From positions 1 to 39,590 of IMG/VR virus record IMGVR_UViG_3300020416_000018: DNA of 39,590 nucleotides; one strand, written 5' to 3'. The notes under the pieces are model-generated. The model saw only the letters and a program-made list of their open reading frames with translations, had not been told where the DNA came from and ran no database searches. Of the stretch, positions 1-39,590 are shown piece by piece. Origin of the DNA: a virus. A program made the translations under genes and the position numbers. Within the stretch, counting starts at the first letter, position 1, and the number at the start of each line of letters is the position of its first letter.

Positions 1-685
1 CTCCATTACGTGATAGCGTAGTTGCACCTCCACCACCACCGCCTCCACCTTGATAGTGATTGTAGTACGCCACGCCTCCGCCACCGCCTCCACCTGAACC
101 ACCTGCAAATGTATGACCTGTAGCACCACTACCGTTACCGTAAGATCCATATCCACCCTGTCCACCTCCACCAACTGACATAGGAGAAGCAGAACTACCA
201 TTGTTATGGCCTGTTGCACTACCGTTCCATATTATTTCAGTAGATCCTATTGTTTCATTTGTAGATGAGTTTAAAGTTACAGAACCAGGATCAGAAGTTA
301 ATGCCTGTCCTAATTGATAAGTAGTTATACCACCGTCTACTGTAAGATTACCGTCAATAAACATAAACAATCCTAAGGAATCAGCACTAGGTGATAAATC
401 AAAACCTGAGCTTACAGTTAAATTACCTTCTATTCTTGCAAATGTTAATTTATCTGCAGCAGCAGGAATACTACCTGAACCAAATGTTTGATCACCACTA
501 TAAACAGTCATTTTTGTGTCTCTGCTTGTGCCATTTATGTTAAAAGTTACGTCCTCACTTGACGCATACGCTGATGTTTCGTATCTTTTTAAGTGCCAAA
601 AAAGATCTGCACCTGTTGCCTCACCTTCATACGGAACTCCGCTTGATGAAGTTAATAATGCACGACCTATCCCTAGAGGTGCCAT
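1..685 (-). CDS. Glycine-rich tail fibre/appendage protein (3' end cut by window edge)
   Basis: At least 228 residues are visible and no stop occurs before the left edge, so the C terminus is missing. The ATG lies one base after the TAA of the upstream fibre gene, which suggests translational coupling; no strong ribosome binding site is seen. The N-terminal ~150 residues are Ser/Thr/Gly/Asn-rich and look like beta structure (for example FNINGTSRDTKMTVYSG). From about residue 165 the protein becomes extremely Gly-rich, with runs of six to eight glycines broken by aromatic residues (YGSYGNG, VAYYNHYQGG). Gly-rich domains of this type are common at the ends of phage receptor-binding fibres. As the last gene of the late block next to another fibre, a host-recognition role is likely but inferred. 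Confidence 0.7.
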   Translation of the reverse strand, partial: MAPLGIGRALLTSSSGVPYEGEATGADLFWHLKRYETSAYASSEDVTFNINGTSRDTKMTVYSGDQTFGSGSIPAAADKLTFARIEGNLTVSSGFDLSPSADSLGLFMFIDGNLTVDGGITTYQLGQALTSDPGSVTLNSSTNETIGSTEIIWNGSATGHNNGSSASPMSVGGGGQGGYGSYGNGSGATGHTFAGGSGGGGGGGVAYYNHYQGGGGGGGGATTLSRNG

Positions 686-686
686 G

Positions 687-2039
687 TTATGCGAACGCTT
701 GTTGAACTAATAAATAAGGTGTGCCACCGTCTTTAAAGACAAATGTAATTATATCTATTGCACCTGAACCTGTAGACATGGTGTAACCTGCAGCACCAGG
801 TGTCTTAGCGTTAGCACCACCTGCACCGTTTACTGCACATAATATAGCTACTGTTCTATCTGTGCTATCTTGTGTAATTATTAATGTAAATGTAGACACA
901 CCGTCTTTTGGTACATTTTTTATAGTAAATGATGAAACGTTTTCAGTTAATGTTATGCTTCCTGAGTTACCTTGTGATAAATCTAAAGTTACAACACCTG
1001 AAGCAGATGTAATTGTATCTTGATGTACTTCTGTAAAATGTTGTAATTTATTATCTGATAAAGTTATTTGTCCGTCTCCACCCATGCCTCCATGATGTGA
1101 ACAATAATAATATAGTTTGTTTGCTTCTATAACTTCTGCAGTTACTTCTATTTCTGTATAAGAATTAGCAGATCCAGGAGTTCCTGAAGTTGTTACATTT
1201 GTAGTATATTCTGAACCACCATTGTGTGATCCGTCTTGTACTGTAGAAAATTTAAAATTGTGTCCTGACAAACTGCTGTCTGACGTATCAAATTTAACTT
1301 TAGTGTTTGTTTGTAAATCCCAATTTAATGATTTAACACCACTACCTGTATCAGATCCTGTTAAAAAGTAAAAAACGTTTTGTGAACCTGATCCGTCATC
1401 TGCAACTTTAACAGTTACATTAACTGTAACATCTCCAACTAAATCACTTGTAACTTTATTAAATGTTACATCATCTGTTGTGCCAACAGCTTGACCTATA
1501 GCAAGTGTTCCTGACGTAGCAGATAAACCTGTACCTGCAATACCTGAAACAAGATCAGAAATAGATTCTTTTTTAACTACATTATTACCGTCATTATCTA
1601 TAAATGCAATAAGGTCATTAGCTACATCTACTGCACCTGCAGCAATGTCAAACACAACTTCTCCTGCTTGACCACTAGCGTATGATCCGTCTACAACTTT
1701 AGATACTGCACTCCAAATATCCTCAAAGTGTTGCTTCATTGGTGCAACACGAACTTTAGAGTTTACTGCATGTGTAAGACCTGAAGTTGCTGCAGATCCT
1801 GTAAGGTATCTATTGTCCTCTGTAGTTGTAGTAAATGATGTAGCGCCCACTGCGCTGTCTATAAAAATATATTCTCTGTTGCTAGAACTATCAGGTTCTA
1901 CAACAATATAACAAGGTACATTTAATCCGCTTGTACTTGCTACGTTAATAGTTAAATCACTAGCGCCCATAGCTGTAGACAATGTAGTCTCAAATGCGTT
2001 AGCTGTTATTGATTGTGCTGCTTTTCTTGTATCTACCAT
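687..2039 (-). CDS. Tail fibre/appendage protein with a cupredoxin-like copper-site motif
   Basis: 450 aa with a clean TAGGAG ribosome binding site 7 nt before ATG. The N-terminal ~110 residues (YIFIDSAVGATSFTTTTEDN) resemble virion-attachment regions of phage appendages. A middle segment around residues 250-330 has the pattern GHNFKFS followed some 60-70 residues later by LYYYCSHHGGMGGDG. The His then Cys-x2-His-x2-Met order recalls the type 1 copper ligands of plastocyanin-like cupredoxins (there Cys-x2-His-x4-Met). Very similar segments occur in marine phage fibres, from memory of the family. The C-terminal ~100 residues are beta-rich. It sits between the nozzle candidate and a Gly-rich fibre, so it is probably the adsorption fibre or its virion-attached part. 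Copper binding is not shown. Confidence 0.7.
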   Translation of the reverse strand: MVDTRKAAQSITANAFETTLSTAMGASDLTINVASTSGLNVPCYIVVEPDSSSNREYIFIDSAVGATSFTTTTEDNRYLTGSAATSGLTHAVNSKVRVAPMKQHFEDIWSAVSKVVDGSYASGQAGEVVFDIAAGAVDVANDLIAFIDNDGNNVVKKESISDLVSGIAGTGLSATSGTLAIGQAVGTTDDVTFNKVTSDLVGDVTVNVTVKVADDGSGSQNVFYFLTGSDTGSGVKSLNWDLQTNTKVKFDTSDSSLSGHNFKFSTVQDGSHNGGSEYTTNVTTSGTPGSANSYTEIEVTAEVIEANKLYYYCSHHGGMGGDGQITLSDNKLQHFTEVHQDTITSASGVVTLDLSQGNSGSITLTENVSSFTIKNVPKDGVSTFTLIITQDSTDRTVAILCAVNGAGGANAKTPGAAGYTMSTGSGAIDIITFVFKDGGTPYLLVQQAFA

Positions 2040-2059
2040 TTTTTTCTCCTAGTATTATA

Positions 2060-4048
2060 TCATACGCCCATTTGGTAAATCCCTAATTGTCCTACTCCAA
2101 GAGTAGATAAACTAGAAACTTCTGACGTTCCTAAATTTTGTCTTTGTCCACGTACAGTTAAAGAACAAAACACTGTTGTAGATCCTAATTTAGTAATTTC
2201 TGTTACAGGTAATGTAACGTTTTCTACTATACCTCTTACAGTTTCCTCAGGTTTAAACAATGTAAGTACAACTGATTTACCTTCTAAAGCTTTTATTGCT
2301 TGAAATAATTTATGACCAATACCAGGTATTACCTTAGGTCTTTTACCAGGACGTTCTATTCTGTCTGACACGTTTACAGGTATACGTACAATAACGTCCT
2401 CAGGTTCAGGGAAAGCACGATAACTATATGAAAAAACTTGTGGTGAAGTAGTTTGATTGTTGTCTGCCCTAATAATTATTTTAGGTATTAACCACCTGTT
2501 AATTACATTTACTAATGGTTTTTCATCACCAACACCTTCAAGTTCTACTTTAGTTAATGTGCTATAAAGTGGATCATTTGGATTTTCTAAACTGTCTAAA
2601 CTTGTGCTAAATTCTGCTAATACTTCTGCACCTGATGTTACAGTAGATGTATAAATTCTACCACCAACCCATTGTTTAGGTTGTGCTGTAAAAAAATCTG
2701 CAGCAGATAATATTATATAACCGTCTGCTACAAATGTATCTTTTTCTTTTATTAAACCTACTTGATCAATAATAAAAAACAATCTGTCTCGTGATACTGC
2801 AATACTATTGACCTTACCACTTGTTCCTGTAAAATAAATATTTCTTGCGTAACCTAATGTAGGTAAATATATACAATACAAATCAGTTTCAGTTGCAGAT
2901 TCAATTACACCAAAATATATTTCGTCTCTTGTATTGAAAAAAGCTGTTGGTGATTTATCTACTGTAGTTGTTTCATCACCAAATTGTTTTAATAACTGTC
3001 TGTTTTGTATTGTATATACTACACCGTCTGAAGCAACTGTACCTTGATATACTCTACCAATTTTTCCGTTTTGATTAGATGTTTGTGAAGTAGAAAAAAA
3101 CACAATACTATTAGATTCTGTCATGTCTACTATAGATTCGCCTTCAATAAGTGTTTGTCCTGCTAAAACTAAACCTGTAGATTGATCATCTTTAATACTA
3201 TATATATATCCGTCATCACTAGAAGCTAGTATTACAGATCCACCGTCTATAACGCTTGTCCATAAAGATCCTGAAGGTAAATCTATAATTAATGGTGGGC
3301 TAGTTGTACCGTCTAAATTTAATAATTTACCATTTGTTGCAATAGCAAATAAATAATTTTTAACATAAAATAAATTTGTGTAAACATGTGCAGCATGCAA
3401 ACCCATGTAATCTGACCAACCACCTGCTATATTATCTGTATCTAGTTTTCTTACAATGCTGTCTGTACCGTCATTTAAAGATACGTAAAGTAAATGTCCT
3501 TCAAACACCATGCCTGTTACATTAAAAGATGATCCTGTAGAATATGGATCTGTTGTAATCCATGTAACGCCCTGATCTGTACTATAAAAAACATCATGTC
3601 CTTGTGATACCCACAATGTATCATCATGGCCTACTATATTTTGATTAACATTAGTACTAGCACGTTCAGTTATAGATTCAGTTTCATGTAATAAACTTAT
3701 ACTGTATGCGCTTGCTTTGTCATCTGCATTGCTAAATACATCTATACCTTTACTGTCATAAAATCTACGAAAATCGTTTGGTCCAGGATTTCTTTGATGT
3801 GCATAATCTAAACCTGCACCTCCTGAAAAATCTGATCGTGCGTATGATTGACCAAACTCTGCCCTAAACTCCTCAGGTGTTTGCGCTGTGTTAATTTGTT
3901 GCGCAGATAATGGTGCTGTTGTAATACTTAATTCACGTCCAGGTGCAACAGCAAGACGCATAAGTATATCAGTAACACCGTCTGATATTTGTGCTTGATA
4001 ACCAAATGCTAATGGTGTAGCAACGTTAGATGAAGTAGGTAATGGCAT
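2060..4048 (-). CDS. Tail tube/nozzle-like protein with beta-propeller-type repeats
   Basis: 662 aa. The middle (roughly residues 110-480) holds short recurring beta-blade-like units such as VFYSTDQGVTWITTD, HLLYVSLNDGTDSIVRKLD and LFYVKNYLFAIATNGKLLN, the pattern of a propeller. Podovirus nozzle proteins of the T7 gp12 type are built around a large propeller, and the size and place fit: it directly follows a 316-aa adaptor candidate (single-base overlap) and precedes the fibres. An N-terminal section (VATPLAFGYQAQISDG) and a C-terminal section with GIGHKLFQAIKALEGKSV flank the propeller. The role is inferred from architecture and order, with no decisive motif. Alternatives are a propeller-bearing receptor-binding protein or a tail knob protein. 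Confidence 0.6.
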   Translation of the reverse strand: MPLPTSSNVATPLAFGYQAQISDGVTDILMRLAVAPGRELSITTAPLSAQQINTAQTPEEFRAEFGQSYARSDFSGGAGLDYAHQRNPGPNDFRRFYDSKGIDVFSNADDKASAYSISLLHETESITERASTNVNQNIVGHDDTLWVSQGHDVFYSTDQGVTWITTDPYSTGSSFNVTGMVFEGHLLYVSLNDGTDSIVRKLDTDNIAGGWSDYMGLHAAHVYTNLFYVKNYLFAIATNGKLLNLDGTTSPPLIIDLPSGSLWTSVIDGGSVILASSDDGYIYSIKDDQSTGLVLAGQTLIEGESIVDMTESNSIVFFSTSQTSNQNGKIGRVYQGTVASDGVVYTIQNRQLLKQFGDETTTVDKSPTAFFNTRDEIYFGVIESATETDLYCIYLPTLGYARNIYFTGTSGKVNSIAVSRDRLFFIIDQVGLIKEKDTFVADGYIILSAADFFTAQPKQWVGGRIYTSTVTSGAEVLAEFSTSLDSLENPNDPLYSTLTKVELEGVGDEKPLVNVINRWLIPKIIIRADNNQTTSPQVFSYSYRAFPEPEDVIVRIPVNVSDRIERPGKRPKVIPGIGHKLFQAIKALEGKSVVLTLFKPEETVRGIVENVTLPVTEITKLGSTTVFCSLTVRGQRQNLGTSEVSSLSTLGVGQLGIYQMGV

Positions 4049-4998
4049 TAGTTAAAACTAATTCCGTATAATTCTACTCCTTGTGGAAACCTTGATCTTT
4101 GTTCACGTCTTGCCCTATCAAGCAATACACCGTAATATCTTAACAAAGCATTACGTAATCGTTCACCTGATCCTACAGGTATACCACTAGATTCTAAGTT
4201 TTCAGTTATATAACTTTGAGTAGTAGCGTCTACATCTAATTCAGATAACAACTGTGCAACTGCACCTACCATAACTATTTGTTCGTGAAAATCATCTAGT
4301 CCTGATAGTGTATTTAAATTATCTGATTCGTTTGTTGGTCTAGTAAATTTACTTGCATACACTACAAAAACATTTTTACCTGATGTAGGTTGTGTAGGAA
4401 ATTGTACTGCTGCTTCTGTAGAGGATCCTGCAAAATCTGTTAATAGTTCTAATGGTACATCTGAATATGTTGTAACACTTGATGTTGATAAATCCATTTT
4501 AGCTTGTAGTATTCTCTCTGTATCTGCAGGCATTTCTACAAATTGTGTTGATGATGTTTGTATTGTTGTTTTAGCTACTGCATAAAGTGCAGGATATAAA
4601 CCAACAATTTGATCTGCTATTGCATTTGCTACATTAATTCTTGGATACTTTGGTTTTAAAATAATGTCTGCGTCATTTAAATGATGTGTTGCTGTAGTGC
4701 CATTTCTGCCACGTTCAAGTGTCATTGTTTTAGCAACAGTGTTAATGTCCTCTACTAATATAAGTTCTTGTCCTATTTCTATTATGGATCCTGAACCTAT
4801 AAGTTCCTCCTCCTCAGGAGTAAAAAATCCGTCTCTATAAGTAATACTTGTATCTGTTGCAAGAATACCTGTAGCACCTGATCCTGCAACACTAGATATA
4901 TCATTTGTGCTTGCTAATTGAGAAGCAGGTTCTTGTTCCTCTACAGGTCTTAAATATTCTCTGTATGTCCTATCTATTAATTCTGCAAAAGTTGACAT
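4048..4998 (-). CDS. Putative head-tail adaptor / tail tubular A-like protein
   Basis: 316 aa. The start codon overlaps the stop of the upstream 51-aa gene (TAATG), so translation is probably coupled. The N-terminal third contains an Ig-like or ligand-type segment (IEIGQELILVEDINTVAKTMTLERGRNGT style, residues ~65-105) often found in virion connector and baseplate-like proteins. The centre is helical (INVANAIADQIVGLYPALYAV), followed by a beta-rich domain and a helical, Arg-rich C terminus. Size and position between capsid genes and the nozzle candidate match the adaptor that joins portal to nozzle in podoviruses. No catalytic motif is visible. Confidence in a connector role is moderate; the exact family is unknown to me. 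Confidence 0.5.
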   Translation of the reverse strand: MSTFAELIDRTYREYLRPVEEQEPASQLASTNDISSVAGSGATGILATDTSITYRDGFFTPEEEELIGSGSIIEIGQELILVEDINTVAKTMTLERGRNGTTATHHLNDADIILKPKYPRINVANAIADQIVGLYPALYAVAKTTIQTSSTQFVEMPADTERILQAKMDLSTSSVTTYSDVPLELLTDFAGSSTEAAVQFPTQPTSGKNVFVVYASKFTRPTNESDNLNTLSGLDDFHEQIVMVGAVAQLLSELDVDATTQSYITENLESSGIPVGSGERLRNALLRYYGVLLDRARREQRSRFPQGVELYGISFN

Positions 4999-5153
4999 TA
5001 TATACCCATTGTTCCTTCTCCTAATGCCATTACACCCATACCAACAGGTGTAATAATATCAGGTATTAGATCTATATCCTCGTCAATAGGACTACCGCCT
5101 GTAGAATCAAGGATTAATGATCCGCCTTCTTTGAGCATAAGTAAGATACCCAT
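4998..5153 (-). CDS. Small hypothetical protein (51 aa) between head and adaptor genes
   Basis: A short ORF with a strong TAGGAGG ribosome binding site that overlaps the stop codon of the 114-aa gene upstream. Its own TAA overlaps the ATG of the adaptor candidate (TAATG). The protein starts MGILLMLKEGGSLILDSTGG, passes an acidic stretch (IDEDIDLIPD) and ends in a Gly/Met-rich tail (VGMGVMALGEGTMGI). The tight coupling on both sides is the main evidence that it is real; without it, 156 nt would be unexplained in an otherwise gapless late block. Function unknown. A minor head or neck component is possible from position only. Confidence 0.75.
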   Translation of the reverse strand: MGILLMLKEGGSLILDSTGGSPIDEDIDLIPDIITPVGMGVMALGEGTMGI

Positions 5154-5161
5154 GCGTCCTC

Positions 5162-5506
5162 CTAAGCAGTTCTAAATATTAATTTAATTTTTCTGTCTGC
5201 AGCTTCTGTACCGCTTGATGTTACTCTTAAATAACCATTGCTTGAAAACGCCCAACCACTAGGATCTACACGTACAACATTATCTGCACTTACTGTGTAA
5301 GATACTTCTGTACCGTCTGTTTCAAAAACATCTACCCAACTTGATCCGTCTACTGAATAATCAAATGTAATAGATGATCCTGTAAATGCAGAAGGGAAAA
5401 CAATACCTGCAAGTAACATGTTATCAGTATTTATACCTAAACTGTTGCTTGCGTCTGCGGATACATCAATTAAAGCTACTTCACTTTTACTTCTACCGTA
5501 TACCAT
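5162..5506 (-). CDS. Small beta-rich head protein (possible capsid decoration protein)
   Basis: 114 aa, directly downstream of the major capsid gene and separated from it by a strong hairpin. The sequence is Ser/Asp/Thr/Val-rich with alternating beta pattern (GSSITFDYSVDGSSWVDVFE, NGYLRVTSSGTEAADRK), like a single beta-sandwich domain. Proteins of this size next to the capsid gene often decorate capsids or form spikes. The ATG has no good Shine-Dalgarno sequence, which is unusual here and may mean translation depends on structure or upstream coupling. The stop codon forms part of the ribosome binding site of the next gene. The role is inferred from position and fold type only. Confidence 0.55.
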   Translation of the reverse strand: MVYGRSKSEVALIDVSADASNSLGINTDNMLLAGIVFPSAFTGSSITFDYSVDGSSWVDVFETDGTEVSYTVSADNVVRVDPSGWAFSSNGYLRVTSSGTEAADRKIKLIFRTA

Positions 5507-5523
5507 GATTACAATTTTAACAT

Positions 5524-5562
5524 ACTCTGAAGGCCGCTATGGTGGATTAGCGGCCTCAGAGT
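5524..5562 (-). other. Strong hairpin after the capsid gene, without a clear U-tract
   Basis: Perfect 9-bp stem AGGCCGCTA/TAGCGGCCT with an 8-nt loop, extended by an outer 6-bp stem ACTCTG/CAGAGT across one bulged A. On the coding (minus) strand the sequence after it is ATGTTAAAATT, not a run of U. It is therefore more likely an mRNA stabiliser, processing site or partial attenuator that lets the capsid gene be expressed above the genes behind it than a full terminator. Confidence 0.6.
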
Positions 5563-5574
5563 AATAAAGTAGGA

Positions 5575-6624
5575 TTAACCTACTACGTTGTCAATCTGAC
5601 AATGGTACTGTTGTGGACCAAAGTCAAAAGCCATTTCCATGTAAACAGCTTTAGCGATTCTAGCATGATCATCTTGATCAATGTCTCTTACGAACATAGT
5701 TCCGAATCCAGGAATATTCAAGAATACGGGTTTGACGAAAGATAAGTCTACAATAAATGCTTGCTTAGAACCTGAGATTGTGCCTGCAGGTAGGTAATCA
5801 GACAATGCAAGTCCGATTTGTCCAAATGGTGTAACGATTGTGTCAATGTCAACACCACCTACTGCCCTATCTCTTGGTAGAACACCGTAGTTAACGGATC
5901 CTACTGTAGCTTTTACTAATTCTTTGTTAAGATCTAGCAACATAGTTGGAGATACAAAAAGAACAGGTTGTCTCATTGGTGCGCCTGCGTCATACAGAGC
6001 TTTCATTGCACTTGCAATAATATCCCAATTTAATTTTTGAGCTGCAGGAGATCCTGCACCGTCATCATTGTTAACTGCTGTTCCGCCTGTAAGGTCCATG
6101 TGTTCTTTTAAGCCTCTCATTTGACGTGGGTTTGCACCTGTTCCGTCATCAAAAGCTGCATTAAATGCTGACCACTCAACCATTTTTGCGATCTTTTCAA
6201 GTAGTAATTCCATTTGATAAGCTAATTCATCTGTTACAGGATTGGTACCTTCTAGTGAAAGTTTATCAATAGAGTTTTTATAGTTGTTTGCAAGATCAAA
6301 CGGCACGATTTCACCGTAAGCTGCTTGTGCGGTAAATGAAACTTGTACAGCTTCGTGGAATATTTGTAATACTCCCTGTTGTGCTGATCTGCTTCTACCG
6401 TTGTATGAAGGTTGTCCACCTTCTGTCTCAGGAGTTACAGATGAGATAGTCTCATTGTCTTGTGTTTGGAATTGAAAATAAGTTGTGTTACTTACAATTC
6501 CACCATTTAATCCGCCTGCTGCAGCTAATAACGGAGTTCTATGCGGAGTGATCTTAAATAATTCACCTGTGAAATTGTTAATATCACTTGTGATTATTGG
6601 ATTAGCGCCTGATATAGCTGCCAT
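5575..6624 (-). CDS. Major capsid protein, HK97-fold (DUF5309/SU10-like)
   Basis: 349 aa. The opening pattern (ITPHRTPLLAAAGGLNGG, then ETEGGQPSYNG) is the conserved N-terminal region I associate with the DUF5309-type capsid proteins: a helix start, a 'TPLL..GGL' turn and then the E-loop region. The middle helix (LLEKIAKMVEWSAFNAAFDDG) matches the spine helix region, and the C terminus (FDFGPQQYHCQIDNVVG) is beta. It lies directly after a scaffold-like acidic/coiled-coil gene and before a small decoration candidate, the classic head-gene order. A GGAAGG ribosome binding site precedes ATG, and tandem -10 boxes lie ahead of the scaffold gene, which fits high expression. Codon choice looks less A/T-extreme than in neighbours, as expected for a highly expressed gene (by eye, not computed). 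Confidence 0.85.
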   Translation of the reverse strand: MAAISGANPIITSDINNFTGELFKITPHRTPLLAAAGGLNGGIVSNTTYFQFQTQDNETISSVTPETEGGQPSYNGRSRSAQQGVLQIFHEAVQVSFTAQAAYGEIVPFDLANNYKNSIDKLSLEGTNPVTDELAYQMELLLEKIAKMVEWSAFNAAFDDGTGANPRQMRGLKEHMDLTGGTAVNNDDGAGSPAAQKLNWDIIASAMKALYDAGAPMRQPVLFVSPTMLLDLNKELVKATVGSVNYGVLPRDRAVGGVDIDTIVTPFGQIGLALSDYLPAGTISGSKQAFIVDLSFVKPVFLNIPGFGTMFVRDIDQDDHARIAKAVYMEMAFDFGPQQYHCQIDNVVG

Positions 6625-6647
6625 TTTTAATCAGTTTCCTTCCGTGA

Positions 6648-7091
6648 TTAGTTGTTTGTTTGGTTTTTTAAATTATCTTGCATGTAGAGTTTTGCCTTAA
6701 TAGATTCTTTAACAGTTCCATTATCAACAATTTCTCTATATGTAGAATCAATATTAGGAGGTGCTACAGATTGAGACATGTTTTGTACTTGCTGTAACTT
6801 TTGATCAGATTCGCTTATTTTTTGTGCTGCAATCTGTTCATTAGATAATTCTGCTTCACCTATTCCATAGTTTTCATTTAACCAGGTGTTAAGTTCTGCA
6901 GTATCATTGCTACCACTATACAATTCAAAAGCCATTTTACCTACACCGCTATCAGTTGGTAGACCTACTTCTTTAAACAAGTTTGTCTTAACTGCGCTAC
7001 GTAGATCCTTCAACTCTTTTTCTTGTCTCTCTATCTTGTCTCGCATGTTTTTAACACTATCTGTGCTATCTGTCATGTTTTCCTCACTCAT
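6648..7091 (-). CDS. Capsid scaffolding protein candidate
   Basis: 147 aa from the ATG at 7091, chosen because AAAGAGGA lies 7 nt upstream; the longer reading frame starting at 7148 adds a Cys/Val-rich stretch that reads like leader sequence. The protein is highly charged and helical: MSEENMTDSTDSVKNMRD is followed by a coiled coil (KIERQEKELKDLRSAVKT), then an Asn/Gln-rich tail. An acidic, coiled-coil protein of this size immediately upstream of the capsid gene is the usual profile of a scaffold that directs procapsid assembly and is later removed. No protease gene is visible beside it. The assignment rests on position and composition. Confidence 0.65.
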   Translation of the reverse strand: MSEENMTDSTDSVKNMRDKIERQEKELKDLRSAVKTNLFKEVGLPTDSGVGKMAFELYSGSNDTAELNTWLNENYGIGEAELSNEQIAAQKISESDQKLQQVQNMSQSVAPPNIDSTYREIVDNGTVKESIKAKLYMQDNLKNQTNN

Positions 7092-7274
7092 ATTTTTCCT
7101 CTTTCTTTCTTGGACTATTACACAAAACACCATTAAGGTCCAGGTCATAATGGGAGTGATTACAGTATTATTAATTTATATGAAAAAGTTTTGCGCTGTA
7201 ATACCACGCTTGATCATCTCAACGATTTGATACATCTTGTGTACGTTGGCACTCACAAGAGAAATTACTGATCT

Positions 7275-7316
7275 ATTATAAGCGGATACGAGTTACGCTA
7301 TGATTTTATTATACCA
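7275..7316 (-). promoter_or_regulatory. Tandem promoter region for scaffold and capsid genes
   Basis: In the 232-nt gap before the scaffold gene the minus strand carries two consensus -10 boxes: TGG-TATAAT (TATAAT complement at 7308-7313, extended TGn box) and TATAAT at 7275-7280. Neither has a good -35. A 6-bp hairpin (CTTGTG/CACAAG, 12-nt loop) lies further down the leader near 7236-7259. Two -10 elements ahead of scaffold and capsid fit a late promoter boosting head proteins. The rest of the gap shows no other recognisable element. Confidence 0.5.
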
Positions 7317-7323
7317 CATAAAT

Positions 7324-7575
7324 TTACCATTTATGCTTACAGGACCAATATCCTGCAGTAAATTTATCTTTTTTTGCACTACAATTATGTCGTGCGTGAA
7401 ATGCTTTATTTCTTTTTGTACCCTTAGGACTACCTGTTTTTCCTGCTTGTCCAAATCTAACCATTTTTACTTTGTCGCCTTTTTTAGCTAAAACAACATG
7501 TGATTTACCACCAGACTTTTGAGCTTTAGGTTTGTTATATCCTGAAAATGTTTGCCCTCTATACTTAATTGTCAT
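7324..7575 (-). CDS. Small basic phage protein with C-terminal Cys/Trp motif
   Basis: 83 aa, Lys/Gly-rich. The C-terminal half has a striking pattern: KAFHARHNCSAKKDKFTAG, then YWSCKHKW. I recall the same pattern in small proteins of marine cyanophages and pelagiphages, but know of no established function. The conserved His, Cys and Trp residues could bind a metal. It overlaps the 474-aa gene upstream by one base, so it is the last gene before the capsid promoter region. Basic composition suggests nucleic-acid or virion-DNA contact, which is inference. Confidence 0.65.
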   Translation of the reverse strand: MTIKYRGQTFSGYNKPKAQKSGGKSHVVLAKKGDKVKMVRFGQAGKTGSPKGTKRNKAFHARHNCSAKKDKFTAGYWSCKHKW

Positions 7576-8999
7576 TAATATTCAACCAATCCTGTTACAC
7601 CTGATTCAGTTCTAGCTGCTGTGTCTGCTGTTGAAAATTCAGAACGTTGTGCTGCTTCTAATTTATTTAGCAATACATCACCTGCACTACCTTCAAACAC
7701 TTGTGCTTCTATAAAATCTACTAAGCCAAATACATTAGGTGATCCTAAAGTACGTTGTGCAAGTCTTTGTAATCTACCAAATCTAGCACCAACACTTTTA
7801 CCTATGCTTGTAGCTAAATTACCTGTAACCCCTTGTGCTGCTAATTTACCTGCTGCTTCTACACCTATGCCACCAAACTCAGATCCAATACCTCTTATTT
7901 CTGCAACATCTAATTCACGTTTTAAAAATGCGTCATTAACATTTTTACTTATAAGAGCAGATATAATTACATTGTTATCTAAACTATCTGTTTCCTCTTG
8001 TGATAAACCTATTTGTTGTCCAAAGTTTTGTCTAACCACAGGTGCAAGACGTTCTAGTACAGGATAAATAAAATCTAAATTCTGTTGAAATTTAGCAGGA
8101 GATACATCATTAATGATTGCGTCTACAAAATCATCTTGAAATATATCAGGATTTAATCCATAACCTGCAAGATCTATTTTGTATTGTTCTATTTGTTGTA
8201 CGTAATCTAACTCTGATTCAAACCTCTGTGTACCGTCCTCACGTAAAAAACCTTTAAATCTATCTTTGTGATAATTTGTATTACGTACTGTATTTAATAC
8301 ATCTGTAGTGTCATCAGGCCTACCTGCTTTAATCCACTCATCATAAAACATGTCTGTAAGTGTAGGATCTAACCATGCGTATTGTTTTTTTAATTGCATT
8401 TTTATATCGTCTTGTGTAAACAATTCTGCTGTTTCATTATTTATACCTGATTGACCAGGAAATGTTATAGGATCTGTAACTATAGGATTGCTTGGATTAG
8501 TTTGTTTTGTAGGATCATATCCGTAAAATCCTTCATTAATTCTTTTGTTATAATCTGCAAGAGTAAATGGTCCTGTAACATTACCGTCTTGATCCCATGT
8601 GTAATATGTAGCAAGTGGATTTGTAGAATCTATTGGTGGTGGTATTTCTGTAGATTCACTTAAATCATTAGTTAAAAAATTATTAGGTGTAGTACCACCG
8701 TCTGCTAAATTGTCTACTGATTGTTGATATGCTTGTTGATCATCAACTGTAAACATGCTTACAACTTCAGGAGTTTCAATAGTTGCTTCAGTTGTTGGTG
8801 TAGCTGCTACTACATCTTGTGTTGCTGTAGTACTTGGAGGTGGTATGTTTATAGGATCACCACCAAAATCATAAGTACCTGTATTTTTAGATGTACGTTC
8901 AGGTGCTACATCAGGATAAGCAATAGATACAAACTCTGAAAAAAAACCAGGTTTAAAGACGTATTCTTTATTACCTATTTTAAAACTAACGTTTGCCAT
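7575..8999 (-). CDS. Late protein of unknown function (474 aa) with possible GYF-like segment
   Basis: Not recognised as a family. The N-terminal ~140 residues are Thr/Pro-rich and low complexity. Around residues 131-160 a segment with WDQDGNVTGPFTLADYNKRI and a later GFYGYDP resembles the GYF_2 pattern (aromatic, D..G...GP, helix), weakly. The middle is helical with LDPTLTDMFYDEW. The C-terminal ~150 residues contain an Ala/Gly-rich helical region (GIGVEAAGKLAAQGVTG) that could interact with membrane or fold as helical bundles. It lies in the run of virion-associated genes between the transglycosylase candidate and the scaffold, so a minor structural or ejected protein is plausible. Confidence 0.6.
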   Translation of the reverse strand: MANVSFKIGNKEYVFKPGFFSEFVSIAYPDVAPERTSKNTGTYDFGGDPINIPPPSTTATQDVVAATPTTEATIETPEVVSMFTVDDQQAYQQSVDNLADGGTTPNNFLTNDLSESTEIPPPIDSTNPLATYYTWDQDGNVTGPFTLADYNKRINEGFYGYDPTKQTNPSNPIVTDPITFPGQSGINNETAELFTQDDIKMQLKKQYAWLDPTLTDMFYDEWIKAGRPDDTTDVLNTVRNTNYHKDRFKGFLREDGTQRFESELDYVQQIEQYKIDLAGYGLNPDIFQDDFVDAIINDVSPAKFQQNLDFIYPVLERLAPVVRQNFGQQIGLSQEETDSLDNNVIISALISKNVNDAFLKRELDVAEIRGIGSEFGGIGVEAAGKLAAQGVTGNLATSIGKSVGARFGRLQRLAQRTLGSPNVFGLVDFIEAQVFEGSAGDVLLNKLEAAQRSEFSTADTAARTESGVTGLVEY

Positions 9000-9196
9000 T
9001 ATCTGCCTACTTTTTTCTGTGCATTTTTATGTGCTTGTGTAAATGATGTACCACGTTTCATAGAATTAGCCATGTGTTGTAAATGTTTTTTTGTATGATG
9101 TTTACTATGTTTTTTCATAGTATCTTGTTGTCTTTTAGTAAGACTTGAAATATTAACACCTTTTACTTTAACTGTTTTTTTTGTTTTCTTTTTCAT
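8999..9196 (-). CDS. Small highly basic protein (65 aa) with His-rich helix
   Basis: The N terminus is almost all Lys/Thr/Val; the body reads KRQQDTMKKHSKHHTKKHLQ and ends GTSFTQAHKNAQKKVGR. The pattern SLTKRQQ...HHTxKHL..M...GxSFTxAHxxAQKxVG is one I recall from many marine phages, without a known function. It overlaps genes on both sides by one base, so it is translationally coupled in the virion block. A DNA-packing or DNA-condensing role would fit its charge but is speculation. Confidence 0.7.
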   Translation of the reverse strand: MKKKTKKTVKVKGVNISSLTKRQQDTMKKHSKHHTKKHLQHMANSMKRGTSFTQAHKNAQKKVGR

Positions 9197-10458
9197 TATA
9201 AATTACCACTGCTCCTTTGCGTTATTGGTGTAACACCTTCCTCTTTAAAAAATGGATTGCCAAATGCTTTTGTAAAAAAACTTTCAGCTTGATTCATTAA
9301 TTCAGGACTGTTGCTATCTATTAAGTAATCTGTTACAACTTTATTACGTGCTTCCTCATCTGTTGTATTTAAAAACTTATGATAAAAAGGACTAGACTTA
9401 TCTGCTATAGATTGATTTGTTTCACTCAACCATTGTTGTCCTAATGCTTGATCTAATTCAGAAAAACTTTTTATATGACTATCTGCCCATGATGTATACT
9501 TTGCTGCAAAAGCTGCTTCAAGTTGTGGTCTAAATGTTTCCTCCATATAATCAGGATTTGCTTCCATTTCCCATGCTAAATTTTGTACATCATAATTTGC
9601 TGCAGCACCAGGTCCTAAATAAAATTCTATATTATTTTTTACTACACGTTGCTGACCAAATGATCTGTTTATATCATCACCTGCTAACAATGCTTCAACA
9701 TCACTATTTAATCCATATTTTAAACGAGGATTTGCTATCTTAGCTATTTGATTTTTTGCGTCTGCTAATGACATATTATCTAACATAACTTCGCTAGACA
9801 AAAATTCTAATACTTGCATATTTGGATTGCCATATCCTGTGTTAATAGCATATTGAAATAAATCTAAATTAGTATTAGCTTGATCTTTTGCAAATTGTAC
9901 AGGACTTGTAGCTCTATCTGTTATGGCTTTACGTTGTCCAGGTGTGCTTGTTCTGTAATATTCCGTAAGTCTAAGATCATCTAAATTAATTTGTCTACCT
10001 TCTAAACTTGCTTCTAAAAATAAATTAAGTATTTCATATTCACCTGCATTATTTTTATAACCAATACTTGGATCTAATTGTACAGCTTTGTTCATAGTGT
10101 CTATAAATACTTTGTATCCAGGTGCATTATCATTGCCTGTAATTGTTACATCACCTGCAAGATCTAAATCTGTACCTGCATACAAAGCATTTGCGTAATA
10201 TTCAGGATTTAAAAAAGGTGCGTCTTTTGCTTTTTGTACTAATTCACCATTTACTATTTCATAATCTATTGTATATTCTGATCCTATATTTATTAATGAT
10301 TGTGGATCACTTGTAAGTAAATACTTAAAACTAAACTCACCAAAGTTTTGACCACCAATATTTAATTGTGGAAAATTATACACAATATATGTATCATTAC
10401 CGTCTTGTACTACGATTGCACCTAATGGAACTAACTTGCTATTAAATGAATTTGCCAT
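9196..10458 (-). CDS. Late virion-block protein of unknown function (420 aa)
   Basis: Begins MANSFNSKLVPLGAIVVQDG with a beta-type N-terminal domain (TYIVYNFPQLNIGGQNF) of about 90 residues, followed by a long helical part with Asn/Asp/Gln-rich sequence. The start, like that of the 474-aa neighbour (MANVSFKIGNKEYVF), suggests that the two proteins may share a related N-terminal beta domain, although I could not align them beyond this. No catalytic motif seen. Position after the transglycosylase candidate suggests an internal or minor virion protein. Confidence 0.6.
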   Translation of the reverse strand: MANSFNSKLVPLGAIVVQDGNDTYIVYNFPQLNIGGQNFGEFSFKYLLTSDPQSLINIGSEYTIDYEIVNGELVQKAKDAPFLNPEYYANALYAGTDLDLAGDVTITGNDNAPGYKVFIDTMNKAVQLDPSIGYKNNAGEYEILNLFLEASLEGRQINLDDLRLTEYYRTSTPGQRKAITDRATSPVQFAKDQANTNLDLFQYAINTGYGNPNMQVLEFLSSEVMLDNMSLADAKNQIAKIANPRLKYGLNSDVEALLAGDDINRSFGQQRVVKNNIEFYLGPGAAANYDVQNLAWEMEANPDYMEETFRPQLEAAFAAKYTSWADSHIKSFSELDQALGQQWLSETNQSIADKSSPFYHKFLNTTDEEARNKVVTDYLIDSNSPELMNQAESFFTKAFGNPFFKEEGVTPITQRSSGNL

Positions 10459-10478
10459 AACTACCTATAATAATACCA

Positions 10479-11360
10479 TTACAACTGCGACCAATACGTC
10501 AAATACTTGAAAAAATCTGCGTTGTTTTGTCCTGATTCAAGTTGTGTATACTTTTTATAACTATCTCTTTTTAAATTATTAGTATTTCTTTGTATATCAC
10601 TAGGGCCTTGTATCTTTATTTTATTCATAGCTTCTTGCATAACACCATAAGGATTGTTGCTAATTAATGAATATGCGTCTGTTGCGTGTTGAAATTGTCC
10701 ACTGCCTTCATAACCTTTACGTGATGTTTTAAATTTAAAACCTTTGTAATTGTCATTACCTGATTGATATTGATTCCAATTATCTATTTTATTCATAGAG
10801 TGAAAATATAAATTTCTTAATGCTGTATCCATATCACCGTTTTCTATTTCTATTTGATCTCTAAGCATTTGATCAAACAATAATAATTGATTTTGCATAG
10901 GCATTTTTGCTATACCTCTACGTAATGAAGCAATAATTCCAGGAGTTGTATTGTGATACTCAGGTGATTTAAAAGGATTGTAATTGTAATAATGTTTATT
11001 GGCTACTTCATCATCTATAAAAAATTTATCACCGTTAGGCATATCTATAGTTAAATCTGCTTCAGATATATCTGCATGTTTTATTGCTTGATATATTCTT
11101 GCCATGTGTTTACTAGGATTAAATTGTCCTAATCCAATACTAGGTTCACCTAAATATTTATATGCTGCACCTGCATAAGTAGTATTAGCTAAATCATTAG
11201 ACATACCACTAAATCTTTTAGACCAATTTTTATTTTCTGCTTTTGTTCTATCAAATTCAGATTCTAAAGCAAACAATGGTATTAACTTCATAACTACTTG
11301 TGGTTTATAACCTAATGATAATAATTCGTATGCAATATCTACAGGATCTACTTTAGCCAT
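10479..11360 (-). CDS. Lytic transglycosylase/lysozyme-fold-like virion protein
   Basis: 293 aa from the ATG at 11360, which has an AGAGGT ribosome binding site 4 nt upstream inside the end of the 1859-aa gene. The upstream in-frame start at 11459 would only add sequence overlapping that gene. The N-terminal region has the SLT arrangement: a hydrophobic helix ending in LFALESEFD (candidate catalytic Glu33 in an ES-x-F context) and about 40 residues later PSIGLGQFNPS, like the G(L/M)xQ(I/F)xP substrate-cleft motif. Podovirus particles eject such muralytic proteins to cross the cell wall. Its neighbours are the large ejection-protein candidates. The canonical 'A.S..GA.GL' block is only partly kept, so enzymatic activity is likely but not certain. 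Confidence 0.6.
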   Translation of the reverse strand: MAKVDPVDIAYELLSLGYKPQVVMKLIPLFALESEFDRTKAENKNWSKRFSGMSNDLANTTYAGAAYKYLGEPSIGLGQFNPSKHMARIYQAIKHADISEADLTIDMPNGDKFFIDDEVANKHYYNYNPFKSPEYHNTTPGIIASLRRGIAKMPMQNQLLLFDQMLRDQIEIENGDMDTALRNLYFHSMNKIDNWNQYQSGNDNYKGFKFKTSRKGYEGSGQFQHATDAYSLISNNPYGVMQEAMNKIKIQGPSDIQRNTNNLKRDSYKKYTQLESGQNNADFFKYLTYWSQL

Positions 11361-14300
11361 TTGTACCTCTAAGTGTTTGGATTCCTCTGTTAAATGATCC
11401 AAAGAAATTGGCGTGTTTAGTAACATTGCTATCACTGTAGTTAGTACCGTCATTAACATATTTGCTCTTATCTATGCTAAACAATTCTTTAATCATACGT
11501 GTAGTATCAGCTTTTATTTTTAACCATTGGTCTTGACTTTCTACTACATCTTTGATAACTTGATCTTTGCCACCTGCTACGTTCCAATTTATTCCATAAT
11601 CTTTATTTAAATCTAATTGATATTGTTCAGGCATATTTTTGTTTATGCCTTCATTTAATGATCTTATAGTTTTCATACTTGTAGGTTGTCCTGTAAGTCC
11701 TGCTGATATACCTGTAATTAAAGCAAAAGTTGTAGGATCAGATTGTAAAAATTCTTTACGGTCTGAAAGAGACATACCTTGCATATTTGCTATTTGTCTT
11801 TCTTGATTTTTTCTTGATGTATATGCAGTTAGATCCATTAACCATTTACCATACAATGCTTTTTCTGCGTATTGTCCACCTGCAATCATTAATGTAGCTA
11901 AACCACCTGCACCTAATCTAGTTGCTATAGATCCTGCACCTGATTTCTTTAATATATCCATAGTTGTTTGTATACCTTTTGCACCTTTTGCTTTTGTTGA
12001 TTGTGCAATCTTAACAACACTTTCACCTAGTTGGTTTTGTTTACTTAACCATTGTCCAAAGTATTTAGGACTTTTACCACTAGATACCCACCATGCAGCA
12101 AATGGTCTATAAGCTAACCACTCTGCGTTATATAATCCTTTTTCAAATATGTATTCTAATTGTTTACCTAACGGTCCAGGTTCTGCTGCAGATCTTGCAA
12201 AGTTCATAACACTTTGTTTCCATGCTTTGTCTGTACCTACTGCATGTGCTGCAAGCACACCACCAATTTCACCAATAGCACCACCTGTTATAGCTTTAAA
12301 TCTATCTGCAATATCACCACTATTTAAATTATCTAACAATGCAACTCTTGATATATCTTGTAATGCTTTAGCAGTTTCATTTACAATATCATTATCTACA
12401 GTAGGTTTAACAAATGTAGATACTCTTGGATCCTGATAAATAACTTGTCCGTACTGTCTGCTTGCAACTATAGCTTCCTCAATAGGTTTCATTGTTACTT
12501 CGTCTATTTCTGAATTAAATATTTTTGCACTGTCATCTAATACAATTATGTCGTCAAGGTCATTTACATTTCTAGGTTGATCCTCAATAATGCTTACAGG
12601 ATTAGCTATGTTTGTATCTAAGTAACTTAAATCCCCTGTAGATCTTACAGGTGCTAATGGTTCTACTAATGATTCATCAATAATAACATTGCTTATACCT
12701 TGTTCACGCATTTGATCAAATACTGTTCTACCTTCTAATGCGTCAAACTCCATTACTTCACCGTCTACTACTGCTTTGATATTAAATGTTTGCTTAGATA
12801 ATTCCTCAGCTTGTTCTAGTCCTGCTTGTGTTGCAGGTACACCAGGATCCTCACCTGCTAGTGCATTTATAAACCCTGTTCTACCTAAATCTAAAAAGTT
12901 TTGATTACCAGGACCTACATATATAATTGCAGTTTTCTTTGACATATCAGGAACAACAGGTCTAATTGTTGCTACACCTGATTTCTCAGGTACATAAGCA
13001 TACAAATTATCCATTTCTTTATCAATAATTTGTTCACCTTCCTCATTAAAAAAAGTTTGTTTTTCAAAACCTAAACCTTCATACCATTGTTTAAGCCAAT
13101 TACCTGTACCAGGATCAGGTTCTAATTGTATATTCATGCCGTAATAATCTGCATGTTCTATAAGTCTTGACATTATTTTTCTACCAACACCTTCTTGTTG
13201 ATATTCAGGTTTAACATACAATTCTGATAAATACATGTCATCACTTCCTACAGCAACTAATGAGAATCTATCTAATTGTTCATCAAATTGCGCAGCTATT
13301 TCGTTTGCAACTCTTGTAGTTATATCCTCAGGTTTTAATGTTTGTCCTGTTAATTCATCTGTAGCAATAAGAAACGCATGACCAGGCCTAACAACACGTG
13401 TATGTCCTTTGTTATCTATAAACGCTACATGTTGTGCGTTACCTTCCATAGATAAATTAGCAAATGTATCGTAGTATTGATTTATATCTGCTTCTAAAGA
13501 TCTTATGTTATATACATTTAAATCTTGTACTTGTTCTAATACTTCTGCAGGAGATTCATGACTAAGTATTGTAAAGTCTCCGTAATTAATTAAATCATTA
13601 CTTGTGTCTTGTGCAAGTGCTTCATACACATCTGATATTACTCCTCTAGCTTCTTTGTATATAGCTACTTTTAATGCACGATCTATATCTAATCCTTCTA
13701 TTGAACTAGCTACAATGTTATCTACATTGACTACATGATGTGCATTGTTTTGAAATGTAAGTTCTTTTGCGTCTGCAAGTTCGTTGTATATCATATTGTT
13801 AAGTGCAGGTAATACAACACTATTAGCATTTACAATATGTTTTAATTTATCTGATCTACCTAATGATTGTCTATACAAGTTTGATTCGTCTATTAAATAA
13901 TTCATATCTCTATCTGTAATGTCAAGATCATAAGCAAATTCATTAGCACCTGCAGCACCTACACCATTAGGATTATCTACATGTGATTGTGCATTTAATT
14001 TTTGTGCTGATAATACAGTTTCGTCAAATGGATCAGTACCTTCTATTTCTTTATTAAATAAATAACCCAAACCTGGATAATTTGTATTAGGATCAAAACT
14101 TGCAAAACCTCTTTTACCTTGTTTCTTAGACCACCAATTTTTTAATCTTTGTGGCCATGAAATAAATTTGTTGCCTTTAGTAAAATATGGTGATGAACCA
14201 CCTATACCAAAAGGTATTCTTACACCGTCATCTGTAGTATGAAATGTATCTACACCACCTACGTTTGCATATAAATTATTAATAATAAAATTGCCTTCAT

Positions 14301-16932
14301 CTTGCGACAAATAACCTAAATTAACTATGTCATTAATATTTAAATTGTGTTCATCTAATGCAACAATGTAATCAAAAACTATTCTTGCAGGTATAGGTAT
14401 ATCTAATTTAGCTGCAAAAACTACATTATCAACTAATGATCCACCTGTTATAAAATTAGAAGCGTATCTTTTTTGTTGGTTATATACACCATTATTTGCA
14501 AATTCATCATACTTTTTAACCTTTTCTTGAATTTCAGATAATATATCTTTATCAATAAAACCTTCAACAAATATATCATCATACCCATGCGTAGCTAAAT
14601 CAATCATTGCTGCTTGTATTTCATAATGCCAATGAGGTGTAAAATTATCAACACCACCTAATTTACGATTGTTCATTTGTATTACGTTCCAAAACCTATT
14701 AAAAGGATCGTATTTATCTCTATAAGTTTTCCAACCTAACCCACCAGGCATATAATCAATAGCTAAATCATTTATTCTTTTAATTAATTCAGCTACATTT
14801 TCAGGATACTTACCTAAATTAAAAGCATTTATATCATCTGCGTATCCTCTTGCTACACTTATCCAATTTGTATTTGAATCTAACCAATTTGCTGCACCTT
14901 GTATTCTTGAATTATCTTTTATCAAAGCATGGTCCATACTTGTAGCTGTTTCTTTATTTAAGTTATCTACTTTAACTTCCCAATAATCTTGTGGTTCGTG
15001 TAGTAAATTAGCATGATCAGGCCTTACAGGAAAACCGTCTGCCATTAATGGATTATCACTTTTAGGATAATAAACCATTTGCAGATCATCATCACTTAGT
15101 ACAGTAAATCCTTTACTCGACCAAAAAGAATCATTAGACATTACCTTTCCCTTGATTTTAGAAAAATCAATTAAAGTAATTGGTACATCTATATCATTAG
15201 ATAGTTTTTTAAGTTTGTCTACTATTTCTGTACCTATACCAAATCCTTGTTTATCAGGTTTAATGTATAATGCTTCTACGTATATTTCCTCTTTGTCTAA
15301 AACATTGTTAGCTGTTAAATCAAAATGTAAACCACTACCGTCTCCTGCCTCGCTTTGTGTGTCATCTAAAAATTGACCATACTCCTCTTTTAAATCATCT
15401 AATAACTGCATTACTTTATCCTCTTTACCTAACTCAGGTTTATCTTTAGGTATATTTAAATTAGATTCTGTTGTTGGTTCTCTTACGTATGATGTCTTAC
15501 CAGGAAACTCTAGCAACTCACTTTCATTAGTAAATCCAAAACCTTCATAAAACTTTGTTATATCACCTACATCAGATTGAGGTTCTATAAATATTGGTAA
15601 TTCATATTTATCTGCAAACTCTATTACTTTATCTATTACTGCTGTACCTGTACCTTGTCCTCTATATAGATCAAATACTTCTAAGTATTTTCCTTCTATA
15701 CGATCATCTTTTAAAAACACCTGAAATTTATTTACTTCAGGAAAATCTTGACGTACAAAGTTATATATATCTGACCAATCATCTGCCATTTGGTTAGCAG
15801 AAGGTATACCAATTAATTCATTAACTACTGCTTTTTTTACTCTAGTAGTTCTAGGTGCAACTGTATTACTATCTACAGGTCCTAATGCAGTTTCTAAATA
15901 AGCTATTTTACCGTCTTTATTTGTTTGATTAGGTTCAAGCTTAAACTCAAACAATACCTTGTATATTGGATCTTTATTTAGATCCTCTTGCATTTTTCCT
16001 TTATATTTATCTTGCAACATTTTAGTTGCTTCTGATAAAAATACTTCTACTCCTGACCAACCTGCAGGAAAAAACCCGTCTAATAATTGATAATGTTTGT
16101 TTCCAAAGTTTTGTGGTATAGTAGCTGCATGTCTACTTGTTTTTGTCCACTCATCACCTTCCCAATTATCATCTAAAGTTTGTAAAAAATCATTGTATAT
16201 GTACGGATTGTTTTGATGTGATAAATAATTTGCTGTTGCTTCTTTTATATATCCTTTAGCTTGTTTTAATTTAGTTAAATATTCAGATGTAGTTTCAGGT
16301 ACGTATGATTCCTCTTTTAAATTTTTAAGATATTTTTTAACTCTTTTCCATATTTCTGATGTATCAGTTATTCCTGCTTTGTCTGTTTCAGCAAATGCAC
16401 TAAACAATGATTCACCAAACATTGCTGTTGATCTAGCAGCAAATGATTCAGGTACAACACTTCTTATCTTATATGCGTCTCTACTTGCTTGACTATCTAA
16501 AAAATTACCATACCAACTGTTGTTTAAAGTTGTACTTGTGTTTTCAAATGACATAAATCTGCTAAAAGCCCTACGATAATCACCAATAATAGTATCTACT
16601 AAATCCTCTGCTTCTGATTCGGCCCAATTAATTCCACCTTGCATATCTATAAAATTGTATTTTTTTGCTATTTCTTTTACTTCACGTGTAAATTTTTCAT
16701 CTGCTTTTGCAATAAGATCAATTAACTGTGGAAATGGTATATCCTTCATGCCTTGCAACAGTTGTTCCATTTGTCTGTTGCCTGCACTTATGTGTATAGC
16801 GTTTTCGGATAATAAATAACGTACAGCGTCAAGCATTATTGCATGACGATCTAAACCTAAACCTTCATAAAATTCATCAACAATAGCATTTAACTTAGTT
16901 GATAATTCGTTTAATTCATCAATCCTTGCCAT
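11353..16932 (-). CDS. Giant virion/ejection protein (1859 aa) with three GNAT-like segments
   Basis: The largest gene in the window. Three separate stretches carry acetyltransferase-type acetyl-CoA loop motifs: YRGQGTGTAVIDKVIEFADK (about residue 425, followed by FYEGFGF), KQGFGIGTEIVDKLKKL (about 560, preceded by VEALYIKP and followed by SKGF) and YQQEGVGRKIMSRLIEHA (about 1245, preceded by LSELYVKP and followed by WYEGLGF). This is the GNAT order: beta4, Q/R-x-x-G-x-G loop and helix, then an 'FYE.lGF' strand. The remainder is mostly alpha-helical and unrecognised. Near residues 1660-1700 there is a Gly/Ala-rich hydrophobic stretch (GGLATLMIAGGQYAEKAL) that could insert in a membrane. Size, place after other giant proteins and before a transglycosylase suggest an internal protein injected with DNA. 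GNAT activity is inferred. Confidence 0.65.
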   Translation of the reverse strand: MARIDELNELSTKLNAIVDEFYEGLGLDRHAIMLDAVRYLLSENAIHISAGNRQMEQLLQGMKDIPFPQLIDLIAKADEKFTREVKEIAKKYNFIDMQGGINWAESEAEDLVDTIIGDYRRAFSRFMSFENTSTTLNNSWYGNFLDSQASRDAYKIRSVVPESFAARSTAMFGESLFSAFAETDKAGITDTSEIWKRVKKYLKNLKEESYVPETTSEYLTKLKQAKGYIKEATANYLSHQNNPYIYNDFLQTLDDNWEGDEWTKTSRHAATIPQNFGNKHYQLLDGFFPAGWSGVEVFLSEATKMLQDKYKGKMQEDLNKDPIYKVLFEFKLEPNQTNKDGKIAYLETALGPVDSNTVAPRTTRVKKAVVNELIGIPSANQMADDWSDIYNFVRQDFPEVNKFQVFLKDDRIEGKYLEVFDLYRGQGTGTAVIDKVIEFADKYELPIFIEPQSDVGDITKFYEGFGFTNESELLEFPGKTSYVREPTTESNLNIPKDKPELGKEDKVMQLLDDLKEEYGQFLDDTQSEAGDGSGLHFDLTANNVLDKEEIYVEALYIKPDKQGFGIGTEIVDKLKKLSNDIDVPITLIDFSKIKGKVMSNDSFWSSKGFTVLSDDDLQMVYYPKSDNPLMADGFPVRPDHANLLHEPQDYWEVKVDNLNKETATSMDHALIKDNSRIQGAANWLDSNTNWISVARGYADDINAFNLGKYPENVAELIKRINDLAIDYMPGGLGWKTYRDKYDPFNRFWNVIQMNNRKLGGVDNFTPHWHYEIQAAMIDLATHGYDDIFVEGFIDKDILSEIQEKVKKYDEFANNGVYNQQKRYASNFITGGSLVDNVVFAAKLDIPIPARIVFDYIVALDEHNLNINDIVNLGYLSQDEGNFIINNLYANVGGVDTFHTTDDGVRIPFGIGGSSPYFTKGNKFISWPQRLKNWWSKKQGKRGFASFDPNTNYPGLGYLFNKEIEGTDPFDETVLSAQKLNAQSHVDNPNGVGAAGANEFAYDLDITDRDMNYLIDESNLYRQSLGRSDKLKHIVNANSVVLPALNNMIYNELADAKELTFQNNAHHVVNVDNIVASSIEGLDIDRALKVAIYKEARGVISDVYEALAQDTSNDLINYGDFTILSHESPAEVLEQVQDLNVYNIRSLEADINQYYDTFANLSMEGNAQHVAFIDNKGHTRVVRPGHAFLIATDELTGQTLKPEDITTRVANEIAAQFDEQLDRFSLVAVGSDDMYLSELYVKPEYQQEGVGRKIMSRLIEHADYYGMNIQLEPDPGTGNWLKQWYEGLGFEKQTFFNEEGEQIIDKEMDNLYAYVPEKSGVATIRPVVPDMSKKTAIIYVGPGNQNFLDLGRTGFINALAGEDPGVPATQAGLEQAEELSKQTFNIKAVVDGEVMEFDALEGRTVFDQMREQGISNVIIDESLVEPLAPVRSTGDLSYLDTNIANPVSIIEDQPRNVNDLDDIIVLDDSAKIFNSEIDEVTMKPIEEAIVASRQYGQVIYQDPRVSTFVKPTVDNDIVNETAKALQDISRVALLDNLNSGDIADRFKAITGGAIGEIGGVLAAHAVGTDKAWKQSVMNFARSAAEPGPLGKQLEYIFEKGLYNAEWLAYRPFAAWWVSSGKSPKYFGQWLSKQNQLGESVVKIAQSTKAKGAKGIQTTMDILKKSGAGSIATRLGAGGLATLMIAGGQYAEKALYGKWLMDLTAYTSRKNQERQIANMQGMSLSDRKEFLQSDPTTFALITGISAGLTGQPTSMKTIRSLNEGINKNMPEQYQLDLNKDYGINWNVAGGKDQVIKDVVESQDQWLKIKADTTRMIKELFSIDKSKYVNDGTNYSDSNVTKHANFFGSFNRGIQTLRGTNG

Positions 16933-17035
16933 GTGCTACTTCTTGATCATATTTTTTAATCTCTTTAAGCATGGCGGACATACCTTTTTCTTTATGTACT
17001 TTTACAAAATGTTTTATCTTTGCGTCTCTATCCAT
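16919..17035 (-). CDS. Tiny basic helical protein (38 aa) between two virion genes
   Basis: ATG overlaps the TAA of the 612-aa gene (TAATG), and the TGA lies 14 bases inside the start of the 1859-aa gene. The peptide is charged and helical: DAKIKHFVKVHKEKGMSAML, then KEIKKYDQE. It exactly fills the only gap between two large coupled genes, and this is the chief evidence for its reality. Function unknown. Confidence 0.6.
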   Translation of the reverse strand: MDRDAKIKHFVKVHKEKGMSAMLKEIKKYDQEVAHGKD

Positions 17036-18873
17036 TACGCATATCCACCTTGATTCATATTACGTAGTTGTCTTACACTACCTAACAAATTAGTTATATC
17101 ATTTGCTTGTGCTTGTTGCATATCACTACGATCCTCACGTGCTTCTAAAAATGGCATAGCATAATTAGCTACTGATTCCTCAGGTGTTATAAGTTGTGGC
17201 AAATTATCAAGAGTATCTTGTAAATCATCAAACATACCTCTGTTAGCTAACTGTATAGCTACTTGTTGTTGTTGTTCATATAACTCTGAATTAGCAAAAT
17301 ATTCCTCATCACTTGTTGTAACTACATCACCTAATAATTCCCACTCTGCTCTCGACAATGAACTTGTGTCAAAACCCATTGTGGCCATACCACTTTTAAT
17401 TGCTCTACGTTGATCAAACATAGTAGGTGCAGTATATTTTTTAGGTGTAATAGGTGGTACGATTACAGGTCTTGTTGCTGCTTCCTCTAACACTGTCTCT
17501 ACTGATTTAAGTCTAAGGTTTGCTTCTGTCATTGCACTTTTCATTGCTGCTTGTGAAGCACCTCCCCACCTACCTTTTTCTAATAAATAATCGTTGTAAC
17601 TCATAAATCCACCATTAACCATTTTTAATTGCACAGCTTCTTTTTCATCACTAGACAATGCTATCCATGATGTTTTACCTGAACTTTGTCCATTAATGTG
17701 ATCCATACCACCGTATATATCTTTTGCGTTTTCTACAGTAACTTGTGCTGCTTGTGGTATATCTGCGTTTTTTATACCCATATAATCAATTTCACCATTA
17801 ACCATGTTTTGATTTGCAACTGCTGCAGTTTGTGGTCCAGGTACCATATAACCTAAACCTACACCACCAAATCCTTCACCTGTTATTGTATTAGCTGCAA
17901 AATAATTATCTGCTTGTGCTTTAACAGTATTTAATTCCTCATCTGTATATGAATCATCTACAGGTTGTATGTAAATGTTTTGACCAAAATTTCTAAATAA
18001 TTCATCTTTATCATCTTGTGAAAGTAATTCTGTACGTTCATTTACTTTTTTACCGTCTACATATTCAACTATATAATATTTAGCAGATCCTGCTACTTCT
18101 GTAGATGTAATAATTCTGTTGTCCTCAACAGCACCGTAATAATTTGTATATGATCCTTTGTAATCATGCAGGCCTGTTTCATCAACTAATGTTGTTTGTG
18201 GTTGTGCTAAGATTTGTGGTCTTGGTTTAAAACCAACAGGTCCTATATTTAATGCACCGTAGTTATTAGGAAAAGCACCAAACATTTCTAAATTAACATT
18301 TATACGTCCACCTTTTTCTTTAACGTATTTATCTAATTGATCAGAGTGGTACATCATAGATCCACTACCGTCTTGTGGTCTAACTATTATAGGAAATACA
18401 TCATCATTATTTTGTGCTGTATCTTTAACAGTTGCAAGTTGCCATTGGTAAAATTTTTCATCACCAATTAAACCTGCTCCCATTTCTTGGCCTTTGTATA
18501 TTTTTGTAAATAAATCGTTATCTACATTTACCATTGGACCAGGTACTCCTGCCCACCTTGATTCACCTGTACCTTTTGCAAGTGCTGTATTTATTATGTT
18601 TACTGCTCGTTTGTATCCCATATTAAAGTTTGTTGTATCTTTATTATTTACTGAAGTTATGTACATCATGTACTGCATAGTTCTTGCTATTACTTGATCA
18701 ACAGGTAATGTACTGTATGAACTTATTTCTGCTTTTATTTCCTCCTCAAAACCTTGAAAATACATAGGTTCTGTACGTGTACTTGTGCCTGTAGTTATAT
18801 ATTCTGATGATGTATCATCTATGTATTTTATTATTTCTGCTATAAAATTATCAATTACTTCTTGTTCTGTCAT
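17035..18873 (-). CDS. Putative internal virion/ejection protein (612 aa)
   Basis: Starts 4 nt inside the end of the 1777-aa gene (ATGA type overlap). Mostly helical, with a Tyr/Gly-rich middle (GLHDYKGSYTNYYGAVEDN) and a C-terminal helical part rich in Gln/Ala (ELYEQQQQVAIQLANRG). I do not recognise a family. In podoviruses a run of large proteins after the portal, flanked by a transglycosylase, typically forms the internal core that is ejected into the host envelope; this gene is in the middle of such a run. No signal peptide or clear transmembrane helix. Confidence 0.55.
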   Translation of the reverse strand: MTEQEVIDNFIAEIIKYIDDTSSEYITTGTSTRTEPMYFQGFEEEIKAEISSYSTLPVDQVIARTMQYMMYITSVNNKDTTNFNMGYKRAVNIINTALAKGTGESRWAGVPGPMVNVDNDLFTKIYKGQEMGAGLIGDEKFYQWQLATVKDTAQNNDDVFPIIVRPQDGSGSMMYHSDQLDKYVKEKGGRINVNLEMFGAFPNNYGALNIGPVGFKPRPQILAQPQTTLVDETGLHDYKGSYTNYYGAVEDNRIITSTEVAGSAKYYIVEYVDGKKVNERTELLSQDDKDELFRNFGQNIYIQPVDDSYTDEELNTVKAQADNYFAANTITGEGFGGVGLGYMVPGPQTAAVANQNMVNGEIDYMGIKNADIPQAAQVTVENAKDIYGGMDHINGQSSGKTSWIALSSDEKEAVQLKMVNGGFMSYNDYLLEKGRWGGASQAAMKSAMTEANLRLKSVETVLEEAATRPVIVPPITPKKYTAPTMFDQRRAIKSGMATMGFDTSSLSRAEWELLGDVVTTSDEEYFANSELYEQQQQVAIQLANRGMFDDLQDTLDNLPQLITPEESVANYAMPFLEAREDRSDMQQAQANDITNLLGSVRQLRNMNQGGYA

Positions 18874-21800
18874 ACTTCCTCAGTGGGCAACATGTACCCA
18901 TATTGTTCCATTACTTCTTGGTCATATTGCAAATCCTCTAAAAACCTTACAGGTTCGCTAAACCAATTATTTAATACTCTTTCGTATACTAAATAAAAAT
19001 CAGGATACTTATTAATAATACCACTTACAGTCTCTCTAAGTTGCTGTCTTTCCCTAAAGAACTGTCTACTTGATCTCCAACCGTCTTTTGTTAATCCTGC
19101 TGCTAATGACTTTTGTTCAAGTCTTGTAACTTCTGAAAAGAATATATCTAAACCTTTGCCTGTATCTGTACCACTTAACTTAGCGTTTTGATCCCATGTT
19201 TTTAATTCATCTACTGCTTGTTCTGTACCTGCGCTTTGCATAACACCAGGAATAGGGCTACCGTATCCAGGAAACCTAACACGTGCTTCATCATCAGATA
19301 TAGCTAAAAATTGATTTCTTGCACGTGCTTGTCTTGGATCTGTAATGTCAAATGTTTCTAAACTATTACGTCTAAGGTTTTCTACATAATACGAACCTAA
19401 TCTTTGATTTCTAATGTATAACCATTGTTCTGCATTTAATGTTTGTCGTTTACCTGATCTTAAATTTCTTATGTATGCTTCATAACTAAATTCTCCACCA
19501 CCACCGCTAGGTATAGCGTATTGTGCTGTAAGACTATGTGATTCGAATAGTTCAGGATTTTCCTCTTGCCATGCTACACCACGTTCGTCTACAGGTCTAG
19601 GTTCAATAACTTGTGTCTTAGGTGTTATTAAAGATAATGGATTAAAACCAAATGTTGTTATAAAATATTTTGTTGCTTCGTGATTATCTCCAGGAGTAAA
19701 CAAAAAATTACCTTGTTTATCTTGTGGCGGTGTTTGTAATATTTCTCGATAGTAATCTGCTAAAGATTGTTTGCTTATAAAGTTATCAGCATTACGTGGA
19801 TCACCTATATCATATCTAACGTTTAATGATGTAGGACCAACCCATTGTGATAATGCTTTTATAAAAGTCATACCTCTTGCAACATTAACTGCTTGTTCCA
19901 TAGTATCTTGTTGTCCTGCACGTGTAGTTGTATCCATACCATTTGCTTCTAATACTGTAAATGCGTCAATAATTGTATTGCCTGCAACACGCATAAGTTC
20001 ACCTTGATTTTTATTACTATCCATATACAATGCCTGTACAAATGATTTTAAATAACCAGGTACACCTGCTGCTGCTACTAAGTCTGCAGGAGTGTCAACG
20101 TTAGGTAATCCATACTCAAACAATCCTTCTACAACGTCATCAAATTTAGGAGACATCTCAGCAATAAATGCTGCAGGTATTTGTACTGTAGGGCCAATAC
20201 CAGGTTTAAATGACATAATTAAGTTAAGTGCAGAAGCATATCCTGCAAGTCTTAATCTAACATTACGATCTCTACCAAAAGCAATATTAGATATTGATTC
20301 ACCTACTATTGGTACGTTAAATACTTCCTCACCTGTTATTTCATCTGTTGCAAAAAAACCTTGACCTTGTACAGGAGATAACTCATTGTCCTCACGTAAA
20401 TTTTCTACAACTACCTGACCACGTCTAAGTAATTCAGGGTTGTTTTTAAGTAATCCTCCCCATGTTGTCATTATTTCTATAAATGCTTCACCAAACGGAA
20501 ATATAGATCTTAAATTATATGCTAACTTTTTACGTGTAGATAGATCATATAACAAGTTTTGTACTTCGTCTAATGCGTACGCTTTTGCTACATCATCTAT
20601 CTCAGTAAGTTCATTAATATCTAATCTATTAGCTGCGTCTTTATTTAAATTAAATTTTTCTGCAGCTAAATTTTTACGTAAATTTTGTATTGAATTATTA
20701 ATTGTTTTAGAATCACGATCATATATTTTTTTAGTTATTGTTCCTTCTTTTAAATCTGTATCTAATTTTGCTAATTTATCTTTAAGAATTTTATATGAAT
20801 TATTAAAATCATCTTGTGCTTCTTTTAACAATCTTTGTATATCTTTATTAAAATCTACACCACTAGCAAGATCAGCGTCATTTAATTTTTTAATTCTTTG
20901 TTCTATCATTTGTAAATTTATACGTGTATCTTTATCTCTAAAAAATTTAATACCTACACCTTTTTCTCCTGCTGCTTGTCTTAAATCTCCTATGATATTT
21001 TCTAATAAATTAGCTTCAGGTATGTTTGCACTGTATGCACCTGTCCAGGTAACAAGTTCATCAGAATCTACTGATTTCTTTATCCTTCCACCGTTTAATA
21101 TAAGATCTCTCATTTCTTTAGTCATTGAAGGTAATAGATCATATATTGCTCTCCAATACGCTTGTCTAAATACAGGAGATCTTGACATGTTATCTGTACG
21201 TTCTCCCATAAACATATTGAACATATTGCTTATAGCTTTTTGATAAAAACTTACGTCATCAATCATATCTGCTTTTGGTACAGCTACATAATCAGGAAGG
21301 TGTATTACATTAAATGGATCACCTATAAAGTCAATTAAACTTTCGTAATGTTTTTCAGGACTATCAAATATTTCACGAAGTGTTAATGGTTGTTCTAATA
21401 AATCACCTTCTTTTGATTTAACGATTTTTGTTTTACCTGTTCTCATCATGTTTAACAAACTTGGTAAAGCTATTGTTGCGTTTTCACTATCCTCAATGTT
21501 TTCTAATCTGTACATAGGTCCTGTAATAACACTGTCATCTATTTCACCTTTTAATGCTCTGTAAAGTAGATCCTCATCTACTGTAAAACCACCACCAACG
21601 TTCATGTGAACTCTAGCAATTAATGCTTCTGCAATAGCTTGTCTACCTGCACGTGTTGAACTAGCTAATTCATATTCTGCACCACCTTTATTCCATGCTT
21701 CAAGTAATTCATCTACATAACTATCTGCTTTGTCTGCAAATACTTTAGCCATTTCAAATTCATCTTTACCTTGTTTATTTCTAAATAAAAATTTAAACAT

Positions 21801-24203
21801 ATCATCATATTCAAGTTTGCGTAACTCATTAAGATAACCTTCTATGTATCTGTTAAATTTACGAGTATCAGTTATGTTTCCTTCCTCGTCCATAAATTGT
21901 GTTTTAGTTATAGTGCTGTAATTACGTGGTCCACCTCTAAACCTCACACGTCTACCTTTAACATTAAATACTTGATTTGCTTCACCACCAAATGCACGTG
22001 AACTAGCACGTTTCCACTCGTCTGATTCTTTTAGTATGTCTCCTTTAATATCTTTAAATGTTACGTTCTTTGCTGTCCAACGTCTTACCTTAGCTGCGTC
22101 TGCACCACCTAATCCTGCAACTTTTAATGCAATCCAGGACAAAGGATTACTTGCAATACCTTTGTAACCTCTAGCCCATAAACGTAATTGTTCCTCTGAT
22201 ATAACTCTTACTGTCCATGCACCACGTAACAATACAAATGGTTTCCAAAACTGTGTGTAATATTTATCCATTAACTTACCTGTAATATCAGTACCTGCAC
22301 CAAATCCTTCAGGTAATTTATTTTTTAATGTACCTATATAACTTATTGTTTTAGATAACTCTGTTGGATCAGGTAAAGCAATGTTTCTATTAATTAATTC
22401 TGTAAGTAGTTGTGGTCTTGGTAATGGTTTTCTAACTTTTGTACCACCGTCCTCAGTTAAAGAAGCTATACGTAAATCCATACCAGGTGTTAGTACTTGT
22501 TCACCACTGTTAGCGTATGTAAAGTATTTACGCATTGTATTAAGATCTGCTTCCTCAAATATTTGTCCAAACTTTCTAGCTGCTTCAGGATCTGCACCAT
22601 GATTTGCAATTAAATCATCTATAGTTTGTGTCATCATATTTTTTGTAGCAGCAAACACACCTTCGTAATCTCCTGCTTTTAATGTTAAAAACTCTGACAA
22701 TACTGTATCTTTAGCAGAAGCGTCAAGTGTTGTATTATCTAACCATGCTTTAACAGATTCAAATGTATCCTCCATGTGATCTACATCTAAAAATCTATAA
22801 GGTAATTCACTAGCGTATGTTCCCATAATTCTCCAGGATCTAGTATTACTGTTCCTAGCTTTACGTACTATTGCTGTAGTAGCACCAAACAATTCTGCTA
22901 TTTCTCTGTTCTCAGGATCTAATGTTTTACCTACTAACTTACCTACACCTCTGCTTATAGTTCCTGCTGTAGGTTTTACATCTACACCTGCTGTTTTTAA
23001 TCTTGGATTACCAAAAATGTATTCCATAGCTTCATATAGTTTTACCTTTTTTTCCTCACGTGTAATGTTTGATTTAGTAATGTCTGTTAATCTTTTAACA
23101 ACAGTAGGGTGTTTAATTCCTGTAATATCCATAAAGTCGCTAACGTTTTCCATATCTACTAGCCACTCCATAAACTTATCACCTGTTTTGCCGTCTAACC
23201 ACTCACTAACGTCCTCACGTCTAAACCATTTAGCTATGCCATTATCGTTTAGACCTAATACGCTTTTCTGTATGTCTGTTAATTTATCTTGTTTTTTAAG
23301 TTGTGCCATTAATCGTTCTGTAGGTTTAAATGCTTTTTTAGCTTTTATTCCTGCACCTGCACCTGCTAGTACATAATTAGCAGGATCTAAAAATACTGCT
23401 TTAGCACCGTCAATTAATCCTGATAAAACATTAAATGATTGTTGATTAGGTTCTACAACTTGTGCTGCTGCAACTCTACCTAAAGATATAGGTACTTGAT
23501 TGCCACCTTTAGTTGTGTATTTAAATATAGGATTACCCTCTTGCATATTCCTATCTATTTCTGTAATAGGATTGCCTAATTTATTATTAATAATTGTTTG
23601 TGCTTCTGTAGGTTGTATACCTCTACTAACTAAAAATTGATACTCCTCAAAGTTTGGACTATTTGGATCTTGTGGATTTAATACTTCTGAGTTAGGTATA
23701 ATACCTGAACCAATGTTTACTCGTCTACCTTGTGCTAAGTTTTGTACAGCTTGTTTAACTGTAGATTTACCTGATTGACTATATGCTTCCCAAAAACTTA
23801 CGTTCTCTGCTTGATCTCCTGATGTACTTGCTATAGCTGCATTTATAGGTCTATCTACAAATGTACGGTAAAAATCCTCTAAACCCATTAAAGATCCTCT
23901 TATTAATGCAGTAAATGGATCTCTAACATAAGACTTAAAAAAACCTTCGTCTTGTTTTATTTGTTCATATCGTTCTGCAAGTAATTGTAATGTTTGATCC
24001 TCAGGTTGCATTTTTAATAATGACAAAGAACTTATCATATCAGGTGTAAAATTAGGATATGTTTGTGCTAACTTACTTGCACGTATAGCGTCTTGTGGTG
24101 TTAAAGTATTTTTAATTGCGTCATATCGTCTGTTTCTTTGATCTATTTCGTAAAATAAATCTTTTTCTACATGCGGTAATTCAAAAAAATTTAGGTTTGC
24201 CAT
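18870..24203 (-). CDS. Giant virion/ejection protein (1777 aa)
   Basis: Second-largest gene. The protein is mainly alpha-helical with long charged coiled-coil stretches near residues 1120-1230 (for example LLKEAQDDFNNSYKILKDKL and LDTDLKEGTITKKIYDRDSK). A hydrophobic, Gly/Ala/Pro-rich region follows around 1270-1400 (PFGEAFIEIMTTWGGLLKNN; LRLAGYASALNLIMSFKPG; TVQIPAAFIAEMSP), suitable for membrane contact. The C-terminal part has PPQDKQGNFLFTPGDNHEAT and a conserved-looking Arg-rich tail. The start overlaps the preceding 166-aa gene by 13 nt. Length and context match T7 gp16-type ejection proteins, but no transglycosylase motif is visible here: that function seems split to the separate 293-aa protein. 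The family is unknown to me. Confidence 0.6.
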   Translation of the reverse strand: MANLNFFELPHVEKDLFYEIDQRNRRYDAIKNTLTPQDAIRASKLAQTYPNFTPDMISSLSLLKMQPEDQTLQLLAERYEQIKQDEGFFKSYVRDPFTALIRGSLMGLEDFYRTFVDRPINAAIASTSGDQAENVSFWEAYSQSGKSTVKQAVQNLAQGRRVNIGSGIIPNSEVLNPQDPNSPNFEEYQFLVSRGIQPTEAQTIINNKLGNPITEIDRNMQEGNPIFKYTTKGGNQVPISLGRVAAAQVVEPNQQSFNVLSGLIDGAKAVFLDPANYVLAGAGAGIKAKKAFKPTERLMAQLKKQDKLTDIQKSVLGLNDNGIAKWFRREDVSEWLDGKTGDKFMEWLVDMENVSDFMDITGIKHPTVVKRLTDITKSNITREEKKVKLYEAMEYIFGNPRLKTAGVDVKPTAGTISRGVGKLVGKTLDPENREIAELFGATTAIVRKARNSNTRSWRIMGTYASELPYRFLDVDHMEDTFESVKAWLDNTTLDASAKDTVLSEFLTLKAGDYEGVFAATKNMMTQTIDDLIANHGADPEAARKFGQIFEEADLNTMRKYFTYANSGEQVLTPGMDLRIASLTEDGGTKVRKPLPRPQLLTELINRNIALPDPTELSKTISYIGTLKNKLPEGFGAGTDITGKLMDKYYTQFWKPFVLLRGAWTVRVISEEQLRLWARGYKGIASNPLSWIALKVAGLGGADAAKVRRWTAKNVTFKDIKGDILKESDEWKRASSRAFGGEANQVFNVKGRRVRFRGGPRNYSTITKTQFMDEEGNITDTRKFNRYIEGYLNELRKLEYDDMFKFLFRNKQGKDEFEMAKVFADKADSYVDELLEAWNKGGAEYELASSTRAGRQAIAEALIARVHMNVGGGFTVDEDLLYRALKGEIDDSVITGPMYRLENIEDSENATIALPSLLNMMRTGKTKIVKSKEGDLLEQPLTLREIFDSPEKHYESLIDFIGDPFNVIHLPDYVAVPKADMIDDVSFYQKAISNMFNMFMGERTDNMSRSPVFRQAYWRAIYDLLPSMTKEMRDLILNGGRIKKSVDSDELVTWTGAYSANIPEANLLENIIGDLRQAAGEKGVGIKFFRDKDTRINLQMIEQRIKKLNDADLASGVDFNKDIQRLLKEAQDDFNNSYKILKDKLAKLDTDLKEGTITKKIYDRDSKTINNSIQNLRKNLAAEKFNLNKDAANRLDINELTEIDDVAKAYALDEVQNLLYDLSTRKKLAYNLRSIFPFGEAFIEIMTTWGGLLKNNPELLRRGQVVVENLREDNELSPVQGQGFFATDEITGEEVFNVPIVGESISNIAFGRDRNVRLRLAGYASALNLIMSFKPGIGPTVQIPAAFIAEMSPKFDDVVEGLFEYGLPNVDTPADLVAAAGVPGYLKSFVQALYMDSNKNQGELMRVAGNTIIDAFTVLEANGMDTTTRAGQQDTMEQAVNVARGMTFIKALSQWVGPTSLNVRYDIGDPRNADNFISKQSLADYYREILQTPPQDKQGNFLFTPGDNHEATKYFITTFGFNPLSLITPKTQVIEPRPVDERGVAWQEENPELFESHSLTAQYAIPSGGGGEFSYEAYIRNLRSGKRQTLNAEQWLYIRNQRLGSYYVENLRRNSLETFDITDPRQARARNQFLAISDDEARVRFPGYGSPIPGVMQSAGTEQAVDELKTWDQNAKLSGTDTGKGLDIFFSEVTRLEQKSLAAGLTKDGWRSSRQFFRERQQLRETVSGIINKYPDFYLVYERVLNNWFSEPVRFLEDLQYDQEVMEQYGYMLPTEEV

Positions 24204-24691
24204 GTTTGAGGATTAACTGATCTTTGTTGTGGTTTGTTTTGAAATGACGCTAATAATGAACCTAACTCATCAGTAGGATATATTTCATACATTGCTCTTA
24301 CTAACATTAATGGATCAGGTGGCAACATAGGTGAACCTGTTGCTGCTATACGTCTCGCTTCATCAGTTACTCCCTCTTGTATATTTTCTTGTCCACCACC
24401 GTTTGTAAATATATCTAAATTTTCAGGTAATACACCTGCGGGCAAAGTTGTACCTACAGGTTGTCCAGGTGCAGATGTACCTGTAAGTGCTGCATTTGCT
24501 GCTGCTACATTTTTTTCTGCTTGTCCTTCTACACCTTGTGTGTCATTAGAAATCATTTGTTTTACTTCATCTACTGATACTCCTGTATCTGTACGTTGTG
24601 ATAATGCACCAGGCCCTGAGACTGCTGCAGGTTCAGCAGGTTTTCTATACCCACCTCGTCTACCTCTGCTTCTACTACTCTCTACGCTCAT
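24191..24691 (-). CDS. Small Gly/Pro/Ala-rich protein (166 aa), late block
   Basis: Start set at the ATG at 24691, which has GAGGAG 5 nt upstream; a start at 24703 would add only MRSV. The N terminus is Arg/Ser/Gly-rich (SVESSRSRGRRGGYRKPAEP), the middle Ala/Gly/Pro/Thr-rich and probably disordered, and the C-terminal part has a short helix (DPLMLVRAMYEIYPTDELGS). Disordered small proteins next to the portal are frequent, but none is recognised. It overlaps the gene before it and the giant gene after it, so all are in one operon. Confidence 0.6.
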   Translation of the reverse strand: MSVESSRSRGRRGGYRKPAEPAAVSGPGALSQRTDTGVSVDEVKQMISNDTQGVEGQAEKNVAAANAALTGTSAPGQPVGTTLPAGVLPENLDIFTNGGGQENIQEGVTDEARRIAATGSPMLPPDPLMLVRAMYEIYPTDELGSLLASFQNKPQQRSVNPQTWQT

Positions 24692-24929
24692 TACACTCCT
24701 CACATTGACACAATGAGTGATGAAACATTGCCATTGGAAATAAAACCATAAAACCTATATTGCTGTTAAATTCTATTATTGGTTGTGGAAAATTTACAAA
24801 ATCGTCATAATCAATAACAGGTGGCATTTTTGCATAATGTTCATTTACTATTTGTTCACTTATTTCCCAAACGTCCTCTAGTTCCTCACGAACTATATCT
24901 CTAAATTCTATATCTATATTATCTGACAT
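24675..24929 (-). CDS. Small hypothetical protein (84 aa) after the portal gene
   Basis: Acidic, helical N terminus (IEFRDIVREELEDVWEISEQ), a hydrophobic Met/Phe-rich stretch (NIGFMVLFPMAMFHH) and a C-terminal Cys cluster, CQCEEC, that could bind metal. One-base overlap with the portal gene and 17-nt overlap with the next gene. Some marine phages carry a small acetyltransferase-like protein with a 'NxGFMVL..MAMFHHS' core near the portal; this gene is too short for such an enzyme, so I leave it unnamed. Confidence 0.6.
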   Translation of the reverse strand: MSDNIDIEFRDIVREELEDVWEISEQIVNEHYAKMPPVIDYDDFVNFPQPIIEFNSNIGFMVLFPMAMFHHSLCQCEECNERRE

Positions 24930-26692
24930 TATCCCTGTCCTAACAGTAACGATCTTATATCTACACCACCACCTGCACCTTGTGCTGCAGGAGGCGGAAT
25001 TGCACCTTCTTGTGGTTGTCCTAACTGTTGTATTAAAGCTTCCTCCTCAGGAGACATTGCAGGTTCCTCTGCGGTATAAAATTTACTTAATATTTCACTC
25101 ATATCATCAGGTGATTTATATATTTCAACAACTGACATAGTTGCTTTAGGATCACCTTGCTGTGCTTGTGCTAACAAAGTTTCAAACAATACTTTTTCTG
25201 CTTTTTCAGATCTTATACGTTCATTTATCTTTGGTATGTTATCAAGGCCGTCCATGTTTTCTTGTAATGTTTGTGTATCTAAAATACCTGCTTGTAATAA
25301 CTGCAGGCCTGATACTATCTTTGTTGGTTCATCAAAACTTGCCATAACACCATAAACACGTCTAGTAACAAAGTTATTAGCTATATCTGTGTCGGGTGAA
25401 TAGTTTTCTGCAAAACTAGATCCATTTCTATATCCTGCTAATGGTTTTCTTTTTTTACCATAAACAACTTGGTCTAGTTCTAATCGTTTACTATCTAATT
25501 CCTCAATAGCGTCTCTTAACACTAATTGATATTCTTTTACATTTAAATCTACAGATGACATAAGTTCTTGCAAACCTTTACCTGTTGCAAAACTGTTAGG
25601 TGATATACCGTCATCAGTTAATGGATAGTTTGATCCAATACGCATTTGTCGTTCTATACGATCTATTTGTTGAAACATTTGATATGGTAAGTTGCTTGTT
25701 GGTTTACTTACCTGTGAACCAGGTGCTAAGTAGTTTATTGCGTTTCTACCTTTTTTATAATTACCTGATTCTATTTCACCTACAATATTGGTTTCTGTAA
25801 ATACTGCGTCCTCCATAGCAATAACAGATAATACGTTTATCTTTGCCATAGTTGACATAAGGCCTAACACATGATCGTATTGTCCTTGTAATCTATCAAA
25901 ACTATATCTTTTAGCAATCACAAATCTTGGTCCTGATTTAAGTGGATTAGGTATAAAATCTAATATTTGTTTCATATCAGGTAAAAATATGTATGTGCCT
26001 TCCTCGTCATAATATTCTGCTAACTCAACACCGTCTGCTAATCCATTTTCCCATGACCTGCTATATGCGTCTGTATATTTAAATCTTGTATATCCAGGTG
26101 CTTGTCCTGCTTGTTCTACATCTACTTTTGCTTGTGGGTACATAGCTTTAATTGTTTCAACAGGCACTAATCTAATTAAGGCCATTTCTTTTGGTTGTTG
26201 ATCAGGTCCATAATATCCAGGAAAACAATCGTATGGATCTCTTAATTGTGCTAACGGATACTCATTACCATTAGCGTCTTTTTTAGTTGTAATAACCCAT
26301 ACTGCAAATCCATATCCAGGTAACCACCTACTTGCTTGTGGTAATGCTTTATCTAACTTAGCTTGTTTGTCATAGTGATGTACAATGCGTTCTAACTTAG
26401 CTGCTTTTTTTCTTGCCCTATCACTATCTCTATCATTAAGTGGATCTACTTTAATATCAGGCACTCTACCTATTTTTTGTGCTAAGTGTTCTAGGCCTGA
26501 TAAAATTAAATTCGGTGCAGGTAAATCCTCACTAAAATTATTAGATTGTTGTCCTAACAATGCAGCTACACCACGTGGTCCACCATTTAAAATATCACGC
26601 ATACGATCTCTATATTCCCAATGCCCTGAGTGTTCGTGCATACCACGAAGGTCCTCTAATCTTTTACTTAATTCGTCTGCTGTTAACATCAT
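24929..26692 (-). CDS. Portal protein
   Basis: 587 aa, placed directly after the large terminase with a 4-nt overlap. The sequence shows portal features: an N-terminal helical region (YRDRMRDILNGGPRGVAALL), a beta/helical core with LRDPYDCFPGYYGPDQQPKE, the long helices near residues 340-400 (FATGKGLQELMSSVDLNVKE, LVLRDAIEELDSKRLELDQV) typical of the channel-stem region, and a Gln/Pro/Gly-rich C terminus. Portal rings form the DNA entry vertex and dock the terminase. A length near 590 aa is ordinary for podovirus portals. Identification rests on position, length and segment order. Confidence 0.8.
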   Translation of the reverse strand: MMLTADELSKRLEDLRGMHEHSGHWEYRDRMRDILNGGPRGVAALLGQQSNNFSEDLPAPNLILSGLEHLAQKIGRVPDIKVDPLNDRDSDRARKKAAKLERIVHHYDKQAKLDKALPQASRWLPGYGFAVWVITTKKDANGNEYPLAQLRDPYDCFPGYYGPDQQPKEMALIRLVPVETIKAMYPQAKVDVEQAGQAPGYTRFKYTDAYSRSWENGLADGVELAEYYDEEGTYIFLPDMKQILDFIPNPLKSGPRFVIAKRYSFDRLQGQYDHVLGLMSTMAKINVLSVIAMEDAVFTETNIVGEIESGNYKKGRNAINYLAPGSQVSKPTSNLPYQMFQQIDRIERQMRIGSNYPLTDDGISPNSFATGKGLQELMSSVDLNVKEYQLVLRDAIEELDSKRLELDQVVYGKKRKPLAGYRNGSSFAENYSPDTDIANNFVTRRVYGVMASFDEPTKIVSGLQLLQAGILDTQTLQENMDGLDNIPKINERIRSEKAEKVLFETLLAQAQQGDPKATMSVVEIYKSPDDMSEILSKFYTAEEPAMSPEEEALIQQLGQPQEGAIPPPAAQGAGGGVDIRSLLLGQG

Positions 26693-28599
26693 CTATTCCA
26701 AAAAGGTTCGTTCATTGTACTTGCTTGTAATCCTCGATAACTTGGTTCATAATCATATTCCATTTGCGCTTGCAGTGTTTTCTGCAACGTCTTAATTCTT
26801 TTCATTGGGAACCAACTTGCCATTACTAAATCTGTTTTTGTTTTAACAGACCTGCTATTTTTTGCACTTGCTTGACTAAAATAAATTAATTGTTGCCTAA
26901 AGATACTAACTTTACGTTTAGTAATTCCTTCAGCAAACGGTAAATTTATTTTACCTTGTTCGTACAAAGGTACCATTGCAGTAACACCAAACACAGGATC
27001 CCACTTGTTCACATTTGTTTCGTGTCCTTCTATTTTAACACCATGCCTTATAGACCAATCCCTAATTTCCCTATCTTGACGAATTGCTTTTTGAAATCCG
27101 TTTTCCTCTACAATCCAATGATACAGACCATATTGTTCGTTCCACTCTTTCATTAATGCTAATGCTTTAGATACACCACCACCTTGATCGTTACGTAAAT
27201 CTACTAATGACAATGTTCCTAATTTTACGTTATAGGCCCATAGTACAGCAGCTTGATAACCTGTACTAGCAGGATCTAAACCTGCAATTAAACTTATATG
27301 TGGTGGTATGTCTCCTAATTTACGTGATCTATCTAAACAGGAATCTACAGCTTCAGGTGTAAATAATTGCATGCCGTCAGGTATAGCTTTATTTAAATAT
27401 ACCATTTCAAATACATTTCTACCGCTTGTTGTCTCTGCAGCATGTAACTGTTCTAGTAACCATTTGTGTGTTCTTTTGTCAGGCCATAACATGTGCTTAC
27501 TATGGTCTACATCAGGATCCTCTAATGGTACTTCTAAATCATGCGCACGTTCTACTATTGATGACCAAACATTGTTGTCCAGGATATGTGAATAAAGATC
27601 ATCAGGGTGTTGTCTTGATCCAATTACTACCATACCTGTGTGTTCCTCTTTTCTTGATTGGAGTGTGGTTGTCCACCAATTTCTTGTATTCTCTCTAGCA
27701 CTAGGTTGCACTGTTGTTGAGTGATCCTCAATGTCATCTGCGACAATGAGGTCAGCGTCTCTGGAGAGAATCTTGCCACCTTTTCCAACTGCGACCACAG
27801 TTGGAGACTTAATACCTGTAACTGTTCTAGTTGCAACAGTAAATTGACCACTTGACCAACTTTTTCCGCTTCTATTTTCAGGTTTAAAACTTCGTCCTGG
27901 TCCACAAAAATCCTCTATTAATTGTTCATTACCTTCTAGGTGATCTAGCACAGAACTTACTGCGTTCTTAGCTATATCCTCATTTCCACCAACCCACATA
28001 ACTCTTATGTTTGGATTCCTACAAATCACATAAACACAAAAGTGTGTCAACAAGTCTGTTTTACCATGACGTGGCGGACTTAATATCATAAGTCTACCAC
28101 CTGTGTCTATTGATTCAAGTATGGCCTTAATCCACTCTTGTTGAAAACCTGGAGTATCATACGGTTCTCCACGTTCAGTTAAAAAATATGTATCACGAAA
28201 GTTAATAAAATCGTCTACAGACGTTTTAGTCTCTACTTTTTTAAATTGTTGTTGTTTACGTTCTACTTCTAAATCTTTATAGTACGCAGCTAATGATCTT
28301 GATATATTTGCACGTGATGTAGACACTGCGTCTGCTACCTGCTGCTGTGTCATCTCACCTGATATGATTTTATCAAAGTATCCTAGTTCTTTACATATTG
28401 CATAGAACCTACCTCTACGTTCTGATATAGCACCGTCTAAGGTTTTTTCACTTTGAAACTCTGTAGTTTTTTTATTTGCTCTAGTTGCTCTGCGTCTGAT
28501 ACGATTAGAACACCTATCGCTGCAATATTTTTTTCTACCTTCGGGCAATACATTAGTGCAGTCTGAGGCCACACAAATCACTTGTTTCGGTTTAGTCAT
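26689..28599 (-). CDS. terL: Terminase large subunit with N-terminal zinc-ribbon and HTH (fused DNA-recognition head)
   Basis: 636 aa. The ATPase domain has Walker A SPPRHGKT (residues 174-181), a Walker B region DADLIVADDIED, and a coupling segment MVVIGSRQHPDDLY. The C-terminal nuclease starts at SLIAGLDPASTGYQAAVLWA (first catalytic Asp), with further acids at WIVEENGF. Ahead of the ATPase are about 110 extra residues: a four-Cys cluster C9, C14, C26, C30 in the form C-x4-C...KKYCSDRC followed by NRIRRRATR, and then a helix-turn-helix candidate, TQQQVADAVSTSRANISRSL (84-103). No separate small terminase gene is seen nearby. The likely reading is a packaging motor that carries its own DNA-recognition module. 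Its ATG sits at the predicted transcription start. Confidence 0.9.
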   Translation of the reverse strand: MTKPKQVICVASDCTNVLPEGRKKYCSDRCSNRIRRRATRANKKTTEFQSEKTLDGAISERRGRFYAICKELGYFDKIISGEMTQQQVADAVSTSRANISRSLAAYYKDLEVERKQQQFKKVETKTSVDDFINFRDTYFLTERGEPYDTPGFQQEWIKAILESIDTGGRLMILSPPRHGKTDLLTHFCVYVICRNPNIRVMWVGGNEDIAKNAVSSVLDHLEGNEQLIEDFCGPGRSFKPENRSGKSWSSGQFTVATRTVTGIKSPTVVAVGKGGKILSRDADLIVADDIEDHSTTVQPSARENTRNWWTTTLQSRKEEHTGMVVIGSRQHPDDLYSHILDNNVWSSIVERAHDLEVPLEDPDVDHSKHMLWPDKRTHKWLLEQLHAAETTSGRNVFEMVYLNKAIPDGMQLFTPEAVDSCLDRSRKLGDIPPHISLIAGLDPASTGYQAAVLWAYNVKLGTLSLVDLRNDQGGGVSKALALMKEWNEQYGLYHWIVEENGFQKAIRQDREIRDWSIRHGVKIEGHETNVNKWDPVFGVTAMVPLYEQGKINLPFAEGITKRKVSIFRQQLIYFSQASAKNSRSVKTKTDLVMASWFPMKRIKTLQKTLQAQMEYDYEPSYRGLQASTMNEPFWNR

Positions 28600-28606
28600 C
28601 TGCTAT

Positions 28607-28615
28607 AGTGTACCA
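28607..28615 (-). promoter_or_regulatory. Extended -10 promoter of terL giving a leaderless mRNA
   Basis: On the minus strand TGG-TACACT precedes ATAGCAG and then the terL ATG. A start 7 to 8 nt after the -10 box places the first transcribed base at or next to the A of the ATG. No Shine-Dalgarno sequence is present, unlike most genes here, which supports leaderless translation. The same TGn-TACACT box occurs on the plus strand before the tmRNA-like RNA. No convincing -35. Confidence 0.5.
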
Positions 28616-28703
28616 TACATAGTCGTAAAAAATTTTTTTTATAAGCAAGACCTGTTGCTAGTTTTAAGAAAAATAGGTCTGATAATGAGTCGGTAAAACA
28701 AAG

Positions 28704-28749
28704 CGGATTAACTAGGCCGTGATAACTAGGGTAAGATCCTATTAATCCG
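28704..28749. other. Intergenic 12-bp hairpin
   Basis: CGGATTAA pairs with TTAATCCG (8 bp); inside, after one bulged C, TAGG pairs with CCTA, closing a 21-nt loop. The loop repeats the stem-side word ACTAGG. It lies between the terL promoter and the tmRNA-like RNA. It could be an RNA structure or a protein-binding site. Its role is unknown. Confidence 0.45.
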
Positions 28750-28847
28750 AATATTTAATTTAAAGAATCTTAATTGCTGATAGACTTTTTCTTGGTTGGG
28801 CGGGATCGGCACAGGGATCGCTATATCTACACAACTACAGTCCGACA

Positions 28848-28906
28848 AATAAATAGAACATTTGTACTATTTATTGATCAATAAGTGTACACATTTGTGT
28901 TACACT
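28848..28906 (+). promoter_or_regulatory. Promoter with nested palindromes upstream of the tmRNA-like RNA
   Basis: Extended -10 TGT-TACACT (box 28901-28906) puts the predicted start at 28913, the first base of the RNA acceptor stem. Upstream are an inverted repeat AATAAATAG/CTATTTATT (28848-28856, 28867-28875), a perfect 14-bp palindrome TTATTGATCAATAA (28871-28884, over the -35 region) and a palindrome GTGTACAC (28885-28892). The word ACATTTGT occurs twice, 32 nt apart. Such layering suggests a regulated promoter with operators; the binding protein is unknown. Confidence 0.5.
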
Positions 28907-28912
28907 GTACAC

Positions 28913-29019
28913 GGGGGTAAAGTAGTTTTGACAGTTGGTTTTCCCTTATAAAATTGATACATTTACGGCTCGTTTCAATACAAACCAACTACACGTGGGT
29001 GCAACTCCCACTACCTCCA
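28913..29019 (+). ncRNA. Minimal tmRNA-like RNA (tRNA-like domain plus shortened P2, no tag region)
   Basis: The ends fold as the tRNA-like half of tmRNA. The acceptor stem GGGGGTA (28913-28919) pairs with TACCTCC (29012-29018), 7 of 7 including G3-U70, the alanyl-tRNA synthetase identity pair; discriminator A is 29019, followed by CTA instead of CCA. The T arm GTGGG/CCCAC (28995-28999, 29007-29011) encloses a 7-nt loop TGCAACT. The 5' segment AGTTTTGACAG matches the tmRNA D-loop consensus GGTTTCGACnG, with no D stem. Next comes an 8-bp P2 helix GTTGGTTT/AAACCAAC (28934-28941, 28982-28989). Only 40 nt lie between the P2 strands, folding as a 5-bp hairpin ATTGA/TCAAT, where normal tmRNAs have about 250-300 nt with tag ORF and pseudoknots. 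T-loop position 55 is G, not T. Known tmRNA is charged with alanine and binds SmpB and EF-Tu; function here is inferred. Confidence 0.7.
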
Positions 29020-29085
29020 CTATAAAAAACAGCAGTTACCACCTATATATTTGGGCCTTCATGTTAATTAAACGGGGGTGTCGGG

Positions 29086-29114
29086 TTGACATAGGGCGGT
29101 CATACAACTACAAC
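29086..29114 (+). promoter_or_regulatory. Promoter TTGACA-N17-TACAAC
   Basis: TTGACA at 29086-29091 is a perfect -35, spaced 17 nt from TACAAC at 29109-29114. A start is predicted near 29121. The nearest protein gene downstream (29420-29962) is on the opposite strand, so the promoter would make either a noncoding RNA or a long leader. Confidence 0.5.
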
Positions 29115-29120
29115 GGGCGC

Positions 29121-29320
29121 TACTAGGTCATTGCTCCCGCTTGCGCAGTTCTGCACGGCATACGGGCGCTAGTGTACGGTGTGTGGGTGCCTGTGGTGCA
29201 AAGCGTAGACCTTGATTAAACAGCAATAGCACGGCATTTAGATTAATTGGATCATCTCGCACGGCTCCAGGTGGCCTATGATCTACGAGAGAAGCGCAAG
29301 GGCGTTAGATGTTTTTTAAT
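29121..29320 (+). ncRNA. Candidate structured noncoding RNA (~200 nt)
   Basis: Between the promoter above and a terminator-like element the sequence is clearly GC-richer than the coding genome and holds no credible ORF on either strand. It has a GATCAT/ATGATC pairing (around 29249-29282), a GCAG/CTGC pair near 29146, and two copies of CGGGCGCTA flanking its 5' end (29114-29122 and 29163-29171). The 3' end ATCTACG...CG(T)TAGAT followed by GTTTTTT can act as an intrinsic terminator. No family recognised. It could also be a packaging or origin region. Confidence 0.35.
29281..29317 (+). terminator. Terminator-like hairpin with T6
   Basis: ATCTA pairs with TAGAT, with an inner CG/CG after one bulged T, followed by GTTTTTTAATT. 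Stem is weak but the T run is good. Orientation is plus, facing away from the tmRNA-like RNA and the candidate RNA upstream. Confidence 0.4.
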
Positions 29321-29340
29321 TGTCCAGGAAGGAGATCCAA

Positions 29341-29410
29341 ACAGAAAACCCGCAGGAACTATTGGCGGAACCTACGGGCTTCTGTGTACGTAAACGGGAG
29401 GGCTACCCGT
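29341..29410 (-). terminator. Double hairpin terminator of the 180-aa gene
   Basis: Read on the minus strand just after the stop: first ACGGG/CCCGT with a 7-nt loop and TTT (29394-29410), then a longer hairpin in which CCCG+AGG pairs with CCT+CGGG and is followed by TTTTCTGTTT (29341-29385). An outer ACAGAA/TTCTGT pairing makes the second one longer. Good intrinsic terminator for the leftward gene. Confidence 0.65.
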
Positions 29411-29419
29411 CTATATTAA

Positions 29420-29962
29420 TTATTCATACATTGACACGGTAACAGGATCCTCACCGATTCTGAAATATGCGTATAAATTAGCTTCAAGCGTTACGTCTAC
29501 ATATCTAAACAACCAATCTAACAGTAATTCATTAGTGTTATCATCAACATAAACATTAAGCCAATATTTACCCCAATCTTGATACTGCCACCATACCTTG
29601 AAGGAATAATCTGCGTTTGTGCCGTTAACTTCTACCTCTTGTTTAATTACTAATCTTGAAGCAGGTCCGCCACCGCTTAACGTAAGTATGGCCCATGAAT
29701 CTTTGATCCACATTTCTTTGGTATTTGGTCCGCTTAGTGTTGCGCCAAAGTTTAGAAATCCGCCCTTGTGTATATCGTCATACGTTAAAGGCCCGCCCTC
29801 ATTTGCGTAACATAACGGCAGTAAGTGTTCTAATTCGTCTTGTTCTTTTAATAACTTATTAGCTACCGCCATTGATTCGCCAACTTGGCCTATAAAAGTT
29901 TCAAAAGATCGTCTAGCGGTCTCCTTAAACTTCTCATCTTGATCTATATAATTTGCTTGCAT
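29420..29962 (-). CDS. Orphan protein of unknown function (180 aa)
   Basis: Excellent ribosome binding site (AAAGGAGGTG, 6 nt before ATG) and its own terminator, so it is a single-gene unit facing the noncoding region. The N-terminal 50 residues are helical (FKETARRSFETFIGQVGESM). The rest is beta-rich with many Trp and Tyr (YSFKVWWQYQDWGKYWLNVY). No family recognised. Its isolation from the late and recombination operons, divergent from the plus cassette, suggests an early host-interaction or regulatory gene. This is inference. Confidence 0.65.
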   Translation of the reverse strand: MQANYIDQDEKFKETARRSFETFIGQVGESMAVANKLLKEQDELEHLLPLCYANEGGPLTYDDIHKGGFLNFGATLSGPNTKEMWIKDSWAILTLSGGGPASRLVIKQEVEVNGTNADYSFKVWWQYQDWGKYWLNVYVDDNTNELLLDWLFRYVDVTLEANLYAYFRIGEDPVTVSMYE

Positions 29963-30070
29963 GACTGCACCTCCTTTAATAAATTTACCATAGATACGTT
30001 ATTAATACAAATATATAATTATTTACACATTAAGCAGAATCTAGCGCCCAAAGGCCGCTTCATTAGATCT

Positions 30071-30099
30071 TTGACAATATGACCGTAATATAGTAATTT
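30071..30099 (+). promoter_or_regulatory. Promoter for the plus-strand cassette
   Basis: Perfect TTGACA (30071-30076) with a TAATTT box 17 nt later (30094-30099); a start near 30106 leaves a ~50-nt leader before the first gene. The preceding 30041-30068 contains CTAGCGCCC and AGATCT words that recur in hairpins further along the cassette. The stretch 29963-30155 otherwise shows only the leader and ribosome binding site of the divergent 180-aa gene. Confidence 0.5.
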
Positions 30100-30155
30100 T
30101 ATTAGTGAAGGCCTTTAATTAGGTTAAATACAAACGAATTGACGGAGGTGAGGAC

Positions 30156-30359
30156 ATGATATGCGCAACATGCGGTAACGTTATAACGGACGCTTATTTC
30201 AAAGTGTTTGATGACGTGTTTTGCGATAACAATAAATGTCTACAAAAACAATATACAGAAAAACAATATGATGATCTATATGATAAATACAGTGAATCAC
30301 CAAGTACTAGTGATTTAGTATATTGGACTACTTTAGAGAAGGAGGTGAGTAGTGCTTAG
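30156..30359 (+). CDS. Small zinc-finger-like protein (67 aa)
   Basis: First gene of the plus cassette, with GGAGGTGAG 3-11 nt before ATG. Two Cys pairs, C-x2-C at residues 3-6 (MICATCGNVI) and C-x4-C (VFCDNNKCLQ), form a probable zinc ribbon; the rest is an acidic, Tyr-rich helix (YDDLYDKYSESPS). Similar tiny 'CxxCG..I' proteins are common among phage early genes, often of unknown function. It overlaps the next gene by 8 nt. Confidence 0.65.
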   Translation: MICATCGNVITDAYFKVFDDVFCDNNKCLQKQYTEKQYDDLYDKYSESPSTSDLVYWTTLEKEVSSA

Positions 30360-30741
30360 TATATGGAGTGTAAGTAAAAAAGACTTTAACGCATTTCTCC
30401 AGGACCAAAGGTACATGGGTACGCAATACGGTAGTCAAATAATTGATAAAACTTTATGTACCTGTGATAAGGCATACCAAGAGAATAGATACTTTGGGCT
30501 TCGTAATGATTACGATACGTCAAAAGAGTATCAGTTTAAGTTAACCAAACTATGTTGCGGTAAGCTAATCAGTTGGCTTAGTCAAGCGGACGGGTATTGG
30601 TTTGTATATAAAGGAACATGTAAGAAGGACATGTTTGATTTATATAAAGAAATAAGAGAAAAGAAGGCCGAAACAGAAACCGAATTGGACGGGTATAGAA
30701 TACCTAAAGATTGGGCAAGGAGACTACAAGATATACAATAA
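30352..30741 (+). CDS. Hypothetical Cys-containing protein (129 aa), GTG start
   Basis: GTG is the start: GGAGGTGAGTA sits just ahead of it and no ATG is suitable. The protein contains LCTCDKAYQENRYFGLR and later KLCCGKLISWLSQADGYWFV, so several Cys residues could bind zinc or form a redox site; the C terminus is a charged helix (KEIREKKAETETELDGYRIP). No family recognised. The GGAGGTGAG site is identical to that of the preceding gene and is the exact complement of a hairpin loop at 36204-36212. Confidence 0.6.
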   Translation: MLSIWSVSKKDFNAFLQDQRYMGTQYGSQIIDKTLCTCDKAYQENRYFGLRNDYDTSKEYQFKLTKLCCGKLISWLSQADGYWFVYKGTCKKDMFDLYKEIREKKAETETELDGYRIPKDWARRLQDIQ

Positions 30742-30745
30742 GATC

Positions 30746-30769
30746 TAGCGCTCGTGTATGCGGGCGCTA
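30746..30769 (+). repeat. Hairpin copy 1 of TAGCGCTCG/CGGGCGCTA repeat
   Basis: 9-bp stem (one G-T pair) with a 6-nt loop, between two genes of the cassette; no T-run follows, so it is probably not a full terminator. Almost the same sequence, including the flanking AGATC, recurs at 32931-32960. Confidence 0.6.
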
Positions 30770-30789
30770 TATCAATTATGGAGGTGAAA

Positions 30790-30975
30790 ATGAGTTGGAG
30801 TTATCCAATAGAAATAGAAAAATCTACTACAAAAGATATAAGAGTAGAACAAGTACAACACAATGCAATGCTTATATTGACGTGTAGGCATACAGGAGAG
30901 AGACAACGCTACATGGGTTATGGTATCCAGGAAGCTAAGAGACAATTTAAAGCGCACCTAAAAGGAATAGCATGA
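30790..30975 (+). CDS. Small basic hypothetical protein (61 aa)
   Basis: Start set at the ATG at 30790, where GGAGGTGA ends 2 nt before it; an upstream ATG at 30754 lies inside a hairpin and has no binding site. Sequence MSWSYPIEIEKSTTKDIRVE is followed by a beta-hairpin-like stretch and YMGYGIQEAKRQFKAHLKG. Arg/Lys/Gln-rich with a compact alpha/beta look. I recall similar 'Y.GY...EA...F' small proteins in phages, without function. It ends in an ATGA overlap with the next gene. Confidence 0.6.
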   Translation: MSWSYPIEIEKSTTKDIRVEQVQHNAMLILTCRHTGERQRYMGYGIQEAKRQFKAHLKGIA

Positions 30976-31280
30976 AGCCTTTGTTTGTTGTATACCAGGA
31001 CTTTCACGATAGCTACGGTGGTGGTGAGTGGAGGAGATCCTTCTACGAAACTAAAGAGGAAGCTATTGAGCTTATGCAAGAATCATTAAAAGAAGGCCAA
31101 AGTTGCGGTGATGACTTTGTATTGGAAATAGATTCTATCAAAAATATAAACGATTACGTCAATACTAGATTCTTACGTACGAATAGAAGGAAGTACAAAA
31201 AAGTAGTAGCTTACTTTGATGAGGACGATAGAGACAATAGAGAATTTGACTACAAGCTAGTTATAAAGGAGGAGGTATAA
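30972..31280 (+). CDS. Hypothetical protein (102 aa)
   Basis: ATGA overlap with the preceding gene and TAATG overlap with the next. Alpha/beta protein: MKPLFVVYQDFHDSYGGGEW, then a helix TKEEAIELMQESLKEG, and a C-terminal acidic segment AYFDEDDRDNREFDY. No family recognised. Acidic surface and early position would suit a host-protein inhibitor, which is speculation. Confidence 0.6.
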   Translation: MKPLFVVYQDFHDSYGGGEWRRSFYETKEEAIELMQESLKEGQSCGDDFVLEIDSIKNINDYVNTRFLRTNRRKYKKVVAYFDEDDRDNREFDYKLVIKEEV

Positions 31281-31456
31281 TGCCTGGATTATTAAACCCA
31301 AGTAATGAAACAGAACATTTAGATTACGCATGTAATCAAATGTTTGGACATACAGATTGGGAGTACGTTAATAGTAAGATATTACGCAGACATGACGGTG
31401 AAAACTATACAGTAGTTTTATTTCACCATGAGGATACAAGAGAGGAGGAGAAATAA
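31280..31456 (+). CDS. Small hypothetical protein (58 aa)
   Basis: GGAGGT 3-8 nt before ATG; both ends are TAATG overlaps with its neighbours. Sequence begins MPGLLNPSNETEHLDYACNQ and ends with HHEDTREEEK, whose codons also form the GAGGAGGAG binding site of the following gene. The coupling on both sides makes it very likely real. Function unknown. Confidence 0.75.
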   Translation: MPGLLNPSNETEHLDYACNQMFGHTDWEYVNSKILRRHDGENYTVVLFHHEDTREEEK

Positions 31457-32457
31457 TGGATAACCCATTAGATCTTTTAGAAGGTAATTTAGACGAAGGT
31501 TATGTATGTGTAACTATGACTAACAAAGAGTTAGAAGTAATGAACAACATGGTGGCCGCTTACAAAAAATATAAGCATAAAAGATTAAACAACATATTGG
31601 TAAGGATTCCTTACAGTACGTATAATCAACCAGGTGGATATTATGTTGGAACACAAAAGCATAATACAACGTATGAATTTGGTAGTGTAATATTTGAAGC
31701 AACTGATTCATACGGTATTACTAAGTATGTATTTGATAGTGAAAACATACAGGTAATTAACGTAAACTCCTGGACTAGCTTAGACATAGGTAAAATGTTA
31801 GAGTTTCAAATACCGTTTGAAAATATAACTATGCCTAAGAATCACCCAATACGTAAGAGTGAGGTTGTATACATGATGATCAAAGTTACAGGTGAAGTTG
31901 ATACTACTAAAAACTTTGACGTAAAAAGGTTTGTACACACAAACGGTTGCGAATTAGGTGAATACAGAACAGTTACGTTACCCAATTATAGATTAGCGGA
32001 AGGCCTTACAATAGATAAAGTTAAGAGCTTCCCAAAAGCTAGAGTATACGGACAAAGTCTAATACTATTTGGTGCTAGCGGTAGCGCCCATGATAGTACG
32101 GTAACTGATCCCGTGCATATACGATTAGCTGACCATGCTTCCTTCCCCGAAACTGACGCTTTGTGGGAGGATTATCAAAATTGGGTTACTAATAGAAGTC
32201 ATAAACCTGTTGAGGAACATCTACTTATTGATAGTCAACGAGGTATGGACTACATGAAGCTACATACAATAGCTAAAAGTAAACATACAGGACCAGGACT
32301 TGTTACTTTGTTAGCGCAGTTTAGAAGTAAAGACGATAAACAATATCACGTGTTTAAATTAGATAAAGAATTTTATAAGTACGTGTACAAAGGTAGAGAC
32401 GGTTACAAAGTAAGAGACTTTATTACTATGGCCGTACCTGTAAGGAGTATGGCTTAA
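31456..32457 (+). CDS. Hypothetical protein (333 aa), main gene of the plus cassette
   Basis: Strong GAGGAGGAG binding site. The N terminus is acidic (MDNPLDLLEGNLDEGYVCVT) with a helix, then a mostly beta protein (YSTYNQPGGYYVGTQKHNTT, WTSLDIGKMLEFQIPFEN). A Gly/Ser-rich turn GQSLILFGASGSAHDSTVTD lies mid-way, and the C terminus is Lys/Tyr-rich (EFYKYVYKGRDGYKVRDF). I do not recognise the family. It is coupled to the 60-aa membrane protein downstream. The cassette's position, apart from virion and recombination genes, points to early takeover functions. Confidence 0.65.
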   Translation: MDNPLDLLEGNLDEGYVCVTMTNKELEVMNNMVAAYKKYKHKRLNNILVRIPYSTYNQPGGYYVGTQKHNTTYEFGSVIFEATDSYGITKYVFDSENIQVINVNSWTSLDIGKMLEFQIPFENITMPKNHPIRKSEVVYMMIKVTGEVDTTKNFDVKRFVHTNGCELGEYRTVTLPNYRLAEGLTIDKVKSFPKARVYGQSLILFGASGSAHDSTVTDPVHIRLADHASFPETDALWEDYQNWVTNRSHKPVEEHLLIDSQRGMDYMKLHTIAKSKHTGPGLVTLLAQFRSKDDKQYHVFKLDKEFYKYVYKGRDGYKVRDFITMAVPVRSMA

Positions 32458-32639
32458 TGGAAGCGGCAATAGCAGTAGTGATTGGTATGTTAGGTGGATA
32501 TTATATCGGCCTAACTACCGCACAAAAAATATTAGAGAAGCAATTAATTAATAATAAATTAATGTACAAGCAACAACTAGAGGATAGAGACGCACGTTTA
32601 TCTATGGTTAAGTTGTTAGTCAAATTGGAGGAGGAGTAA
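32457..32639 (+). CDS. Small membrane-anchored coiled-coil protein (60 aa)
   Basis: TAATG overlap with the 333-aa gene. One N-terminal hydrophobic helix with small residues (AIAVVIGMLGGYYIGLTTA) is followed by a charged helix (KILEKQLINNKLMYKQQLED). The form of a single-pass membrane protein with a cytoplasmic coiled coil suits a spanin-like, superinfection-blocking or envelope-targeting role; none can be chosen from sequence. Confidence 0.65.
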   Translation: MEAAIAVVIGMLGGYYIGLTTAQKILEKQLINNKLMYKQQLEDRDARLSMVKLLVKLEEE

Positions 32640-32640
32640 A

Positions 32641-32904
32641 ATGAAGTTTAAATACTACGGAGAAATAGACATAGAAATTGATCTCAAAGAAGTTGCAGGT
32701 GAATTTTTAGATAACCATAATCTTGCTGTTGAAAACAATAAACTAATTTATGACGGTATAGGTATTGAAAAAGCTTGGCACTTTAAAATTATAAGGAAGG
32801 CACTGAAAGATGAAATAAAGTCATGGTTAGAAGGCCAAAACATAATTGTTAAGTATATAAGATTAAATAAATGTCATAGAATAATAGAGGAGGTTAATGA
32901 TTAA
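32641..32904 (+). CDS. Hypothetical protein (87 aa), last gene of plus cassette
   Basis: GGAGGAG binding site 5 nt before ATG. Begins with a beta pattern (MKFKYYGEIDIEIDLKEVAG), then helices; Ile/Lys-rich. Resembles in outline small phage proteins of the type 'YYGEVEVEIDL.E', whose function is unknown to me. It faces the recombination block across a shared terminator. Confidence 0.6.
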   Translation: MKFKYYGEIDIEIDLKEVAGEFLDNHNLAVENNKLIYDGIGIEKAWHFKIIRKALKDEIKSWLEGQNIIVKYIRLNKCHRIIEEVND

Positions 32905-32930
32905 TTAATAAATATATTTTACTGTCTCAA

Positions 32931-32968
32931 AGATCTAGCGCTCGTTTTTACGGGCGCTAGTTGTTTTT
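32931..32968. terminator. Bidirectional terminator (hairpin copy 2) between converging operons
   Basis: CTAGCGCTCG (32935-32944) pairs with CGGGCGCTAG (32951-32960), 10 bp with one G-T, loop TTTTTA, followed on the plus strand by TTGTTTTTAT; on the minus strand GATCTTTGAG follows. It ends the plus cassette. The minus-strand gene runs through it and its TAG stop is part of the stem. Confidence 0.7.
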
Positions 32969-33195
32969 ATATGGGTATCCCAACGATTTGATCTAATAAT
33001 TTGCTTCTTTAAATCATCACTTTCACATGGTAAACCGTCAACGTGGTACTTATATTTTTCATTACACACAAGGCATGGCTCATGTCTATTAAAGTCATAC
33101 TCAACACGGGCCATAAGACTAGCTAAATTAAGTGCAGTTTGGCGGCCTATCTTATCTATATCTTTATGGGAGTTGCTTCCAAAACGGATCGTCAT
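32935..33195 (-). CDS. Hypothetical zinc-binding-like protein (86 aa)
   Basis: Start chosen at the ATG at 33195, with AGAGGT 10 nt upstream; the longer frame from 33222 has no site. The N-terminal half is helical (SNSHKDIDKIGRQTALNLAS), the second half has PCLVCNEKYKYHVDGLPC, which gives a C-x2-C plus Cys/His set for zinc. The last codons are encoded by the terminator hairpin (TTSARKNER). It overlaps the nuclease gene by 32 nt. Function unknown. Confidence 0.6.
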   Translation of the reverse strand: MTIRFGSNSHKDIDKIGRQTALNLASLMARVEYDFNRHEPCLVCNEKYKYHVDGLPCESDDLKKQIIRSNRWDTHIKTTSARKNER

Positions 33196-33574
33196 AAAAT
33201 TCATTACCTCTTTTGCCGTCAACTAAATCAACGAACGTGTCTAAATCTATACAAACAACAACGGATACTCCGTCAGGTTGTCTTACTTTTTTATCTGTTT
33301 TAACTAATCGCTTCCATACTAATGCCGTGTACTTAGCTTTAGATTTTTTTATGGCTTTAGCTAACTCTCTTGTAACGTTTAATGATTGCCTTGCCTTGCA
33401 CTCTACAATAAATTCAACGTCATTAAGATAAAACCTAACGTCTCCTCTATCGTTAGCGCCTCCTTCAGCTAGTCTTTCACCATTAACTACCTTAGCTATT
33501 TGTGATTCAAGTCTTGTGCCTTGTTGTTTTTGTTTTGACATTTGTTTGTACCGATTCCCCTGCTGCTTTAACAT
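33164..33574 (-). CDS. PD-(D/E)XK nuclease, Holliday-junction-resolvase-like
   Basis: Core motifs in order: GTRLESQIAKVVNG (motif Glu in the first helix), a loop GGANDRGDVRF (catalytic Asp), then EFIVECKARQSL with the E-x-K active site. This is the layout of the resolvase-type PD-(D/E)XK enzymes found as small (~120-aa) recombination or debranching nucleases in phages. The frame opens at 33574 (MLKQQ; AAGG just upstream), but MSKQKQQGTRLE at 33541 is the better match to usual family length, so the true N terminus is uncertain. It lies in the same operon as the annealing protein and clamp-motif protein, and probably resolves branched DNA before packaging. Confidence 0.75.
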   Translation of the reverse strand: MLKQQGNRYKQMSKQKQQGTRLESQIAKVVNGERLAEGGANDRGDVRFYLNDVEFIVECKARQSLNVTRELAKAIKKSKAKYTALVWKRLVKTDKKVRQPDGVSVVVCIDLDTFVDLVDGKRGNEFYDDPFWKQLP

Positions 33575-33953
33575 ACGCCTTCATATCAATACGATCTAAC
33601 ATACCAAAGTCAAGACCTTTGACATTACGGTAGTTAAATGTGAACGCAAATAAATCACTAAGAGTTAGAACCATATCAAGATACGCTTCTCCTTCACTAC
33701 CTATCCACTGACAACGAATACCTCCACTGTAACCACCTGCAGCAGTTACAGAATCAATATACATACCAGGATAGTTGTCGTTCATACGCTTCGCTGTCCA
33801 CGAACCTGCCATTGAACTTGGTGGAAAAAGATCCATGTGATCTTTGGGTTCTAACTCTGTGATTTGTGTAGATATTTGTACTAATTTAGTTTTAGATTCA
33901 AGCAACATATCATATACAGCTATGCCACCTTTTGTCTCTAAAACTTCCTTCAT
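33507..33953 (-). CDS. Hypothetical protein (148 aa) in recombination block
   Basis: ATGA overlap with the winged-helix gene upstream, and 68-nt overlap with the nuclease frame as drawn (35 nt if the later nuclease start is right). N-terminal helices (YDMLLESKTKLVQISTQITE), then a Gly/Tyr/Trp-rich beta section (GMYIDSVTAAGGYSGGIRCQ) and a basic tail (NVKTKTTRHKT). No family recognised. Confidence 0.6.
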   Translation of the reverse strand: MKEVLETKGGIAVYDMLLESKTKLVQISTQITELEPKDHMDLFPPSSMAGSWTAKRMNDNYPGMYIDSVTAAGGYSGGIRCQWIGSEGEAYLDMVLTLSDLFAFTFNYRNVKGLDFGMLDRIDMKAYVKAAGESVQTNVKTKTTRHKT

Positions 33954-34222
33954 GCAAACAAGTCTAATTGAGTTTTGTCATTAAGTCTATTCATTAATTC
34001 TTGTTTTTTTTCTTGATCATTTAGTTTGTACATAGATATATTTTTATTTCTATGTGTGTGTGCTGCCAACGCACAAGGTTCGCTGATAATATAATCCTCA
34101 CCTTTGTCTTGTCTTATTTCGCTGATCCTATTTCTTACTGACCAACCTAATTCAATTAATTCAGAACTACAATGCCACTGATTATCACTCAGTATCTGTA
34201 GCACCTCGTCTCTCATGCTCAT
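33950..34222 (-). CDS. Winged-helix protein with C-terminal beta-clamp-binding motif
   Basis: 90 aa from the ATG at 34222, chosen for the GGAGG 6 nt upstream; the ATG at 34252 would add MMKTKQRRRA without a binding site. The helix-turn-helix is MRDEVLQILSDNQWHCSSEL to WSVRNRISEIRQDKG, followed by the beta wing (NKNISMYKL). The protein ends in QLDLFA. QL(S/D)LF at a C terminus is the consensus peptide by which bacterial proteins bind the sliding clamp DnaN. The gene overlaps the next by ATGA. Likely a DNA-binding protein that docks on the host clamp to recruit, or to interfere with, the replisome. The docking is inferred from motif identity and terminal position. Confidence 0.7.
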   Translation of the reverse strand: MSMRDEVLQILSDNQWHCSSELIELGWSVRNRISEIRQDKGEDYIISEPCALAAHTHRNKNISMYKLNDQEKKQELMNRLNDKTQLDLFA

Positions 34223-34595
34223 TGCTCTCCTCCTTTGCTTTGTTTTCATCAAAAACTCTACGGCCTGCTTGCATTATTGATAAAGCGTATTCATCTAAGT
34301 GCATAATTACAGGTGTATTATCACCTAACCATGATCCTCTTATGTTGTAATCAAAATGCTCTACTGCGTCTTGCTCCTGCATATCATCTTGATCAATTAA
34401 ACAATCCATAATTAAACTAAATTCGTAACAAGCTACAGGATCTTTTGGTCCTTTAGTTGCATAACCTATGTATGCGTTATCAAATTGTTCACGTGGTTCT
34501 AGTAATAACGCTTCAGGATTTAATGATTTAAGTTCATCTATATCTCCAGGACTATAGATTCTATTACCTGCATAATGTTTATAATTTTTAGACAT
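34185..34595 (-). CDS. Conserved phage protein of unknown function (136 aa)
   Basis: Contains the pattern LNPEALLLEPREQFDNAYIG followed by YEFSLIMDCLIDQDDMQEQD, a helix AVEHFDYNI, and PVIMHLDEYALS. I recall this 'LEPRe.fD.a.iG ... EYN' family as widespread in phages and, as far as I know, without assigned function. Acidic. Its ATG overlaps the stop of the annealing protein gene (TAATG), its end overlaps the winged-helix start, so it belongs to the recombination/replication block. Confidence 0.65.
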   Translation of the reverse strand: MSKNYKHYAGNRIYSPGDIDELKSLNPEALLLEPREQFDNAYIGYATKGPKDPVACYEFSLIMDCLIDQDDMQEQDAVEHFDYNIRGSWLGDNTPVIMHLDEYALSIMQAGRRVFDENKAKEESNEHERRGATDTE

Positions 34596-35359
34596 TAAAA
34601 CGGTATGTCGTCATCAATGTCATTAATATCATTAGGTTTTACATCAACTTTAGGCATATACCACTCCTCAGGTGCTTTTTTGTCATTAGCATAACTATCT
34701 ATGTACCAAATTCTGCAATCTTTTGTCTTACATTTGTAATCAGGATACGTTGGTTTAACTTTACCGCTTGCTTTGTCTGCACGGTTATCCCAAACATCAT
34801 TGTTACATGTCATACACTTAGGTATTGTTGATACCTGTACATTTGTATTAAAAGTATCAGCAAGGTTTTGTTCTACAGATTGGTTCTTTGCTACCTTTGC
34901 TGCTTGTTGTACCTCATCTAATTTTTTTTGTACAGAAGGTGAAGGAGTGTAGGCCTTGCTATTGCTAGTTTGGTCTACACTCTTGGTAACTTGATTGTTA
35001 AGCGATTCAGGTTTCACTGTATCAGATTTCAAGTTCTCCACCTTTTGCATTTCAGTTACTGACGGTCTTTTCTTTGCTTGATAAATATAATTGGCCAATG
35101 CCCTGCCCACTGCGCTTGTTTCCCCGTTTTCTATCCATGAAGTTTGGTTAGCACCTTTAGGTCCGTGTTGATCCTGTGCAATACCTGTAGCTGTAGGTAA
35201 TACATCTTTTTTATTTAAGAAAACACTTGCTTTATGTACTGCTGATTTATGATCATCTGTAATACTTATGATTTCTGTTTCAATTCTGCCTTCAGGATTA
35301 TCCTTCCAAAACTTTGCTAGTCTATCCTCTACTTGATCGTATTCGTCTTGCCAACTCAT
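34595..35359 (-). CDS. ssDNA annealing/binding-like protein with zinc ribbon and SSB-type C-terminal tip
   Basis: 254 aa. The N-terminal ~110 residues match the ERF/Rad52-like phage family I know from actinobacteriophages: RLAKFWKDNPEGRIETEIIS, then the signature ENGETSAVGRALANYI. A linker of about 65 residues is Gln/Ser/Lys-rich. A zinc ribbon follows: C182-x2-C185 ... C210-x4-C215. The last residues are INDIDDDIPF, identical in the final six to the E. coli SSB tip DDDIPF that binds many host repair and replication proteins. It is coupled by TAATG to the gene after it and starts one base before the end of the previous gene. It probably coats or anneals single strands and recruits host SSB partners; recruitment is inferred. 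Confidence 0.75.
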   Translation of the reverse strand: MSWQDEYDQVEDRLAKFWKDNPEGRIETEIISITDDHKSAVHKASVFLNKKDVLPTATGIAQDQHGPKGANQTSWIENGETSAVGRALANYIYQAKKRPSVTEMQKVENLKSDTVKPESLNNQVTKSVDQTSNSKAYTPSPSVQKKLDEVQQAAKVAKNQSVEQNLADTFNTNVQVSTIPKCMTCNNDVWDNRADKASGKVKPTYPDYKCKTKDCRIWYIDSYANDKKAPEEWYMPKVDVKPNDINDIDDDIPF

Positions 35360-35604
35360 TAGTTACTCTCCTCCTCTGTCATATACTTATGACTATCTAC
35401 ACTATACTCTACCCATAATTTTGTTTTTTTCCCAACCTTATATTGTTTTAATAGATCATTAATACTTTGTTCCATGTGATTAAATATGGTATCAAATATT
35501 TTCTCTGCTTCTTTTACATTTGCAGCAGTAACAATAAAATCTCTAGTGCTGTTATCGGTAAACATTACACGAACATCACGATCCATTGGGTGTGGCTCAC
35601 TCAC
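35359..35604 (-). CDS. Small hypothetical protein (81 aa)
   Basis: GTG at 35604 is preferred because GGGAG lies 6 nt upstream; ATGs at 35619 and 35610 sit inside that site. Alpha/beta look: DRDVRVMFTDNSTRDFIVTA, then a helix KEAEKIFDTIFNHMEQSIND. It shares one base with the annealing gene. Function unknown; its constant position before the annealing protein may mean joint action. Confidence 0.55.
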   Translation of the reverse strand: MSEPHPMDRDVRVMFTDNSTRDFIVTAANVKEAEKIFDTIFNHMEQSINDLLKQYKVGKKTKLWVEYSVDSHKYMTEEESN

Positions 35605-35803
35605 TTTCATCTCCCTCATATTTTTTAATTGCTTTTAACATCTGTGCATTATATTCATTTACAAATTGCTGTGTTAATTTAACAACTTGATCAGGATTAA
35701 CTTGTGTTAATTGCAATTCAGTAGTAACTTTGGCACCACCGCATGCGTTACCTAAAGCGATTGCCCACTTTTTCATCTCCTTTTTATCTGTAAATAATCC
35801 CAA
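35597..35803 (-). CDS. Small hypothetical protein (68 aa), TTG start
   Basis: TTG start at 35803, directly after the TAA of the preceding gene, with GGGG 6 nt upstream; the in-frame ATG nine codons later abuts GGAG and has no spacing. Helical protein: KKEMKKWAIALGNACGGAKV, then VKLTQQFVNEYNAQMLKAIK, with an acidic end. No family recognised. Confidence 0.5.
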   Translation of the reverse strand: MGLFTDKKEMKKWAIALGNACGGAKVTTELQLTQVNPDQVVKLTQQFVNEYNAQMLKAIKKYEGDESE

Positions 35804-36040
35804 TTAATCCCCACCACGCACTGCTCTAACAAATATGTAATGTATTATGTTATTCCATAATTCAAAACGATCTATTGATAAACCATTTTTGTTAATGTAA
35901 TAATTTAGTTCACCTGTCGAATCAATATACTTTACATTGCTATTCTGTACAACTACAAACTTCGCACCTGTGTTTGCTACACTCTCTTTGATAGCTTGTA
36001 GCTGATCTATTGTATGTGTATCGGGCGTTGTCATTGCCAT
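35804..36040 (-). CDS. Small hypothetical protein (78 aa), first gene of the leftward recombination operon
   Basis: GGAGGTG binding site 5 nt before the ATG, which lies about a dozen nucleotides after the predicted transcription start, so it is the first cistron. Sequence: MAMTTPDTHTIDQLQAIKES, then beta strands and WNNIIHYIFVRAVRGGD. No family recognised. Being first under a strong and possibly repressed promoter, it may be an early regulator, but there is no HTH motif. Confidence 0.6.
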   Translation of the reverse strand: MAMTTPDTHTIDQLQAIKESVANTGAKFVVVQNSNVKYIDSTGELNYYINKNGLSIDRFELWNNIIHYIFVRAVRGGD

Positions 36041-36058
36041 AATGCACCTCCAATATAT

Positions 36059-36086
36059 ATTATATACAGCTTTTTTGCTATATCAA
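36059..36086 (-). promoter_or_regulatory. Strong leftward promoter TTGATA-N16-TATAAT
   Basis: On the minus strand TTGATA (36081-36086) and TATAAT (36059-36064) are spaced 16 nt. The predicted start near 36052 falls on the edge of the GGAGG site, so the mRNA has almost no leader. It is the clearest sigma70-type promoter in the window and drives the recombination block. Confidence 0.7.
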
Positions 36087-36143
36087 CACCTACTGAAAAA
36101 AAAGTAGGTGCAAGCAAGTAGGTAAAGGAGGAAACCCTACTTG
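36087..36143. promoter_or_regulatory. Inverted-repeat array, candidate operator
   Basis: Two adjacent hairpin/palindrome units share the half-site GTAGG: CACCTACT/AGTAGGTG (36087-36094, 36103-36110, 8-nt A-rich loop) and CAAGTAGG/CCTACTTG (36115-36122, 36136-36143, 13-nt loop). Four half-sites directly upstream of the -35 of the leftward promoter look like operators for a dimeric regulator. The regulator gene is not identified. Confidence 0.5.
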
Positions 36144-36168
36144 AATATTGGTTTGATTTAATTATAAC
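36141..36168 (+). promoter_or_regulatory. Weak rightward promoter TTGAAT-N16-TATAAC
   Basis: TTGAAT at 36141-36146 and TATAAC at 36163-36168 on the plus strand, 16-nt spacing. It would start transcription near 36175, toward the hairpin pair described next. The TATAAT complement of the same bases also gives a -10-like box on the minus strand, so orientation is not certain. Confidence 0.35.
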
Positions 36169-36174
36169 AGGTGC

Positions 36175-36258
36175 TAAAGTAGATTAAGTAAGATTTTACA
36201 TGGCTCACCTCCATTGTAAAACAGAAATAAAGCGGTCTTGTAAGGCCGCTTTTCTGTT
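36175..36258 (+). ncRNA. Candidate small RNA (~84 nt) with anti-Shine-Dalgarno loop
   Basis: A plus-strand transcript would hold two hairpins. The first is TTTTACATGG (36194-36203) with CCA-T-TGTAAAA (36211-36221), 10 bp with one bulged T, loop CTCACCT; the loop and first stem bases read CTCACCTCC, the exact complement of GGAGGTGAG before genes 30156 and 30352. It also shares TCACCTCC with the 3' end of bacterial 16S rRNA. The second hairpin is an intrinsic terminator (36231-36250 plus TTTCTGTT). No ORF fits. Alternative: on the minus strand the same bases give GGAGGTGAGCCATG immediately followed by TAA, the remains of a lost gene start. Confidence 0.4.
36231..36258. terminator. Intrinsic terminator after the metallophosphoesterase gene
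   Basis: AGCGGTC pairs with GGCCGCT (7 bp, one G-T), loop TTGTAA. On the plus strand TTTCTGTT follows; on the minus strand TTATTTCTGTTTT follows. A flanking AACAGAAA/TTTCTGTT pairing can extend the stem. It ends the leftward lysis/MPE operon and can serve rightward transcripts. Confidence 0.6.
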
Positions 36259-37477
36259 AGACGATCTCTTTGTTGTTGTGTCCGTTCTTATCTACAACCA
36301 TAGTTAGCACACCTTGCTTTGTTTTCTTACCTGCTTGCTGTTCAAACCATGTTGATTCATCTAAGCTAGGTACTTGTATCCAGGTGCGTCCGTCATGTAA
36401 TTCACGGTGATGATGATAGTGGCCTGTTACTAAAATGTCTGAGGATCCTGCATGAAATTTACCAAACGTTTGATTTTTCCACCAATTCATTAGCTTGTTT
36501 TCTACTGATCCCCCGTACCCCGCAAGGTGGCCATGAGTAAAAGTCATGTTTGTACCACATACGTTAAGAGATAGGTGTGGTTCATCAGGTATTACAAACT
36601 TTATATGTGAAAACTGTGGCTTGTCTGCAAAGATCTCACCTATTTGTTCAAATACTTCTATGTCATAGTTATCCATTTCACCTGTTGGTGCTAGATTTTT
36701 TGCAATTCTTTTGGTTCCATGATTTCCTGGAACTGCACCTACTACTACAAGATTAAAGTCTTTACTCCACTCTATCAATGCTTTAGCAATGACACGTCTA
36801 GCTAGTTTCATTTGATTTCTATAATCCAACTCAACTCCGTTTGGACCCATTGCTTGTGGATAGAACCCTACGCACCCCTCGACTATATCGCCTAATCCTA
36901 CTACTGTAAGTTGATCAAACTCCATACCTGCTGCACGTAAAAAATTATAACGATCTTTAACTGTATGTATTTTTTCTAAAAACCTATCTATAATTGCTTC
37001 AGTACCACCACCGTCTCGCTTACCTAACTGTAGATCACTGATTGCTACAAAAAAACTAGACTTAGGTTGTTTTACTTTTGGCTTAGGTTTTCTTTTGTAA
37101 GATTGTATCCAACTATTTAGCTTTGCATAATCTTTAGTATCAAGTACAAGATCTTTAGCAACTATCTGTGCTTTGTATGCCCATGCTTGTTGTATTTCTC
37201 CCTTGCCTAGATTCATATCCCACGTAGATACACGTATTGTATTGTCTAGTATCATGTATTTATTAGGATCAAATCCCCACTCACGTAGTAGATCATCAAA
37301 CTCAGATAGTTCAGAAGTTACAGGCCTTGTTGTCATCATGCCTGTGCGTGTCTTGTAGTCAAAGACTACTCCAGGTTCCCAACCATGCGGGTGAGATCCT
37401 GTATCGTTTACTTTATTGTGTGTTACGTCCTGTTGGGTAGCGGTAAATTTATTTACCTGCGAGTTGTTTTTTTGCAT
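36257..37477 (-). CDS. Calcineurin-like metallophosphoesterase (phage DNA metabolism)
   Basis: 406 aa. Metallophosphoesterase motifs appear in order: SDLQLGKRDGG (about residue 147, Asp with Gln where His is usual), GLGDIVEG (195), GAVPGNHGTKR (250), FTHGHLAGYGG (316) and TGHYHHHRE (352). The N-terminal 120 residues (GWEPGVVFDYKTRTGMMTTR, then LLREWGFDPNKYMI and RVSTWDMNLG) form an added domain that I recall from actinobacteriophage members. Such enzymes are Mre11/SbcD-like nucleases or phosphoesterases; exact substrate is unknown. The replaced first-metal His is typical for some subfamilies, not necessarily inactivating. The start lies 29 nt inside the holin gene end. Confidence 0.8.
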   Translation of the reverse strand: MQKNNSQVNKFTATQQDVTHNKVNDTGSHPHGWEPGVVFDYKTRTGMMTTRPVTSELSEFDDLLREWGFDPNKYMILDNTIRVSTWDMNLGKGEIQQAWAYKAQIVAKDLVLDTKDYAKLNSWIQSYKRKPKPKVKQPKSSFFVAISDLQLGKRDGGGTEAIIDRFLEKIHTVKDRYNFLRAAGMEFDQLTVVGLGDIVEGCVGFYPQAMGPNGVELDYRNQMKLARRVIAKALIEWSKDFNLVVVGAVPGNHGTKRIAKNLAPTGEMDNYDIEVFEQIGEIFADKPQFSHIKFVIPDEPHLSLNVCGTNMTFTHGHLAGYGGSVENKLMNWWKNQTFGKFHAGSSDILVTGHYHHHRELHDGRTWIQVPSLDESTWFEQQAGKKTKQGVLTMVVDKNGHNNKEIV

Positions 37478-37742
37478 ACTCTTTTAATACCACAATTACT
37501 GCACCACCACCTGCGATTCCCGCAGCTTGAATTGCCGATACATCAAGATCCAATGCAGGTCCAACTAACAGTGCTGATCCAAAGGCCTCAATGAACGTCC
37601 ATACAACTTTTTCTATAAGTTGTTTTAATTCATCACTCATCTTGTACTCCCATGCTTCGTTCCAAAACGTATACTTATTATCTTTAGTAAACGTTCCGTC
37701 TTTGTTTCTTTTTCTTTTTACTTTATCAAATAGGTAGGACAT
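37449..37742 (-). CDS. Putative holin, r1t-like
   Basis: 97 aa. TAATG overlap with the upstream DUF5675-like gene fixes the start. A charged N-terminal part (FDKVKRKRNKDGTFTKDNKY) precedes the r1t-holin pattern: VVWTFIEAFGSALLVGPALD, then LDVSAIQAAGIAGGGAVIVV and a Lys-rich end. The family has two hydrophobic helices and a 'W..E...VV.TF.qaf' lead, and is common in actinobacteriophages. Holins open the membrane at the end of infection. The N-terminal 35-residue extension is longer than usual. Confidence 0.7.
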   Translation of the reverse strand: MSYLFDKVKRKRNKDGTFTKDNKYTFWNEAWEYKMSDELKQLIEKVVWTFIEAFGSALLVGPALDLDVSAIQAAGIAGGGAVIVVLKEYAKKQLAGK

Positions 37743-38305
37743 TAAATTGGTCTCCTTCCTGCTAATGCTTGTGTAACTTTAGCATTTAATGTGTCAATCT
37801 TTTTCTCTATTGCACCTAGTGTTGATAAACCTTCTGTGTCTACTGCTTGATCTAAATTAATTTGTGAATATTCTATAGTTACTTCCTCACCTTGTTGCAG
37901 CTTAGGTAACACTTTTAAATATAGTTTTTTATATGCGTCTCCTGAACCACCGATAAACCCGTCTTTACCTTTGTCTAAATCTTGTTGTGTCTCACCAACT
38001 AACAAACAACCTGCAGTATGCTCATCAGTGTTGCCTGTATGTATGAGTATGTATTCAAATCCAGGTACATCTCTAACCCACAACATACCTTTATGGAAGG
38101 AATAGCGTTTCAAATACTTGGAGTGAAAACCTCCAACAGTTCTTAATGTAATTTTATATGTACCTTCAGGAATTGCTGTCTCTGCAGCTACCTTCACGGC
38201 CTGATATTGATCCTCTAATGTAAAACACTCAAACTTACCGTCAATAAACAGTAAGCCATTAGTTGCGTCTAGTCCAAATTGTGTGCGTACGACCTGTAGT
38301 TTCAT
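37742..38305 (-). CDS. DUF5675-like protein, probable cell-wall/lysis-associated
   Basis: 187 aa. The signature is FECFTLEDQ, AIPEGTYKITLRTVGG, and FEYILIHTGNTDEHTAGCLLVG, which I associate with DUF5675. The H-T-G-N-T...T-x-G-C block resembles the His/Cys active site of L,D-transpeptidase-like folds, but catalysis has not been assigned in this family as far as I know. A C-terminal coiled-coil tail (TLGAIEKKIDTLNAKVTQAL) is an addition. It directly precedes the holin candidate with overlapping stop/start, so it may serve as the endolysin or an accessory of lysis. Confidence 0.65.
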   Translation of the reverse strand: MKLQVVRTQFGLDATNGLLFIDGKFECFTLEDQYQAVKVAAETAIPEGTYKITLRTVGGFHSKYLKRYSFHKGMLWVRDVPGFEYILIHTGNTDEHTAGCLLVGETQQDLDKGKDGFIGGSGDAYKKLYLKVLPKLQQGEEVTIEYSQINLDQAVDTEGLSTLGAIEKKIDTLNAKVTQALAGRRPI

Positions 38306-38418
38306 TTGTTTCTATTATAGTCCTTACATTTACGATTATCACAGTATAAATTAGAATTATCTCTGTTGATCTGTAAACTTTTATTGCACTTAGGGCAAGA
38401 TACTTTTACTTTTTCCAA
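38302..38418 (-). CDS. Tiny zinc-ribbon protein (38 aa), TTG start
   Basis: Two Cys pairs, C-x2-C (VSCPKCNKSL) and C-x4-C (LYCDNRKCKDY), form a zinc ribbon. The end overlaps the next gene by ATGA and an in-frame stop upstream leaves TTG at 38418 as the only usable start. The binding site AAAGGG is very close to it, so it may depend on coupling to the 44-aa gene whose end it overlaps. Function unknown, possibly nucleic-acid binding. Confidence 0.6.
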   Translation of the reverse strand: MEKVKVSCPKCNKSLQINRDNSNLYCDNRKCKDYNRNK

Positions 38419-38540
38419 CCCTTTTTAAGTTGTCTATATGCTTTTGGAGATATAGTAGAGTTCTTTTTTGATCTACTTGTACCTGCTTTTTTACGTTTGT
38501 TTATATTATTTACTAAACTATTTTTCTTTTTTCTAGCCAT
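38406..38540 (-). CDS. Small basic protein (44 aa)
   Basis: GGAG 5 nt before ATG. Sequence MARKKKNSLVNNINKRKKAG, then TSRSKKNSTISPKAYRQLKK. I recall the pattern 'SLV.NIN.RKKAGTSR.KK.STIS..AY' in many phages; function unknown. High Lys/Arg content suggests DNA or RNA contact. Confidence 0.65.
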   Translation of the reverse strand: MARKKKNSLVNNINKRKKAGTSRSKKNSTISPKAYRQLKKGWKK

Positions 38541-38604
38541 TGTTACTCCATGTACTGCAGTGTAATTTACAACCGCAGCACAATATATTACAGTTACACA
38601 CTAA

Positions 38605-38673
38605 TTATCTATTAGCGTATTTCTTTTTCTTTTTCTTAACAGTTTTAGCTTTATATGCTTTTTTTGCGGGCAT
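38605..38673 (-). CDS. Very small lysine-rich peptide (22 aa)
   Basis: MPAKKAYKAKTVKKKKKKYA ending NR, preceded by GGAAGGAAG at good spacing. The six consecutive Lys codons alternate AAG/AAA. Similar MPAKK-start mini-ORFs occur in marine phages from memory. Reality rests on the binding site and on filling the gap between two genes; moderate confidence. Confidence 0.45.
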   Translation of the reverse strand: MPAKKAYKAKTVKKKKKKYANR

Positions 38674-38702
38674 ATCACTTCCTTCCTGTATTTATTATAC
38701 CA

Positions 38703-38924
38703 TTACCTACTAACTTTTTTTGGATTTTCTGACTTGTCTTTACGTAAACCTATAGTTAAAAGCCAAAGTATTGTAGAAGCTATAATTGCTACACCAACAA
38801 TATCTTTAGCTGTACCTGTAAGTGTAAGCCATGCAATAAAAAAACCTAATAATGTAAATGTTTGTGCTATTGTTTCTTTTAATATTTCAAACAACCATTT
38901 AAAAAACTTTTTAATTAACTTCAT
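38703..38924 (-). CDS. Small membrane protein (73 aa), possible second holin
   Basis: A basic, amphipathic N terminus (MKLIKKFFKWLFEILKETIA) is followed by two hydrophobic helices (TFTLLGFFIAWLTLTG and VGVAIIASTILWLLTIGL) and a charged tail (RKDKSENPKKVSR). ATGA overlap with the acidic protein gene. The two-helix layout fits a class II holin; the r1t-like protein nearby may be its partner. Confidence 0.65.
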   Translation of the reverse strand: MKLIKKFFKWLFEILKETIAQTFTLLGFFIAWLTLTGTAKDIVGVAIIASTILWLLTIGLRKDKSENPKKVSR

Positions 38925-39590
38925 CTCTTTATCTTAATAGGTACTACTTGCACACTAGCTATAATTTGTGAAGCTATGATTACAGGAACTACAACTTCTT
39001 GTGCTTTTTCTGCTTGTGTATCAGATAATTCTAATGATTGCAATGACACATCACTTAAATCAATATCAGTTAATTCACCTATTGGATCTGCGAGGAACTG
39101 CTCAGTTTGTATTTCAGTTGTAACGTCTGCAATGTTGTAATCCTCTACATCAGCATTTTCTACTGCTCTATCTACATACTCCTCTACTGCTTCTGCAACA
39201 GCTTCGTCTGTTTTTGCTTGCTCTGCAATAATTGCTACGTCATCAGTTGATTCTAATCCTAATACTTCAGCTACTACTGTCTCTTGTTGAGGTGTAAGAA
39301 CTTCCTCTTGTGCTACCTGTATGGCCTGTTCTACAACTTCACTTACAACTTCAAGTACAGTCTCGCTAACATCTGCAAGGTTTTCCAATCCCGCTTCATT
39401 AACTTCCTCAATGATCTCAACAACTTGTTCTGTTTCCAATTCCTCAATTTCTACTTCCTCTAGTTCCTCAATAACTTCTACAACTTCCTCTACCTCTATA
39501 ATTATTTCCTCCTCAGTTAATGGTATTTCCTCCACAACTTCTATGATCTCCTCATCTACTTCCTCTTGATCTAATTCGTCAAAAACTTCT
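38921..39590 (-). CDS. Acidic Glu/Val-rich repeat protein (5' end cut by window edge)
   Basis: The frame stays open to the right edge (upstream codons read EVFDELDQEEVDEEIIEVV), so at least 222 residues are visible and a GTG at 39535 is not the true start. The N-terminal half is built of short Glu/Val/Ile units (EEVVEVIEELEEVEIEELET), the middle is Ala/Glu/Asp-rich helices, and the C terminus is a hydrophobic segment with a basic end (VVVPVIIASQIIASVQVVPI then KIKR), like a membrane anchor. The coupling with the small membrane protein suggests an envelope or virion-surface function. Not recognised. Confidence 0.6.
   Translation of the reverse strand, partial: EVFDELDQEEVDEEIIEVVEEIPLTEEEIIIEVEEVVEVIEELEEVEIEELETEQVVEIIEEVNEAGLENLADVSETVLEVVSEVVEQAIQVAQEEVLTPQQETVVAEVLGLESTDDVAIIAEQAKTDEAVAEAVEEYVDRAVENADVEDYNIADVTTEIQTEQFLADPIGELTDIDLSDVSLQSLELSDTQAEKAQEVVVPVIIASQIIASVQVVPIKIKR

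Follow-up and report, generated by a model that had tools for sequence, protein, structure and literature searches.

Tag-less mini-tmRNAs of phages: an RNA reduced to the tRNA-like domain and P2, and its potential role in countering host ribosome rescue

We found that the window, the 39,590-nt stretch of DNA analyzed here from a phage genome with an SU10-like capsid, codes for an RNA that, on the evidence of its sequence, is a phage-encoded tmRNA reduced to the tRNA-like domain (TLD) and the P2 helix (Table 1). The kind is already known: the tmRNA of mycobacteriophage DS6A (tmID 11587; Phage__Mycobacterium.9) is on record as 'TLD only', as a single phage case (PMC4131195), which overturns the claim of an earlier note on this DNA that no phage RNA of this kind had been described. 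The 2025 tmRNA database further holds 9 unique standard-order tag-less sequences among 97,179 (PMC11915505). The DS6A and window RNAs can be likened by description, as both have little beyond the TLD and keep the standard order; set against DS6A, the window RNA displays a 40-nt P2 loop, A18/G55 and no CCA, and is present in every evaluable member of its lineage. New are the breadth of the class, the evidence that its stems and elbow are under selection, the variant that combines G55 with A18 and, in the window lineage, a form of 110 nt; no report of a wider phage class of TLD-only RNAs was found in the literature outside preprints and most subscription papers. We give an even chance to the broader proposition that tag-less mini-tmRNAs form an RNA class that is widespread in phages (at least 54 groups), under selection, and serves to inhibit or rewire host trans-translation, constituting a general counter to ribosome rescue with signatures of its own (an apical AARNCC...GG hairpin and the A18-G55 elbow) that annotation tools miss.

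The window RNA extends for 107 nt to A73 (29019), followed by an encoded CTA where CCA is expected. Direct reading of the sequence bears out the earlier account that all pieces of the TLD are present in the right order, with the seven acceptor pairs including G3-U70, A73 and a fully paired T arm; the tmRNA-type stemless D segment that it proposed is likewise recovered in the tmRNA register of the Rfam model RF00023. The P2 helix was correctly recognized, though it comprises 9 contiguous pairs and not 8. Only 40 nt indeed remain where ordinary tmRNAs have hundreds, and ~300 internal positions of RF00023 are deleted in the alignment. The D segment features AG at the usual G18-G19 positions, and acceptor pair 7-66 is A-U, as against G-C in most relatives, while CTCCAC in the region of the 3′ acceptor strand and discriminator is invariant in the family alignment. 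The P2 loop has the same sequence across all three variants of the 110-nt form and contains a pyrimidine motif, TTTTCCC, which is found in a variant form in shorter relatives. The minimum-energy fold is the tmRNA-like structure described here (-27 kcal/mol, z -1.8); as fold energy by itself is weak proof at this z, the case is built on the profile match and conservation.

Table 1. Features of the window RNA and its surroundings (positions in the window).
Feature	Position	Strand	Basis
TLD-only tmRNA-like RNA gene	28913..29022	+	RF00023, R1 and R2 model matches; kept in relatives
5′ acceptor strand GGGGGTA	28913..28919	+	7/7 pairs with 29012-29018, G3-U70 present
Stemless D segment AAGTAGTTTTGAC	28920..28932	+	tmRNA register from RF00023 alignment
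P2 5′ strand AGTTGGTTT	28933..28941	+	9 contiguous pairs in minimum-energy fold
P2 loop, 40 nt, where full tmRNAs have the tag-coding and pseudoknot region	28942..28981	+	
P2 3′ strand AAACCAACT	28982..28990	+	pairs with 28933-28941
T arm GTGGG-TGCAACT-CCCAC with G55	28995..29011	+	stem 28995-28999/29007-29011, 5/5 pairs
3′ acceptor strand TACCTCC and discriminator A73	29012..29019	+	direct reading of sequence
-10-like hexamer TACACT	28901..28906	+	six bases (GTACAC) before G1
Terminase large subunit (terL), divergent neighbor	26689..28599	-	phrog_38, E 3e-66

Two of the model comparisons that the earlier note had suggested, with RF00023 and with a custom covariance model, both return the RNA. 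RF00023 matches it over model positions 1-374 with 28.4 bits (E 1.6e-9 in a search of 821 bases with 4227 families; E 1.8e-11 in a one-model search). It falls short of the gathering score of 47, as the full-length model counts on 300 nt that this RNA lacks, and the sub-cut-off score explains why ARAGORN and Rfam at the gathering threshold make no call at 28913-29022. Model R1, built from five RNAs of unrelated phages, matches with 40.4 bits (E 3.8e-6; 548 kb searched), and model R2 also matches the gene. The RNA thus combines the acceptor with G3-U70, A73, T arm, stemless D segment and P2 that characterize the TLD of standard tmRNA (RF00023, ssrA), in the same order and register. It differs in that the mRNA-like domain with its tag frame (only the P2 loop is left, with no ARAGORN call), resume codon and pseudoknots (lying among the deleted model positions) are absent, and the phage RNAs measure 75-110 nt against 300-400 nt. 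With little beyond the TLD, its halves in standard order, and compensatory changes in its relatives indicative of a conserved functional RNA, it belongs to the TLD-only class. G3-U70, A73, the acceptor and the T arm are also shared with tRNA-Ala; however, the phage RNAs have P2 instead of a D stem and anticodon arm, as seen in the fold of the window RNA, and ARAGORN, which makes no tRNA call for it, separates the two sets. Tag-less tmRNAs are otherwise found in organelles, namely jakobid and oomycete mitochondria and some plastids (RF02544; Mallomonadaceae, ~65 nt), but these are products of organellar reduction and, unlike the window RNA, most of the mitochondrial genes are permuted.

The circularly permuted two-piece tmRNAs (RF04321; e.g., of Pelagibacter phages Mosig and Melnitz) are likewise tmRNAs of marine phages, but they retain the tag and place the 3′ half first, whereas in the window RNA the 5′ half leads and a tag is missing. 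That the latter is a permuted tmRNA misread as a one-piece RNA is scarcely credible: several marine and Stenotrophomonas phages do carry permuted tmRNAs, and a second GGGGGTG with a D-like stretch at 29074, matched by RF04321 at a low score (22.5 bits, E 0.02), points in this direction. However, GGGGGTA pairs 7/7 with the 3′ strand, which the second copy could do only by way of a G-U; no permuted gene is called in the window by ARAGORN; and the relatives contradict this reading, since the 110-nt element persists without the second copy in L002, L004, L006 and L007.

We next consider the window's own lineage, whose closest terminase matches in the phage collection are only 27-30% identical, with no close cultured relatives of the window phage. 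Among 80 terminase-matched viral contigs recovered with the window terL as query, the RNA occurs at the same place, divergent from terL, in 41/41 relatives with a terminase at least 67% identical and enough upstream sequence; eight further relatives at this level are without the RNA as their contigs end before its place. From these relatives, the lineage is probably marine. Versions of the RNA in the 41 relatives range from 80 to 110 nt, the 110-nt form being common to the window, the twin L003/L005, L002, L004, L006 and L007, and the others having 80-83 nt. In the clade with ~55% terminase identity, the RNA is seen only in L073 and L076, where its orientation relative to terL is reversed, plus a degenerate copy in L065. 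Within the window's own lineage, the RNA is 94-98% identical and its flanks 63-71%; between the window and L002 these values are 98.2% for the RNA, 70.6% for the 200 nt upstream and 62.6% for the 300 nt downstream. The six changes between the window and L006 resolve into two compensatory pairs and two unpaired positions: in L006 and L007, P2 pair G25-C74 becomes A-U and T-stem pair U84-A98 becomes C-G (element numbering). The earlier note held that random drift in the stems, or a chance deletion confined to one genome, would undo its reading; the relatives display compensatory changes in the one respect and the RNA in every evaluable contig in the other.

Phages use ssrA as an attachment site, and an inactive sequence, either an attP copy of host ssrA or a decaying tmRNA, might therefore be suspected; we consider this highly improbable. 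Weiservirinae mycobacteriophages do have a tmRNA 3′ end beside the integrase, and the L065 version (A3, no A73) is degenerate, but attP copies represent one gene end, whereas the window RNA has both ends and these pair; the compensatory changes and the 98% identity against 63-71% in the flanks also speak against it. Moreover, tyrosine integrase (PF00589) is absent from 34/39 records, including the window and its lineage, and the 5/39 records with one all lie outside that lineage; an integration remnant was rejected on these grounds. In the Mycobacterium phages MarkPhew, Validus and Milly (L305-L307), the tmRNA 3′ end lies directly upstream of the integrase gene and is a candidate attP; a queuine tRNA-ribosyltransferase gene adjoins it.

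Several minor features accompany the RNA in this lineage. An inverted repeat (GGATTAA...TTAATCC; window 28705-28748) between terL and the RNA is well conserved in L002, L003 and L004. Directly after the RNA 3′ end, a ATTACCACATAAACATTGACGTATTCATATACATT block is conserved in the shorter-form relatives L009-L043 and differs in the window. The second GGGGGTG (29074-29080) is followed by TCGGGTTGACA, resembling the 5′ half of a permuted tmRNA, and is confined to the window and its twin L003. The L065 version (3114-3186), beside a related terminase, has A3-U70, no A73 and an altered T loop, and is possibly a decaying copy.

Beyond this lineage, an acceptor and T-arm pattern, which included the alanine pair G3-U70, was run on viral contigs. 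The matches listed comprised tRNA-Ala genes and many elements of 72-88 nt not called by ARAGORN; 47 elements among them that ARAGORN called as tRNA were removed as ordinary tRNA-Ala. Model R1 recovers all remaining elements, the window included, and RF00023 passes its cut-off at 57-72 bits in 9/15 contigs tested and its gathering score in 27/39 phage records, with elements of ~80 nt and no ordinary-length tmRNA in any of the 39 records so searched. Beyond the window lineage, at least 110 different sequences combine an acceptor, a T arm and P2 without being tRNAs. A set of 195 loci, which includes some contigs twice, falls into at least 54 groups without detectable similarity in the flanks, as defined at the nucleotide level. 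A strict pattern matched 91 stretches of viral contigs as against 2 in 84,980 cellular genomes, and one of those two (L209) adjoins a phage gene family, phrog_3842. Cultured carriers include the Streptomyces phages pSt2308, LuckySocke and Shaeky and the Stenotrophomonas virus Jojan60 (57-61 bits); their elements lie inside or beside tRNA clusters, with no annotated RNA feature there. The LuckySocke element is located at approximately 17977-18057 of OR725497.1.

Other candidates were discarded. Among cultured-phage matches from BLAST with the 3′ end, five of the first six records were permuted, coding tmRNAs by ARAGORN and the sixth, Bongo, has an annotated 403-nt standard-order tmRNA; the PaMx31 and phi14:2 matches are ARAGORN tmRNA calls and those in Weiservirinae are the tmRNA 3′ ends noted above. 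Secondary R2 matches near 40 bits occurred in five contigs, and the three examined are tRNA-Ala.

The genomic contexts bear on the notion that the fold was borrowed for a structural RNA or DNA element in packaging or replication, beside terL, which we hold to be very unlikely. The RNA adjoins terminase genes in the window lineage and in the L091 group, where the small terminase gene is on one side of it and the following gene on the other; but elsewhere it is placed near primase or helicase genes (e.g., L118 and L182) or in tRNA clusters, its orientation to terL is reversed in L073/L076, and selection falls on charging and elbow features.

This selection is apparent from an alignment of 62 sequences in which 96.7% of cells are paired and 15 of the 22 pairs, including all seven P2 pairs, have changed on both sides. 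None of 500 shuffles reached the covariation score, and pairing drops to 49-58% in slid registers. All five T-arm pairs form in 62/62 sequences and three covary. Little weight attaches to the acceptor row: the search pattern had fixed the acceptor, and the alignment itself was fitted to the structure. That pattern left P2 and the three outer T-stem pairs unconstrained. The covariation supports the predicted T stem and P2. Since G3-U70 was part of the search patterns, only unselected elements inform on the alanine pair: G3-U70 and A73 are kept in the second element of L122 (acceptor GGGTGTG/CACATCC) and in L302 (GGGGCTG/CAGCTCC), L303 (GGGTCTG/CAGATCC), L304 (GGGGTAG/CTACTCC) and L310 (GGGGCAT/ATGCTCC), the last four found by BLAST and model.

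At the elbow, a D segment with GG goes with T55 or C55 (53 cases) and one with AG goes with G55 (9 cases), with no clear mixed case and two further sequences that have neither GG nor AG; strict-pattern loci were left out of this count because the pattern fixes the D-loop GG and T55. The coupling of positions 18 and 55 gives a Fisher p of 5e-11, which is inflated by kinship, with maybe only two or three independent switches. Exchange of this pair as a unit favors an RNA folded into an L shape and speaks against decay. ACCA is encoded in 36/110 elements and absent in 74/110; the latter, among them the window RNA, would depend on 3′ processing and on CCA being added. Neither mark in which the earlier note saw a possible sign of decay points to it: wherever the case is clear, G55 goes together with A18, and the non-CCA 3′ end is the condition of most elements.

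For expression, the earlier proposal of a -10 box that sets the start at G1 gains support from its retention at a near-fixed distance: G1 is the seventh base after TACACT in the window, and relatives have TATACT, TATAAT or TACACT, then 6-8 bases, then GGGGG. A generic sigma-70 two-hexamer scan found no promoter upstream of the window RNA, and there is no -35 consensus, so that it is conservation which argues for the -10. At this kept spacing, the box probably places transcription start at or beside G1.

A coding function is not apparent in these RNAs. The median length of the P2 loop is 18 nt, with no stop triplet in any frame in 59/110 elements, and a hidden short tag was rejected as there is no common frame or stop across the P2 loops of the 110 elements. 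SmpB was found in none of 40 phage records, and hence the RNA must use host factors. A phage-supplied release factor was also rejected, with only one ArfB/RF-1-like protein in 35 records. The 93-kb contig of L140 (G016; noted at 70308-70496, minus strand), which carries a TLD-only RNA and a large tRNA array including one called tRNA-Pyl, has an RF-1/ArfB-like protein of 151 aa.

tmRNA is alanylated through G3-U70, bound by SmpB on the elbow and D loop, and brought by EF-Tu to ribosomes whose A site is empty. From this, the phage RNA should be charged and delivered, yet it cannot supply a reading frame; competition with the host tmRNA would be the simplest effect. With confidence slightly above even, we favor an alanylatable decoy that competes with the host tmRNA for SmpB, EF-Tu and stalled ribosomes. 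The sequences directly show the structure, its constraint, its occurrence across phages and the lack of both a phage SmpB and a shared tag frame; from these we infer that the TLD-only RNA would be transcribed, charged, bound by proteins and affect trans-translation. It would be made as its own short transcript from about G1, ending at A73 after trimming and CCA addition, and charged by alanyl-tRNA synthetase via G3-U70 and A73. SmpB and EF-Tu would then bind it as they do tmRNA, and its competition with the full host tmRNA for these factors and for stalled ribosomes would lower host trans-translation in infection, with less tagging and proteolysis of nascent chains and less nonstop mRNA decay. 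The motive may be that nonstop complexes arise as host mRNA decays in the infected cell, and that tagging would destroy phage proteins and drain resources. In E. coli, a similar TLD RNA is described as strongly inhibiting endogenous tmRNA, perhaps by titrating SmpB (PMC4131195; Mao et al. 2009 via PMC11915505); that result concerns a different, artificially expressed TLD and not the window RNA. In several phages, the RNA lies in tRNA clusters or operons and not behind its own early promoter, a location that gives no particular preference to an anti-host role; the conserved apical loop motifs are also left unexplained by the decoy model.

Rather less probable is a minimal rescuer, as supposed for the tag-less mitochondrial tmRNAs, in which the alanyl-RNA with host SmpB would enter the stalled ribosome, take the nascent chain and free the ribosome without a tag. 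Selection on charging determinants and elbow would fit such a role, as would the co-occurrence of mitochondrial and some plastid tmRNAs lacking a tag frame with SmpB (PMC11915505), but there is no stop or resume codon to recruit release factors, hosts normally already possess a full tmRNA, and the comparable TLD is reported to inhibit tmRNA. We regard as unlikely a tRNA mimic, charged or not, acting as a decoy for a tRNA-attacking defense or toxin, as an alanine donor or as a regulator of AlaRS or EF-Tu. Several elements do lie inside phage tRNA clusters, and with no anticodon the RNA could not be cut by anticodon nucleases; however, two tmRNA features that SmpB reads, the P2 register and the D segment GGNUUCGAC, would be unneeded for AlaRS or EF-Tu alone.

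The decoy, if it indeed blocks trans-translation, would make ribosome rescue a common phage target, and the breadth of the class suggests that interference with host ribosome rescue, or minimal use of it, is common among phages. The TLD-only RNA passes from one curiosity (DS6A) to at least 110 sequences in marine, soil and other phages that were missed by ARAGORN. As carriers are found among phages of culturable Streptomyces and Stenotrophomonas, the question is testable in laboratory phage-host pairs, and the RNAs are natural minimal substrates for tmRNA recognition by SmpB, AlaRS and EF-Tu.

Further observations concern the elements and their contigs. An apical motif, AARNCC..CAC..GGA, forming a small hairpin, is found in the P2 loops of 54/110 elements (e.g., L118 5913-5994 and L303 1187-1267) and is common to Streptomyces and metagenomic phages; the window lineage has TTNTYCC instead. 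L122 carries two different TLD-only RNAs, at 1298-1377 and 3208-3291. Type II hammerhead ribozymes are present in two contigs with TLD-only RNAs, in L099 (9705-9768) and L102 (974-1038), both on the minus strand.
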